A DNA stretch of 64,000 nt, from assembly GCF_002025205.1 (NCBI RefSeq), contig NZ_CP019947.1, positions 3,262,001-3,326,000 of the forward strand. Direction: 5' to 3'. The notes beneath the pieces were generated by a model that had not been told where the DNA came from, did not search any database, and saw only the letters and a list, made by a program, of their open reading frames with translations. The DNA comes from Pseudomonas sp. CC6-YY-74. Lineage in GTDB: Bacteria; Pseudomonadota; Gammaproteobacteria; Pseudomonadales; Pseudomonadaceae. The first letter of the stretch is position 1. Every line of letters starts with the position of its first letter. Of this stretch, positions 1 to 64,000 are shown piece by piece. Position numbers and translations under genes: made by a program.

Positions 1-481
1 CCTGCTCGGCGGCGGCGCCAGCTCGGATGCTTACCACATCTCCGCGCCCGAACCCCAGGGCCTTGGCGCCCAGCAGGCGATGCGCAAGGCCCTGGCCGCC
101 GCAGGCGTAGCCGCCGAGGAGATCGACTACCTGAACCTGCACGGCACCGCCACCCAGCACAACGATGCGATGGAAAGCCTGGCGGTACAGGCCGTGTTTC
201 CCCAAGGCGTACCCTGTTCCTCGACCAAGCCGCTAAGCGGCCACACCCTGGGCGCCGCTGGAGCGCTGGAGGCGGCGTTCTGTTGGCTGACCCTGAGCGC
301 CTACAACCGCGATCAGCGCCTGCCGCCCCATCTGTGGGACGGCCAGAGCGATCCGCAACTGCCGCGCCTGCAGCTGGTCGACGCGCATGCCGCGGTCGCC
401 AGGCGCCCGCAGCGGCTGATGAGCAACTCGTTCGCCTTTGGCGGCAGCAACCTGTCGCTGATTCTCGGAGCCCTGCCATGA
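1..481 (+). CDS. Beta-ketoacyl-ACP synthase, C-terminal part (aryl-polyene type)
   Basis: The frame is already open at base 2 and the gene starts left of the window, so only about 159 C-terminal residues are visible. It shows the second half of a FabB/FabF-type condensing enzyme: an HGTAT motif with a catalytic His, a Lys in the STKPLSGH stretch, then GHTLGAAG with the second catalytic His. It ends with the family-typical FAFGGSN segment. The active-site Cys would lie outside the window. Its stop overlaps the dehydratase start (ATGA), and a reductase and a second ketosynthase follow. That order matches the end of aryl polyene clusters (ApeO-P-Q-R), so it probably elongates a polyene acyl chain on an ACP. 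The cluster assignment is inferred from order, because the glycosyl/acyl transferase part is not visible. Confidence 0.88.
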   Translation, partial: LLGGGASSDAYHISAPEPQGLGAQQAMRKALAAAGVAAEEIDYLNLHGTATQHNDAMESLAVQAVFPQGVPCSSTKPLSGHTLGAAGALEAAFCWLTLSAYNRDQRLPPHLWDGQSDPQLPRLQLVDAHAAVARRPQRLMSNSFAFGGSNLSLILGALP

Positions 482-942
482 GCCTGTGGCCCATCGCCGA
501 ATTACTGCCACATGCCGGCGACATGATCCTGATCGACGAAGTGCTGCACTTCGCCGAAGACGATGTCGAAACCCGCCTGACCGTGCGCCCCGGCGGCCTG
601 TTCAATCAAGCCGACGGTAGCCTGCCGGCCTGGGTCGGCATCGAGCTGATGGCGCAAAGCGTGGCCGCCTACGCCGGCTGCCAGGCGCGCCAGGCCGGCG
701 TGCCGGTGGCGCTGGGCTTCCTCCTCGGCACGCGCAATTTCCAATGCAACGTCGAGCGCTTCCCCGCCGGCAGCGAACTGCATATCCAGGCCCAGCGCTC
801 GCTGCAGGACGACAATGGCATGGGCGTGTTCGCCTGCCACCTGCGCGGCCCCGGCATCCATGCCGAAGCGCGCCTCAACGTCTTCTGCCCGCCGCAGGTG
901 GCCAGCTACCTGCAAGAACAACCCGAGGAAGCCACGCCATGA
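478..942 (+). CDS. ApeP-like hot-dog 3-hydroxyacyl-ACP dehydratase
   Basis: 154 residues, the usual size of a single hot-dog domain. The N-terminal PHAGDMILID segment resembles the catalytic His loop of FabA/FabZ (His12), and the central helix GIELMAQSVAAYAG would carry the acidic partner (Glu56). The start is the ATG overlapping the upstream stop, which implies translational coupling. A longer frame reaching back to 283 is only an open extension. In aryl polyene synthesis this enzyme dehydrates the beta-hydroxyacyl-ACP made by the FabG partner and so builds conjugated double bonds. The stop (940-942) itself overlaps an ATG at 939 that begins the first 94-bp repeat, so the ancestral downstream gene probably started there. 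Confidence 0.87.
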   Translation: MSLWPIAELLPHAGDMILIDEVLHFAEDDVETRLTVRPGGLFNQADGSLPAWVGIELMAQSVAAYAGCQARQAGVPVALGFLLGTRNFQCNVERFPAGSELHIQAQRSLQDDNGMGVFACHLRGPGIHAEARLNVFCPPQVASYLQEQPEEATP

Positions 943-1314
943 CTGGCCCGACTCTGCTCAGCGGTCCCAGCCGTGGTCATAGCGCCCGCACCAGCGTGGC
1001 AAGTCGCCGACCATATTTCCGAGAGACTGCACATGACTGATCCGATTCTGCTCACCGGCTCCAGCCTCGGTCATAGCGCCCGCGCCAGCGTGACAAGTCG
1101 CCGACCATATCTTCGAGAGACTGCACATGACTGATCCGATTCTGCTCGCCGGCTCCAGCCGCGGTCATAGCGCCCGCGCCAGCGTGGCAAGTCGCCCGGC
1201 GCATTTACGGGAGATCGCACATGACTGATCCGATTCTGCTCACCGGCTCCAGCCGCGGTCATAGCGCCCGCGCCAGCGTGGCAAGTCGCCGACCATATCT
1301 TCGAGAGACTGCAC
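939..1314 (+). repeat. Four tandem 94-bp repeats copying the fabG 5' end
   Basis: The units start at 939, 1033, 1127 and 1221, each exactly 94 bp, and the true fabG start at 1315 continues the same phase. Every unit opens with ATGACTG and resembles the first codons of fabG (MTDPIL..TGSSRG), then diverges into about 57 bp ending in a purine-rich Shine-Dalgarno-like stretch before the next ATG. Each unit carries a 33-codon frame ending RETAHD (REIAHD in unit 3) whose TGA lies inside the next unit's first codons. Units 2 and 4 are nearly identical. Unit 1 is the most divergent at its start and unit 3 at its tail. The 372-bp stretch between the dehydratase and fabG holds nothing else. Confidence 0.95.
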
Positions 1315-2043
1315 ATGACTGATCCGATTCTGGTCACTGGTTCCAGCCGCGGCATCGGCCGCGCCATCGCCCTGCGCCTGGCCCAGGCCGGCTTCGATAT
1401 CGTCCTGCACTGCCGCGCCCGGCGCGACGAGGCCGAGGCGGTACAAGCGCAGATCCAGGCGCTGGGCCGCCAGGCGCGCATCCTGCAGTTCGATGTCGCC
1501 GAGCGTGCCGCCTGCCGAGAAGTACTCGAAGCCGATGTGGAAAAACATGGCGCCTACTATGGCGTGGTGTGCAACGCCGGCCTGACCCGCGATGGCGCCT
1601 TTCCGGCACTGAGCGAAGACGACTGGGACCAGGTGCTGCGCACCAATCTCGACGGTTTCTATAACGTCCTGCATCCGCTTACCATGCCGATGATCCGCCG
1701 GCGCCAGCCGGGGCGCATCGTCTGCATCACCTCGGTATCCGGGCTGATCGGCAACCGTGGCCAGGTCAATTACAGCGCGTCCAAGGCCGGGGTCATAGGG
1801 GCGGCCAAGGCCCTGGCCATCGAGTTGGGCAAACGCAGAATCACGGTCAACTGCGTGGCGCCGGGCTTGATCGACACCGAGATGCTCGACGAAAACCTGC
1901 CGCTGGAGGACATCCTCAAGATGATCCCCGCCGCACGCATGGGCACCCCGGCAGAAGTGGCCGGGGCGGTGAATTTTCTGATGTCCGAGGAGGCGGCCTA
2001 CATTACCCGTCAGGTCCTCTCGGTAAACGGTGGGTTGTGTTGA
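1315..2043 (+). CDS. fabG: 3-oxoacyl-ACP reductase FabG (ApeQ-like)
   Basis: 242-residue classical short-chain dehydrogenase. The NADP-binding TGSSRGIG is at residues 8-15, NAG at 87-89, catalytic Ser near 140, and Tyr153/Lys157 in NYSASKAG. It reduces the beta-ketoacyl-ACP made by the flanking ketosynthases. I chose the ATG at 1315 because TGSSRGIG then sits at the normal distance from the N terminus and GAGAGA lies just upstream. The four upstream repeats also begin with the same codons but run out of frame after about 12 codons. The stop overlaps the next start (TGATG), so fabG and the following ketosynthase are coupled. The primary fatty-acid fabG normally sits beside fabD/acpP, so this is a dedicated paralogue. 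Confidence 0.93.
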   Translation: MTDPILVTGSSRGIGRAIALRLAQAGFDIVLHCRARRDEAEAVQAQIQALGRQARILQFDVAERAACREVLEADVEKHGAYYGVVCNAGLTRDGAFPALSEDDWDQVLRTNLDGFYNVLHPLTMPMIRRRQPGRIVCITSVSGLIGNRGQVNYSASKAGVIGAAKALAIELGKRRITVNCVAPGLIDTEMLDENLPLEDILKMIPAARMGTPAEVAGAVNFLMSEEAAYITRQVLSVNGGLC

Positions 2044-3269
2044 TGAAACGAGTCGTAGTCACCGGCATGGCCGGCATCACCTCGCTGGGCAGCGACTGGG
2101 CAAGCATCGAGGCGAACTTGCGGGCCGGCAAGAGCGGCATCCGCTACATGCACGAGTGGGATCGTTTCACTGAACTGAACACCCGCCTCGGCGGGCCAGT
2201 CGATGACTTTGCGGTGCCCAAATACTGGACCCGCAAACAACTGCGCAGCATGGGCCGGGTGGCCAAGCTGGCAGTCCGGGCGGCGGAGCAGGCACTGGAC
2301 GATGCCGGCCTGCTCGGCGACGAGTCGATCAAGGATGGACGCATGGGCGTGGCCTGCGGCTCCTCCACCGGCAGCACCGAGGAGATCAAGGCCTTCGGCA
2401 ACATGCTGCTCAACTCGGTGGCCGACGGCCTCAACGCCAACTCCTATGTGCGCATGATGCCGCACACCACGGCGGCCAATATCAGCATCTTCTTCGGTCT
2501 CAAGGGCCGCCTGATCCCGACTTCCAGCGCCTGCACCAGTGGCAGCCAGGGTATCGGCTACGCCTATGAGGCGATCAAGTTCGGCCGCCTGCCGCTGATG
2601 CTCGCCGGCGGCGCCGAGGAACTCTGCCCGACCGAAGCCATGGTGTTCGACGCGCTCTACGCCACCAGCCTGAAGAACGACACCCCGCAGTCTTCGCCGC
2701 GCCCCTACGACAGCGCTCGCGATGGTCTGGTGATCGGCGAAGGCGCCGGCATGCTGGTACTGGAAGAACTGCAGCACGCCCTGGCGCGCGGCGCCCACAT
2801 CCACGCCGAGATCGTCGGCTTCGGCAGCAATGCCGACGGCCAGCACGCCACCAAACCGGAGCTGGTGACCATGCGTGGCGCCATGCAGTTGGCCCTGGCA
2901 GACGCCAACCTGGAGCCCGCAGCGATCGGCTACGTCAATGGTCATGGTACCGCCACCGAGCAGGGCGACATCGCCGAGTCCCTGGCCACCAGTAGCCTGT
3001 TCGGCGCACAGATGCCGATCAGCTCGCAGAAGAGCTTCCTCGGTCACACCCTCGGCGCCTGTGGTGCACTGGAATCCTGGTTCAGCATCGAGATGATGAA
3101 CCGCGACAGCTACGTACCTACCCTCAACCTCGACCATATCGACCCGGCCTGCGGCGAACTGGACTACCTGCGCGGCGAATTCCGCCAGATGAGCAACCAA
3201 TACGTGATGAACAACAACTTCGCCTTCGGCGGGGTCAACACCTCGTTGATCTTCCGCCGCTGGCGCTGA
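2043..3269 (+). CDS. Beta-ketoacyl-ACP synthase (FabF-like, ApeR type)
   Basis: 408 residues, full length for a KAS I/II enzyme. The catalytic triad is intact: Cys164 in SSACTSGS, His301 in GHGTAT, His335 in FLGHTLGA, with Lys330 just before. The C terminus has NNFAFGGVNTS. The start is the ATG overlapping the fabG stop and gives the typical MKRVVVTGMA opening; a GTG at 2037 is in frame but less likely. It is the last gene of the dehydratase-reductase-ketosynthase run and fits the final gene of an aryl polyene cluster, catalysing malonyl-ACP condensation. A KAS with all catalytic residues is probably an active condensing enzyme and not a chain-length factor. Confidence 0.92.
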   Translation: MKRVVVTGMAGITSLGSDWASIEANLRAGKSGIRYMHEWDRFTELNTRLGGPVDDFAVPKYWTRKQLRSMGRVAKLAVRAAEQALDDAGLLGDESIKDGRMGVACGSSTGSTEEIKAFGNMLLNSVADGLNANSYVRMMPHTTAANISIFFGLKGRLIPTSSACTSGSQGIGYAYEAIKFGRLPLMLAGGAEELCPTEAMVFDALYATSLKNDTPQSSPRPYDSARDGLVIGEGAGMLVLEELQHALARGAHIHAEIVGFGSNADGQHATKPELVTMRGAMQLALADANLEPAAIGYVNGHGTATEQGDIAESLATSSLFGAQMPISSQKSFLGHTLGACGALESWFSIEMMNRDSYVPTLNLDHIDPACGELDYLRGEFRQMSNQYVMNNNFAFGGVNTSLIFRRWR

Positions 3270-3299
3270 AATCCACTCACAACGGCCGGAGATTAAGGA

Positions 3300-3678
3300 A
3301 TGTCCCAGCTGATTCACACACTGCTGCGGTGGATCGGCCGGAGCGCCCTGGCCGGCGGTACCAGCAAGCCAGTCGAGCACACCCAGCAAACCGCCCCGGC
3401 CCCCAGCGCAGGCATCAACGCGGACATGCAACGGGCGATCGTCCGCGCCCTGAGCAACGCGAATGGCTGCTGCAGGTCGGCCCGAGCGAGATCCAGGCCG
3501 AGGTCACCCTGCGCGACCGGCATCACGTGCAGATCGGCATGCCCTACAGCGTCGAGGCCTGAGTTACCGGGACAGCAAGATCCCCCGCCACTACAACCCC
3601 TGGGTCAACAACCTGCGCGTGAGCATTCCCCAGCAACTGCAAGCGCCGCGCCTCATCCCGCACCAGGCCGCGGCGTGA
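3300..3678 (+). pseudogene. Frame-broken small conserved protein
   Basis: Three successive reading frames join into one plausible 126-residue protein. The first starts at ATG 3300 and reads to about 3453. The second continues from EQREWLLQV to GMPYSVE near 3560. The third runs from GLSYRDSK to the TGA at 3676-3678. Each junction is repaired by adding one G to a short G run (CTGAG to CTGGAG; GAGGC to GAGGGC). The C-terminal pattern YRDSK..HYN.WV.NL resembles small lipoproteins with a similar tail that I recall but cannot name. A possible lipobox (ALAGG) has Gly where Cys would be needed. Its end overlaps the next gene's GTG (GTGA), which suggests these were once coupled genes. It could be real decay or sequencing error. 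Confidence 0.6.
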
Positions 3679-4913
3679 GGCCAGCGGCCGTCGCTCGCGG
3701 GCTCGGCAAGCTGCTGGGCACCGGCCTGGCGCTGTCGTTTCTCGCCGCCTGCGGCACCTTGACCCGCATACCCCTCGACCCAGCGGATCGGCAAGGCCTG
3801 CGGTTCGCCCACGACGGTGGCTGGCAGGCCGAGGTGGACGCCCTGGCCCAGCCGCTGATCGAGCGCAAGCGCACCCCGGGCCTGGTGGTCGGCGTGCTGA
3901 GCGCCGATGGGCAAAAACACTTCTTCGGCTATGGCGTTACCGATCGGCACAGTCGCAGACAACCGGATGGCAACACCCTGTTCGCCGTCGGCTCCGTGAG
4001 CAAGGGCTTTATGGGCAACGTCGCCGCCATGCTGGTACAGGATGGCCTGCTCAGTTGGGATGACGACCTCGAACACCTGCTGCCCGCCGATACCCGGCTA
4101 AGTGACGACGCCAAGAAGATCACCCTGCTGCAACTGGCCACCCACACCGCAGGTCTGCCACGCCAACCGATGACGCCGCGGACGCTGAGCTACTTCATCG
4201 AGTACCTGTTCACCGGCAACAATTTCTACCGTCACTTCGATCGTCACTACCTACTCGACTACCTGGCCGACTTCGACGGCCCCGAGCAGGTCGAACCGCA
4301 CTACTCGAACATCGGCTACGGCCTGCTCGGCCATGTGCTGGAGCTACGCAGCGGCAAGAAGATCGCCGAACTGGTGCAGGAGAGGATTCTCACCCCCCTG
4401 CATCTGAACAACACCGGCTACCCTCCCGAACAGCTGAGCGGCTATCGCGAGCGGGCTCGCGGTCATGCCGGCGACCAACCCAAGTTCATCCGCCGCGGCC
4501 AGCCCGTGCCCGACTGGCAATTCAGCGAGATCCTGCAGGGTTCCGCGGCACTCTACTCGAACGCCGCAGACCTGCTCGACTATGCCGCGGTGCACCTGCA
4601 CGGCAGTGCCCACGCGAAGCTGGATGCGGCGCTGCTGGACAGCCTGCGGGTACGCGTCGAGCGCCCGCAAGAAGCCGCCGCCATCGCCTGGGTTGTCGAT
4701 GACATCGACGGGCAGAAAATCACCTATCAGATCGGCCTAGTCGCGGGCTACTCCAGTTACCTGGGCCTGGACAGCCGGCACAAGACCGCCGTGGTGGTGC
4801 TGCAGAACAGCTTCAACTGGACCAACGCCATCGGCCATCGTCTGTTGCTGCGCATGGCCGGCTCGGCGGACCCGCAAAGCGACAGCGGCCTGCAGGCGAC
4901 GCTGCAGCCCTAA
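3675..4913 (+). CDS. Beta-lactamase-fold serine hydrolase, lipoprotein
   Basis: 412 residues from a GTG at 3675 that overlaps the preceding stop. This start gives a short lipoprotein signal peptide (GTGLALSFLAAC, lipid-accepting Cys26); the open frame upstream to 3300 belongs to the broken gene. It is a class C beta-lactamase/DD-peptidase-like enzyme (Pfam Beta-lactamase, PF00144): SVSK (Ser107, Lys110) is the SxxK nucleophile motif and YSN (Tyr210) is the second. The C-terminal basic motif is less clear, near QIGLVAGYSS. It is likely a periplasmic, membrane-anchored esterase or peptidase; true beta-lactamase activity cannot be inferred. The link to the polyene cluster is positional only. Confidence 0.85.
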   Translation: MRPAAVARGLGKLLGTGLALSFLAACGTLTRIPLDPADRQGLRFAHDGGWQAEVDALAQPLIERKRTPGLVVGVLSADGQKHFFGYGVTDRHSRRQPDGNTLFAVGSVSKGFMGNVAAMLVQDGLLSWDDDLEHLLPADTRLSDDAKKITLLQLATHTAGLPRQPMTPRTLSYFIEYLFTGNNFYRHFDRHYLLDYLADFDGPEQVEPHYSNIGYGLLGHVLELRSGKKIAELVQERILTPLHLNNTGYPPEQLSGYRERARGHAGDQPKFIRRGQPVPDWQFSEILQGSAALYSNAADLLDYAAVHLHGSAHAKLDAALLDSLRVRVERPQEAAAIAWVVDDIDGQKITYQIGLVAGYSSYLGLDSRHKTAVVVLQNSFNWTNAIGHRLLLRMAGSADPQSDSGLQATLQP

Positions 4914-4991
4914 GAGCCCGGCCCGGCAGGCCCCGTAGATCCGCTGTGCATATGCAAGGTCTGCGGGATCCACCCAGTTCTCCAGCCCGGC

Positions 4992-5037
4992 TGCAGTCCG
5001 GGAACGCTTCGCCAGGCACTGGACTCCCCGGACTGCA
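4992..5037. repeat. Inverted repeat between convergent genes
   Basis: An 11-bp arm (TGCAGTCCGGG, 4992-5002) faces its complement at 5027-5037 across a 24-base loop, between the convergent hydrolase gene and hemE. There is no T-run, so it is not a classical intrinsic terminator. The arm resembles the CCCGGATGCAA-type element at 48794-48851, a kind of dispersed repeat common in pseudomonads. Confidence 0.5.
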
Positions 5038-5066
5038 TCGCACTCCGCGTCGACGAGCCGACCAGT

Positions 5067-6134
5067 CTAGCGGTGATAGGCCGCCGACAGTTCATGCACC
5101 GCCTCGAGGAAGGCGCCGGCATGGGCCGGGTCGACCTCCGGGGTGATGCCGTGGCCGAGGTTGAACACATGACCCGAGCCCTGGCCATAGCTGGCGAGAA
5201 TACGGGCCACTTCGGCGCGGATGGCCGCGGGCTGGGCGTAGAGCACGGTCGGGTCCATATTGCCTTGCAGGGCAACCTGGCCACCGACGCGGCGCCGCGC
5301 CTCACCGATGTCACAGCTCCAGTCCAGGCCGAGGGCATCGGCGCCAGTCGCCGCCATGGATTCCAGCCACATGCCGCCGTTCTTGGTGAACAGGATCACG
5401 GGCACCTTGCGCCCGTCATGCTCGCGGATCAGGCCATCGACAATCTTCTGCATATAGACCAGGGAGAACTCCTGATAGGCCGCCGACGACAGGTTGCCGC
5501 CCCAGGTGTCGAAGATCTGTACCGCCTGGGCACCGGCAAGGATCTGCCCGTTGAGGTAGCCGATCACCGACTGTGTCAGCTTGTCGAGCAGCGCGTGCAT
5601 GGCCTGCGGGTTGTCATAGAGCATCGCCTTGGACTTGCGGAAGTCCTTCGAGGAACTGCCTTCGACCATATAGGTAGCCAGGGTCCAGGGGCTGCCGGAG
5701 AAGCCGATCAGCGGCACGCGGCCGTTCAGCTCGCGGCGGATGGTGCGCACGGCGTCCATCACGTAGCCGAGGTCTTTTTCCGGGTCGGGAATCGGCAGGG
5801 CCTCGACATCGGCGGCAGTGCTGATCACTTTCTTGAAGCGCGGGCCTTCGCCAGTCTCGAAGTACAGGCCCTGGCCCATGGCATGGGGGATGGTCAGGAT
5901 GTCGGAGAACAGAATCGCCGCGTCCAGTTGCGGGTAGCGATCCAGCGGCTGCAGGGTGACTTCACAGGCGAACTCGGGGTTCATCATCAGCTTCATAAAG
6001 TCACCCGCCTTGGCCCGGCTGGCGCGGTACTCCGGCAGATAACGGCCGGCCTGACGCATCATCCACACCGGGGTGACGTCGACGGGCTGCTTGAGCAGGG
6101 CACGCAGGAAACGGTCGTTCTTCAGGGCGGTCAT
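5067..6134 (-). CDS. hemE: Uroporphyrinogen decarboxylase
   Basis: 355 residues, the normal HemE length. It decarboxylates the four acetate side chains of uroporphyrinogen III to give coproporphyrinogen III in cytosolic haem synthesis. The N-terminal signature [16 protein letters not shown], with the substrate-binding Arg residues, is present, as is the second signature [14 protein letters not shown] chose the ATG at 6134 because CAGGAA precedes it and it matches the usual [13 protein letters not shown] start. The frame stays open upstream to 6230 but that part overlaps a terminator hairpin. The gene lies downstream of the gltBD terminator on the same strand, so it probably has its own promoter in 6135-6190. 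Confidence 0.97.
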
Positions 6135-6193
6135 GGCAATTCCTGAGCAATAAGTCGTCGGCATAAAAGTGCGGGTATTTTCGCAGACCACCA

Positions 6194-6227
6194 AACAAAA
6201 GGCACGGCGGGTGCCGTGCCTTTTGTT
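6194..6227 (-). terminator. Intrinsic terminator after gltBD
   Basis: A perfect 15-bp inverted repeat (6194-6208 and 6213-6227) with a 4-base loop. The stem core GGCACGGC/GCCGTGCC is flanked by AACAAAA and TTTTGTT, so it can end transcription in either direction. It lies between the gltD stop and the hemE start, and would end the gltBD message. Confidence 0.88.
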
Positions 6228-6278
6228 CATTGCGACGATTTGCCACTACGTCACGCTAAGCGTAGCGAGCGCAGCAGC

Positions 6279-7798
<1,520 letters not shown>

Positions 7799-7809
7799 TT
7801 GAAACTGCG

Positions 7810-10800
7810 TTACTGCGGATTGGCACGAGTGCTGGAGAGCAGCGACTTCAGGCTCGCGGCCTTGGGCTTGACCAACCAGAACTTGCGCAGGTAATCGTCG
7901 AGGTTTTCCAGCAGGTTGCTCCCCCATTCGCTGGCGGTCTCCTGCACATATTCGGCGAGCACACGCTGCAGATGGCTGCGATAGGCCTCCATCGACTCGT
8001 TGTTGATCCGCTGGATCTCCACCAGTTCATGGTTGACCCGGTCGTAGAAGCTGTTGTCCTGGTCGAGCACATAGGCAAAGCCGCCAGTCATGCCGGAACC
8101 GAAGTTATAACCGGTCTTGCCCAGCACACAGACGAAACCGCCGGTCATGTACTCGCAGCAATGATCGCCGGTGCCCTCGACCACAGTATGCGCACCGGAG
8201 TTGCGCACGGCGAAACGCTCGCCCGCAGTGCCGGCGGCGAACAACTTGCCGCCAGTGGCGCCGTACAGGCAGGTGTTGCCGATGATGGCGCTGTCCTGAG
8301 ACTTGAATGGACTGCCCTGCGGCGGCACGATCACCAGCTTGCCGGCCGTCATGCCCTTGCCCACGTAATCGTTGGCATCGCCTTCCAGGTACATGTTCAG
8401 GCCACCGGCGTTCCACACGCCGAAGCTCTGCCCGGCCGTGCCCTTGAAGCGGAAGGTGATCGGCGCCTTGTTCATGCCCTGATTGCCATGTACACGGGCG
8501 ATTTCGCCGGATACGCGGGCACCGATGGAGCGGTCGCAGTTGCAAATATCCAGGGCGAATTCGCCACCGCTGGCAGCATCGATTGCCGGCTTGGCCAGTT
8601 CGACCATCTTCTCGGCCAGCAGGCCCTTATCGAACGGCGGATTCCTGTCGACCTGACAGAACTGCGGCTTGTCGGCCGGAATGTGGTCGCTACCCAGCAA
8701 CGGGCTCAGATCCAGGTGATTCTGCTTGGCGGTCTCGCCCGGCAGAATCTCCAGCAGATCGGTCCGCCCGATCAGCTCTTCGAGACTGCGCACGCCGAGC
8801 TTGGCCAGCCACTCGCGGGTCTCTTCGGCGACATAGGTGAAGAAGTTCATCACCATCTCGACAGTGCCGATGAAGTGATCCTTGCGCAGCTTGTCGTTCT
8901 GCGTGGCGATGCCGGTGGCGCAGTTGTTCAGGTGACAGATACGCAGGTACTTGCAGCCCAGGGCGATCATCGGCGCGGTGCCGAAGCCGAAGCTCTCGGC
9001 GCCGAGGATGGCCGCCTTGACCACATCCAGGCCAGTCTTCAGGCCACCGTCGGTCTGCACCCGCACCTTGCCGCGCAGGTCGTTGCCGCGCAGGGTCTGG
9101 TGCGTTTCTGCCAGGCCCAGCTCCCACGGCGCGCCGGCGTACTTGATCGAACTCAACGGCGAAGCACCGGTGCCACCGTCGTAACCGGAGATGGTGATCA
9201 GGTCGGCATAGGCCTTGGCCACGCCGGCGGCGATGGTGCCGACACCGGCTTCCGCCACCAGCTTGACCGAAACCAGCGCGGCCGGGTTGACCTGCTTGAG
9301 GTCATAGATCAGCTGCGCCAGGTCTTCGATCGAATAGATGTCGTGATGCGGCGGCGGCGAAATCAGGGTCACGCCGGGTACGGCATAACGCAGCCGCGCG
9401 ATCAGGCCGTTGACCTTGCCACCGGGCAGCTGACCGCCCTCACCGGGCTTGGCACCCTGGGCCACCTTGATCTGCAGCACTTCGGCGTTGACCAGGTATT
9501 CCGGGGTCACGCCGAAACGGCCGGTGGCCACCTGCTTGATCTTCGAGCTGCGCACCGTGCCATAACGGGCCGGGTCTTCGCCGCCTTCGCCGGAGTTGGA
9601 GCGCGCACCCAGGCGGTTCATCGCCTCGGCAATCGCCTCGTGGGCCTCGGGCGACAGCGCACCAAGGGAAATACCGGCGGAGTCGAAGCGCTTGAAGATG
9701 CTTTCCAGCGGCTCGACCTGATCGAGATTCAGCGGCTGTTCGGCCAGTTTCAGCTTGAGCAGATCGCGGATCATCGACACCGGGCGGGTATCCACCAGGG
9801 CGCTGTATTCCTTGTACTTCTCGTAACTGCCCTGCTGCACGGCGACTTGCAGGGTGCTGACCACGTCCGGGTTGTAGGCATGGTATTCGCCGCCATAGAC
9901 GAACTTGAGCAAGCCGCCCTGCTGGATCGGCTTGCGCTTGTTCCAGGCCTCGGCCGCGAGCAATTTCTGCTCGGCTTCGAGATCGACGAAACGCGCGCCC
10001 TTGATCCGGCTGGCCACGCCACGGAAGCACAGTTCGGTGACTTCATCGGCCAGGCCGACCGCTTCGAACAGCTGTGCACCGCGGTAGGAGGCGACGGTGG
10101 AGATGCCCATCTTCGACAGGATCTTCAGCAGACCCTTGGAAATGCCCTTGCGGTAGTACTTGAACACTTCGTAGAGATCGCCCAGCACTTCACCGGTGCG
10201 GATCAGGTCGCCGAGCACTTCGTAGGCCAGGAACGGATAGACCGCCGAGGCGCCGAAGCCGAGCAGCACCGCATAGTGGTGCGGGTCACGCGCGGTGGCG
10301 GTCTCGACCAGGATGTTGCAATCGCAACGCAGGCCCTTTTCGGTCAGACGATGATGCACGGCACCGGTCACCAGCGCGGCATGGGCCGGCAGCTTGCCGG
10401 GCCCAATATTGCGGTCGGTCAGCACCAGCAACACCTTGCCGGAGCGCACCGCTTCCTCGGCCTGGTCGGCCATGTTGCGCACGGCCGCTTCGAGACCGAG
10501 CGACTCGTCGTAGTTCATGTCGATCAGCTGACGCTCGAAGCCTGGACGCTCCAGGGTCATCAGCGTGCGCCATTTGGCCGGGGAAATGACCGGCGAGCTG
10601 AGGATCACGCGGGTCGCGTGTTCCGGCGACTCCTGGAAGATGTTGCGCTCGGCACCGAGGCAGATCTCCAGGGACATGACGATGGCTTCACGCAGCGGGT
10701 CGATCGGCGGGTTGGTAACCTGGGCGAACTGCTGGCGGAAATAATCGTACGGCGAGCGCACCCGCTGCGACAGCACGGCCATTGGAGTATCGTCGCCCAT

Positions 10801-12258
10801 CGAGCCGACGGCTTCCTGACCCTGTTCGGCCAGCGGGCGCAGCACCTGGTCACGCTCCTCGAAGGTGACCTGGTACATCTTCATGTATTGCTTGAGCTGG
10901 TCGACGTCATAAAACGCCGAACCATGGTCGTTGTCTTCCATGGTCGCCTGGATACGCAAGGCGTTCTTGCGCAGCCACTGCTTGTAGGGGTGACGCGACT
11001 TCAGGCGGTTGTCGATATCGTCGGTGCCCAGCACCTGGCCGGTTTCGGTATCCACGGCGAGGATCTGCCCCGGACCGACACGACCCTTGGCGATCACGTC
11101 TTCGGGCTGGTAGTCCCACACGCCGATTTCCGAAGCCAGGGTGATATAACCATTGGTCGTGGTCACCCAGCGCGCCGGGCGCAGGCCGTTGCGGTCGAGC
11201 AGGCAGACGGCATAGCGGCCGTCGGTCAGCACCACGCCCGCCGGACCATCCCACGGCTCCATGTGCATGGAGTTGTACTCATAGAACGCGCGCAGATCGG
11301 CGTCCATGGTTTCGACGTTCTGCCAGGCTGGCGGAATGATCATGCGCACGCCGCGGAACAGGTCGATGCCGCCGGTGACCATCAGTTCGAGCATATTGTC
11401 CATGCTCGATGAATCGGAACCGACGCGGTTGACCAGCGGGCCAAGCTCTTCCAGATCGAAGATCTGGTCATTACTGAACTTGCTGCGCCGAGCCTGTGCC
11501 CAGTTGCGGTTACCGGTGATGGTGTTGATCTCGCCATTGTGGGCGAGGAAACGGAACGGTTGCGCCAGCGGCCACTTCGGCAGAGTGTTGGTCGAGAAGC
11601 GCTGGTGGAACACGCAAATAGCGGTCTGCAGACGCTCGTCACCCAGGTCCGGGTAGAACTGCTGCAGGTCGGCCGGCATCATCAGGCCTTTGTAGATAAT
11701 GGTCTTGTGCGAAAAGCTGCAGATGTAGTGATCGCTGTCCGCCGCATTGCTCGTCGACGAACGGCGGCGGGCGCTGAACAACTTGATCGCGAACTCCTGA
11801 TCGCTGAGCCCCTCGCCACCGATGAACACCTGCTCTATCTGCGGCAGACGATCCAGGGCCAGACGGCCGAGCACGCTGGTGTCGATTGGTACTTTGCGCC
11901 AGCCAACCAGGGTCAGCCCGGCAGCCAGAATCTCGCGCTGCATATTCTCGCGCGCGGCTTCAGCTTTTACCGGGTCCTGGTTGAAGAACACCATACCCAC
12001 GGCGTACTGCATCGGCAGTTCGACCGCGAAGTGCTGCAGGGCCATGGCACGCAGGAAGGCGTCAGGCTTCTGAATCAACAAACCACAACCATCACCCGTC
12101 TTGCCGTCGGCGTTGATCCCGCCGCGGTGGGTCATGCAGGTCAGCGCTTCAATAGCGGTCTGCAGCAGGTGATGGCTGGCCTCGCCCTGCATATGGGCGA
12201 TCAGGCCGAAGCCGCAGTTATCCTTGAACTCATCAGGACGGTACAAACCTGCTTTCAT
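7810..12258 (-). CDS. gltB: Glutamate synthase large subunit
   Basis: 1482 residues, full length. Converts glutamine plus 2-oxoglutarate to two glutamates. The start at 12258 ([19 protein letters not shown]) puts the catalytic Cys at position 15, where a short propeptide is removed so Cys becomes the N-terminal nucleophile of the class II glutaminase domain. The central FMN-binding synthase domain contains the Cys cluster of the [3Fe-4S] centre ([15 protein letters not shown]), and the C-terminal GXGXG beta-helix domain follows. The 5' extension to 12291 is just an open frame. The 273 bases upstream (12259-12531) hold no gene and must contain the promoter; I see no convincing hexamers there. 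Confidence 0.97.
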
Positions 12259-12531
12259 AGGGACTCTCACCAGGCTGCCTCTCAAAGGCAAATCACGTTC
12301 TAATTCAAATACTTACCGTGCGCGCAGGGCATAGTGCCAGCTTTGCGCAGGCAAAACGGAGGTCATTGTACATATCCACCAGGGTCGTCACAAATCGGCG
12401 TGACGACCCATCGCAAGCTTATGTCGCGAAAACGAAGGAACCGACCAGGCAGTCATGCTACCGACCTGCAAGTCACCGGATGCACATCGATGGCGCACGC
12501 CGGGCTGCCGCACGGCCAAACATAGCGCCGG

Positions 12532-14106
12532 TTAACGGGCCTGGGCGATTTCGTGCCTGATACTGGCATACGTCCGTGGCCACGGCTTGCCAGCCTGCAC
12601 CTTGCCCGGCAAGCTTTTCAAGGCGACCTGAGCCGCCTCGCGAGTGGCGAAACTACCGTAGGTCACGACATACAGCGGCTGACCTTGATGCTGCTTCTTG
12701 AAATAGTGGTACTGCGCCCCGTGCTCACGCACAAACGCCTGAGCACTGCCCTCTGTGCGCGCACCAAGTATTTGCAGGGTATAGCGCGAACCTGCCTGAG
12801 CCGCGTACCAATCATCCACCGCCGCAGTCTTCGCTGGCGCAGGTGCTACCGCCACTGGCTTCAACGCAGGCGCCACCACTGGCGCGGGCGGAACGGCCGG
12901 CGCAACTGGCACAGGCACAGGGGCCACCGGCACTGCAGGTGGCGCTGGGGGCACCGACGCAATTGGCGCCTCACGTTCATCCACCAGCACACCAACAGCA
13001 CTCGAACCAGCAACATCCGCGACATCAGCCTCCTCGACCCCGCTCAAGCCAGCAGCACGGGCCAAAGGCTCGCGCATAACCGGCTGAGACTCACCGACCA
13101 GGGGCAGCGGGACGGGCCGATTGCTACCCGCGAACTCTATTGCCGGTGCGCCGGCGCCAGCAGCCCCGGAAGCAGGAACAGTCGCATCAACAACAGGCTG
13201 CGCGACCCGATCAAGTGACAACTGCGTCGTTACCGGCATAGGCACCTCGCCATCCGAGCGGCCCTGCATCAACCAGGCCGCCAAGACCCCAAGCCCAACC
13301 ACCGCCAGCGCCAGCAGATGCTTGCGCGGCAAATTGAAGGCAAAGCCGGCGCGCTTGGCGGCACGGCGCTGAACCCGCATGGCCTCGATCAGGGAGTCAT
13401 GGGCAACCTGATTGATCGCCCCCGGCCAGCCCCCGGACTGTTCGTGAATGGTGGCGACCTGCTCATCCGATAACGCCCCGAGCTCTCGCCCGGCGCCCTC
13501 TAAGCGCTGAGCCAGGTACTCACGGGTTTCATCTTCGCTGTAAGGCTGCAATTCGATGGCATGAAAACACTCTTCACCATCGGCCAGCAGTTCAAGCCGC
13601 GCAATCAACTCAGGTTCGGCAAACAGGAAAACATGCGGCCGCCCCTCGCTGCTTCCAGCCGCTAGAGCCAGCAAGCTGGCGAGCGCTCCATCACTCAACT
13701 GCTCCGCATCGTCGACCAGCAAATAGACGTCCTGCCCGGTCAAGGCCAACTGGCCGACCTGCGCCAGAATCGCCTGCGACTCTGCCTGCTGCACCTGCAA
13801 GCCCTGGGCTACCTGGCGCAGAATGCCCGCCGTATCGGCTGCGCCTTGGGCGGAAACAACCACGCTATGCACAGCCTGCTTGTTGGTGCTGGCCACCAGC
13901 GCCTGGCGCAGCAGGGTCTTGCCGCTCCCCAGAGGACCGCAGACCAACAGCAGCAACTGGCTGTAACGAGCAAGGTGATGCAACTGGCCCAAGACCGGCT
14001 TGCGCTGGGCCGGAAAAAACTTGAACCCCGGCACACGCGCCGCAAAGGGATCGTGGCTGAACTTGTAGTGATCGAGAAAAGCTTCGTCAGCATGCAAACT
14101 GGTCAT
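12532..14106 (-). CDS. AAA ATPase with C-terminal SPOR domain (DamX-like)
   Basis: 524 residues from the ATG at 14106; a TTG seven codons upstream overlaps the aroB stop and is less likely. The N-terminal ExeA/DamX-like ATPase domain has Walker A GPLGSGKT (57-64) and a Walker B-like YLLVDDAEQL. A single membrane helix (about 262-280, LLALAVVGLGVLAAWL) follows, then a Pro/Ala/Val-rich linker (about 380-430) and a SPOR domain (about 445-520) that binds denuded peptidoglycan at division septa. It sits 10 bases after aroB, as damX does in enterobacteria. It is likely a cell-division accessory protein with a cytoplasmic ATPase and a periplasmic SPOR domain. Confidence 0.85.
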   Translation of the reverse strand: MTSLHADEAFLDHYKFSHDPFAARVPGFKFFPAQRKPVLGQLHHLARYSQLLLLVCGPLGSGKTLLRQALVASTNKQAVHSVVVSAQGAADTAGILRQVAQGLQVQQAESQAILAQVGQLALTGQDVYLLVDDAEQLSDGALASLLALAAGSSEGRPHVFLFAEPELIARLELLADGEECFHAIELQPYSEDETREYLAQRLEGAGRELGALSDEQVATIHEQSGGWPGAINQVAHDSLIEAMRVQRRAAKRAGFAFNLPRKHLLALAVVGLGVLAAWLMQGRSDGEVPMPVTTQLSLDRVAQPVVDATVPASGAAGAGAPAIEFAGSNRPVPLPLVGESQPVMREPLARAAGLSGVEEADVADVAGSSAVGVLVDEREAPIASVPPAPPAVPVAPVPVPVAPAVPPAPVVAPALKPVAVAPAPAKTAAVDDWYAAQAGSRYTLQILGARTEGSAQAFVREHGAQYHYFKKQHQGQPLYVVTYGSFATREAAQVALKSLPGKVQAGKPWPRTYASIRHEIAQAR

Positions 14107-14116
14107 GGGACACTCA

Positions 14117-15220
14117 TTAATGTTCAAGCTGATCCACCAGCGCGGCGTAATCTACGCTCAGCGTGGCATTCAAAATTTCGCGAGGGAAATCACCGGTAAC
14201 CACGGCCTCGCCGATGTGACGCAATAACACCAGTCGCAACTGACCATCCAGCACCTTTTTATCAACCGCCATGTGCGCCAGAAACTGTTCGGCCGTCATG
14301 TCTTGCGGCGGCACAACGGGCAAGCCTGCCGCCTGAAACAGGCGAATACCCCGATTGCGCTCGGCCAGTGAAATCCAACCCAAGCGTTGCGACATCTCCA
14401 ACGCCATGACCGTGCCCGCGGCTACCGCCTCGCCGTGCAGCCAAACACCATAGCCTTGCTGCGTCTCTATGGCATGCCCGAAGGTATGCCCCAGGTTGAG
14501 CGTGGCCCGCAGCCCCGCCTCCCGCTCATCCGCACCGACAATCCGCGCCTTGGCCGCACAGGAGCGTTCGATCGCCGCAGTCAGCGCCTCCTGATCGAGC
14601 GCCCGCAGTGCAGGCATGTGCTGCTCGAGCCAGGAGAGAAAAGGCTCGTCACAGATCAAGCCATACTTGATCACCTCGGCCAGACCCGCCGACAGCTCGC
14701 GCGCTGGTAAAGTGGCCAGACTGGCCGTATCGATCAAGACTGCTTGCGGCTGATAGAACGCCCCAACCATGTTTTTCCCGAGCGGGTGGTTGATGCCGGT
14801 CTTGCCACCCACCGAGGAATCGACCTGGGACAGCAACGTGGTCGGGATCTGGATGAAATTGACCCCCCGCTGATAACAGGCCGCAGCAAAACCGGCCATA
14901 TCGCCGACAACCCCACCGCCCAGCGCAATCACGGTCGTATGCCGATCGTGTCGTGCGCCGAGCAGACCATCGAAAATTTGCTGCAAAGTCTCCCAGGTTT
15001 TGAACGCCTCGCCATCCGGCAAGACAATCGCGGTCACTGTATAACCGGCAAGTGCAGCCCTGAGTGCAGCCAGGTAGAGCGGTGCGACTGTCTCATTGGT
15101 GACGATGGCCACCTGCCGGCCAATGATATACGGCGCCAGCAGATCCGCGCGGCGCAATAGATCGGCACCGATATAGATGGGATAACTGCGTTCACCGAGA
15201 TCGACCTGAAGAATTTGCAT
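14117..15220 (-). CDS. aroB: 3-dehydroquinate synthase
   Basis: 367 residues, normal length. NAD- and metal-dependent conversion of DAHP to 3-dehydroquinate, step two of the shikimate pathway. Family motifs include [19 protein letters not shown] with the NAD-contacting glycines, [19 protein letters not shown], and metal-ligand histidines in [11 protein letters not shown] and [10 protein letters not shown]. It lies 51 bases downstream of aroK on the same strand; the two shikimate genes are presumably co-transcribed with the pil operon upstream. Confidence 0.97.
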
Positions 15221-15271
15221 GGAGCCCCCGATGTAAAAAGGGCTCTAGAATAGCGCAGTTCAGCCTGCGCT

Positions 15272-15790
15272 TTAACGGGGAGAAAGCTCTTCGATGCGCT
15301 CCAAGATTTCTTGCACAACCAAACGCGGCGGGCGCTCGTCGGTTTGCACGATCACATCGGCAATTTCGCGATACAGCGGATCGCGAATCGCCAACAAATC
15401 ACTGAGCACTTTTCCCGGGTCGGCAGCACGCAACAATGGACGATTACGGTCACGCGAGGTGCGATCGAGCTGCTGCTCGACCGAGGCATACAGATACACC
15501 ACTCGACCGCCACGCCTCAATGCTGCACGGTTGTCTGGATGCAGCACCGCACCACCACCAGTGGCCAGCACCAGGCCGTCCAGCTCGCAGAGTTCTGCAA
15601 TCACCGCCCGCTCGCGCTCGCGAAACCCCTGCTCACCCTCGACATCGAAGATCCATGGAATATCGGCGCCGCTGCGCTGTTCTATCTCCTTGTCGGAGTC
15701 TTTGAATAGCAACCGCAACTCTTTGGCCAGCAACCGCCCGATGGTGCTTTTACCAGCGCCCATCGGGCCAACAAGAATAACATTACGCAT
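15272..15790 (-). CDS. aroK: Shikimate kinase
   Basis: 172 residues. ATP-dependent phosphorylation of shikimate at the 3-hydroxyl. The P-loop GPMGAGKS lies at residues 8-15, followed by the shikimate-binding DSDKEIE and the GGGAV motif. I chose the ATG at 15790, five bases after the pilQ stop, over an in-frame TTG at 15799 that would overlap pilQ. Gene order pilQ-aroK-aroB is standard in pseudomonads. Confidence 0.96.
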
Positions 15791-15795
15791 ATATT

Positions 15796-17961
15796 TCAAC
15801 GAGATACCGCTACAGCCTGAGTGTTCATGATGCGCGGAGTGAGGAAAATCAACAGTTCCGATTTGCTATCTTTGACCAGGTCGCGCCTGAACAGGACACC
15901 CAAGTACGGAATATCGCCAAGGAACGGAACTTTGTCTACCGACTTGCTCTGGGTGTTGGTAAACACGCCACCTATGACAATAGTTTCACCGTCAGCAACC
16001 AGAACTTTGGCATTCACCTCATTCTTATTAATCGCAGGGACCCCACCACTCGCAGCCGCATTAGAGAAATCCGGTGCATCCTTGGTGACCTTGACCTCCA
16101 TGATGATGCGATTATCCGGCGTAATCTGCGGCGTCACTTCCAACGAAAGCGCGGCTTCCTTGAAAGAGGTGCTCGTAGCACCACTTGAGCTCGCTTCCTG
16201 ATAGGGAACCTCAGAACCCTTCAATATTTTTGCCGTCTCTTTATCCGAGGTCACAACTTTTGGCTGAGAAATAACCTCACCGTTGCCGGTTTTCTCCATG
16301 GCGCTTAACTGGAGATCAAGAAGAACGTTGTTGGTAACAAAACCTATACCAATACCCGTCGTAGCGCCGGCAGCACCTAAGTCAACAAAAGGGGTATTTA
16401 ATGGCGTTTCGCGAATACCGGGAAAACGCCCAACTTGCCCCACGTCACCATCCTCGACCCCGAGGTTTCCATCCTTGCCCCAAGCATTCCATTTGTCACC
16501 AGACCAGAAATTACCTCCCCAACGAACACCCAGTGACTTGTCGAAGTCGACATTGGCCTCGACGATCCGCGCCTCCACCATCACCTGACGCACCGGAATA
16601 TCGAGTTGAGCGACGATCCGGCGCAACTCATCCAGACGACCCTGAGTCTGATAAGCAATGATGCTGTTGGTTCTGTCGTCGACCGTTATCGAGCCGCGTT
16701 CATCTACAGAGCCCTCTGCGCTGGTGACCGACTGGAACAACTTGGCCATGTCGCTGGCCTTGGCATAGTTCACTTGAATCAGCTCGCGCCGCAGTGGCGC
16801 CAACTCTGCAATCTGTTTCTGCGACTCGAGTTCCTGACGCTCGCGCGCGGCAATCTCATCCGCCGGAGCCACCAACAGCACATTGCCCACCTTGCGCTTG
16901 TCCAGGCCTTTGGTTTTCAGCACCAGATCCAGCGCCTGATCCCAAGGCACATTCTGCAAGCGCAAGGTAATGTTGCCCCGTACTGTATCGCTGGCCACCA
17001 GGTTCAGATCGGTGAAGTCCGCGATCAACTGCAGTACTGAGCGAACATCGATGTCCTGGAAATTTAAGGACAACTTCTCGCCACTATAAGCAAACCGCTC
17101 GCTTTTACGCGTTTCAACTTCATCCTGGGTCAACGGCTTGATGCTGAGCGTGAGCTTATTGTCGGTTTGATATGCCAGATAATCATAGAAACCTGTCGGC
17201 TCGATCACGATACTCGCTTTGTCAGCCGAGCCCGTGGCGCTGACGAACTGTACTGGCGTAGCGAAATCCTTGACGTCCAGGCGAACGCGTAGCGCCTCAG
17301 GCAATTGAGTCTTGGCGAAGTCCAGGCGAATCTTGCCACCCTGCTCTTGAATATCAGGGCTTACCGAAGCATCCGACAGGGTAATCACAACATTACCCTC
17401 GCCTTGCTCGCCCCGCTGGAAATCAATATTGCTAATAGCCTTGCCATGTGCGGCATAGCTCTTTACCGGCGCAGCGGTACTGACAACTGCCGCTGCAGCC
17501 GCCGGCCGCACTGACGCTGAGCCGGACGCCCCTTCACCAACCACAACATAAAGGTTGTTGCCATCGGCCCGCGTATTGTAGGGAGCCAAGCTGGTCAGAT
17601 TGATGATCAACCGGGTCCGGTCCTTGGCTTCGACCACGGTGACACTGCGCGCGTTACCCACGCCCAGCTCTCGGTTCTTCGTACCCAATTTGCTGGAAAC
17701 ACCCGGGAAATCCAGGGCAATCCGCGCCGGCTGCTCTATCGTATAGCCGCGCGGAGCAAGCACCGGCTCATCGAACGTCAACTTCAATTCGACGCGATCA
17801 CCTGGCAACGCAGAAACATCAAGCGCCTGCAGGTCAGCGGCCAACAAGGCCGGCGATAGCAACAACGCTAATAGAGAGATACCTAGATGCGATAAGGGGC
17901 TATTCATTCTTGGGTTCCGTTGGGCAGACCGGTTATTTTTTTTCATAATCATTCCGCTCAT
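15796..17961 (-). CDS. pilQ: Type IV pilus secretin PilQ
   Basis: 721 residues. Forms the outer-membrane ring through which the type IV pilus is extruded. It has an N-terminal signal peptide ([19 protein letters not shown]), two AMIN-like peptidoglycan-binding repeats (about 45-260), an STN/N0 domain near 300, N1 domain, and the secretin core (about 470-715) with the conserved [14 protein letters not shown] segment. The ATG at 17961 immediately follows the pilP stop and has AAGGAG in front, so I use it. A second ATG at 17907 matches where other Pseudomonas PilQ proteins begin and would give a more ordinary signal peptide. Confidence 0.96.
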
Positions 17962-18489
17962 TCAAGAGCGCTCCTTGAGGGAGAGACTGCGCGGTCGCTC
18001 GAGCCAGCCACCTTCACCGTCTGGAACGATCTCGATCACATCGATTTTTGCTTCATCTATCGCCAGGATGCGGCCGTAATTTCGGCCCAAATAATCCCCC
18101 ACCTTGACGCGATGAACCCCTCCCGCCCCGTTCACCAAAGCAAACACATCGGTTGCATTGGCAAGCGTACCGACCATTTCGAAGACCTCGATATTGAAAC
18201 TCTCGAGGAACTGCTTGACCCGCGATTCATCCGGTTTAACTTCCTGCGAGCCCTTTTGACGGCGCACCATGTCGATTTTGACCGGCGGTTGGAACGGACT
18301 GCGCAGAGAAGAAGCCCCATATGTGAACGCTTCATAGGGTTGAAATTTTGGCAAAGGCTCGATCGAGCCTTTCGGTCTGGCGCGAACCTCATCCAAGAAT
18401 GACTGCAGATCGGAAAAATCGCCCCCCGAGCCACACCCCTGCAAAAACGACAACAAACAGACAGATACAGCCAAACGAAGAATCTTCAT
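17962..18489 (-). CDS. pilP: Type IV pilus lipoprotein PilP
   Basis: 175 residues. Inner-membrane lipoprotein that links the PilNO complex to the PilQ secretin. Signal peptide with lipobox FLQGC, so Cys19 would be lipidated. A disordered stretch follows, then the C-terminal beta domain (about 95-170) that contacts PilQ. The start overlaps the pilO stop by four bases (ATGA), and its stop touches pilQ. Confidence 0.95.
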   Translation of the reverse strand: MKILRLAVSVCLLSFLQGCGSGGDFSDLQSFLDEVRARPKGSIEPLPKFQPYEAFTYGASSLRSPFQPPVKIDMVRRQKGSQEVKPDESRVKQFLESFNIEVFEMVGTLANATDVFALVNGAGGVHRVKVGDYLGRNYGRILAIDEAKIDVIEIVPDGEGGWLERPRSLSLKERS

Positions 18490-19109
18490 TTATCCATCCC
18501 TTTATCGTTATAACGATATGTCTTCGCCATAACACTCATTCGAATGACAGAAGCGCTCTCCGTGCTAACCGGTTTAGTGTCGAAATCATGCAGCGTCACA
18601 ATTCGCGGAAGGCTGGCGACACCACTGACAAAGGTCGCCAAGTCATGGTAACTACCCACCACAACCACCTGGATAGGTAGCTCTATATAAAATGGCTGCG
18701 TCACCTCGGGAAGCAACTTGATCTCTTCGAACTCAAGGCCGCTACCCAGACCAGTACGAGTAATGTCCTCCAGCAGTCCAGGCACCTCGGTATCGCTTGG
18801 CAGTTGGCGCAACAGAGTCCCGAAGGAAATTTCCATCTCCTTCATCTGCTCCTTATAGGCCTCCAGATTTGCAGCCTGGAAAGCCTTGCTGGAAAATTGC
18901 TGCTTGAGAGCTTGCTCCTCCCCCTGCGACCGCTCTAGGCTGGCCTGTAAATCCTTCAGATGGAAGTTATAACCAAGCGCCAGCATTACCACGAAAAATA
19001 AAACAAAAACGATGCCTTTGATAACAGCTGGCCATGAACCGATATTATTCAGTTCAAGATTACTGAGTTCAATCTTGCGCAAATTCTCGATGGATTCAGC
19101 CAGGCTCAT
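18486..19109 (-). CDS. pilO: Type IV pilus alignment protein PilO
   Basis: 207 residues: a short cytoplasmic N terminus, one membrane helix (about 28-47, VIKGIVFVLFFVVMLALGYN), a coiled coil (about 48-90), and a periplasmic ferredoxin-like domain. It pairs with PilN in the inner membrane and positions PilP/PilQ over the pilus motor. It overlaps pilN and pilP by four bases on either side, so these genes are translationally coupled. Confidence 0.95.
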   Translation of the reverse strand: MSLAESIENLRKIELSNLELNNIGSWPAVIKGIVFVLFFVVMLALGYNFHLKDLQASLERSQGEEQALKQQFSSKAFQAANLEAYKEQMKEMEISFGTLLRQLPSDTEVPGLLEDITRTGLGSGLEFEEIKLLPEVTQPFYIELPIQVVVVGSYHDLATFVSGVASLPRIVTLHDFDTKPVSTESASVIRMSVMAKTYRYNDKGMDK

Positions 19110-19680
19110 TTCTCATCACCTTCTACCGGCTCAACGCCAGGCTGCGTTTGCTTAACCGTCAGCTGGAACACATTGGCCTGATCCAGAGCACCTGCGGTGG
19201 TGGCTTTGACCTGCGTCAAGTTAGGCGCATGCAGCCAATCGGACGCATCCAGATTACGCATCAAATTCGACACCCGGTTGTTCGACTCAGCCGCCCCGAC
19301 AATTGCAATATTCTTGCCTGTCATTTTGACGCTGGTGAAATACACGCCATCCGGCAAGGTCCGCACCAACTGGTCGAATACTCGCCCGATGATCGGCCTA
19401 TTGCCCTGCAAGTCCTGAATGATTTTCATGCGCTCCAGTAATTGCTGGCGTCGCGTCTTCAGTTCGCTAATCTCCTTGATGCGGGCATCCAGCACTGCAA
19501 TTTCTTTGCGCACGAACTGGTTGCGTGCATTTTGCTGCTCGATTGCACCGCTCAGATACTGATCACCAAGGAACACCGTACCGGCAGCGACCACCACGAC
19601 ACCGACGAGCGTCACCAGAAAGCGCTGCTTGCGCTCCTCGCGTAACTGCTCGCGCCATGGAAGAAGGTTAATCCGCGCCA

Positions 19681-19681
<1 letters not shown>
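19106..19681 (-). CDS. pilN: Type IV pilus assembly protein PilN
   Basis: 191 residues. The N-terminal cytoplasmic INLLPWRE motif is the segment known to dock into the groove of PilM. One membrane helix follows (about 22-42), then a coiled coil and a periplasmic ferredoxin-like domain that heterodimerises with PilO. The start touches the pilM stop at 19681. Confidence 0.95.
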
Positions 19682-20929
<1,248 letters not shown>

Positions 20930-23356
20930 ATGCGTTTGCTGAAATTCATCTGTTGGTCTGGTGTCGCCACTTTTTGTGCGTTGTTACTCAGTTTCAGTGG
21001 CGCTTTTCTCTATCTCAGCCCAAGCCTGCCGTCCATTGAAACGTTGCGCAGCATCCAGTTGCAGATCCCTCTGCGGGTATACAGCAGCGACGCCAAGCTG
21101 ATCGCGGAATTTGGCGAAATGCGCCGTTCGCCGATCAAATTCGAGGACATCCCACCTGATTTCATCGGCGCCCTGCTTGCCGCGGAAGATGACAACTTTG
21201 CGAACCATTATGGCGTCGACCTTACCAGCTTGATGCGCGCTGCCACGCAAATATTAAAAAGCGGACACATCCAGAGTGGCGGCAGCACCATCACCATGCA
21301 GGTGGCGAAGAATTACTTCCTGTCCAGTGAAAGAAGCTTCTCACGCAAAATCAATGAGATCCTCCTTGCGCTGCAGATCGAGCGTGAATTGAGCAAGGAT
21401 GAAATCCTCGAACTCTATGTCAACAAGATCTACCTCGGCCACCGCGCTTACGGAATCGAAGCCGCCGCTCAAGTCTATTACGGCAAATCGATCAAAGAGC
21501 TCAGCCTCGCCCAACTGGCGATGATTGCAGGCCTGCCGAAAGCGCCCTCACGCTACAATCCTCTTGCCAACCCCAGCCGCGCCAAAGAACGCCGCGACTG
21601 GATCCTCGGACGCATGCACATGCTTGGCCGGATCGACCAGCAGAGCTATGAAACCGCACTGGCCGAGCCTGGCGACGCCAGCCTCCACGCCTCTGACCCC
21701 GAAGTCACGGCCCCCTATGTAGCGGAAATGGTTCGCGCGGAAATGGTCGGCCGCTATGGCAGCGAGGCTTACACCCAAGGTTTCAGCGTCACTACCACCG
21801 TCCCAAGCGACTTGCAGAACACGGCCAACGCGGCCGTTCGCGAAGGCTTGATCGCCTACGATCAGCGCCATGGCTATCGCGGCCCGATCCGCCGCCTGCC
21901 CGACATGGGCAAAGCAGACTGGCTGAGCGAGTTGGCCAAACGACGCACGTTGGGCGACCTAGAACCCGCAATTGTCAGCCAAATCGAAAAAAGCGGCATT
22001 CTCGTCCTGCTGCGCAGCGGCGAGGAAGAGGCGGTCGCCTGGGACAGCATGAAATGGGCACGCCCCTTCCTTAACACCAACAGTCTCGGCCCTCGCCCGC
22101 AGCAACCAGGCGATGTCACCCAGGTTGGCGATCTAATTCGCGTGCAACGCCAGAACGATGGCAGTTTGCGCTTCGTCCAGTTGCCGCAGGCGCAGAGCGC
22201 GCTGGTTTCACTTGATCCGCACAACGGCGCGATCCGCGCGCTGGTCGGCGGTTTCTCATTCGAGCAAAGCAAATACAACCGTGCCGCGCAAGCCAAGCGT
22301 CAGCCGGGCTCCAGCTTCAAACCCTTTATCTACAGCGCCGCACTGGACCGTGGCTTCACCGCCGCGAGCCTGGTGAACGATGCGCCGATCGTGTTTGTCG
22401 ACGAGTACCTCGACCAGGGCTGGCGACCGAAAAACGACAACAACACCTTCCTCGGCCCTATTCGCCTGCGCGAGGCCCTTTATAAGTCACGCAATCTGGT
22501 GTCGATTCGCCTGCTGCAAGCTATCGGCATCGACTACGCCCTGGACTACGTCAGCCGCTTTGGCTTCGACAAACAGGACCTCCCGCGCAACTTGTCCCTG
22601 GCGCTTGGCACAGCCAACCTGACGCCACTGGAAGTTGCTCGCGGCTGGTCCACGTTTGCCAACGGCGGTTACAAAACCCAGCCCTACCTGATCGAGCGCA
22701 TTGACGGCCGTTACGGCGAACCGCTGTTTATCGCCAACCCCGCAAGCACCCCAAACGCGGTAACCGCCGCTGTAGTCGACCCAGTAGCCACTACCGACAA
22801 CTCCGAGCAGACGCCTGAGCAAGCGCTGGTTGCGAACGAGCCTGTTGCCGCAGAGCGCATCATCGACGAACGCACCGCCTTTATCATGACCAGCATGCTG
22901 CAAGACGTGATCAAGCGCGGCACCGGCCGCAGAGCCCTGGCCCTGGGCCGCAATGATCTGGCCGGAAAAACCGGCACGACCAACGAGTCCAAAGACAGCT
23001 GGTTCTCCGGCTACAACGCCGATTATGTGACTACCGTCTGGGCCGGCTTCGATCAACCGGAAAGCCTCGGCAGGCATGAATACGGCGGCACCATCGCCCT
23101 GCCGATCTGGATGAGCTACATGGGCAGCGCTCTCCAAGATCACCCCAGCCATGCACCTGCGGAACCCAAAGGCCTGCTGACCCTGCGCATTGATCCCTAT
23201 AGCGGCCGTGCAGCCACGCCTGGCACCGCTGACGCCTTCTTCGAGCTGTTCAAGAGCGAAGACTCGCCACCCCCTATGAGCGAGTTGGACCCAGGCATTC
23301 GCGCGCCGGGCAGCCCACTGCCAGCTGACGAATCGGCACCGATCGACTTGTTCTAG
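20930..23356 (+). CDS. ponA: Penicillin-binding protein 1A
   Basis: 808 residues, class A bifunctional PBP anchored in the inner membrane. An N-terminal membrane helix (about 5-30) precedes a GT51 glycosyltransferase domain with the catalytic-Glu motif AAEDDNFANHYG and GGSTITMQVAKN. An OB-like insert and a transpeptidase domain follow with SxxK in PGSSFKPF, SxN in SRNL and KTGTT. It polymerises glycan strands and cross-links peptides. I chose the ATG at 20930 over a TTG one codon upstream. It diverges from pilM, the usual arrangement in Pseudomonas. Confidence 0.97.
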   Translation: MRLLKFICWSGVATFCALLLSFSGAFLYLSPSLPSIETLRSIQLQIPLRVYSSDAKLIAEFGEMRRSPIKFEDIPPDFIGALLAAEDDNFANHYGVDLTSLMRAATQILKSGHIQSGGSTITMQVAKNYFLSSERSFSRKINEILLALQIERELSKDEILELYVNKIYLGHRAYGIEAAAQVYYGKSIKELSLAQLAMIAGLPKAPSRYNPLANPSRAKERRDWILGRMHMLGRIDQQSYETALAEPGDASLHASDPEVTAPYVAEMVRAEMVGRYGSEAYTQGFSVTTTVPSDLQNTANAAVREGLIAYDQRHGYRGPIRRLPDMGKADWLSELAKRRTLGDLEPAIVSQIEKSGILVLLRSGEEEAVAWDSMKWARPFLNTNSLGPRPQQPGDVTQVGDLIRVQRQNDGSLRFVQLPQAQSALVSLDPHNGAIRALVGGFSFEQSKYNRAAQAKRQPGSSFKPFIYSAALDRGFTAASLVNDAPIVFVDEYLDQGWRPKNDNNTFLGPIRLREALYKSRNLVSIRLLQAIGIDYALDYVSRFGFDKQDLPRNLSLALGTANLTPLEVARGWSTFANGGYKTQPYLIERIDGRYGEPLFIANPASTPNAVTAAVVDPVATTDNSEQTPEQALVANEPVAAERIIDERTAFIMTSMLQDVIKRGTGRRALALGRNDLAGKTGTTNESKDSWFSGYNADYVTTVWAGFDQPESLGRHEYGGTIALPIWMSYMGSALQDHPSHAPAEPKGLLTLRIDPYSGRAATPGTADAFFELFKSEDSPPPMSELDPGIRAPGSPLPADESAPIDLF

Positions 23357-23387
23357 AGCAAGAGAGGCGACGGCAAGCTGCAAGGAA

Positions 23388-23585
23388 TCAGCGCCACTTG
23401 GGGAGCAAGGTCGCAGCGACGCGGTGCTTGTGCTTTGGCGCGAACAAGCGCGCGCCCGCCTGGATGTGGTGAATGCCACAAGCGGTAAGCGCCTGGCGCA
23501 GAGGGGAGACGTCGCCGTAGACCAGACGAGCCGTGGGGTTCGGCTGCCTGCGATGATCGCCCGCCCGCCCAGGAGCCAGACTCAT
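23388..23585 (-). CDS. Possible small basic protein (65 aa), unknown
   Basis: A 65-codon frame from ATG 23585, rich in Arg/His/Lys, antisense to the end of the ponA transcript. The segment RLVYGDVSPLRQALTACG followed by ARLFAPKHKHRV looks like a small folded alpha/beta protein and not random translation. No recognised family and no clear ribosome site: its start lies against the 22-bp terminator stem at 23589-23636, which is upstream of it on this strand. Without transcription from between the terminator and the start it would not be expressed. It may be a chance or decayed frame. Confidence 0.35.
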   Translation of the reverse strand: MSLAPGRAGDHRRQPNPTARLVYGDVSPLRQALTACGIHHIQAGARLFAPKHKHRVAATLLPKWR

Positions 23586-23588
23586 GCT

Positions 23589-23636
23589 CTGCACACATAA
23601 AAAAACCCGCCGAAGCGGGTTTTTTTATGTGTGCAG
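23589..23636. terminator. Perfect 22-bp bidirectional terminator
   Basis: Arms 23589-23610 and 23615-23636 are perfect complements around a CGAA loop. The core is a CCCGC/GCGGG stem flanked by seven As on one side and seven Ts on the other, so it works in both directions: for maeB, whose TAA ends at 23638, and for the ponA direction. The pairing extends 10 bp beyond the A/T tracts, longer than a terminator needs. Confidence 0.93.
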
Positions 23637-23637
23637 C

Positions 23638-24906
23638 TTAGCCGTTGAACACATCATCCACCGATGTCAGCGGATAGTGTTTCGGGTAGGGCAGCGTTGC
23701 CACACCGCTTTCGATGGCAGCCTTGGCCACGGCATCGCAGACCACGGTGATCAGGCGTGGGTCCATCGGCTTGGGAATGATGTACTCACGACCGAACGAA
23801 AGCGAAATGCCACCGTAGGCATCACAGACTTCCTGCGACACCGGCAGCTTGGCCAGATCACGCAGGGCCAGAGCCGCGGCGATTTTCATCTCTTCGTTGA
23901 TGCGAGTGGCGCGAACGTCCAGGGCACCACGGAAGATGAACGGGAAGCCCAACACGTTGTTGACCTGGTTCGGGTAATCCGAACGACCGGTGGCCATGAT
24001 CACGTCATTGCGTGCGGCATGGGCCAGTTCCGGAGCGATTTCCGGATCCGGGTTGGAGCACGCGAACACGATCGGGTTGGCCGCCATGCGCTTGAGGTCT
24101 TCCGCCGGGAGCAGATTGGCACCGGACAGACCGACGAACACATCGGCGCCCTCGAGAGCCTCGGACAGCGTGCGCTTGTCGGTCTCAGTGGCAAATATCG
24201 CCTTGTACTGGTTCAGATCGTCACGACCCGCGTGGATCACACCCTTGCGGTCGATCATGTAGATGTTTTCGACCTTGGCACCCATGCTCACCAGCAGCTT
24301 CATGCAGGATGTCGCCGCGGCACCGGCGCCCAGGCAGACGATCTTCGCCTGTTCCAGGGTCTTGCCGGCGATTTCCAGGGCGTTGAGCATGCCGGCGGCG
24401 GTAACGATAGCGGTACCGTGCTGGTCATCGTGGAAAACCGGTATGTCGCACTGCTCGATCAACGCACGCTCGATCTCAAAGCACTCCGGTGCCTTGATGT
24501 CTTCCAGGTTGATGCCGCCAAAGGTGATGGAAATGCGCTTGACCGTGTCGATAAAGGCTTGCGGGCTTTCAGCGTCGACTTCGATGTCGAAGACGTCGAT
24601 ACCGGCGAAGCGCTTGAACAGCACACCCTTGCCTTCCATAACCGGCTTGGAAGCCAACGGACCGAGGTTACCCAAGCCCAGAATCGCGGTACCGTCGGAA
24701 ATCACCGCGACCAGATTGCCCTTACCGGTATAACGGTAAGCCAATTCAGGGTCACGTGCGATTTCACGCACAGGCTCGGCAACTCCCGGGCTGTAGGCCA
24801 GTGCCAGGTCGCGAGCAGTGGCAGTGGGCTTGGTCAGCTCGACACTCAGCTTACCCGGACGGGGTTTTGCATGATATTCGAGAGCGGCAGTTTTCAAATC
24901 AGACAT
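23638..24906 (-). CDS. maeB: NADP-dependent malic enzyme, short form
   Basis: 422 residues. Oxidative decarboxylation of malate to pyruvate, making NADPH. The ATG at 24906 is preceded by GGAAA and gives the usual [19 protein letters not shown] start; the open extension to 24978 is not likely translated. The N-terminal malic domain ([28 protein letters not shown]) is followed by the NAD(P)-binding domain with [13 protein letters not shown]. Unlike E. coli MaeB it lacks the C-terminal phosphotransacetylase-like domain, as is usual for this Pseudomonas form. Confidence 0.95.
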
Positions 24907-25010
24907 AGGGGCATTTCCGCTTTTTTGGCTGTTGAACAGGCAGGCGGCCGAGGATACGCAAGTTGTATACATCTGCACAAGACTGTTAAGCCTTGCCCGA
25001 ATCCACGTGA

Positions 25011-26453
25011 CTAACGCACGACCTTGAGCCAGCTGCCAGGGGCTGGCTCACCTGCGGGATAGAGATTATTGAGCAGGCGCAAGGTCGCCTGGGCATCACC
25101 CGGCAACTTGCTTTGTCTGGCCAGCGCCGCCATGCCCTGCCCACTTTGCGCCTTGACCAGATGCAGCCGCAGCGGCTCTGCCAGACGCCGCTCGGCTGCG
25201 GTAAGCGGACGCAAGCTCTTGATCACCTTGAGAAAGGTCTCATCGTGAGCCTCCAGCGACGTGCGTCCGCGTACCGCCGCAACAAACAGGTAAGCGCGCT
25301 GCCCCTGCAACAGCACCGCAACGCGCTTGGCGGCAGTGCCGGGAATGATGGCGCTGTAGCCCGACAACCCGGCCTGGCGCAATTCACTTTCAGCCGTCAA
25401 ACGCTGCCCGCCGACAAGCTGACGCAGCAGTTGAGCGGCAGAGAGGTGCTGTGGATTGGCCTGCTGGGTCATGGCGATAAAGGCCTGCTGATCGGCACTA
25501 TGACCGATCAGCGCATCCGGCCGATTGACCATGCCCCAGCCTTGCGGGAACTCCAGGGTCAAGCCCAGTTCCGCATGGTAGAAATGCTGGCCACGGCGCA
25601 CCCCGCTGGCGGCGGAATCACCAAATGGCAGCCCATTCAGATGCTTGATAAAGGCGTCGCGATTGATTTCTTGCTGCCCGGTTGCCAACGCCCGCGCCGG
25701 CCCCAGAACCTGCTGCAGACGCCGATCATTATCCGGATGGGTATCGAATACGCCGTGATAGCCGCCCGCCGGCTGCGCCTGACCACGCTTGGCCGCCTGT
25801 TCGCGAGCGAAGTCTTCCTGGCTTTTCAGCACCTTGACCACTTCGATCATCGCCTGCGGGTCATAGCCACTGCGCGCCAGATACTGGGCACCCAAACCAT
25901 CGGCCTCCAACTCCATGTCGCGGCCATAGCCACGCACGAAGGCACTGCCCAAGGCAGTGGTCAGGTCGGCCGCTGCACCGACACCGGTGCCGATTGCCAG
26001 CGCCTGACCGAGCATACCCCAGGCGCTCGACTGACTTTGCTGCTGCACACCGTGCCGTGCGGTGACATGCCCAACTTCGTGGCCCAATACCGCAGCCAGT
26101 TCGGCTTCCGAGTTGAGATAGGCGAGTAGCCCGCGGTGAATATAGATATAGCCGCCCGGCAGGGCGAAGGCGTTGAAATCTGGGCTGTCCACCACGGTGA
26201 ATTGGTAATTGAGCTGGTTGCGATGACTGTGCCTGGCCACTCGCTCGCCGACCTGCTGGACATACGCCTGCAGTTTCTCGTCGGCATAGCGAGGGTATTG
26301 CTTGAGGATTTCCTGGCTGTAGCGCCGACCAAGCTCCAGCTCCTGTCGCTCACTCATCATCACGAAATTGCTGCGCCCGGTGGCGGGATTGACCGCACAA
26401 CCTGCCAGCTGGCCGAGGAGCAGCAGTGCTACCGCCAAATAACGTAGGCTCAT
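25011..26453 (-). CDS. M48 family zinc metalloprotease, lipoprotein
   Basis: 480 residues. Lipoprotein signal peptide with lipobox LAGC (Cys19), then an M48 peptidase domain with HEVGH at 125-129 and a downstream Glu ligand in MELEADGLGAQYL. The C-terminal half resembles the BepA/YfgC group, with a possible LysM-like end (SWLKVV). BepA-type proteins act in the periplasm on stalled outer-membrane proteins; the same role here is inference. The start overlaps the nuclease stop by four bases (ATGA), so the two are co-translated. Confidence 0.88.
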   Translation of the reverse strand: MSLRYLAVALLLLGQLAGCAVNPATGRSNFVMMSERQELELGRRYSQEILKQYPRYADEKLQAYVQQVGERVARHSHRNQLNYQFTVVDSPDFNAFALPGGYIYIHRGLLAYLNSEAELAAVLGHEVGHVTARHGVQQQSQSSAWGMLGQALAIGTGVGAAADLTTALGSAFVRGYGRDMELEADGLGAQYLARSGYDPQAMIEVVKVLKSQEDFAREQAAKRGQAQPAGGYHGVFDTHPDNDRRLQQVLGPARALATGQQEINRDAFIKHLNGLPFGDSAASGVRRGQHFYHAELGLTLEFPQGWGMVNRPDALIGHSADQQAFIAMTQQANPQHLSAAQLLRQLVGGQRLTAESELRQAGLSGYSAIIPGTAAKRVAVLLQGQRAYLFVAAVRGRTSLEAHDETFLKVIKSLRPLTAAERRLAEPLRLHLVKAQSGQGMAALARQSKLPGDAQATLRLLNNLYPAGEPAPGSWLKVVR

Positions 26454-27250
26454 GGCAGCACCTCCAGCATCGACTCATGGGTCACGGGCAACATCCAGCG
26501 TGCCTGTCCCGGTTTTACCCCTGCGCGGCGGGAGCGGTCAACCACCCAGCCCCGGACTGCGACCTGGTGCCCAGTCAAGCTGTGCAACCAACCGATATCG
26601 AAGCCATCCTGTGCCTGCGGCGGCACACGTAGAACCAACCCACCACCCAGCTCCAGCCACACCCCGCCGCGATTGCGTTCGACCCGCTCGACCCGCCCCT
26701 CGATCAGGGCAAAACCGCCGCGACTCAACTGTCCGGGCGTTTGTACCGGCGAGCGCCGCCACAGGCCGATGCGCGACTGCCGGGCAAGCCGCTCGGCCGC
26801 CTGCTGGCACTCGACCAGCGCCACATTGGGCGCAATCGCCACCAGATAGCCGAGCCCTTCGGCCAACAGTTGCGCTTCGAGGTTGCGGCCCTTGCCGTCA
26901 TAGGCATGCGCCAGGGTACGGCCGTAGTGATCCTTGGGTTCACGGCCAAGCTGCAAACCGACGCGCCCGTCATTGGCCGCCACCAACTCGCTCAAGCGGC
27001 GGCGCGCGGCCTCGGCAAAGGGTTCGGCGCTGCGCCCATCACGCCCAAGCTCGGGGCTGTTCAGACCGATCAGCCGCACACTGCGGCCATCGTGCAAGCG
27101 CAAGGTGTCGCCATCGACGATCCGCTGCACGCTGAAGCTCGGCAATTGGCCGGGCTCGGGACAGAACGCCTGGGCGGAGGTTAGGCAAAACACGGACACA
27201 AAAAAGGCGCCCACCAGGGACGCCTTTTTCAGTAGCGAAGAACCACCCAT
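26450..27250 (-). CDS. Secreted thermonuclease-like protein (SNase domain)
   Basis: 266 residues from the ATG at 27250; a TTG at 27274 is the other option. Signal peptide (KKASLVGAFFVSVFCLTSAQA) followed by a staphylococcal-nuclease OB fold (about 38-165): RIVDGDTLRL, VRLIGLNSPE with the active-site Arg and Asp, and DHYGRTLAHAY with the second Arg. About 100 extra C-terminal residues have no clear family. It probably cuts nucleic acid outside the cytoplasm. The signal-peptide codons contain a complete intrinsic terminator hairpin (27200-27229), so expression from the rpmE side may be attenuated. Confidence 0.86.
   Translation of the reverse strand: MGGSSLLKKASLVGAFFVSVFCLTSAQAFCPEPGQLPSFSVQRIVDGDTLRLHDGRSVRLIGLNSPELGRDGRSAEPFAEAARRRLSELVAANDGRVGLQLGREPKDHYGRTLAHAYDGKGRNLEAQLLAEGLGYLVAIAPNVALVECQQAAERLARQSRIGLWRRSPVQTPGQLSRGGFALIEGRVERVERNRGGVWLELGGGLVLRVPPQAQDGFDIGWLHSLTGHQVAVRGWVVDRSRRAGVKPGQARWMLPVTHESMLEVLP
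27200..27229 (-). terminator. Intrinsic terminator inside the nuclease signal peptide
   Basis: Stem GGCGTCC (minus strand) with GGGCGCC, seven pairs including one G-T, 5-base loop, preceded by a run of As and followed by six Ts. It lies 48-77 bases after the rpmE stop, the normal place for an rpmE terminator, but within codons about 8-17 of the downstream nuclease gene. Confidence 0.75.
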
Positions 27251-27276
27251 CAGGGTACCCGTCGCTGCGCGCAAGC

Positions 27277-27492
27277 TTACTGCTTGGCGCCGAACATGCC
27301 GAAACGCTGCTTGAAGCGATCAACACGGCCGCCGGTATCCAGCATTTTCTGCTTGCCGGTGTAGAACGGGTGGCACTCGTTGCACACGTCCAGGCTCAGC
27401 GGCTTGGCCAGGGTGGAGCGAGTTTCGATCACGTTGCCACAGCTGCAGGTAGCAGTGAGGCCTTCGTAGTTCGGATGGATATCGGCTTTCAT
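27277..27492 (-). CDS. rpmE: 50S ribosomal protein L31, zinc-binding form
   Basis: 71 residues. Cys16, Cys18, Cys37 and Cys40 (CSC and CNEC) are the zinc ligands of the C+ type of L31, which in many bacteria is swapped for a Cys-free paralogue under zinc shortage. It diverges from priA, as in other pseudomonads. A terminator follows 48 bases downstream, within the start of the next gene. Confidence 0.98.
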
Positions 27493-27562
27493 GGTGTATT
27501 CCTCGGGGCTGACATGCCGCCACCCGACACTATTGTCGAGTACCGCACTTAATTAGGCCGGG

Positions 27563-27590
27563 ATGATACCAGAGCCGAGCCACGACGCAA
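27563..27590 (-). promoter_or_regulatory. Candidate rpmE promoter
   Basis: On the minus strand TTGCGT (27590-27585) and TATCAT (27568-27563) are spaced 16 bases, with a TGG before the -10 hexamer. A start point would fall about 65 bases before the rpmE ATG. The match to sigma-70 is fair. Confidence 0.5.
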
Positions 27591-27659
27591 GCCACCGCGG
27601 AGGCCGGCCGTCGCCAGGCCGCGTGCTAAGATCGCGCCCTTCTGCCTGGAGCCCGCCGC

Positions 27660-29879
27660 GTGCCCGACGCCATTCTGCGCATTGCTCTGCCCTCACCGCT
27701 GCGCCGCCTGTTCGACTACCGTGCGCCGCCCGGCGTACCGCGCAGCGCCCTGCAGCCGGGCGCACGATTGCGCGTGCCCTTTGGCCGGCGCGAGCTGATC
27801 GGCATCCTGATCGAGGTGACGGATCACAGTGAGGTCCCCACAGGCAAGCTCAAACCCGCCCTGCAACTGCTCGATGCCCAGTCGCCGCTGCCGCCAGCGC
27901 TGTTCAAGCTGTGCCTGTGGACGGCGCAGTATTACCAGCACAGCCTGGGCGACACCCTCAGCTGGGCGTTGCCGGTATTGCTGCGCCAGGGCGAACCGGC
28001 GGAGGTTCGCCAGGAGCGCTTCTGGCACCTGGTCGACGGCGCCCAACTGGATGACCCGCGCCTGAGCCGCGCACCGCGCCAGCGCGAGGCCCTGCAAACC
28101 ATCGCCCAGCACCCGCACGGCGTTGCTCATCAACTGCTTGGCCAGTTGCAACTGAATAAGGAAAGCCTGGGTCAGCTGCGTGAGAAAGGCCTGGTGCGCG
28201 TCGAGATACGCCGGCATGCCGCCAGTGAACGCCACCTCAACTGGCTGGCGGAACCGGAACTGCCCCTGAACCCGGAGCAACGCGCGGCAGCCGAAGCGGT
28301 TCGCACCGGCTTCGGCCACTTCAATGCCTTCCTGCTCGCTGGGGTCACCGGTAGCGGCAAGACCGAGGTCTATCTGCAGCTGATCCGCGAGACCCTGGAA
28401 GCCGGCAAGCAGGCCCTGGTACTAATCCCGGAGATCAACCTCGGCCCACAGACCCTGGCGCGCTTCGAGCGGCGCTTCAACGCGCGAATCGCCCTGCTCC
28501 ACTCCGGGGTCAACGACCGCGAGCGCCTGGACGCCTGGCTGGCCGCCCGCGACGGCGAGGCCGACATCATCATCGGCACCCGCTCGGCACTGTTCACGCC
28601 AATGCAGCGCCCCGGCCTGATCATCATCGACGAGGAACATGACGCGTCCTACAAGCAGCAGGAAGGCCTGCGCTACCACGCCCGCGACCTGGCCGTGGTG
28701 CGCGCGCACCAGGAAAACATTCCGATCCTGCTCGGCTCGGCCACGCCTTCCCTGGAAAGCCTGCACAACGCCCACAGCGGCCGTTACGCCATGCTGCACC
28801 TGCACCAGCGCGCCGGCGGCGCCCAACAACCGCGCTTTCTGCGTCTGGACGTGAAGAGCCGGCCGCTCGACTCCGGCATTTCCGGCCCCATGCAGCAAGC
28901 CATCGCCAAGACCCTGGCGACCGGCCAGCAGGTGCTGGTGTTTCTCAACCGCCGCGGCTTCGCCCCGACCCTGCTCTGCCACGACTGCGGCTGGCTGTCG
29001 GAATGCCCACGCTGCGATGCGCGGATGACCGTGCACCAGCGCTCCGGCGAGTTGCGCTGCCATCACTGCGGGCACGTCGAGCGCCAGCCGAGCAACTGCC
29101 CGAAGTGCAACAACGTCGACCTGCGCCCGGTCGGCGCCGGCACCGAGCGCGCCGAAGAGCGCCTGGGCATTCTCTTTCCGCAGGTGCCGGTATTGCGCGT
29201 GGACCGCGACAGCACCTCGCGCAAGGAGGCCATGACCAGCCTGTTCAACACCGTGCAACGCGGCGAACCGTGCATCCTGGTCGGCACCCAGATGCTCGCC
29301 AAGGGCCACCATTTCCCCCGCGTGACCCTGGTGGCGATTCTGGATGCCGACGGCGGGCTGTTCTCCGCCGATTTTCGCGCCAGCGAGCGCATGGCCCAGC
29401 TGATCGTCCAGGTCGCCGGCCGCGCCGGCCGCGCCGAGGAACCCGGCAAAGTAATCATTCAGAGTCACCTGGCGGACCACCCATTATTGGTGCAACTGAC
29501 CGAACAGGGCTACTTCGCCTTCGCCGAGCAAGCCTTAAGCGAACGCCGCAGCGCCGGCTTGCCGCCGTTCTGCCACCTGGCTCTGCTGCGCGCCGAAGCG
29601 CACAAGCCGGGACAGGCCGAAGGTTTTCTCGATGAGGCCTGCAGCGAAGCCGAACTGCTGGTGAGCGAACTCAAGCTGAGCGGCATCGAGCTGCTTGGCC
29701 CAGTTCCGGCACCGATGGAACGCCGCGCCGGCCGTTACCGCGCGCAACTCTTGGTGCAAGCCAACGCCCGCGCGCCGCTGCACCGCCTGCTCAGCACCTG
29801 GATGCTGGCGCTGGAGCAAATGCCCAGCGGCCGCGCGGTCCGTTGGTCGCTGGATGTCGACCCGATAGATTTGTTTTGA
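27660..29879 (+). CDS. priA: Primosomal replication-restart helicase PriA
   Basis: 739 residues, GTG start. 3'-5' SF2 helicase that recognises abandoned forks and reloads DnaB. The N-terminal 3'-DNA-binding domain (1-105) is followed by a helicase core with Walker A TGSGKTEVYL, a DEEHD box, and SATPSLES. The cysteine-rich zinc insert (CHDCGW..CPRC, CHHCG, CPKC, about 440-485) needed for primosome assembly is intact. It diverges from rpmE. Confidence 0.97.
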   Translation: MPDAILRIALPSPLRRLFDYRAPPGVPRSALQPGARLRVPFGRRELIGILIEVTDHSEVPTGKLKPALQLLDAQSPLPPALFKLCLWTAQYYQHSLGDTLSWALPVLLRQGEPAEVRQERFWHLVDGAQLDDPRLSRAPRQREALQTIAQHPHGVAHQLLGQLQLNKESLGQLREKGLVRVEIRRHAASERHLNWLAEPELPLNPEQRAAAEAVRTGFGHFNAFLLAGVTGSGKTEVYLQLIRETLEAGKQALVLIPEINLGPQTLARFERRFNARIALLHSGVNDRERLDAWLAARDGEADIIIGTRSALFTPMQRPGLIIIDEEHDASYKQQEGLRYHARDLAVVRAHQENIPILLGSATPSLESLHNAHSGRYAMLHLHQRAGGAQQPRFLRLDVKSRPLDSGISGPMQQAIAKTLATGQQVLVFLNRRGFAPTLLCHDCGWLSECPRCDARMTVHQRSGELRCHHCGHVERQPSNCPKCNNVDLRPVGAGTERAEERLGILFPQVPVLRVDRDSTSRKEAMTSLFNTVQRGEPCILVGTQMLAKGHHFPRVTLVAILDADGGLFSADFRASERMAQLIVQVAGRAGRAEEPGKVIIQSHLADHPLLVQLTEQGYFAFAEQALSERRSAGLPPFCHLALLRAEAHKPGQAEGFLDEACSEAELLVSELKLSGIELLGPVPAPMERRAGRYRAQLLVQANARAPLHRLLSTWMLALEQMPSGRAVRWSLDVDPIDLF

Positions 29880-30071
29880 ACGGCAAGCTGCAAGCCTTGC
29901 AGGGCGGGCGGGACGGCGATCCATTGGCAGCCAACACAAGCCATGTATCAGAGGACTGATGCCGCGCCGACCCGCTTAAAGCTTGATGCTGCGGCCGTAG
30001 GGCGCCGATAATGCCCCGTTTTCAACCAGCGCCTCAGGGCACAGCCGCCTCAACGGCCGACCGAGCAGACC

Positions 30072-31835
30072 ATGAAAGACAGCATTCGCCACCTGATCCA
30101 GCAAGCCCTGATCCGCCTGACTACCGAAGGCGTGCTGCCCGAGGGCCTGAGCCCGACGATTCAGGTGGAGAACACCAAGGACAAGAGCCACGGTGATTTC
30201 GCCAGCAATATCGCCATGATGCTGGCCAAACCGGCCGCCATGAAGCCGCGCGAGTTGGCCGAAAAGCTGATCGCCGCGTTGCCCAGCGATGATCAGATCA
30301 GCAAGGTCGAAATCGCCGGCCCCGGCTTTCTCAACTTTTACCAGAACAGCCAGGCCCTGGCCGGTCGCCTCGACGCCCAACTGGCCGACGCCAAGCTCGG
30401 CGTACGCAAAGCCGGCGCCCCGCAGACCGTGGTGATTGACCTGTCCTCGCCGAACCTGGCCAAGGAAATGCACGTCGGCCACCTGCGTTCGACCATCATT
30501 GGCGACGCCGTGGCACGGGTGCTGGAGTTTCTCGGCGACCGGGTGATCCGGCAGAATCACGTCGGCGACTGGGGCACCCAGTTCGGCATGCTGCTGGCCT
30601 TTATGGAGGCCAACCCAGCCGCCGCCGAGAGCGAGCTGGCCGACCTGGAAGGCTTCTACCGCGCGGCGAAGAAGTGCTTCGACGACTCCGCCGCGTTCGC
30701 CGAGCGCGCCCGCGAGCTGGTGGTACAGCTGCAAGCCGGCGACGCCGAATGCATGCGCCTGTGGCACCGCTTCAACGAGATTTCCCTGTCGCACTGCCAG
30801 AAAGCCTACGACCGCCTGGGCGTCAAGCTGTCCCCGGCCGACGTCAAGGGCGAGAGCGCCTACAACGCCGAACTGCCGGGCATTATCGACGCCCTGCGTG
30901 ACAAGGGCCTGCTCAGCGAGAGCGACGGCGCCCAGTGCGTATTCCTCGACGAATACATGAATGCCGAAGGCAAGCCGCTGCCGGTGATCGTGCAGAAGGC
31001 CGGCGGCGGCTACCTCTATTCGACCACCGACCTGGCCGCCATGCACTACCGCAGCCAGGTGCTCAAGGCCGACCGTGCGCTGTATTTCGTCGACCAGCGC
31101 CAGGCCCTGCACTTCCAGATGACCTTCGAAGTGGCGCGCCGCGCCGGCTTCGTGCATGCAGGCATGCAGCTCGAACACATGGGCTTCGGCACCATGAACG
31201 GCGCCGATGGCCGGCCGTTCAAGACCCGCGATGGCGGCACGGTGAAGCTGATCGACCTGCTCGACGAGGCCGTAGAACGTGCCTATGCGCTGGTAAAAGC
31301 CCGCAATGATCAACGAGCCGACCGCGGAGAAGCCCCGTTTACCGAAGAGCAACTGCGAACCATCGGTAACGTGGTGGGCATCGCCTCGGTCAAATACGCC
31401 GACCTGTCCAAGCACCGTACCAGCGATTACCGCTTCAACTTCGAGCAGATGCTCAGCTTCGAGGGCAACACCGCGCCTTATTTGCTCTACGCCTACACCC
31501 GCGTGGCCAGCATATTCCGCAAGCTGGGCAAGAGCTTCGCGGAGATCGACGGCCAACTCGACCTGCAAGCCGCCCATGAAGTCGAGCTGGCCGGCAAGCT
31601 GGCGCAGTTTTCCGAAGTACTCGGCGGCGTGGCCGAGAAAGGCGAACCGCACCAACTGTGCGCCTACCTCTACGACCTGGCCGGGCTGTTCTCCAGCTTC
31701 TACGAACATTGTCCGATCCTCACCGCCGAGGACCAGGCAACCCAACAGAGTCGCCTGCGCCTGGCCGCCCTGACCGGCCGCACGCTCAAACAGGGCCTGG
31801 AATTACTCGGTCTGGAAACCCTGGAGCGCATGTAA
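30072..31835 (+). CDS. argS: Arginyl-tRNA synthetase
   Basis: 587 residues, class I synthetase. Charges tRNA-Arg in the cytosol. The N-terminal Add-1 tRNA-binding domain (1-90) is followed by the HIGH-like HVGH in [12 protein letters not shown]; the KMSKS loop is degenerate, as common in ArgRS (around [11 protein letters not shown]). The C-terminal anticodon-binding DALR domain ends in the typical GLETLERM. The next gene begins one base after the stop. The 192 bases between priA and argS contain a GCAAGCTGCAAG motif (29883-29894) and nothing else I recognise. Confidence 0.97.
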
Positions 31836-32522
31836 ATGGCGGCGCGCAAGAAGCCCCCGGTGAAACGCGGCGCCAGCCGCTACAAGGCACCGGCGAAGAA
31901 ACCCGTGCCGGGCTGGATCTGGCTGGCCTGCGGCCTGGTCGTCGGCGTATTTGTCATGTTGCTGATGAACCTGCAGCCAGGGGGCGACGCGGTCAAACGC
32001 AACAAGGCCGAGACCGCGCGCGTCAGTAGCAAGCCCAAGCCGAAATCCACCACGCAGGCGCCAACCAAGCCCAAGTACGATTTCTACACCCTACTGCCCG
32101 AGTCGGAAGTCATAGTGCCGCCGGACGCCCTACCGCCACCTGCGCCCGCACAACCAACAGTGACGCCGGAACAGGCGGCTAAAATCGACGCCGCACGCGC
32201 CCTGGCCGCACTCAACGGTGAAACGCCGCCGCCGGCACCGCCAGTTGCCCCCACCCCACCAGCTGTCCAGGCGCCACTGAGCACCCAGTTTTTCCTCCAG
32301 GCCGGCTCGTTCCGGCGCAAGGATGATGCGGAAAGCGTCCGGGCGCAGATCATCCTGCTCGGCCAGAACGTTAGGGTGGAGTCCGGCACGGTGCGCGAGG
32401 AGACGTGGTACCGCGTGCTGGTCGGTCCCTTCGCCAACCGCGAACAACTCGCAGTCTCGCAAAAAGCCCTGGCCGCCAACGGCTTCAGCAATCTGCTCCT
32501 GCAGCAACGGCAGAACCGCTGA
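31836..32522 (+). CDS. SPOR-domain membrane protein (FtsN-like)
   Basis: 228 residues. A basic cytoplasmic tail (ARKKPPVKRG) leads to one membrane helix (about 26-46), then a Pro/Ala/Lys-rich linker and a C-terminal SPOR domain (about 150-226: FFLQAGSFRRKDDAESVRA, YRVLVGPFANREQ). The layout is that of FtsN, which binds septal peptidoglycan and activates the divisome, and the position after argS is the same as in P. aeruginosa. FtsN identity is likely but not proven by sequence alone. Confidence 0.86.
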   Translation: MAARKKPPVKRGASRYKAPAKKPVPGWIWLACGLVVGVFVMLLMNLQPGGDAVKRNKAETARVSSKPKPKSTTQAPTKPKYDFYTLLPESEVIVPPDALPPPAPAQPTVTPEQAAKIDAARALAALNGETPPPAPPVAPTPPAVQAPLSTQFFLQAGSFRRKDDAESVRAQIILLGQNVRVESGTVREETWYRVLVGPFANREQLAVSQKALAANGFSNLLLQQRQNR

Positions 32523-32529
32523 ACCTCAC

Positions 32530-32564
32530 CCCGATCGGCCCACCAGGGGTCGGTCGGGGCTTTT
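32530..32564 (+). terminator. Likely intrinsic terminator after the SPOR gene
   Basis: CCCCGA (32530-32535) pairs with TCGGGG (32555-32560), followed by CTTTT, seven bases past the stop codon. The loop is long, so strength is uncertain. Confidence 0.6.
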
Positions 32565-32645
32565 GCCCAGCGCTCACACCCTGCCTCGGCAATCTGCTGT
32601 TACAGGCGCAATCACACCGTTTGGTCGAGAATCATCCAGCGCAGG

Positions 32646-32673
32646 TTGAAAAGCCCCCCACGCCCCCCCATTT
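32646..32673 (+). promoter_or_regulatory. Heat-shock (sigma-32) promoter of hslVU
   Basis: TTGAAA (32646-32651) and CCCCATTT (32666-32673) are separated by 14 bases, closely matching the sigma-32 consensus (CTTGAAA, 13-17 bases, CCCCATNT). It lies about 45 bases before the hslV start. hslVU is a classic heat-shock operon, which supports the reading. Confidence 0.82.
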
Positions 32674-32718
32674 GAATCAGCATTGGGCATTTTCGCCCCG
32701 CTGCGTGGAGACTACCCC

Positions 32719-33252
32719 TTGACCACCATCGTTTCAGTACGCCGCCACGGCAAAGTCGTCATGGGCGGCGACGGCCAGGTTTCTCTCGGCAACACCGTGA
32801 TGAAAGGCAATGCGAAGAAGGTTCGTCACCTCTATCACGGCCAGGTCCTCGCCGGTTTCGCCGGCGCCACCGCGGACGCCTTCACCCTATTCGAGCGCTT
32901 CGAAGGCAAGCTGGAAAAACACCAGGGCCACCTGGTACGCGCCGCCGTCGAACTGGCCAAGGACTGGCGCACCGACCGCTCGCTGAGCCGCCTGGAAGCC
33001 ATGCTCGCAGTGGCCAACAAAGACGCCTCGCTGATCATCACCGGCAATGGCGATGTGGTGGAACCGGAGCACGGCCTGATCGCCATGGGCTCCGGCGGCG
33101 GCTTTGCCCAAGCCGCGGCATTGGCCTTGCTGCAGAATACCGAGCAGATGTCGGCCCACGAAATTGCGGAAAAGGCGTTGAACATTGCCGCGTCCATCTG
33201 TGTCTTTACCAATCAGAATCTGACTATCGAGGAACTGGACTCGGCCATCTGA
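32719..33252 (+). CDS. hslV: ATP-dependent protease proteolytic subunit HslV
   Basis: 177 residues. The start is a TTG at 32719 with GGAG eight bases upstream; the frame is open further back but crosses the heat-shock promoter. Starting here puts Thr2 next to the initiator, as needed: after Met removal it is the catalytic N-terminal Thr of this proteasome-like peptidase ([19 protein letters not shown]). The C terminus [11 protein letters not shown] is standard. It forms a dodecamer capped by HslU. The 27-base gap to hslU indicates one operon. Confidence 0.96.
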
Positions 33253-33279
33253 GCCGATTTCCGTTCGGAGCCGCCTGCT

Positions 33280-34620
33280 ATGTCCATGACGCCCCGCGAA
33301 ATCGTTCACGAACTCAACCGCCACATCATTGGCCAGGATGACGCCAAGCGTGCCGTGGCCATCGCCCTGCGTAATCGCTGGCGGCGTATGCAACTGCCGC
33401 TGGAGTTGCGCACCGAAGTGACGCCGAAGAACATCCTGATGATCGGCCCGACCGGTGTCGGCAAGACCGAAATCGCCCGACGCCTGGCCAAACTGGCCGG
33501 TGCACCGTTCATCAAGGTCGAAGCGACCAAATTCACCGAAGTCGGCTACGTCGGCCGCGATGTCGAGTCGATCATTCGTGACCTGGCCGATGCTGCGATC
33601 AAGATGCTCCGCGAGCAGGAGATGATCAAGGTCCGCCACCGTGCCGAAGACGCCGCCGAAGAGCGCATCCTCGATGCCCTGCTACCGCCGCCGCGCGCCG
33701 GCTTCAATGAAGACCCAACGCCGAGCGGCGACTCCAATACCCGCCAACTGTTCCGCAAGCGCCTGCGCGAAGGCCAGCTGGATGACAAGGACATCGACAT
33801 CGAGGTGACCGACAGTCCTGCCGGTATCGAGATCATGACCCCGCCGGGCATGGAAGAGATGACCAGCCAGCTGCAGAGCCTGTTCTCCAACATGGGCAAG
33901 GGCAAGAAGAAGAGCCGCACGCTCAAGGTCAAGGAAGCGCTGAAGCTGGTGCGCGACGAAGAGGCCGCGCGCCTGGTCAACGAGGAAGAGCTGAAAGCCA
34001 CGGCCCTCGAAGCCGTGGAGCAGAACGGCATCGTCTTCATCGACGAGATCGACAAGGTCACCAAACGTGGCAACGTTGGCGGCGCCGACGTCTCCCGCGA
34101 AGGCGTGCAACGCGACCTGCTGCCGCTGATTGAGGGCTGCACGGTCAACACCAAGCTGGGCATGGTCAAGACCGACCACATCCTGTTCATCGCCTCCGGC
34201 GCCTTCCACCTGAGCAAGCCGAGCGACCTGGTGCCGGAACTGCAAGGCCGCCTGCCAATCCGCGTCGAACTCAAGGCGCTGTCGCCGGAAGACTTCGAGC
34301 GTATTCTCACCGAACCGCACGCCTCCCTGACCGAGCAGTACATTGCCCTGCTCAACACCGAGGGCTTGAAAATCGAGTTCGCCGCAGACGGCATCAAGCG
34401 GCTTGCCGAGATTGCCTGGCAGGTCAACGAGAAGACCGAGAATATCGGTGCGCGACGCCTGCACACCCTGCTCGAGCGCCTGCTCGAAGAGGTGTCCTTC
34501 AGCGCCGGCGACCTGGCCGCCCAGCATGACGAGAAGCCGATCCGCATCGATGCCGACTACGTCAATGACCACCTCGGCGAACTGGCCGAGGACGAAGACC
34601 TCTCGCGCTATATTCTTTAA
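33280..34620 (+). CDS. hslU: HslU unfoldase (ClpY) ATPase
   Basis: 446 residues. AAA+ unfoldase that feeds substrates to HslV. Walker [15 protein letters not shown] (about 57-64), the intermediate I domain (about 110-240), Walker B IVFIDEID, sensor motifs, and the C-terminal tail ending EDLSRYIL, which inserts into HslV. Co-transcribed with hslV under the heat-shock promoter. Confidence 0.98.
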
Positions 34621-34634
34621 CCCAACAGCCAACC

Positions 34635-34662
34635 TGTAGGAGTCGGCTTGCTGACTCCTACA
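34635..34662. repeat. Hairpin repeat after hslU
   Basis: A 10-bp inverted repeat (TGTAGGAGTC at 34635-34644, complement 34653-34662) with an 8-base loop GGCTTGCT. The TGTAGGAG..GGCTTGC..CTCCTACA layout is a dispersed intergenic element typical of pseudomonads. There is no T-run; it may protect the 3' end of the hslVU message. Confidence 0.6.
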
Positions 34663-34679
34663 ACAACCGGGCATCGATA

Positions 34680-35051
34680 ATGCACATCCCCTCCGCAGTC
34701 AAACTGCACAAGGCATCGCGAACCCTGGAGCTGCAATACGGCAGCGCCAGCTACACCCTGCCGGCAGAGTTCCTTCGCGTGCACTCGCCCTCGGCGGAAG
34801 TGCAAGGCCATGGCAAGCCCATTCTGCAGACCGGCAAGCTGCACGTCGCCCTGAGCGGCGTCGAGCCGGCCGGTAATTACGCCCTGAAGCTCTGTTTCGA
34901 CGATGGCCACGACAGCGGGCTGTTCAGCTGGGACTACCTGTATGAACTGGCCACCCATCAGGATCGTTTATGGGCCGACTACCTGACCGCGCTCGCTGCT
35001 GCCGGGAAATCCCGCGACCCCGACGAGTTCGTGGTCAAGCTGATGCTCTAG
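34680..35051 (+). CDS. DUF971 domain protein
   Basis: 123 residues with the small DUF971/GBBH-like N-terminal fold (PF06155): LELQYGSASYTLPAEFLRVHSPSAE followed by NYALKLCFDDGHDSGLFSWDYLYEL. The same domain occurs at the N terminus of gamma-butyrobetaine hydroxylase and in Fe-S assembly helpers. The function of the stand-alone protein is unknown. It lies between hslU and phaC1 as in other pseudomonads. Confidence 0.88.
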   Translation: MHIPSAVKLHKASRTLELQYGSASYTLPAEFLRVHSPSAEVQGHGKPILQTGKLHVALSGVEPAGNYALKLCFDDGHDSGLFSWDYLYELATHQDRLWADYLTALAAAGKSRDPDEFVVKLML

Positions 35052-35390
35052 CCCAACAGGCGAGCCAGAGCCGCCCCGCCTATTCCAGCCGCCTGCAACG
35101 GGCGGACGGATCCACGCTCAAGAGCTTCCCGCGCCGAGGTTAGAGCGCACTTTCTAATCTATCTCGGCATACTCAGCGCGCACTTGCCCGTATCGCGGCA
35201 AGCTTGCGCAAATCAATAAACTCGGGTAACCAAGGAACTGGCAGGTTCCCTGCATTTGGCCAAGCCGGATGCATACATTGAGAAGCGGATTAGTTCCGCC
35301 CCCGGTAACCCGAGCAATACCCGGTCTAGTCCCGTGTCGCCTTGCACAGCAACACGCCGGTATTCGTCTCAGGACAATGGAGCGTCGTAG
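35052..35390 (+). other. phaC1 upstream region, no gene
   Basis: 339 bases without a credible frame. It contains the sigma-54-like site at 35239-35254 and leaves about 125 bases of leader before phaC1. A short CCGCCC/GGGCGG inverted repeat lies just after the DUF971 gene. I could not identify an activator site. Confidence 0.7.
35239..35254 (+). promoter_or_regulatory. Sigma-54-type promoter of the pha operon
   Basis: TGGCAGG-N4-CTGCA: GG (35240-35241) and GC (35252-35253) are spaced by exactly ten bases, the rule for RpoN promoters. It points at phaC1, with a predicted start near 35265. RpoN control of phaC1 has been described in P. aeruginosa, which fits. Confidence 0.72.
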
Positions 35391-37070
35391 ATGTCTGAAA
35401 AAAGCAATGATGATCTGAAACGCCAAGCTTCAGAGAACACCCTCGGTCTGAACCCGATCGTCGGCATCCAAAGCAAGGACCTGCTTACGTCGGCTCGCAC
35501 GGTGCTCACCCAGGCCATCCGGCAACCGTTTCACAGCGCCAAACACGTCGCTCATTTCGCCGTGGAGCTGAAGAACGTCCTGCTTGGCAAGTCCGACCTG
35601 CAACCCGAGAGTGGCGACCGCCGTTTCGTCGATCCGGCCTGGAGCCAGAATCCGCTGTACAAGCGCTATCTACAAACCTACCTGGCCTGGCGCAAGGAAC
35701 TGCATGACTGGGTCGAGCACAGCAACCTGTCGGAGCAGGACGCCAACCGCGGACACTTCGTCATCAACCTGATGATCGACGCCATGGCGCCGAGCAACAG
35801 CATGGCCAACCCGGCGGCGGTCAAGCGCTTCTTCGAGACCGGCGGCAAGAGCCTGCTCGACGGCCTGTCGCACCTGGCCAAGGACATTGTCAATAACGGC
35901 GGCATGCCCAGCCAGGTCGACATGACGGCCTTCGAGGTCGGCAAGAGCCTGGCCACCACCGAAGGCGTGGTGGTGTTCCGCAACAGCGTGCTGGAGCTGA
36001 TCCAGTACCGACCGAGCACCGAACAGGTGCACGAGCGCCCGCTGCTGGTGGTGCCACCACAGATCAACAAGTTCTATATCTTCGACCTGTCGCCAGAGAA
36101 GAGCCTGGCGCGCTTCCTGCTGCGTAGCGGCGTGCAGACCTTCGTGGTCAGTTGGCGCAACCCGACCAAGGCGCAACGCGAGTGGGGCCTGTCGAGCTAT
36201 ATCGAAGCGCTCAAGGAAGCCATCGAGGCGGTCATCGCGATCACCGGCAGCCAAGATATCAATATGCTCGGTGCCTGCTCCGGCGGCATGACCACTGCCT
36301 CGCTGCTCGGCCACTATGCGGCGCTTGGCGAGCACAAGGTTCACGCCCTGACCCTGCTGGTCAGCGTGCTGGACAACAAACTGGACACCCAGGTCGCACT
36401 GTTCGCCGACGAGAATACCCTGGAGATGGCCAAGCGGCGCTCCTACCAGGCCGGCGTCATCGAGGGCAGCGACATGGCCAAGGTGTTTGCCTGGATGCGT
36501 CCCAACGACCTGATCTGGAACTACTGGGTCAACAACTACCTGCTCGGCAACGAACCTCCGGTGTTCGACATCCTCCACTGGAACAACGACACCACCCGCC
36601 TGCCCGCCGCGCTGCACGGCGAGTTCATCGACATGTTCAAGACCAATCCGTTGATCCGTCCCGGCGCGTTGGAAGTCTGCGGCACGCCGATCGACCTCAA
36701 GCAGGTCACCTGCGACGTCTTCTGCCTCGCCGGCACCACCGATCACATCACCCCCTGGGAGGCGTGCTACAGGTCGGTCCACCTGTTCGGCGGCAAATGC
36801 GAGTTCGTCCTGTCCAGCAGCGGGCATATCCAGAGCATCCTCAACCCGCCGGGCAACCCCAAGTCGCGCTACATGACCAACACGGAAATGCCCTTCGAGC
36901 CGAAAGACTGGCAGGCAAATGCAACCAAGCACACCGACTCCTGGTGGCTGCACTGGCAGAAGTGGCTGACCGAGCGCTCCGGGCCGAGTAAAAAAGCGCC
37001 GAGCAAACTGGGCAACAAACAGTTCCCGCCCGGCGAGCCAGCACCTGGAACCTACGTACACGAACGTTGA
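35391..37070 (+). CDS. phaC1: Class II PHA synthase 1
   Basis: 559 residues, typical PhaC1 length. Polymerises (R)-3-hydroxyacyl-CoA of medium chain length into storage granules. The PhaC box GACSGG puts the nucleophile at Cys296; the Asp partner is in the DHITPWE region and the His in the SSSGHIQS motif near the C terminus. The N-terminal PhaC_N domain (NPIVGIQSKDLL, about 15-270) precedes the alpha/beta-hydrolase core. First gene of phaC1-phaZ-phaC2-phaD. Confidence 0.97.
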   Translation: MSEKSNDDLKRQASENTLGLNPIVGIQSKDLLTSARTVLTQAIRQPFHSAKHVAHFAVELKNVLLGKSDLQPESGDRRFVDPAWSQNPLYKRYLQTYLAWRKELHDWVEHSNLSEQDANRGHFVINLMIDAMAPSNSMANPAAVKRFFETGGKSLLDGLSHLAKDIVNNGGMPSQVDMTAFEVGKSLATTEGVVVFRNSVLELIQYRPSTEQVHERPLLVVPPQINKFYIFDLSPEKSLARFLLRSGVQTFVVSWRNPTKAQREWGLSSYIEALKEAIEAVIAITGSQDINMLGACSGGMTTASLLGHYAALGEHKVHALTLLVSVLDNKLDTQVALFADENTLEMAKRRSYQAGVIEGSDMAKVFAWMRPNDLIWNYWVNNYLLGNEPPVFDILHWNNDTTRLPAALHGEFIDMFKTNPLIRPGALEVCGTPIDLKQVTCDVFCLAGTTDHITPWEACYRSVHLFGGKCEFVLSSSGHIQSILNPPGNPKSRYMTNTEMPFEPKDWQANATKHTDSWWLHWQKWLTERSGPSKKAPSKLGNKQFPPGEPAPGTYVHER

Positions 37071-37224
37071 TCGACTGCGCCCTGCGCACCACTGCCCGCG
37101 GCACCTGGAAGTGCCGCTCGCCCAACCGGCATACCCGCCGCGTTGGCGACCAGGTTTGCCCTGGTAGTTCTCGGTGAGACCTGGACGGTCTCACCCAGTG
37201 TTTTCACTCATAGGGCCTGCGCGC

Positions 37225-38082
37225 ATGTCATTACCTTTTGTATTCCGCACCATCGACCTGGATGGCCAAACCATCCGTACTGCCGTGCGTCCCGGCAGTG
37301 GCAAGATGGCGCCGCTGCTGATTTTCAATGGTATCGGCGCCAACCTGGAACTGGTCATGCCCTTCGTTCGCGCGCTCGACAGCGATCTCGAAGTGATCGC
37401 CTTCGACGTGCCCGGTGTCGGTGGCTCCTCGACCCCCCGCACCCCTTATCGCTTCCCCGGCCTGGCCAAACTGGCGGCGCGCATGCTCGACTACCTGGAC
37501 TACGGCCAGGTCAATGTGATCGGCGTGTCCTGGGGCGGCGCCCTGGCGCAACAGTTCGCCCATGACTACCCGGAACGCTGCAAGAAGCTGGTGTTGGCGG
37601 CCACCTCGGCCGGCGCGGTAATGGTCCCGGGCAAGCCCAAGGTGCTCTGGCGCATGGCCAGTCCGCGGCGCTATGTGCAGCCGTCCTATGGCGTGCAGAT
37701 CGCTCCGGACATCTATGGCGGCGCCTTCCGCCGCGACCCCAAGCTGGCCCTGGCACATGCCAGCAAGGTGCGCTCGGGCGGCAAGATGGGCTACTACTGG
37801 CAGCTGTTCGCTGGCGTCGGCTGGACCAGCATCCACTGGTTGCACAAGATCCGCCAACCGACCCTGGTACTGGCCGGCGACGACGACCCGTTGATCCCGC
37901 TGATCAACATGCGCCTGCTGGCCTGGCGCATTCCGAATGCCGATCTGCACGTAATCGACGATGGTCACCTGTTCCTGGTGACCCGCGCCGGAGTAGTGGC
38001 ACCGCTGATCATGAAGTTCCTCGCCGAAGAACGCCAACCTGCAGTGATGCACCCCAAGCCCTCAACTGCTCGCCAGAACTGA
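37225..38082 (+). CDS. phaZ: Intracellular medium-chain PHA depolymerase
   Basis: 285 residues. Alpha/beta hydrolase that releases 3-hydroxyacids from stored PHA. Lipase box GVSWGG with Ser102; the catalytic Asp is likely in GDDDPLIP and His in DDGHLFLV. I chose the ATG at 37225 (MSLPFVFRTIDLDGQ) over the open extension to a GTG at 37174. It sits between the two synthase genes as in all mcl-PHA pseudomonads, so synthesis and mobilisation are encoded together. Confidence 0.96.
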   Translation: MSLPFVFRTIDLDGQTIRTAVRPGSGKMAPLLIFNGIGANLELVMPFVRALDSDLEVIAFDVPGVGGSSTPRTPYRFPGLAKLAARMLDYLDYGQVNVIGVSWGGALAQQFAHDYPERCKKLVLAATSAGAVMVPGKPKVLWRMASPRRYVQPSYGVQIAPDIYGGAFRRDPKLALAHASKVRSGGKMGYYWQLFAGVGWTSIHWLHKIRQPTLVLAGDDDPLIPLINMRLLAWRIPNADLHVIDDGHLFLVTRAGVVAPLIMKFLAEERQPAVMHPKPSTARQN

Positions 38083-38518
38083 GCCGCACCGAGATACGCT
38101 GAAAAAACGCTCGCCGACTGCGGCGGCCTGCCAACGCCCGCGGCGAGGTTGCACTACATAAAAAAGCGGGGGCATTCAGCGCAAAACGCTCGTCCTGCGA
38201 CCGCGCGCGCTGCTGGCGTTGCGCAACGCCCCGAGCGGCTCTCGCGACAGCACCCGATATGTTCACCATCGCAGATCAGCCGGTAAAAAACCCCTCGCCC
38301 GATGAGCCCAATAGGTTCACGATCACCGAGCCGAGTGGGGCACGAACGGCACACGACTGCCCCATCTTGGTGCAGGCCTGGGGGTCTGGCACTTGATTGC
38401 CCACGCAGTTACATGCTGGGGAACATCCTGCGCTAGTCTAGACGGCGAACCCGCAGCCTCTTGGTACAAGCCTTGCTGTATTGCTCCCTGATCACGGATA
38501 GTTTTGGAGTGTCGCCCC
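38083..38518 (+). other. phaZ-phaC2 gap, no gene
   Basis: 436 bases without a credible frame. A CTCGCCG (38110-38116)/CGGCGAG (38141-38147) inverted repeat follows phaZ and may act as a weak terminator; TGGGGCA (38336-38342)/TGCCCCA (38358-38364) is a second one. A promoter for phaC2D is likely here, but I see no convincing hexamers. GGAG lies nine bases before the phaC2 ATG. Confidence 0.6.
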
Positions 38519-40201
38519 ATGCGCAAACAACCTTCGGCACATAGCCTGCCGGCCCCGTCCGGCTCAATGAATGCCCAGAACGCGGTCGTTGGCCTGCGTG
38601 CCAGAGACGTGCTTTCCACCCTGCGCGGCTTGGCCTTGCAGGGCTTGCGCCAGCCGGTTCACAGCGGCCGACACGTACTGGCGCTGGGCGGACAACTGGG
38701 CCGCGTCCTGCTCGGCGACACGCCGTACAAGGTCAACCCGAAGGATGCGCGCTTTGCCGATCCGACCTGGCAACTCAATCCGTTTTACCGGCGCAGCCTG
38801 CAGGCCTACCTGGCCTGGCAACATCAGCTGGACAACTGGATAGAGGAAAGCGACATGAGCGCCGACGACCGCACCCGTGCGCGCTTCGTTGTCAGCATCC
38901 TCGGCGATGCCCTGTCCCCCACCAACACCCTACTCAACCCATTGGCGCTCAAGGAACTGTTCAACAGTGGCGGCAGCAGCGTAGTCAAAGGCCTGGGCCA
39001 TCTGCTCGACGACCTGCTGCACAACGACGGCCTGCCCAGCCAGGTCAACAAGCACGCCTTCGAAGTCGGCCGCAGCCTGGCCGCCACGCCCGGCGCGGTG
39101 GTGTTCCGCAATGAACTGCTGGAGCTGATCCAGTACAAGCCGATGAGCGAGAAGCAGTACTTACGGCCCCTGCTGATCGTGCCGCCGCAGATCAACAAGT
39201 ACTACATCTTCGACCTGTCGCCTGACAAGAGCTTCGTCCAGTACGCGCTGAAGAACGGTTTGCAGGTCTTCGTGGTGAGCTGGCGCAACCCGGACGCGCG
39301 TCATCGCGAGTGGGGCCTGTCGAGCTATGTGCAGGCAGTCGAAGAGGCCATTGATGTCTGTCGGGCGATCACCGCCAGCAAGGACGTCAACTTGCTGGGC
39401 GCCTGCGCCGGCGGTCTGACCATCGCCGCCTTGCAGGGGCACCTGCAAGCCAAGCGGCAGCTGCGCAAAGTCGCCAGCGCCACCTATCTGGTCAGCTTGC
39501 TGGACAGTCAGCTGGATAGCCCGGCCATGCTCTTCGCCGATGAAAAAACCCTGGAGGCGGCTAAGCGCCGCTCCTATCAGCAAGGCGTACTGGACGGTCG
39601 CGACATGGCCAGGGTGTTCGCCTGGATGCGCCCCAACGACCTGATCTGGAACTACTGGATCAACAACTACCTGCTCGGCAAGCAACCACCGGCCTTCGAC
39701 ATTCTCTACTGGAACAACGACAGCACCCGCCTGCCGGCCGCCCTGCATGGCGACCTGATCGACTTCTTCCAACACAATCCGCTGATCCGTGCCGGCGGCC
39801 TGGAAATCTGCGGCACCCCGGTCGACCTGCGCAAGGTCACGGTCGACAGCTTCAACGTCGCCGGAATCAACGACCACATCACCCCCTGGGATGCGGTGTA
39901 CCGCTCAAGCCTGCTGATGGGCGGCAACAAGCGTTTCATCCTGTCCAACAGCGGGCACATCCAGAGCATCCTCAACCCGCCGGGCAACCCCAAGGCCAAC
40001 TACCTCGAGAGCGACAAGCTCAGCGCCGACCCGCGCGCCTGGTACCATGACGCCCAGAAGCACGACGGCAGCTGGTGGCCGCAGTGGCTAAACTGGATCC
40101 AGGAGCACGCCGGCGAGCAACGCGATACCCTTGTAACCCTGGGCAACGCGCATTACCCGGCAATGGAAGCAGCACCCGGCACCTTTGTGCATGTGCGCTA
40201 G
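38519..40201 (+). CDS. phaC2: Class II PHA synthase 2
   Basis: 560 residues, a paralogue of PhaC1 with the same layout. GACAGG carries the nucleophile, also residue 296; DHITPWD and NSGHIQS hold the Asp and His. The first 15 residues differ from PhaC1 (MRKQPSAHSLPAP). The start at 38519 has GGAG nine bases before it; a TTG at 38504 is less likely. In pseudomonads the second synthase is usually the minor enzyme with a somewhat different monomer preference. Confidence 0.97.
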   Translation: MRKQPSAHSLPAPSGSMNAQNAVVGLRARDVLSTLRGLALQGLRQPVHSGRHVLALGGQLGRVLLGDTPYKVNPKDARFADPTWQLNPFYRRSLQAYLAWQHQLDNWIEESDMSADDRTRARFVVSILGDALSPTNTLLNPLALKELFNSGGSSVVKGLGHLLDDLLHNDGLPSQVNKHAFEVGRSLAATPGAVVFRNELLELIQYKPMSEKQYLRPLLIVPPQINKYYIFDLSPDKSFVQYALKNGLQVFVVSWRNPDARHREWGLSSYVQAVEEAIDVCRAITASKDVNLLGACAGGLTIAALQGHLQAKRQLRKVASATYLVSLLDSQLDSPAMLFADEKTLEAAKRRSYQQGVLDGRDMARVFAWMRPNDLIWNYWINNYLLGKQPPAFDILYWNNDSTRLPAALHGDLIDFFQHNPLIRAGGLEICGTPVDLRKVTVDSFNVAGINDHITPWDAVYRSSLLMGGNKRFILSNSGHIQSILNPPGNPKANYLESDKLSADPRAWYHDAQKHDGSWWPQWLNWIQEHAGEQRDTLVTLGNAHYPAMEAAPGTFVHVR

Positions 40202-40282
40202 CAGCGCACGCTACCGAGCACCGGCCGAGGCCACCTTCGGCCGGTTATCTTCCAGCCGCCCCTGTCAGCATAAGAAGACCGG

Positions 40283-40897
40283 ATGAAAACCCGCGATCGT
40301 ATCCTCGAATGCGCGCTGATGCTGTTCAACCAGCAAGGCGAGCCGAATGTTTCCATCCTGGAAATCGCCAATGAACTGGGGATCAGCCCGGGCAACCTGT
40401 ACTACCACTTCCACGGTAAAGAACCGCTGATTCTCGGTCTGTTCGAGCGTTTCCATGCAGAACTGGCGCCACTGCTCAATCCTCCTGACGACGTACGCCT
40501 GGATGTCGAGGACTACTGGCTGTTCCTGCACCTGATCGTCGAACGCATGGCACACTACTGCTTTCTGTTCCAGGACTTGTCCAACCTGGCCGGGCGCTTG
40601 CCAAAGCTGGCCCGCGGCATCCGTAACTGGTTGAACGCCTTGAAACGCACCCTGGCATCACTGCTGGCGCGACTGAAGGCGGAAAATCAGCTAGTCAGCG
40701 ATACCCATTCCCTCGGCCAACTGGTCGAGCAGATCACCATGACCCTGCTGTTCTCTCTCGACTATCAGCGCATCATCGGCCGCGAGGGCGAGAGCCGACT
40801 GGTGGTCTATCAGGTGATGATGTTGGTGGCGCCACACCTGACAAGTGAATCACGCTTCGCTGCCGAGCATCTGGCGCAACGCTATCTGGAAACCTGA
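40283..40897 (+). CDS. phaD: TetR-family activator PhaD
   Basis: 204 residues. The N-terminal TetR helix-turn-helix (RDRILECALMLFNQQGEPNVSI..IANELGISPGNLYYHF, about 3-48) is followed by a helical ligand domain. PhaD in P. putida activates phaC1 and phaI promoters and senses a fatty-acid metabolite. Located 81 bases after phaC2; converges with phaF across a shared terminator. Confidence 0.94.
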   Translation: MKTRDRILECALMLFNQQGEPNVSILEIANELGISPGNLYYHFHGKEPLILGLFERFHAELAPLLNPPDDVRLDVEDYWLFLHLIVERMAHYCFLFQDLSNLAGRLPKLARGIRNWLNALKRTLASLLARLKAENQLVSDTHSLGQLVEQITMTLLFSLDYQRIIGREGESRLVVYQVMMLVAPHLTSESRFAAEHLAQRYLET

Positions 40898-40931
40898 GTC
40901 TGCCAAGCTGAATCCCGCGTAAACACAAACG

Positions 40932-40960
40932 CAAACGCCCGGCACTAGGCCGGGCGTTTG
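40932..40960. terminator. Terminator between phaD and phaF
   Basis: A 12-bp perfect stem (CAAACGCCCGGC, 40932-40943, complement 40949-40960) with a 5-base loop, flanked by A/T-rich ends, between the convergent phaC1ZC2D and phaIF units. Confidence 0.8.
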
Positions 40961-40979
40961 TGTTTACCGCGGTAAGTCT

Positions 40980-41699
40980 TTAGGCCTGGCTGGCCGGTGT
41001 TGCTGGAGCAGCTACGGGCGCAGGAGCAGGCGCAGGCGCAGCTGCTGGCTCCGCTGCAGCTTGCGGCGCAGCCGGCTTAGCGACGGCTTTTACCGCGGGC
41101 TTGGTTGCTGGCTTTGCAGCCGGCTTGGCGGCCGGTTTAGCAGCTGGCTTGGGTGCAGCTTTAACCGCAGGTTTGGCGGCGGCCTTGGCGACTGGCTTGG
41201 CTGCAACTTTCGCTGCCGGCTTGGCAGCGGCTTTGGCTGCTGGCTTGGCGGCAGACTTAGCGGCAGGCTTGACCGAAACACCGGTCAACTGCTCGATCTG
41301 CTTGGTCAGACTATCGACCTTGGCGTTGAGCGCTTTCACTTCATTGCGGCTCGGTACGCCGAGACGCGAAATGGCGTTGTTCAGGCGCCGGTCGAACGCT
41401 TCTTCCAGCTCGCCCCACTTGCCGAGTGCCCGATCCTTGACTTCATCGACCTTGGACTTGGTGCTGCCCACTTTCGACTCGACAGTGGACTTCACCGCAT
41501 CGACTTGCTTGTCGACTTCGCTCTTGGCCAGCGTCTCGGCTTTTTCGCCGTCCTTGACCAGCGTATCGAACAGCTTGGTGCCGTCCTTGCTGACCTTGGA
41601 GTAAGCACCTAGACCTGCCAACCAGATCTGGCGCGAGTATTTTTCAACTTCGCCGATCCAGGAGCTGGACTGCTTTTCGATTTTCTTTTTGACGGCCAT
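40980..41699 (-). CDS. phaF: Phasin PhaF with histone-like tail
   Basis: 239 residues. An amphipathic phasin helix and coiled coil (about 1-145) that coats PHA granules is followed by a long Lys/Ala/Pro-rich tail (about 147-215) built from KPAAK-like repeats. This tail binds DNA non-specifically and helps share granules between daughter cells in P. putida. The last 25 residues are Ala/Pro-rich and acidic to neutral. The ATG at 41699 has a strong AAGGAG. It is ten bases after phaI, so they form one operon. Confidence 0.95.
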   Translation of the reverse strand: MAVKKKIEKQSSSWIGEVEKYSRQIWLAGLGAYSKVSKDGTKLFDTLVKDGEKAETLAKSEVDKQVDAVKSTVESKVGSTKSKVDEVKDRALGKWGELEEAFDRRLNNAISRLGVPSRNEVKALNAKVDSLTKQIEQLTGVSVKPAAKSAAKPAAKAAAKPAAKVAAKPVAKAAAKPAVKAAPKPAAKPAAKPAAKPATKPAVKAVAKPAAPQAAAEPAAAPAPAPAPVAAPATPASQA

Positions 41700-41709
41700 G
41701 CTGTTCTCC

Positions 41710-42156
41710 TTATTTGGTACGCGCGACTTGCTCGAGCAACGCGCTCAGCTGATCAAGCTTAGCAGAGAGTGCTGCAACGTCCTGCCTGGACGGGATGCCG
41801 ATACGGTTGAGCGCACTGGCCACACGGGCATCGAAAGCCTTCTCGATTTTATCGAGCTGCACTTCGACTTTACCTTTTACGCTGCTGACGTTGCCGGTCA
41901 CGTTGTTCTTGACGTGGTCGATCTGGCTGTTGGCTGCCTCGACTTGCTCGCTGACCAGCTTCTTGCCCTGCTCTTCGACGCCTTCGCCGCTCTTGACCAG
42001 CTCCTTGAAATACTCGAAGCCTTCCTGTCCGGCCTTGGCGTAGGCGCCCAGGCCAGCCAGCCAGATCTTGCGGGCATAGACTTTGGCGTCGGTCAGCACG
42101 GTGGCTTTATCTTCGACTTCGACTTCGACTTTCTTCTTCACGACAACTTTCGACAT
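41710..42156 (-). CDS. phaI: Phasin PhaI
   Basis: 148 residues. The small granule-coating phasin, homologous to the N-terminal half of PhaF (ARKIWLAGLGAYAKAGQEG vs SRQIWLAGLGAYSKVSKDG). It has a long coiled coil and no DNA-binding tail. The start at 42156 follows AGGTG and gives MSKVVVKKKVEVEVED; the frame stays open to 42240 but those codons are not phasin-like. A promoter should lie in 42157-42340, where PhaD is expected to act. Confidence 0.95.
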   Translation of the reverse strand: MSKVVVKKKVEVEVEDKATVLTDAKVYARKIWLAGLGAYAKAGQEGFEYFKELVKSGEGVEEQGKKLVSEQVEAANSQIDHVKNNVTGNVSSVKGKVEVQLDKIEKAFDARVASALNRIGIPSRQDVAALSAKLDQLSALLEQVARTK

Positions 42157-42340
42157 GGTGCACCTCACGCGCAGTGGTTTGAGGAAACGCCCACGGAATG
42201 CAGGCTTGAACACACGGTATCGAGGAAAATTAGAAACCACATACTAGTTGCGAAAAAAGATCAGCCGAGCCTCAGCAGCTACCCAACCTCAGCAGCGGGC
42301 GCCCAAGTGGCCGCAGTCGACGGAGATTTTTATCACAAAC

Positions 42341-42619
42341 TCAGGCCTTGAGGCTCTTATCCAGCACCTCTTCGATTTCCCGCTTGATGCTGCCGCTCAT
42401 GGCAGACAGCAGCAGACCGAGGTTAAGTTGCACACGCACCTGATCCTCGCCTACCTCGATACGACCATCGGCACCGCTGCGCTTGAATTCCAGGGTGTCG
42501 CCGTTCCAGCTGTAACGCACGGCGTATTCGCGGGCCAAGCGTTCGGCCAGTTGCTCGGCTTTTTCCCGGGCGGCCTCGCGACCGAGCGAATGGGGGCGTT
42601 GCACATCAATTCTGGCCAT
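42341..42619 (-). CDS. PHA granule-associated small protein (PHA_gran_rgn)
   Basis: 92 residues. Matches the polyhydroxyalkanoic acid system protein family (PF09650): IDVQRPHSLGREAAREKAEQLA, a central beta sheet, and a C-terminal amphipathic helix. It is always found near phaI/phaF, but its function is poorly known. ATG 42619 is preceded by GGAG; the upstream open frame to 42721 is not used. Same strand as phaIF, separated by 184 bases. Confidence 0.87.
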   Translation of the reverse strand: MARIDVQRPHSLGREAAREKAEQLAERLAREYAVRYSWNGDTLEFKRSGADGRIEVGEDQVRVQLNLGLLLSAMSGSIKREIEEVLDKSLKA

Positions 42620-42826
42620 GGCGTTTCTCCTCAGCAGACCAACTGCGACCTTAAGTCGCGCGACTATAGCAATAAGCCGCAGCCACTCGCTGCACACTGC
42701 AGGAGTGAGCAGGTATTTCACATTGGCGCTACTTGCAGTTTGACCCTTTCAGCTCAGCGCGGCCTTTTCGGTTTAGAATGGCCGCCACTTTGATTCAGCC
42801 TCTCTATATATTCAGGTAAGGGCGAG

Positions 42827-43597
42827 ATGAACGACCCGCGCAAGAACAGCGACAGCGAACCCACCACGCACTTTGGTTTCCAGGATGTACCGGAAAGCCA
42901 GAAGGCGCAGAAAGTCGCCGAAGTGTTTCATTCGGTGGCCGCCAGATACGACCTGATGAACGACCTGCTCTCGGGCGGCATGCATCGTCTGTGGAAGCGC
43001 TTCACCATCGAGCTATCCGGCGTGCGCGCGGGTAACCGGGTGCTGGATATCGCCGGTGGCACTGGCGACCTCGCGCGCAAGTTCGCCAGCCTGGTCGGGC
43101 CCACCGGCGAAGTGGTGCTGGCCGACATCAACGAATCGATGCTCAAGGTCGGCCGCGACCGTCTGCTCGACCGCGGCGTGGCCGGCAACGTCCGGTTCGT
43201 CCAGGCCGACGCCGAGAAGCTGCCGTTCCCGGACAATCATTTCGATTGCGTGACCATTGCCTTCGGCCTGCGCAATGTCACCCATAAAGACGACGCCATC
43301 CGCTCCATGCTGCGCGTGCTCAAGCCTGGCGGGCGCCTGCTGGTGCTGGAATTTTCCAAGCCGTCGAGCAGCCTGCTGTCGAAGGTCTACGACACCTACT
43401 CGTTCAACTTCATGCCGCTGATGGGCAAGCTGATCACCAACGACTCCGAAAGCTATCGCTACCTGGCCGAGTCGATCCGCATGCACCCGGATCAGGACAC
43501 CCTCAAGGCGATGATGGTCGAGGCCGGCTTCGAGCGCGTCACCTACCACAACATGACCGGCGGCATCGTCGCCCTGCATCGCGGCATCAAGCCCTGA
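42827..43597 (+). CDS. ubiE: Ubiquinone/menaquinone C-methyltransferase
   Basis: 256 residues. SAM-dependent C-methylation in ubiquinone synthesis. The SAM-binding motif is [13 protein letters not shown], with the UbiE signature [17 protein letters not shown] before it and [17 protein letters not shown] after. First of the ubiE-ubiJ-ubiB operon; its stop overlaps the ubiJ start (TGATG). Confidence 0.97.
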
Positions 43598-44214
43598 TGC
43601 TCAGCACCGCCCTGCTGGCCGGCGTCGAACACGGCCTCAACCGGGTGCTGGCCCTGGACAGCACGGCACTGCCACGTCTGGCACGTTTGAGCGGTCGGGT
43701 GATCGCGGTGGACTGCACGGCGCCGGCGTTGCAACTGTTCATCCTGCCCAGCGGCGAAGGCCTGCAACTGGCCGGGCAATGGGCCGGCGCGGCTGATTGC
43801 CGCCTGCGCGCGCCTGCCGCGAGCCTGTTGCGCCTGGCCACCGGCAAGGACAAAACGGCGGTGCTGCACAGCCCGCAGGTCGAACTGGACGGCGACAGCG
43901 CCGCCCTGCTGGAACTGGCCGGAATTCTTCAGGACTTGGAACTGGACTGGGAGTACGAACTGTCACGCTGGCTCGGCCCGCTTGCCAGCCAGCTACTCGG
44001 CAGCCATATCCGCAGCCGGGCCAACTGGACCGGCAAGACCCTCGACAGCCTGCGCCTGAATCTGGCTGACTACCTCAACGAAGAATCGCGTAGCCTGGTC
44101 GGCCAACGCGAAGCGGATGCCCGCTTCGCCGAACTCGACCGGCTCAAGCTCGACCTCGACCGTCTCGATGCCCGCATCGAGCGCATCATCCCACCGCATA
44201 AGTCCAACGCATGA
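43597..44214 (+). CDS. ubiJ: Ubiquinone biosynthesis accessory factor UbiJ
   Basis: 205 residues. The N-terminal SCP2 (sterol-carrier-like) lipid-binding domain (about 10-110) and a C-terminal coiled coil ([25 protein letters not shown]) match UbiJ, which holds ubiquinone intermediates in the soluble Ubi complex. It overlaps both neighbours. Confidence 0.92.
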
Positions 44215-45800
44215 AGCTGCTCGCCGTTCGTCGTCTGCTGCGTATTCAACGCGTAGTCATCCGCTACCAACTGGATGACCTGCTGTTCGCCCAACCCCTG
44301 CCGCTCTGGCTGCGCGTTCTGCGCTATGCCCTGCCGTGGCGCTGGCTGCCGCGCAAAGCCCTGCACTTGTCGCGCGGCGCCCGCCTGCGCCTGGCCCTGG
44401 AAGAACTGGGGCCGATCTTCATCAAATTCGGCCAACTGCTCTCTACCCGCCGCGACCTGCTGCCGATGGATATCGCCGATGAGCTGGCCAAGCTGCAGGA
44501 TCAGGTGCCGCCGTTCGATCAGGAACACTCGCGGGCGCTGATCGAAGCCCAGCTCGGCGCCAAGGTCGGCGACCTGTTCGCCCGCTTCGACGCCCAGCCG
44601 CTGGCCTCAGCCTCGGTTGCGCAGGTGCATGGCGCGCAACTGAAGAGCGGTGAGGAAGTGGTGGTCAAGGTCATCCGCCCCGGTCTCGAGCCGGTGATCC
44701 GCCAGGACCTGGCCTGGTTGTTCCTGCTCGCCAAACTGGCCGAGAAGGCCTCCGCCGATGCGCGCCGCCTGCGCCCGGTGGAAGTGGTCGGCGACTACGA
44801 AAAGACCATCTACGACGAGCTCGACCTGCTGCGCGAGGCGGCCAACGCCAGCCAGTTGCGGCGCAACTTCGAGGATTCGCCTCTGCTCTATGTGCCTCAG
44901 GTGTACTGGGAGTTGTGTCGCCCCAAGGTGCTGGTGATGGAGCGTATCTACGGCGTCCAGGTCACCGACCTGGCCACCCTCACCGACCAGCGCACCGACA
45001 TGAAGCTGCTGGCCGAGCGCGGCGTGGAGATCTTCTTCACCCAGGTGTTTCGCGACAGCTTCTTCCACGCCGACATGCACCCCGGCAACATCTTCGTCAG
45101 CACCCGCACGCCCTGGAACCCGCAGTACATTGCGATCGACTGCGGCATCATCGGCAGCCTGACCGCGGAAGACCAGGACTATCTGGCGCGCAACCTGCTG
45201 GCCTTCTTCAAGCGCGATTACCGCCGCGTGGCACAACTGCACATCGACTCCGGCTGGGTGCCGGCCGACACCAAGGTCAACGACTTCGAGGCGGCCATCC
45301 GCACTGTCTGCGAGCCGATCTTCGAGCGCCCGCTGAAGGATATTTCCTTCGGCCAATTGCTCCTGCGCCTGTTCCAGACCGCCCGACGCTTCAACATGGA
45401 AGTCCAACCGCAGCTGGTTCTCTTGCAGAAAACCCTGCTCAACATCGAAGGCCTGGGCCGCCAGCTCTACCCGGACCTGGACCTGTGGGCGACCGCCCAG
45501 CCCTTTCTCGAGCGCTGGATGCGTGATCGGGTCAGCCCGCTGCACCTGCTGCGCAACCTGCAACAACAGGCCGAGCAAGTGCCGCACCTGTCGCAGATGG
45601 CCCGCGACACCCTGGAACGCCTCAACCAGCAGCCGCGCGGCAATCCCACTGCATCCAGCAGCAAAGCGCATTGGCCGGCGCGCCTGCTCGGCGCCGTGCT
45701 GATTGGCGGCGCGGCCACCCAGGGCCTGCTGCTCAGTCTCGCTGCTTGGCCAAGCTGGGCGATGCTCGCAGGCGGCGTGTATCTGGTCATGCGCCGATAG
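44211..45800 (+). CDS. ubiB: Ubiquinone biosynthesis kinase-like protein UbiB
   Basis: 529 residues. Atypical ABC1/ADCK protein kinase-like ATPase of the inner membrane that supports ubiquinone synthesis. The KxGQ motif ([16 protein letters not shown]), the Ala-rich nucleotide loop ([13 protein letters not shown]), and FHADMHPGN with the catalytic Asp are present. Two C-terminal membrane helices (about 480-527) anchor it. Overlaps ubiJ by four bases. Confidence 0.97.
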
Positions 45801-45866
45801 CCACACCGCAGCCACGCTGGCACACTAGAACCCTATCCCACAGGCCCGTGACGGGCGGACGCAGCG

Positions 45867-46268
45867 ATGACCGACTGGCTCGACGAAATCAACTGGAACA
45901 GCGACGGCCTGGTGCCGGCGATTGCCCAGGATCACCTAACCGGCCGCGTGCTGATGATGGCCTGGATGAACCGCGAAGCCCTGGCCCTGACCGCCGCCGA
46001 ACAGCGCGCCATCTACTGGTCACGCTCGCGCGGCAAGCTGTGGCGCAAGGGCGAAGAATCCGGCCATGTGCAGAAGCTGCATGAACTGCGCCTGGATTGC
46101 GACGCCGACGTGATCATCCTCAAGGTCGAGCAATTGGGCGGCATCGCCTGCCATACCGGCCGGCAAAGCTGCTTCTATCGGGTCTTCGACAACGGCACCT
46201 GGAAAATCGTCGATGCCGTGATCAAAGACCCGCACGCCATCTACGCCAAAGGACACCGCCATGACTGA
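45867..46268 (+). CDS. hisI: Phosphoribosyl-AMP cyclohydrolase
   Basis: 133 residues. Zinc enzyme opening the adenine ring of PR-AMP, third step of histidine synthesis. [10 protein letters not shown], the [13 protein letters not shown] segment, Cys ligands in LDCDADV and the [12 protein letters not shown] motif are all present. Separate from hisE here (a bifunctional fusion in enterobacteria); overlaps hisE by eight bases. Confidence 0.97.
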
Positions 46269-46593
46269 CACCCTGAGCCGCCTGGCCGAAGTCCTGGAAG
46301 CACGCAAAGGTGCCGCGCCCGACAGTTCCTACGTCGCCAGCCTGTACCACAAGGGGCTGAACAAGATCCTCGAAAAAGTCGGCGAAGAATCGGTGGAAAC
46401 TATTCTCGCCGCCAAGGACGCCGCCGTCAGTGGTGACTGCAGTGACCTGATCTACGAAACCGCCGACCTGTGGTTCCACAGCTTGATCATGCTTGCCGCT
46501 CTCGGCCAGCATCCGCAAGCCGTGCTGGACGAACTGGATCGCCGCTTCGGCCTGTCTGGGCACGCGGAAAAAGCCGCACGCCCGCAATCCTGA
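46261..46593 (+). CDS. hisE: Phosphoribosyl-ATP pyrophosphatase
   Basis: 110 residues. All-alpha MazG-like fold that hydrolyses PR-ATP to PR-AMP, the second histidine step. The metal-binding pattern is [13 protein letters not shown] and [13 protein letters not shown]. Starts inside the end of hisI; tatA follows after 41 bases. Confidence 0.96.
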
Positions 46594-46634
46594 CCAACTA
46601 TTTATCAACAACCAGCTACTGAGGAGTACACATC

Positions 46635-46868
46635 ATGGGTTTCGGTGGCATAAGCATTTGGCAACTCGTGATCATCCTGCTGATCGTCGTCATGTTGTTC
46701 GGCACCAAGCGCCTGAAAGGCCTGGGTTCCGATCTCGGCGACGCGATCAAGGGCTTTAAAAAATCCATGGGTAACGACGACGCCGACAAGCCGTCGGTGG
46801 AAGAGCCCAAGGGCCAGACCATCGACGCCCAGGCGCGCAAGGTCGAAGAACCGACGAAGAAAGACTAA
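46635..46868 (+). CDS. tatA: Twin-arginine translocase subunit TatA
   Basis: 77 residues. An N-terminal membrane helix ([18 protein letters not shown]), the FGTKRL hinge and an amphipathic helix ([16 protein letters not shown]) form the polymerising pore component. GGAG stands upstream. First of tatABC, three bases before tatB. Confidence 0.97.
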
Positions 46869-46871
46869 GCC

Positions 46872-47222
46872 ATGTTCGACATAGGCTTTACCGAGCTGCT
46901 GCTGATAGGCGTGGTCGCCCTGCTCGTGCTGGGCCCCGAGCGCTTGCCCGGTGCCGTGCGCACGGCCGGGCTGTGGATCGGCCGGATCAAACGCAGCTTC
47001 AGTACGATCAAGGCTGAGGTCGAGCGCGAGATCGGCGCGGATGAAATCCGCCGCCAGCTGCATAACGAGCAGATTCTCGACCTTGAGCGCGAAATGAAGG
47101 CGATGAAGCAGAGCGCTAACGCGCCCCTCAGCAGCCTGCTCGAACCGACCCCCACTAGCGAAGCCGCCCCCAAGGCCGAGACAGGCACCAGCACCAGCCA
47201 GGATAAAAGTCCGCGACCATGA
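46872..47222 (+). CDS. tatB: Twin-arginine translocase subunit TatB
   Basis: 116 residues. Membrane helix [21 protein letters not shown] with the conserved GPERLP turn, then a longer amphipathic helix than TatA. Forms the TatBC receptor that recognises twin-arginine signal peptides. The start codon of tatC overlaps its stop by four bases. Confidence 0.96.
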
Positions 47223-48019
47223 GCCGAGTTTCCGACAACGATCAGGAAATGCCCCTGGTCTCGCACCTGACCGAATTGCGCACGCGCCTGCTCCGTATTG
47301 TCGGAGCCGTGCTACTGCTGTTTTGCGGGCTGTTCTACTTCTCCCAGGAGATCTACGCGCTGGTCGCCGCACCCCTGCGGGCTTACCTGCCGGAAGGCGC
47401 GACCATGATCGCCACGGGCGTGGCTTCGCCCTTCCTGACGCCGTTCAAGCTGACCATGATGGTCGCCCTGTTTCTCACGATACCGATCATCCTGCACCAG
47501 ATCTGGGGCTTCATCGCGCCGGGCCTGTACAAGCACGAAAAACGTATCGCCATCCCGTTGCTGATTTCCAGCATCCTGCTGTTTTACGGCGGCATGGCCT
47601 TTGCCTACTTCGTGGTATTCCCGATCATGTTCGGCTTCTTCGCCAGCGTGACCCCGGAAGGCGTGGCGATGATGACCGATATCGGTCAATACCTGGACTT
47701 TGTCCTCACCCTGTTCTTCGCCTTCGGCGTGGCCTTCGAGATCCCGGTGGCGACCTTTCTGCTGATCTGGGTTGGCATCGTCGATGTCGCCGCCCTGCGC
47801 AAAGGCCGGCCCTATGTCATCGTCGGTTGCTTCGCCGTGGGCATGGTCCTGACTCCGCCCGACGTGCTCTCGCAGACCCTGCTGGCCGTGCCCATGTGGC
47901 TGCTGTTCGAGGTGGGCTTGCTCTGCGGCAATCTGGTTAAGCGCCGTAGCGAACACGAGGCCGAGACAGAGGCCGCCGAGCAAGAACACAACGACCAACC
48001 GCCTACCCCTCAGCCGTGA
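47219..48019 (+). CDS. tatC: Twin-arginine translocase subunit TatC
   Basis: 266 residues. Polytopic (six-helix) core receptor. [11 protein letters not shown] in the N-terminal loop is the conserved signal-peptide contact, and the [12 protein letters not shown] loop is typical. The hydrophilic C terminus is Glu-rich. It overlaps rsmE by four bases (GTGA). Confidence 0.97.
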
Positions 48020-48723
48020 ACTTGCTGCTGCTGGAAGACGGCGACTTCGTTGCCCCGGACCGTGCGCTGCTCCGTGGCCGCCGCCTCAAACACCTGCACG
48101 AAGTGCACCGTGCTGTAGCGGGCGATAGCCTGCGCGTCGGCCGCCTGGATGGCTTGATGGGCACGGGACAGTTGCTGCGCCTGGATGCCAACGAAGCCGA
48201 ACTGAGCGTCGCGCTCGACCAGCCTGCTCCGGCCAAACTGCCCATCACCCTGCTGCTGGCCCTGCCGCGCCCGAAAATGCTGCGCCGCATAGTGCAGTCG
48301 ATTAGCGCGATGGGCGTGCCCAGAGTGGTGTTGCTGAACAGCTATAGGGTCGAAAAAAGCTTCTGGCAAACCCCCTTTCTCGAGGCGCTGGCAATACGCG
48401 AGCAACTGATCCTCGGCCTGGAACAGGCGCGCGACACCGTACTGCCGGAAATCATCATCGAGAAACGCTTCAAGCCCTTCGTCGAAGACCGCCTGCCAGC
48501 GCTGACTGCCGGCAGCCTCGGTCTGATCGGTCACCCCGGCGCCTACCCGCCCTGCCCGCGGGCGGTCGAACAAGCCGTGACCCTGGCCATAGGCCCGGAA
48601 GGCGGCTGGATTCCCTACGAAGTCGAAATGTTGCACAAGGCTGGCCTGCAGCCGGTGCAACTGGGCGAACGTATCCTGCGCGTGGAAACGGCGGTTACCG
48701 CCCTGCTGGCGCGCCTGTTCTAG
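48016..48723 (+). CDS. rsmE: 16S rRNA (uracil-1498-N3)-methyltransferase
   Basis: 235 residues, GTG start overlapping the tatC stop. SPOUT-class methyltransferase: an N-terminal PUA-like domain (1-70), then the trefoil-knot domain with LAIGPEGGW and the C-terminal [17 protein letters not shown] motif that bind SAM. Last gene of the tat operon. Confidence 0.95.
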
Positions 48724-48793
48724 GCACCATGGCATGCCTGGGCTCGTAAAGCGGTGGGGGCGCCTAGCCCATGCCCTCGATGCTTTTTGCCGC

Positions 48794-48851
48794 CCCGTAG
48801 CCCGGATGCAAGCAGGGAGCGCACATCCCCGGATTGCATCCGGGCTACGGG
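48794..48851. repeat. 18-bp perfect inverted repeat (CCCGGATGCAA element)
   Basis: Arms 48794-48811 and 48834-48851 are perfect complements around a 22-base loop, between the convergent rsmE and HxlR genes. The GTAGCCCGGATGCAA arm is a dispersed repeat known across gammaproteobacteria. The right arm runs into the stop codon of the HxlR gene (48845-48847). It probably ends or stabilises both messages. Confidence 0.75.
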
Positions 48852-49348
48852 TTTTCCTCCGCTCGCCGGGCCTGCCAGTGCGCTGGTAGCAGTTGCCCCC
48901 TGAGCGCTGCCGCCTCCTCCAGCGCCACATCGCCCGGCAGCAGCGCTTCGCCACACTCCGAGCAGACCGACACGCCGTGCATCGGCTTGCCGCAGCTACG
49001 GTGGATATGCCGGATCGGCGCGCCTTCGCTGCCGCTCATATGCCGATCGCCCCAGTTGACCAGGGCCAGAAGCGCCGGATAGAAGTCGCGGCCCTTGGCG
49101 GTCAGGCGATACTCCTCACGCAGCGGCCGCTGCTGGTAAGCCACCTTGTCCAGCACCCCGGCTTCGACCAGTTTCTTCAGGCGCTCGGCCAGCACATGGC
49201 GGGTCACGCCCAGGCGTTTCTCGAACTCATCGAATCGACGAATACCGAGAAAGCACTCGCGCAGCACCAGCAGGGTCCAGCGATCCCCGACCACCGACAG
49301 GGTGCGGGCCAGGGAACAGGGTTGTTGCTCGAGTTCTTCCCAACGCAT
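48845..49348 (-). CDS. HxlR-family transcriptional regulator with zinc ribbon
   Basis: 167 residues. HxlR winged helix (about 8-100: CSLARTLSVVGDRWTLLVLRECFLG.. then RRFDEFEKRLG and LAERLKKLVEAGVL), with Cys11 at the position often used for redox sensing in this family. The C-terminal extension holds four cysteines (CGKP..CSECG), a likely zinc ribbon. It diverges from the reductase gene, with two GGTTCC-type operators in the 102-bp spacer, so it probably represses both. Confidence 0.88.
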   Translation of the reverse strand: MRWEELEQQPCSLARTLSVVGDRWTLLVLRECFLGIRRFDEFEKRLGVTRHVLAERLKKLVEAGVLDKVAYQQRPLREEYRLTAKGRDFYPALLALVNWGDRHMSGSEGAPIRHIHRSCGKPMHGVSVCSECGEALLPGDVALEEAAALRGQLLPAHWQARRAEENP

Positions 49349-49383
49349 TGAACAGTCTCCAGCCAGCGATGGCTCACCATAGC

Positions 49384-49436
49384 TTGACAGGTTCCAAAAT
49401 GGAACCGACTATCAAGCCAGGTTCCAAAACAGAACT
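49384..49436 (+). promoter_or_regulatory. HxlR-type double operator over a promoter
   Basis: TTGACA (49384-49389) is followed directly by a perfect palindrome GGTTCCAAAATGGAACC (49390-49406) in the place of the -35/-10 spacer. A second, imperfect copy GGTTCCAAAACAGAACT lies at 49420-49436, exactly 30 bases on, three helical turns. A weak -10 (GACTAT, 49407-49412) would have 17-base spacing. The regulator is assigned by adjacency. Confidence 0.72.
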
Positions 49437-49450
49437 AACGGAGAGCCGCA

Positions 49451-50179
49451 ATGACTGAACGTAAAGCAATCCTGGTGATGGGTGCCGGCGACGCGACTGG
49501 CGGGGCCATCGCCAAACGCTTCGCCCGCGAGGGCTATGTCGCCTGCGTGGCCCGTCGCCACGCGGACAAACTGGCCCCGCTGGTCGAGGCCATCGAAGCC
49601 GAGGGCGGCACGGCGCGGGGCTTCGGCTGCGATGCGCGGGTTGAAGCCGAGGTGATCGAACTGTTCGCCTGTATCGAGCGTGAGGTCGGCCCGCTGGAGG
49701 CCGTGGTGTTCAATATCGGCGCCAACGTGCAGTTCTCCATCACCGAGACGACCGAGCGGGTCTATCGCAAGGTCTGGGAAATGGCCGCCCTGGCCGGCTT
49801 CCTCACCGGTCGTGAAGCGGCGAAAGTGATGCTGCCTCGCGCTCGCGGCAGCATCATCTTCACCGGCGCCACCGCCTCACTGCGTGGCCGAGCCAATTTT
49901 TCCGCCTTCGCCAGTGCCAAGTTCGCCCTGCGCGCCCTGGCCCAGAGCATGGCGCGCGAACTGGGGCCGCAGGGCATCCATGTTGCTCACCCGATCATCG
50001 ATGGCGCCATTGACACCGCGTTTATCCGCGAGACCTTCCCCGAGCTGTACCAGCGCAAGGAGCAGGACGGCATCCTCAACCCCGCGCATATCGCCGAGAC
50101 CTACTGGCAGATCCATTGCCAGCCGCGCGATTGCTGGGTGCATGAACTGGATCTGCGACCCTGGACGGAAACCTTCTAA
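49451..50179 (+). CDS. SDR-family oxidoreductase lacking the catalytic Tyr
   Basis: 242 residues. Short-chain dehydrogenase with the cofactor loop GAGDATGGAIAKRF (about 11-24) and a NIGAN in place of NAG(A). The usual YxxxK is replaced by FASAK (FSAFASAKFALRAL), so the catalytic Tyr position is Phe. Related SDRs with this variant exist, so it may not be dead. The substrate is unknown. First gene behind the HxlR-type operators, 47 bases before the isomerase-like gene. Confidence 0.85.
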   Translation: MTERKAILVMGAGDATGGAIAKRFAREGYVACVARRHADKLAPLVEAIEAEGGTARGFGCDARVEAEVIELFACIEREVGPLEAVVFNIGANVQFSITETTERVYRKVWEMAALAGFLTGREAAKVMLPRARGSIIFTGATASLRGRANFSAFASAKFALRALAQSMARELGPQGIHVAHPIIDGAIDTAFIRETFPELYQRKEQDGILNPAHIAETYWQIHCQPRDCWVHELDLRPWTETF

Positions 50180-50225
50180 CGCCAACCATCTGGCTAGTCT
50201 CAAGCCCGCCAAACAGGAAACGACG

Positions 50226-50819
50226 ATGAGCAAAAACGTGGAATTCTTCTTCGATTTCGGCAGCCCGACCAGCTATCTGGCCTGGACCCAGTTGCCACAG
50301 ATCGCTGCGACGGCCGCTAGCCAGATCGCCTGGCGGCCGATGCTGCTCGGCGGTGTATTCAAGGCCAGCGGCAACCAGTCGCCCGTGGCCATCCCGGCCA
50401 AGGGCCGCCACATGCTGCACGACCTCGCCCGCTTCGCCCAACGCTATGACGTGCCGCTGGCGTTCAACCCGTACTTCCCGATCAACACCCTGCAGCTGAT
50501 GCGTGGCGCCGTCGGCTACCTCGGCAGCGCTGCCTTCCAGCCCTATGTAAAAGCGATCTTCGAGGCGATCTGGGTGCAACAGAAAAATCTCGGCAACGCC
50601 GAGGTAGTCGCTGAGGTACTGCACGCCGCTGGCTTGAACCCCGCCGAATTCGAGCAACTGGTCAGCGCCGAGACGGTCAAGCAGCGACTCAAAGACAATA
50701 CCGAGGAGGCGATCCGGCGTGGCGTGTTCGGTGCCCCGACGTTCTTCGTCGACGGCGAGATGTTTTTTGGCCAGGATCGTCTCGACTTCGTCGCCGAGGC
50801 CCTGGCCCGGACAACCTGA
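50226..50819 (+). CDS. 2-hydroxychromene-2-carboxylate isomerase / DsbA-family protein
   Basis: 197 residues. Thioredoxin-fold protein of the GST-kappa/HCCA isomerase group: VEFFFDFGSPTSYLAW at the N terminus with Ser where DsbA has CxxC, and GVFGAPTFFVDGEMFFGQDRLDFV at the C terminus. It would use glutathione. ATG 50226 follows AGGAAACGACG; the much longer open frame from 49884 overlaps the reductase and is a shadow. Probably one operon with the reductase, for a small aromatic or electrophilic compound (inference). Confidence 0.87.
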   Translation: MSKNVEFFFDFGSPTSYLAWTQLPQIAATAASQIAWRPMLLGGVFKASGNQSPVAIPAKGRHMLHDLARFAQRYDVPLAFNPYFPINTLQLMRGAVGYLGSAAFQPYVKAIFEAIWVQQKNLGNAEVVAEVLHAAGLNPAEFEQLVSAETVKQRLKDNTEEAIRRGVFGAPTFFVDGEMFFGQDRLDFVAEALARTT

Positions 50820-50911
50820 AAGACTATCCAGCCTGGGCGGCAGCCGCGACAAGGTGCAATGCCGCCGCCGCGGCGTTATGGTCAAACAGTTTCCAGCCGG
50901 AGCGAACGGCC

Positions 50912-51328
50912 ATGCGCCCCTTGACCATCGATCTACAGCGCCTCGAACAGGCACTGCTCAGCCAGGACGATGCCGAGCAGTACCTGGACCTTGAAAGTGG
51001 CACTGTGCTGCGCATCGCTCCTGGTGCGCCTGCGCCAGGGACCGAGGAGAAATACCTGGTCCAACCTGAGCGCTACCTGGCCATAGACGCCTTGGGTTTG
51101 GACGAACTTCTGGCCATGCGCGACGCCTTCCTGTTCAGCCTGCACGATCCGCACGCCCATAGCCTGCTCAGCCATGCCCTGAGCGGACGCAGACCCTTGC
51201 GCACCTTCGACTATGAGCTGGAAAAGTTACCGCACCTGCAGTGCACCTGGCACGCCTATCAAGCCCAACGAGCTCGTGAGCAGGTGCTCGAGTGGCTACA
51301 GGCCAATGGCCTTGAGGCAGCGGACTAG
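50912..51328 (+). CDS. UPF0158 family protein
   Basis: 138 residues matching UPF0158 (PF03682): IDLQRLEQALLSQDDAEQYLDLESGTV at the N terminus, then RYLAIDALGLDELLAMRDAFLFSL and RRPLRTFDYELEKLP. The function is unknown. It follows the isomerase gene by 92 bases on the same strand and converges with the response regulator. Confidence 0.85.
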   Translation: MRPLTIDLQRLEQALLSQDDAEQYLDLESGTVLRIAPGAPAPGTEEKYLVQPERYLAIDALGLDELLAMRDAFLFSLHDPHAHSLLSHALSGRRPLRTFDYELEKLPHLQCTWHAYQAQRAREQVLEWLQANGLEAAD

Positions 51329-51384
51329 CCCGGCACGGGAGCCCCGCAACCCCGATAAACATGCACCTGCAAACAGTGGGCTGC

Positions 51385-52029
51385 TCAGATGCTCAACCAG
51401 CCGCGTTCCAGTGCATATTTCACCAGTCCGGCCGGCGTATCGACGCCCAACTTGCGCCGAATACTGAGTCTATGGGTTTCGATGGTGCGTACGCTGATAT
51501 CGAGCATGCGCGCGATGGCCTTGTTGCTCAGACCCTGCACCAGCAGTTGCAAGACCTCGCGCTCACGCGGGGTCAGCTCGTCATCATCGGTTGGCGGACT
51601 AACGGTTTTTTCCAGCAGATCGGCGCTGTAGTAGCTACCGCCGGCGGCTATCGCATCGATGGCGGCGACTATTTCCCATGAGGCGGCATCCTTCAGCACA
51701 TAGCCACGGGCGCCGGCACGGATCGAACTGGTCACGTATTCGGCGTGGTCGTACATGCTCAGAATCAGGATCTGGATGCCGGGGTACTGGCGACAGAGGA
51801 TCTCGGTCAACTGCAGGCCGGTCATGTCTTTCATGCCGATATCGACCAGCAGCAGATCGGGTCGAACCTGGCTGACCAGGATCAACGCCTCGGCGCCGCT
51901 GCTGGCCTCGCCCACCACCTCCAACTGCGGCATGGCCGTCAACAATGCGCGCAGGCCGTCGCGCACCAGTTCATGGTCATCGACCAGGGCAACGCGGATA
52001 GGTTCGGGATGCGGGGATACGTTGGACAT
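51385..52029 (-). CDS. NarL/LuxR-family response regulator
   Basis: 214 residues. Receiver domain (about 10-125) with acidic pocket DDHE and phospho-acceptor Asp in LLVDIGMKDM, Lys in VLKDAA, then a LuxR helix-turn-helix (about 148-205: LTPREREVLQLLVQGLSNKAIARML). It lies three bases after its sensor kinase, so the pair is one operon. Target genes are not evident from the neighbours. Confidence 0.93.
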   Translation of the reverse strand: MSNVSPHPEPIRVALVDDHELVRDGLRALLTAMPQLEVVGEASSGAEALILVSQVRPDLLLVDIGMKDMTGLQLTEILCRQYPGIQILILSMYDHAEYVTSSIRAGARGYVLKDAASWEIVAAIDAIAAGGSYYSADLLEKTVSPPTDDDELTPREREVLQLLVQGLSNKAIARMLDISVRTIETHRLSIRRKLGVDTPAGLVKYALERGWLSI

Positions 52030-52032
52030 GAT

Positions 52033-53391
52033 TTAACCCGGTAGCGGCAGGCTCACCATAAGCTCGGTGCGGCCTGGCGTTGAAGATAACGTAAAACGGC
52101 CGCCAAGGTGCTCGACTCGCTCGCGCATGTTGCGCAGGCCGATGCCACTACTGCGCGCCTGCTCGATCCGGGCGATGTCGAAGCCGACCCCGTCATCGCC
52201 AACCCTCAGCTGCAGCGTCGAGCCATCCTGCACCAGCGCGATGCTGACCCGGCCGGCCTGGGAGTGACGCGCGATATTGGCCAACGCCTCCTGCACGATG
52301 CGAAACAACGCGACCGACTCGCCATCGGGTAGGCGGATCATGTCCAGGCTCTGCTGGTACTCGACCAGCAGCCCGCTGCGCTGCTCGAACTCGACCGCCA
52401 ACTGGCCGATGGCCGCTGGCAGGCCGAAGCTGTCCAGCAGCGAGGGACGCAGATCATGGGAAATGCGCCGCACCTCGGCAATCGCCCCGCCCAGCCGGAC
52501 CAGCCCGCCGCGCAGCGTCTCCAGCGCCTGGCTGCGCCCACTTTCCAGTTCGTGACAGGCCAGTTCGAGGCGGAACTTGACCGACACCAGCAACTGGCTG
52601 ATACCGTCGTGCAACTCACGCGAAACCCGCGAACGCTCGTCTTCTTGGGAGCTGACGATGCGCTGCGCCAGCAGTTTCAGCTTGCGGTCGGCCAGGCGCT
52701 GCTCACTAACGTTGAGCGTCAAGCCGCCGGCTGACACCAGCAGCACCGCCACCAGTGCCACGCCAGCCAGCGACCACATGGTCCTGCGGATATTCTCCGC
52801 CACCTTGGCCCGCGCCAGCGCGGTAGCCTGTTCGACGTCATCGAGATAGAGGCCGGTGCCGATCATCCAGTCCCACCGCTCGAGCATCACGACATAAGCG
52901 AGTTTTTCGGTCAGTTGGCCCGAGGAGGGTTTCTCCCATTGATAGCGCTGAAATCCATCGCCGCTGCGCGCGCTGAGCAACAGGGCCTGGATCGCCTGGA
53001 CCCAATGCGGGTTGGTCATATTCACCAGATCGCGGCCGATCAATTCCGGCTGACGCGGGTGCATCAGGCTGCGCCCACGGCCGTCGTAGACGAAGAAATA
53101 GCCATCGCTACCATAGTCGAGGCCGAGCAGTATGTTCAGCACCTGCTGCTGGGTGACGGCATCATCGCGACCGCTGGCATACAGCCGCGCGACAGCGCTC
53201 AAGCCCAGCTCGACGTAGTTCTGCAGCTCGGTCTTCTTGCTGGCGATGATGCTGGTCTCGATCAGCTGTTCCTGCTGCTCGCCCAAGCGCTGGGCATGCG
53301 ACTGCACCAGCGCGCCGATCACGGCGATGGCCAGCAGGAGCGGCAAAATGGCGAGCGCGACGAGTTTTTGTTTGAGTTGCATAGAGACCAT
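52033..53391 (-). CDS. Cache-domain sensor histidine kinase (NarX/DegS type)
   Basis: 452 residues. Two membrane helices (about 10-30 and 196-216) flank a periplasmic single Cache domain (YGSDGYFFVYDGRGRSLMHP, IGTGLYLDDVE), which usually binds small carboxylates. The cytoplasmic HisKA_3 dimerisation domain has phospho-His in SRELHDGISQLL; the HATPase domain has LRVGDDGVGFD and GIGLRNMRERVEHLGG. An ATG at 53382 is an equally good start. Confidence 0.92.
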   Translation of the reverse strand: MVSMQLKQKLVALAILPLLLAIAVIGALVQSHAQRLGEQQEQLIETSIIASKKTELQNYVELGLSAVARLYASGRDDAVTQQQVLNILLGLDYGSDGYFFVYDGRGRSLMHPRQPELIGRDLVNMTNPHWVQAIQALLLSARSGDGFQRYQWEKPSSGQLTEKLAYVVMLERWDWMIGTGLYLDDVEQATALARAKVAENIRRTMWSLAGVALVAVLLVSAGGLTLNVSEQRLADRKLKLLAQRIVSSQEDERSRVSRELHDGISQLLVSVKFRLELACHELESGRSQALETLRGGLVRLGGAIAEVRRISHDLRPSLLDSFGLPAAIGQLAVEFEQRSGLLVEYQQSLDMIRLPDGESVALFRIVQEALANIARHSQAGRVSIALVQDGSTLQLRVGDDGVGFDIARIEQARSSGIGLRNMRERVEHLGGRFTLSSTPGRTELMVSLPLPG

Positions 53392-53511
53392 TCATGGCGG
53401 CGCGGCTACGTTGCCTGATGCAGGCGCGAGGGGAAATCGCAGAATTTTAACAAAGCCCGCACGCCGTCGCGGTAGCCGGCCATCCCCTCGGCGCACCGGC
53501 GGAAGATGCCG

Positions 53512-53949
53512 TCAGACTTCCAGGAGAAAGGTTACCGGTCCATCGTTGACCAGGTGTACCTGCATATCGGCACCGAAGCGGCCGCAGGCAACCTGGGCAT
53601 GTTTGAGCCGCGCCTGCTCGACCAACAGCTCGAACAACGCGGCGCCCAGGGCCGGCGGCGCCGCGCTGGAAAAACTCGGGCGCAGACCGTTGCGGGTGTC
53701 GGCCGCCAGGGTGAACTGCGAGACCAGCAGCAGGCCGCCACCGACATCGCTTAGCGACAGGTTCATCTTGCCGTCGGCGTCACTGAACACCCGGTAGTTG
53801 AGCAGCTTGTGCAGCAATTTGGCGACGCTGCCCGGATCGTCCTGCGGCTCGACCGCGACCAGGGCCAGCAGGCCCTGATCGATGGCGCCGACGACCTCGC
53901 CGGCCACTTCCACCCGCGCACTACTGACCCGCTGGATCAGCGCCTTCAT
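53512..53949 (-). CDS. dtd: D-aminoacyl-tRNA deacylase
   Basis: 145 residues, normal DTD length. Hydrolyses D-amino acids and glycine from mischarged t[11 protein letters not shown] and the C-terminal [11 protein letters not shown] (the cross-subunit Gly-Pro motif region) are present. Its start overlaps the pip stop by four bases, so pip-dtd is an operon. Confidence 0.96.
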
Positions 53950-54916
53950 GCTTCGTCGGGCGACAGGTCGAGTAGGCGCCGGGCGACCTGGTTGGCCGCA
54001 CGCACCAGGGCGTCGGTGATGCCCACTTCGGATGCGGCGTGGCCGGCATCGCGGATGATCTGCAGCTCGCTGTTGGGCCAGGCCTGGTGCAACGCCCAGG
54101 CATTGTCCAACGGGCAGATCACGTCATAGCGGCCGTGCACGATCACTCCAGGCAGGTGGGCGATTTTCGGCATGTCGCGGAGCAACTGGTCGGCTTCGAG
54201 GAAGGCGTTGTTAACGAAATAGTGGCACTCGATGCGGGCAATCGACAGCGCGCGGTGCGAATCATTGAAACGGTCGACCACTTGCGAGTTCGGCCGCAGC
54301 GTGGCGGTACGCCCTTCCCAGTTCGACCAGGCTTTGGCCGCGTGCATCTGGGCGATCTGATCGGACCCGGTCAGACGCTTGTAGAACGCTTGCATCAACT
54401 CACCACGCTCCTCGACTGGAATCGGCGCCAGGTAGTCCTTCCAGTAGTCAGGGAACATGCGGCTGGCGCCTTCCTGGTAGAACCAGTGGAACTCCTGCGG
54501 ACGGCACAGAAAGATGCCGCGCAGGATCAGCGCCTGCACCCGCTCGGGGTGGCTCTGCGCATAGGCCAGCGCCAGCGCCGAGCCCAGGAGCCGCCAAACA
54601 GCACCCATTTGTCGATACCCAGGTGCTCGCGGATGCGTTCGAGGTCGGCGACCAGGTCCCAGGTGGTATTTTTTTCCAGGCTCGCATGGGGCGTCGAGCG
54701 CCCGCAGCCGCGCTGATCGAAGGTGACGATACGGTACAGGTTGGGATCGAAGAAGCGTCGACTCAGGGCATCGCACCCCGCACCCGGGCCGCCATGGATG
54801 AACACCACCGGCAGACCTTCCGGGGTACCGCTCTCGTCCACATAGAGCACGTGCGGCGCCTCTACGGCCAGCTCGTGGCGGGCGTATGGTTTGATCTCCG
54901 GATACAAAGTCTGCAT
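53946..54916 (-). pseudogene. pip: Proline iminopeptidase, frameshifted at the nucleophile elbow
   Basis: The two halves lie in different frames. The N-terminal part reads from ATG 54916 with the oxyanion motif IHGGPGAG and reaches GGSW. The rest (SALALAYAQSHPERVQAL to the C terminus, with GRYDVICP and DAGHAASE for the Asp and His) is in another frame. Adding one G in the CCC run at 54583-54585 (plus strand) restores GGSWGSALA and a 323-residue protein, the normal length. All other residues look intact, so this is either a recent mutation or a sequencing error. The enzyme removes N-terminal proline from peptides. Confidence 0.85.
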
Positions 54917-55038
54917 GGTGCACTCCTGGATGTATACCTAGGGTACGGCGCCAACTCGTGTACAAACGTCCCGCAAGTTTGCTGCCACTGCCGCCACCCG
55001 CTCTGCCTCGCATCATAACCATGTAAAAGGAATTCAGC

Positions 55039-55473
55039 ATGTCAGCTCGGCGATTTGCCTTACTTTTAGTGATGCCTTTCATCCTGCTGACGGGTTGTGG
55101 CACCAAGGATGACCCACAGGCGAGCCTGGAAGCGGCGGTCCAGCAGCTGCAGGACAACCTGGAAGCGAAAGACACTGGCGCCGTCCTCGCGCAACTGCAT
55201 CCGCAGTTCTCCGCCCAGCATGAATTCGACCGCGACTGGGCCAGGCGCACCATGACCCTGCTGTTTCTAAGGCACAAGAACGTCAGGGTGATCGCCCTCA
55301 CCAAGAATAGCCGCCTCGACCCGACTTACAGTGAGAAAGGCCATAGCCAGGCGCAAGTCGCCCTGACCGGGGCCGCAGGCCTGATCCCCGACAGCGCACG
55401 GCACTATGCGGTCACGTTGGAGTGGTGGCGCGAAGGTGATGAATGGCAGTTGGCGCGCTTGAGCTGGGAGTGA
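55039..55473 (+). CDS. Small lipoprotein, unknown function
   Basis: 144 residues. Signal peptide with lipobox LLTGC (about Cys20). The rest (AAVQQLQDNLEAKDTGAVLAQLHPQF, then YAVTLEWWREGDEWQLARLSWE) looks like a small NTF2/cystatin-like alpha-beta fold. No specific family recognised. Diverges from pip and converges with estA. Confidence 0.8.
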   Translation: MSARRFALLLVMPFILLTGCGTKDDPQASLEAAVQQLQDNLEAKDTGAVLAQLHPQFSAQHEFDRDWARRTMTLLFLRHKNVRVIALTKNSRLDPTYSEKGHSQAQVALTGAAGLIPDSARHYAVTLEWWREGDEWQLARLSWE

Positions 55474-55511
55474 CGCCAGTCGCGTACGTCCTCGCGACTG
55501 AGCGTACCCGA

Positions 55512-55545
55512 CTGGCATAAAGTTGCAGGCGCGACCTTATGCCAG
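55512..55545. terminator. Inverted repeat between convergent lipoprotein and estA genes
   Basis: CTGGCATAA (55512-55520) pairs with TTATGCCAG (55537-55545) across 16 bases. It lies between two convergent genes and probably ends both messages, although there is no long T-run. Confidence 0.5.
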
Positions 55546-55558
55546 CGGGGCCCGGTAT

Positions 55559-57481
55559 TTACCAATCCCAGTTGAGGGACAGGTTGACGCCATGCTGGCG
55601 GTCGTCGTTGCCGCGGAACTGATAGGCCGCACGCAGTTGCAGCTCCTCAGCCAAGGCATGACTGATACCCAGTCCGGCGAGGGTCTGGCCGCTGGCGGGG
55701 GTATGCCCCTGCAGCTCGAAGCTGTTGCCGGCTACCGAGTTGAGGCCCATGCGCAGGTCGCGGCGATCGTCCTCGAACTCACGCTCGCGGGCGATCTCGG
55801 CAAACACCTGGGTCGCCGGGGATAGCTGGTAGTTGGCTTGCAAGCCCAGCCCCAGCCGCGCGCTGTCGCGCTGCTGGTCGCCGTAGTTGAGCGCCGTCGA
55901 ACTGGCACCGCGCTCGCGATAACCATCCACATCCACCCGGGCATAGTCGGCGCTGATAAACGGACTGACCCGCCAGCCCGTATCGGCATTGGCCAGGTCA
56001 TAACCCAGGCGCCCGGACAGGGCCCAGAGCTGACCATCGGTGTCGCCCTTCTCGCTACGCTCGGCAATGCCCAGGGCAAACTGCCGATTGAGGTCGCTGT
56101 AATCCAGATGACCCAGGCTGAGGCTCGCGTCGGCCCACACACGGTCCTGCTGATACTGGGCAAAGGCACTGAGCAGGTAGCTGCGCAGGTCGTACTCGGA
56201 GTCGGCCTCGCCCACTTCGAGGGTCTGCTGCTGCAGGCCCAGGGCCAGGCCGAGGCGCCATTGCTCGTTCAGCCGGTAGCTGCTGCCCAGATTGACGCCC
56301 AGCCCCGTGCTGTCGCCGCTGGCTACCGCCTCGCCGCGCTCGAACTGCTGGCGCTGACCACTGGCACCGACGAAGCTGCGCCACTGGCCGACGGCTTGCC
56401 AGGCGCCACGGTCGGCCTGCCATTCACTGCGCAGTTGCTGCTGATGACCGTTGAGGCTGGCCATGGCCATTTCCGGCAGCAAGGACACCTGCCAGGGCGC
56501 GGCGAGAATCGAATAGATGTAATCGGCGCTGATCTGCTGCACGGCGGCGGTCGGGTGCACCCCGTCATTGAACATCAGCCGGTTGGGATTCGGCGTGAGC
56601 CCGCCCAATCCCCACGTTGGATCGGCCAGGCAGCTGGCACCGCTGAAGCAGACATCGGCCTGGCTCACCAACGGGTCGAAGCCGAAAGTGGCCAAGTCGC
56701 CCTTCACTTCGCTCAACAGGCCGCGGAAATTGAGACGAATGACATTGCCGCCGAGGGCCGAAAGCTGGCTACCTAGTTCGGCGTTGAGCAGACCCGAGGC
56801 ATTCGACCAGGCCGTGCGAAAGCCGCTGGCGAAACCCGCCGGGGTCAAGCCGACGTCGGGCAGGTCGGAGACGATGATGGTGCGCGCACCGGCCTGTTGC
56901 AGCGCGGCGACGCCCGCCACCAGATCGGCCGCCGCCGCGGCAGCGCTGGCCTGGTCGGTGACCACGAACTGCAGCACGTCGTTGCCGCCGCCGTTGATGT
57001 AGAACAAGGCATCGGGATCGACTCGCGGCACATCCACCAGATAGCCGTTGCGGGTGCGGATAGTGCCGCCACCGGCGTTAACCACCGAGCCATTGGCCGC
57101 GGTGATCGAATTCAGAATCTGATCGGTGCGGTAGCCGCCCACCGCATAGTTGCTGCCGTCGGCGTTGCCAGTGAGTATCTGCGGCAGAATAGGGGTCGAG
57201 GGCAGCGCCTGCAGCCCCAGCAACGATGCCAGGCGCTGAGTAGCAACGGCGTCGTAATACTCGGTGTTATTGCCTAGGTAGTTCGGCCCGGTGCGGTTGG
57301 TGAAGCGCACCCCACCAGTCGGATTGCCCCCCAGCAAAGGGCTGCCAACATCAGGAAATTGGCCACTGTCGCTCAGCGAGTCACCGAAGATGATCAGTTG
57401 TGAATACGGCATGGCGTGGGTCGCGGTGGGCAGGCCGGCGAACAACACGGCGGCGGTCAGGACTTTCAAGCTGGGGGTCAT
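55559..57481 (-). CDS. estA: Autotransporter esterase EstA (GDSL family)
   Basis: 640 residues. A signal peptide (VLTAAVLFAGLPTATHA) is followed by a GDSL/SGNH esterase passenger (about 24-330): nucleophile Ser in IFGDSLSDSGQF, block III INGGGNDVLQF, and Asp/His in NDGVHPT. The C-terminal autotransporter beta-barrel (about 365-640) ends in NLSLNWDW with an aromatic last residue, as needed for BAM insertion. It stays in the outer membrane facing outward; in P. aeruginosa it affects rhamnolipid production and motility. AAGGAG precedes the ATG, next to a hairpin at 57499-57520. Confidence 0.96.
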   Translation of the reverse strand: MTPSLKVLTAAVLFAGLPTATHAMPYSQLIIFGDSLSDSGQFPDVGSPLLGGNPTGGVRFTNRTGPNYLGNNTEYYDAVATQRLASLLGLQALPSTPILPQILTGNADGSNYAVGGYRTDQILNSITAANGSVVNAGGGTIRTRNGYLVDVPRVDPDALFYINGGGNDVLQFVVTDQASAAAAAADLVAGVAALQQAGARTIIVSDLPDVGLTPAGFASGFRTAWSNASGLLNAELGSQLSALGGNVIRLNFRGLLSEVKGDLATFGFDPLVSQADVCFSGASCLADPTWGLGGLTPNPNRLMFNDGVHPTAAVQQISADYIYSILAAPWQVSLLPEMAMASLNGHQQQLRSEWQADRGAWQAVGQWRSFVGASGQRQQFERGEAVASGDSTGLGVNLGSSYRLNEQWRLGLALGLQQQTLEVGEADSEYDLRSYLLSAFAQYQQDRVWADASLSLGHLDYSDLNRQFALGIAERSEKGDTDGQLWALSGRLGYDLANADTGWRVSPFISADYARVDVDGYRERGASSTALNYGDQQRDSARLGLGLQANYQLSPATQVFAEIAREREFEDDRRDLRMGLNSVAGNSFELQGHTPASGQTLAGLGISHALAEELQLRAAYQFRGNDDRQHGVNLSLNWDW

Positions 57482-57498
57482 GGATGCTCCTTCTTATT

Positions 57499-57520
57499 AG
57501 GCTTGCCTGCGGGCAAGCCT
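57499..57520 (-). promoter_or_regulatory. Hairpin next to the estA ribosome site
   Basis: AGGCTTGCC (57499-57507) pairs with GGCAAGCCT (57512-57520) around a 4-base loop, ending only about six bases before AAGGAG of estA. It could affect translation or mRNA stability. The role is unproven. Confidence 0.45.
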
Positions 57521-57612
57521 GGAAGAATATCCATGCCGGTCGAGCGACACAGCCACCCATATGGGTGAGGCGAGTGCATTCCCCGATCACGCACGACTCA
57601 AACCTGACGCCG

Positions 57613-57642
57613 GATGGAAAATCCGCGCAGCGGTTTTCCATC
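57613..57642 (-). terminator. Terminator after hutG
   Basis: Nearly perfect 13-bp stem (57613-57626 with 57630-57642, one bulged base). On the minus strand the core CCGC-TGC-GCGG is flanked by AAAA and ATTTT. It begins 13 bases after the hutG stop and separates hut from estA. Confidence 0.72.
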
Positions 57643-57654
57643 ACAGCATGGCAG

Positions 57655-58458
57655 CTAGCGTCCGTAGCGTTCGCGGCCCCAGGCCAGCATCGCCGCCAAC
57701 AGACCGCGAATTACCTCCTGGGTCGGCTCGGCGAGGTCCTGGCGATAGTCGAAGGGCAGCTGCTCCTCCATGTAGGTGCACTGCGCCAGCTCCAGCTGCA
57801 CGGCATGCACGTGCGCCTGCGGCTGGCCGTAGTGGCGAGTGATGTGCCCGCCCTTGAAACGGCCGTTGAGCACGTGACTGTAATCCTTGGCCTTGGCGCA
57901 GACCGCCAGCAGGCGCTCGCACAGTTGCGGGTCGCAGCTGGCGCCGGCATTGCTGCCCAGGTTGAAATCCGGCAACAGGCCATCGAACAGCAGCGGCACG
58001 CTGGAGCGGATCGAATGGGCATCGAACAGCAGCGCATAGCCGAACTCGGCCTTCAGCCGCGCCAGCTCGTCGGCCAGGGTCTGGTGGTAGGGTCGCCAGA
58101 TCTCGGCCAGGTAGCGCGCGCGTTCCTCGGCACTGGGCGCCATGCCGGCGCGGTACAGCGGCTCGCCATCGAACAGGGTGGCCGGATACAGGCCGGTGGT
58201 GGCGCTGGTGTACAGCGGTGCGTCGTCCTCCGGGCGATTGAGGTCGATGACATAGCGCGAGTAGCACGCCTGCAGGGTGCTGGCGCCCAACTCATCGGCA
58301 AAGTCATACAGCAGGGGGATATGCCAGTCGGTGTCCGGACGCTCCTTCGCCTCCTCCACCAGCCCGGCCTCCACGGCAGGCGTCAGCAGGATGCCGGGGT
58401 GCGGCATGCTGATCAGCAACGGCACCCGGCCAGGTTTGAAACTGAGTACGTTATTCAT
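57655..58458 (-). CDS. hutG: N-formylglutamate deformylase
   Basis: 267 residues. Last step of the five-step histidine route, N-formylglutamate to glutamate plus formate. Metal and substrate residues appear in [16 protein letters not shown] and [16 protein letters not shown] 58458 overlaps the hutI stop by eight bases; the long open extension upstream lies in hutI and is a shadow. Confidence 0.95.
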
Positions 58459-59659
58459 CGGTGATCTCCTCGCCATGACGAATGACCCGCTTGGGCAGCT
58501 CGCCGCCCAGCCAATAGGCCAGTTCCGCCGGCCGCTGAATCTGCCAGGCGACGAAGTCGGCGACCTTGCCCACCTCCAGGCTACCGCGACTGGCCGCCAG
58601 GCCCAAGGCCTTGGCGGCATGCAGGGTGACCCCGGCCAGGGCCTCTTCGGGGGTCAGGCGGAACGAAGTGCAGGCCATATTGAGCATAAGCCGCAACGAC
58701 AACGCCGGCGAGGTGCCGGGATTCAGGTCACTGGCCACCGCCATAGATACGCCGTGCCGGCGCAGCAGCTCGATCGGCGGCAGCTGGGTCTCGCGCAACA
58801 GGTAGAAGGCGCCAGGCAGCAGCACCGCCACGCTGCCGGCCTTGGCCATGGCGATCACGTCGGACTCGTCCATGAATTCCAGGTGATCGGCCGACAGCGC
58901 CTGGTAGCGCGCCGCGAGACTGGAGCCGTGCAACGATGACAACTGCTCGGCGTGCAGCTTGACCGGCAGGCCCAACTCGCCAGCGGCCTGGAATACCCGC
59001 TCGACCTGAGCCGGGGAAAAGCCCAGGTGCTCGCAGAAGGCATCCACCGCATCCACTAGCCCTTCGCCCGCCAGCTCCGGCAGGATCTCGCTGCAGACTT
59101 GCTCGATATAGGCGTCGGCCCGACCGGCGAACTCGGGTGGCAAGGCGTGGGCGGCCAGGCAGGTAGCGCGCACGGTCAGCGGCAGCATCTCGCCGAGACG
59201 GCGGATCACCCGCAGCATCTTGCGCTCGCTGGCCAGATCCAGGCCGTAGCCGGACTTGACCTCCAGGGTGGTGACGCCCTCGCGCAACAACTGCCGCGCC
59301 CGCCGCAGCGCGCCGGTCAGCAACTCGCCCTCGCTGGCCTCGCGGGTGGCGCGCACGGTGCTGGCGATGCCGCCGCCGGCCGCGGCGATCTCGGCATAGC
59401 TGACGCCCTCGAGGCGCTGCTCGAACTCGCCACTGCGGTCGCCAGCAAACACCAGGTGGGTGTGGCAGTCGATCAGCCCGGGAGTCAGCCAGGCCCCCTC
59501 GAGATCATGCCGCTCGGCGTAGTCGCCGGCGGGCAGTTCGGCCTGCGGGCCAATCCAGGCGATATGCGCGCCCTCGGTGACCAGGGCGGCGTCCTCGATG
59601 ATCGAGTAGCGCCCGCCGGCCATGGTCGCGGCGTGGCAATTGAGCCATAGGCGTTGCAT
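58451..59659 (-). CDS. hutI: Imidazolonepropionase
   Basis: 402 residues. Amidohydrolase-fold metalloenzyme that opens the imidazolone ring in step three of histidine breakdown. Metal ligands HTH in [24 protein letters not shown] and [10 protein letters not shown] are present. Start at 59659 with GGAGG upstream. A terminator after hutH lies 203 bases upstream, so hutIG may have its own promoter in the 59660-59861 stretch. Confidence 0.96.
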
Positions 59660-59861
59660 AAGGGGGGTTCCTCCTCGCGGTACAGGGCGGCCAGCCGCCT
59701 GCTGCAATGCTAATCATTCGAACCGGGATGACCTTTACCACAAGCATGGCCGCCGCCTCGACAAAGGCAATCGCTGCCCGGTTGAAATGCTGGCAAAACC
59801 GGCACCGTCAGCCCGACTGTATGTGTCAGCACGGTCTGTCGATCCTGTTGAATCGCCAAAA

Positions 59862-59900
59862 CGCGCCATGCCCCGGCACAATCGACGGGGCATGGGCGCG
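59862..59900 (-). terminator. Intrinsic terminator between hutH and hutI
   Basis: A 14-bp stem with one bulge (59862-59875 with 59886-59900). On the minus strand it is followed by TTTTGG. It starts 13 bases after the hutH stop, so hutU-hutH transcription should mostly end before hutIG. Confidence 0.78.
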
Positions 59901-59912
59901 CAACAGGCGGGC

Positions 59913-61448
59913 TTAGGCCTGGGACGGTAGCAGCTGCGCCGGCAGTAGGTCACTCAGGCAACGGGACGCCAACAGTTCGCTGGCCGCCTCGATGTCCGGG
60001 GCGAAGAAGCGGTCTTCCTGGTAGTGGCTGACCTGCTCGCGCAGCGCAGCGCGCGCCCGTTCCAGTTTCGCCGAGGTCTTGCGCCCTTCGCGGAAGTCCA
60101 GGCCCTGACAGGCACCCAGCCACTCGACGGCGAGAATGCCGCGCACGTTGTCGGCCATCTCCCACAGGCGCTTGCCGGCGGCCGGGGCCATGGACACGTG
60201 GTCTTCCTGGTTGGCTGAGGTCGGCAGGCTGTCGACGCTGTGTGGATGGGCCAGCGCCTTGTTCTCGCTGGCCAGCGCGGCGGCGGTGACCTGGGCGATC
60301 ATGAAGCCGGAGTTGACCCCGCCATTGGCCACCAGAAACGGCGGCAGCTGTGACATGTGCTTGTCCATCATCAGCGAGATGCGTCGTTCGGACAGCGCGC
60401 CAATTTCGGCGATGGCCAGGGCCAGGTTGTCGGCCGCCATGGCCACCGGCTCGGCGTGGAAGTTACCGCCGGAGATCACGTCGCCCTCGGCGGCGAACAC
60501 CAGCGGGTTGTCCGATACTGCGTTGGCCTCGATCCCCAGCACCTCGGCGACATGGCGGATCTGATTGAGGCAGGCGCCCATCACCTGGGGCTGGCAACGT
60601 AGCGAATAAGGATCCTGCACCTTGTCGCACTTTTCATGCGAGCGGGATATCTCGCTGCTGGCGGTGAGCAGGTCGCGGTAGGCCGCCGCCGCATCGATCT
60701 GCCCACGCTGGCCACGGGCCGCGTGGATGCGTGCATCGAAGGGCGCCCGCGAACCGAGCATGGCTTCGACGCTGAGGCTGCCACAGACCAGCGCCGCGGC
60801 GAACAGATCCTCGGCGGCGAACAAGCCGCGCAGGGCATAGGCGGTGGAGACCTGAGTGCCATTGAGCAGCGCCAGACCTTCCTTGGCCGCCAGGGTCAGC
60901 GGTTCGAGACCGGCGATCGCCAGCGCCTCGCGCGCCGGCAGCCACTCGCCGCGATAACGCGCCTTGCCCTCGCCGAGCAGGACCAGCGACATATGCGCCA
61001 GCGGCGCCAGGTCGCCGGACGCGCCGACCGAACCCTTGAGCGGGATATGCGGGTAGACCTCGGCGTTGATCAGGGCGATCAGCGCATCGATCACCAGCCG
61101 GCGGATGCCGGAGAAGCCACGCGCCAGGCTGTTGACCTTGAGCAGCATGATCAGCCGTACCAGGTCATCGTCGAGCGGCTGGCCGACGCCGGCGGCGTGC
61201 GACAGCACCAGCGAGCGCTGCAGATTTTCCAGGTCCGCGCTGGCGATACGGGTCGACGCCAGCAAACCGAAACCGGTGTTGATGCCGTAGGCGGTGCGGT
61301 TCTCGGCGAGGATCTGCTCGACGCAGGCGACGCTGGCCTCGATCGCCGCGGCGGCACTCTCATCCAGGGTTACGCTCAGCGCGCCCTGATGGACCTGACG
61401 CAGTTGGGCCAGGCTCAGTTGGCCAGGAACAATATTCAAGGTACTCAT
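59913..61448 (-). CDS. hutH: Histidine ammonia-lyase
   Basis: 511 residues. Removes ammonia from histidine to give urocanate. The MIO prosthetic group forms from Ala-Ser-Gly in [15 protein letters not shown] (near 143-145). Other family motifs are YGINTGFG and NQEDHVSM. It starts two bases after the hutU stop, so the two are one unit. No transporter gene lies between hutU and hutH as in some Pseudomonas hut clusters. Confidence 0.97.
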
Positions 61449-61450
61449 GT

Positions 61451-63136
61451 TCAGGCTCCTTTAACCGGGTTGATCATCGGCAGATTAAGGCCCTGCTCGT
61501 GGGCGCAGTCGATGGCGATCTGATAACCGGCATCGGCGTGACGCATCACCCCGGTGGCCGGGTCGTTGTGCAGCACCCGGGCGATGCGCTCGGCGGCTTC
61601 ATCGCTGCCGTCACAGACGATGACCACCCCGGAGTGCTGGGAGAAGCCCATGCCCACCCCACCACCGTGGTGCAGCGAGACCCAGGTGGCGCCGCTGGCG
61701 GTATTCAGCAGGGCGTTGAGCAGCGGCCAGTCGGACACGGCATCGGAGCCGTCCTGCATGGCTTCGGTTTCGCGGTTGGGGCTGGCCACCGAACCGGAAT
61801 CGAGGTGGTCGCGGCCGATCACGATCGGTGCGGACAACTCGCCGCTGCGCACCATCTCGTTGAACGCCAGGCCGAGCTTGGCGCGCTGGCCCAGGCCGAC
61901 CCAGCAGATACGTGCCGGCAGGCCCTGGAAGGCGATGCGCTCGCGGGCCATGTCCAGCCAGTGGTGCAGGTGCGCATCGTCGGCAATCAGCTCTTTGACC
62001 TTGGCGTCGGTCTTGTAGATGTCCTCGGGGTCGCCGGACAAGGCCACCCAACGGAACGGGCCGACACCGCGGCAGAACAGCGGGCGGATATAGGCCGGCA
62101 CGAAGCCGGGGAAGTCGAAGGCATTGCTCACGCCTTCTTCCTTGGCCATCTGGCGGATGTTGTTGCCATAGTCGAAGGTCGGCACGCCCTGCTGCTGGAA
62201 ATCCAGCATGGCCTGCACGTGCACGGCCATCGACTGCTTGGCCGCCTTGACCACCGCGGCCGGCTCGGTCTGCGCCCGCTCGCGGTATTGCGCCCAGTTC
62301 CAGCCGATCGGCAGGTAGCCGTTGAGCGGGTCGTGGGCGCTGGTCTGGTCGGTGACCATATCTGGGCGCACGCCTCGCTTGACCAGTTCCGGGAGGATTT
62401 CGGCGGCGTTGCCCAGCAGGGCAATGGAGATCGCCTTGCCTTCGGCGCAGTACTTCTCGATACGCGCCAGGGCGTCGTCGAGATCCTTGGCCTGCTCATC
62501 GACGTAACGGCTGCTCAGGCGGAAGTCGATGCGGCTCTGCTGGCATTCGATATTCAGCGAACAGGCGCCGGCCAGGGTCGCCGCCAGCGGCTGCGCGCCG
62601 CCCATGCCGCCGAGGCCGGCAGTCAGCACCCACTTGCCGGTCAGGCTGCCGTTGTAGTGCTGGCGCCCGGCCTCGACGAAGGTTTCATAGGTGCCCTGGA
62701 CGATGCCCTGGCTGCCGATGTAGATCCAGCTGCCGGCGGTCATCTGGCCGTACATGGCCAGGCCCTTGGCATCCAGTTCGTTGAAGTGCTCCCAGGTCGC
62801 CCAGTGCGGCACCAGATTGGAGTTGGCGATCAGCACTCGCGGCGCGTTGCTGTGGGTCCTGAACACGCCGACCGGCTTGCCGGATTGCACCAGCAGGGTC
62901 TCGTCGTCATTCAGGTTGGTCAGGCACTCGACGATCTGGTCGTAGCACTCCCAATTGCGCGCGGCGCGGCCGATGCCGCCATACACCACCAGTTCCTTGG
63001 GGTTCTCGGCCACTTCGGGGTCGAGGTTGTTCATCAGCATGCGCAGCGGCGCTTCGGTCAGCCAACTCTTGGCGGTCAGCTGATTACCACGCGGGGCGCG
63101 AATTTCGCTATCACGGAAACGGGTCGAGTTGCTCAC
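61451..63136 (-). CDS. hutU: Urocanate hydratase
   Basis: 561 residues, standard length. NAD-dependent hydration of urocanate to imidazolone propionate. Signature [20 protein letters not shown]-binding [11 protein letters not shown], and the N-terminal [18 protein letters not shown] match the family. First gene of the hutUH unit, behind two HutC-type palindromes. Confidence 0.97.
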
Positions 63137-63214
63137 AAGAAATCCTCCAGGGAAAGACCGCCGTCAGCCTGACTATTTTTACGCATTACGGCTGGGCATG
63201 CGCAGATCTAAACA

Positions 63215-63224
63215 TGTATATACA
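63215..63224. promoter_or_regulatory. HutC-type operator 1
   Basis: Perfect 10-bp palindrome TGTATATACA, 79 bases upstream of hutU, flanked by A on both sides. HutC (GntR family) represses hut genes at TGTA..TACA palindromes and is released by urocanate; the site fits that pattern. Confidence 0.7.
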
Positions 63225-63371
63225 AGTATGATCAAGTGAAAATCCCGCCCCTTCGCGCTCATTGCCCCACTGCCAATTCGCTTGCCCACAACCCACTACA
63301 CCGGCACAGAGGATACAAACACCTGCCAAGCCGGTTTTTTGGCCGTTACTCCCGAAAAATACGCACCCTTA

Positions 63372-63381
63372 TGTATATACA
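63372..63381. promoter_or_regulatory. HutC-type operator 2
   Basis: A second TGTATATACA palindrome, 157 bases from the first (15 helical turns), in an AT-rich patch. Two sites in phase suggest looping or two promoters. The regulator gene itself is not in the window. Confidence 0.68.
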
Positions 63382-63691
63382 AATAGAACGGCAATATGCT
63401 CGCAAAACGAGCGAAAATGACCTGATTAGCAATGGACCCCAGCCCGCGCCATCGCAAGCAAGCCAGGGACCACAGCACGGCGGCTTCCGGCTCGGCGCGC
63501 CAAACAACTGCGGTAAACCCGTTATTTTCGCCTCCCGGTCCGCTCGCGAAGGGGCGCCGGCGGTAGCGGCTGAGGATCATTGCTAATCAGCAAAAGCAGC
63601 GCGTCGGGGCGGTCCTCGGTGCCCCTTTGCAGGAGGCGCGCCCCGCGGCGTAGCGGACAACGTCCGCTCAAAAAAACTGAAATGAGGGGGT

Positions 63692-64000
63692 TTAGCGCGA
63701 GGTCAATTCGATCAAACAGCAAACGCCGGCAGCACTGCCCTGCAACTGCAGTTCGGCCAAGTCGGCTGCACGCTCAACCTGCAGGCAGTCGTAATGCCCC
63801 AAGAGCACTGCACTGCCATCAGCGAGGCGCACTTCGAGCGCCGACGCAGCGTTGAACAGCAGCATGACAGCCGCCGAACTGAACACCCGCTGTGACCGCT
63901 CCAGGGACAACCACTGCAGGCGCGCCGCATAGCGCTGCGGCGCATAGATCAGGTTGAAGTCACGGATGGCACCGGCCAGCAACTGGCACTCCACCCGGCT
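63692..64000 (-). CDS. hutD: HutD family protein, C-terminal part
   Basis: The gene runs off the right edge, so about 102 C-terminal residues are seen. LAGAIRDFNLIYAPQRY matches the DFNLM-type motif of HutD (PF05962), a cupin-like protein conserved in hut clusters. HutD is thought to bind formylglutamate and limit hut expression in P. fluorescens. The position upstream of hutU supports the call. Confidence 0.85.
   Translation of the reverse strand, partial: SRVECQLLAGAIRDFNLIYAPQRYAARLQWLSLERSQRVFSSAAVMLLFNAASALEVRLADGSAVLLGHYDCLQVERAADLAELQLQGSAAGVCCLIELTSR

Follow-up and report, generated by a model that had tools for sequence, protein, structure and literature searches.

Four 94-bp tandem units resembling the start of fabG separate apeP from fabG in a Pseudomonas gene cluster and may relay ribosomes between the two genes

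MIRUs are described as short repeats with a small ORF, which is coupled to the next gene by a stop/start overlap (PMC12548453). For coupled genes, the commonest spacings given are -4, -1 and -8 (PMC10666635; PMC6728339). In the tests reported for E. coli and Haloferax, reinitiation drops steeply and is almost gone at about 20-38 nt, and the final 15 nt of the upstream gene are given as enough for coupling (PMC10666635). In the bicistronic design, as outlined in two sources, an engineered short leader ORF passes ribosomes to the target gene (PMC5995908; PMC12548453). Direct TAACTGA repeats located just 5' of start codons in Beggiatoaceae have been suggested to have a translational role (PMC4679880). 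Literature searches returned no repeated mini-cistrons derived from a gene start, which describes the searches and is not a claim of absence from print.

The window, which is the whole stretch of DNA analyzed (64,000 nt of Pseudomonas sp. CC6-YY-74), contains the end of a gene cluster with an apeP dehydratase, an apeQ/fabG reductase and a ketosynthase (Table 1). The name apeR for the synthase was assigned by position. Farther upstream in the same genome, a Pfam scan of six proteins (the ketosynthase fragment at 1-480 was left out) found two acyl carrier proteins, an aromatic amino acid lyase and a glycosyltransferase, with no Pfam match for 2 of the 6. The aryl polyene gene set is present (ApeP dehydratase, FabG-type reductase, ketosynthase and acyl carrier proteins); the cluster is of the aryl polyene type by gene content and its product is a predicted aryl polyene only.

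Table 1. Features of the apeP/fabG region in the window.
Feature	Position	Strand	Evidence or reading frame
apeP-type dehydratase gene	478-942	+	Pfam PF22817 ApeP-like, E 4.6e-20
Unit 1	939-1032	+	frame MTGPTLLSGPSRGHSARTSVASRRPYFRETAHD, stop 1038-1040
Unit 2	1033-1126	+	frame MTDPILLTGSSLGHSARASVTSRRPYLRETAHD, stop 1132-1134
Unit 3	1127-1220	+	frame MTDPILLAGSSRGHSARASVASRPAHLREIAHD, stop 1226-1228
Unit 4	1221-1314	+	frame MTDPILLTGSSRGHSARASVASRRPYLRETAHD, stop 1320-1322, within fabG
apeQ/fabG 3-oxoacyl-ACP reductase gene	1315-2043	+	NF004200, E 1.2e-120; TIGR01831 fabG_rel, E 1.1e-119
Beta-ketoacyl-ACP synthase gene, downstream	2043-3269	+	NF006587, E 1.7e-218; 1-nt overlap with fabG stop

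The first-pass annotation had described four exact 94-bp units (939-1314) that set apeP and apeQ/fabG apart, with 372 nt between the dehydratase stop and the fabG ATG; this is confirmed by TRF and by the coordinates. TRF reports a repeat with a 94-bp period at 938-1366, with 4.6 copies, 88% matches and a score of 651; its last part-copy is the fabG start itself. Every unit forms a 33-codon frame, and its stop shares 8 nt with the start that follows, the TGA forming bases 6-8 of the following unit or of fabG. Unit 1 starts within the apeP stop with a 4-nt overlap, as the apeP TGA (940-942) lies inside its ATGA. These overlaps, at ATGA and at the fabG-type start ATGACTGA, fall within the 1-8 nt of stop/start overlap that characterizes coupled pairs. 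The unit head resembles the first 39 nt of fabG and copies MTDPILVTGSSRG of FabG. Instead of the change of frame after about 12 codons that had been annotated, there is one extra codon after 'SRG' (codon 13), after which the match to fabG resumes without a change of frame and extends to about nt 57. Derivation of the tail from fabG nt 55-100 was not accepted, since no clear match to that stretch was found (shuffle test P 0.04-0.93 across 12 units).

The units in the window differ from one another at 2 to 18 of 94 nt. Unit 3 has a tail of the type found in single-unit relatives and differs from unit 4 by two synonymous and 6 replacement changes; its changes CTT to TTA and CGA to CGG are synonymous in the 33-codon frame, as previously noted. 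No sign of a regulatory leader RNA (attenuator or riboswitch) was found: the folds are ordinary (z -0.58 to 1.32 for 10 unit sequences, none unusually stable), and positions 800-1500 have no Rfam match at E 0.1 and no terminator-like site. Neither a sigma-70-type promoter nor an intrinsic terminator was found in 800-1500, and no phage family matched the unit 4 peptide at E 1.

A dehydratase scan covered 354 relatives, and junctions were taken from the best 80 of 354. Among these, apeP and fabG overlap by 4 nt in 37, by 8 nt in 25 and by 1 nt in 1; the statement that dehydratase and reductase genes normally overlap thus holds for 63 of the best 80. A single unit is present in 7 and short gaps of 5-32 nt in 10. 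The gaps were measured to the position aligned with the fabG start of the window, which in 6 of the 10 is not an ATG, with an in-frame start in the apeP stop instead. The single-unit genomes are Pseudomonas sp. MMS21 TM103 (70 bp, without 24 nt, in frame), P. tumuqii (94 bp), the MAGs E21 (94 bp), C24 (104 bp) and C4 (94 bp), SJZ079 (95 bp) and P. taeanensis (95 bp), and a separate search added an eighth (G266, 95 bp). P. aestuarii, the nearest named species (FabG 98.7% identical), has no unit and a direct 4-nt overlap, and has apparently lost the unit. Searching the unit in Pseudomonas genomes and across strains, as the first-pass annotation had suggested, gives four copies in a second genome (G402), one in eight others and zero in P. 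aestuarii.

None of the 16 units (4 in the window, 4 in G402 and 1 in each of 8 genomes) has an internal stop, and all 16 end on a TGA, with a stop/start overlap of 8 or 4 nt to the true downstream start, at lengths of 94, 95, 104 and 70 bp. The first unit starts within the dehydratase stop (ATGA) in 10/10 unit-bearing genomes, which is the placement of fabG in the species with a 4-nt overlap and agrees with the earlier remark that the first unit overlaps this stop as fabG would. The unit search matched 160 of 298 genomes, and among the matches listed most cover only the fabG start; 30 loci were read, giving five single-unit junctions besides that of the window. A sequence model built from 12 units had full matches in 9 of 398 genus genomes, a count that includes the window's genome and G402. 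Among relatives of G402 it matched fully in 2 of 194, and among family genomes in 2 of 398 (1 of 19 genera). The genome sets overlap, and the stricter filters at large genome number lose weak matches. Two weak matches (G093 and G341, 37 bits) were rejected as units, as both are direct 8-nt overlaps. In L015 (G235), tblastn hits are limited to residues 49-116 of the dehydratase (44%) and 1-92 of FabG, which suggests a decayed cluster or draft errors.

The second genome, G402, is marked as the same species (5.35-Mb contig) and also has four units of 94 bp, all open. The order of unit types differs, the tails reading REI, REI, RET, RET in G402 and RET, RET, REI, RET in the window. Compared position by position, 42 of 376 array sites differ between the strains, against 3/465 in apeP, 16/729 in fabG and 30/1227 in the synthase, and the array is the most divergent stretch within 478-3269. 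The nearest G402 units are unit 2 for window unit 3 (2 nt) and unit 3 for window unit 4 (4 nt). Since the array is also in G402 and its units are not identical, an assembly artefact is judged unlikely. Units differ by up to 18/94 nt while fabG differs between the strains by only 16/729; therefore, the array looks real, old and turned over, presumably by exchange between copies. The previously suggested slippage-amplified fossil stands in part, as the array has the appearance of an amplified duplication of the fabG start but is apparently old and turning over.

Other differences and repeats were observed in the window. Positions 3270-3830, 3' of the ketosynthase, have no match in G402, which has at this position a different small gene with a signal-like start. 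A frame of 537 aa from 3300 runs into a beta-lactamase-type protein (PF00144), and its first part resembles two frames by eye. Imperfect 12/24/48-bp repeats are located at 41068-41271, where by eye the minus strand would be read as Lys-Pro-Ala-Ala-like repeats, presumably as in proteins of the AlgP type.

The unit seems to combine an old, incomplete copy of the fabG start, ~57 nt long and with one codon added, with a tail. A recent duplication from the window's own fabG was rejected, as the differences from fabG are shared with the units of other species. The extra codon is common to all these units except the shortened one of MMS21, where the corresponding stretch is missing. A tree of 50 rows was built from apeP, the synthase and apeQ without its first 25 codons. 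On this tree unit presence requires 5 changes, against an average of 9.4 with shuffled labels. The tails were compared using 10 sequences (window units 1 and 2 were not used). The G266 tail scored beyond shuffles (z 2.8-6.3 against the window clade and 6.0 against P. taeanensis). Scores against the window clade were -0.2 to 4.2 for P. taeanensis, -1.3 to 2.6 for its sister SJZ079 and 1.6 to 3.6 for C4. Since the tree needs 5 changes and the tail z values are uneven, a single origin is unproven. The data would fit both an old common origin followed by several losses and the spread of the allele by recombination, and C4 or the taeanensis pair may have acquired the unit separately.

Duplicated starts of other kinds are found at the same junction. 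Pseudomonas sp. R-28-1W-6 and 8AS (L086, L094) carry a 17-nt duplication of the fabG start that is separate from the unit. Its two copies of ATGAGCGAA create a 6-codon frame, closed by the second ATGA; P. guryensis (L085), a close relative, lacks the duplication. Since this duplication is separate, starts of the ATGACTGA kind may be prone to duplication. In L098-L101, L105 and L110 the FabG start lies at the apeP stop, in frame and 6 codons farther 5' (12 codons in L105), and L105 has a second start-like copy, which suggests in-frame start duplications.

It is likely that the units act as a ribosome relay which keeps fabG coupled to apeP. The geometry that had been proposed as a reinitiation relay is present here, in the second strain and, as one unit, in eight genomes. 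The fabG start ATGACTGA has a TGA in both non-coding frames, which yields the 4-nt and 8-nt overlaps of the relatives, and it is the start in 52 of the 62 junctions with one or the other. Because of these two TGAs, an open copy placed upstream would end on the next start if its length is 1 or 2 mod 3, and unit lengths are 1 or 2 mod 3 in 10/10 unit-bearing genomes. In an ancestral Pseudomonas, the fabG start (~57 nt) would have been duplicated ahead of the gene and joined to a tail with a weak Shine-Dalgarno end; the anatomy of the unit and its fabG-like head are seen directly, and the duplication event and its direction are the presumed part. The copy would have become a mini-cistron, so that ribosomes that finish apeP would begin again at the unit, terminate on its TGA and then initiate on the following unit or on fabG. 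Amplification to four units in this species would then have been followed by reshuffling; the reordering of unit types is seen in the two strains, and recombination between copies is the probable mechanism. The units would serve to carry ribosomes over a gap that would otherwise uncouple fabG. Since reinitiation nearly vanishes at ~20-38 nt, an untranslated gap of 372 nt would uncouple fabG and four translated mini-cistrons would not. The hand-over along the units is suggested by this geometry together with the published coupling data.

The Shine-Dalgarno-like tails that had been annotated hold for unit 3, which has the best of the four (GGGAGA, -7.4 kcal/mol); those of units 1, 2 and 4 are weak (GAGAGA, -3.0 kcal/mol). 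Of 9 unit-bearing genomes (G266 left out), 7 have a stronger Shine-Dalgarno match at the first unit than in front of fabG, which fits ribosome delivery through the units and is not proof of it. The exceptions are L068 and L081, where the fabG match exceeds the unit match, so FabG may have its own initiation there. Weak matches are also seen at fabG in unit-free genomes, with -2.1 in L075 and L080, against -4.1 to -5.9 in L070, L082 and L085.

Besides these Shine-Dalgarno values and the unproven single origin, two results speak against the relay. A neutral simulation leaves all 16 tips without a stop in 10.9% of runs (P 0.109), which is not significant, so neutral drift could explain the open frames taken by themselves, and selection on the frame is not claimed. 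The TGA in the fabG start shows no sign of special retention, as it is also present in 31 of 37 fabG genes with a 4-nt overlap. The same open frames, which are not improbable by chance, suit neutral debris, in which fabG stayed expressible after a tandem duplication and has its own initiation, and the units are idle. The peptides also drift nearly neutrally. Five unit pairs were chosen by the authors, two of them from different species and three from different strains; of their 60 pooled differences, 39.5 change an amino acid. Purifying selection on the unit peptide was not detected in these pairs, the pN/pS of 0.69 being not below neutral (P 0.14, computed with 40/60) at the low power of 60 differences. 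In three matching comparisons, the first 36 fabG codons had 7 silent and 0 replacement differences. Units are also missing from 73 of the best 80 of 354 relatives, the apparent loss in P. aestuarii being a further point for debris. Direct repeats are easily deleted; despite this, unit-bearing lineages beyond the closest kin are at a synonymous distance of about 0.2-0.4 from the window, and both strains have four copies. The gap is also far beyond the published coupling distances, and the match before the window's fabG is weak (-3.0 kcal/mol). Debris is considered rather unlikely.

The relay is compatible with an added role as a copy-number rheostat, in which the amount of FabG relative to the dehydratase would depend on how many steps there are, and recombination would make heritable variants. 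Copy states of 0, 1 and 4 occur among close relatives, whole-unit changes leave the relay in phase, and Shine-Dalgarno strength varies among units; however, both available strains have four units and the link to dosage is a prediction, so this role is doubtful. It is proposed just as tentatively that a coupled start of the ATGACTGA type can breed its own relay: copies of suitable length would terminate themselves at the following start and so build up with the operon intact, and their number would be a recombination-driven, evolvable dial on the ratio of two neighboring enzymes. If so, the 17-nt duplication of R-28-1W-6 and 8AS would be a second, independent case, and a simple rule would describe the birth of mini-cistrons from ATGA-type starts. 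The occurrence of zero, one and four copies in close relatives offers a natural test of repeat number against gene output, in which the ribosome flux lost per reinitiation step and the tuning of an enzyme ratio by repeat number at a coupled junction could be measured.

A function of the 33-residue peptide, for example as a mimic of the nucleotide-binding start of FabG, is very improbable. The copied FabG segment in the head and the open frames of 16/16 units would agree with it, but replacement changes per site are almost as frequent as silent ones, tails diverge strongly from lineage to lineage, and much of the head motif has been lost in E21 and P. taeanensis. The chain of functional small peptides that had been suggested is thus not borne out by this near-neutral drift. 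What the units have in common is geometry, not detectably peptide sequence, and the peptides are probably by-products. The tail is without a clear fabG counterpart, which would suit insertion of a mobile MIRU-like element at the fabG start. This is nonetheless the least credible explanation, since the head resembles fabG's own start, unit matches beyond the array and fabG in the 5.04-Mb single-contig genome are all at E 0.034 or worse, and full model matches in the other genomes read are all at the apeP/fabG junction.

The relay reading can be set against the known systems. Bacterial VNTR or minisatellite loci consist of head-to-tail units that turn over between strains, and the array resembles them in both respects; unlike in VNTRs, whole-unit changes here would leave the reading frame of the next gene unswitched. 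The TAACTGA repeats are likewise direct repeats directly 5' of start codons, but these are described as 7-bp units in 169 sets in one genome and as proposed protein-binding sites, a description that includes no start-derived mini-cistron. The 4-nt overlap of apeP with unit 1 and the 8-nt overlaps between units and with fabG are those of ATGA termination-reinitiation; the pairs described join two genes, whereas here four repeated mini-cistrons are in series. The closest system found in print is the MIRU, which also has a small ORF with ends that overlap the neighbors' stop and start. MIRUs are described as interspersed and apparently mobile, whereas this unit was found at a single locus in the window's genome (G000), with no interspersion over many loci, so it would work in a similar way and falls outside the class. 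The unit-free junction in P. aestuarii could recall MIRU mobility, yet duplication is favored over insertion because the head resembles the fabG start. If the relay works, it would be a natural serial version of the engineered leader-cistron design; unlike the bicistronic design as published, the array occurs in nature, consists of several copies and seems to derive from the start of the very gene it would serve.
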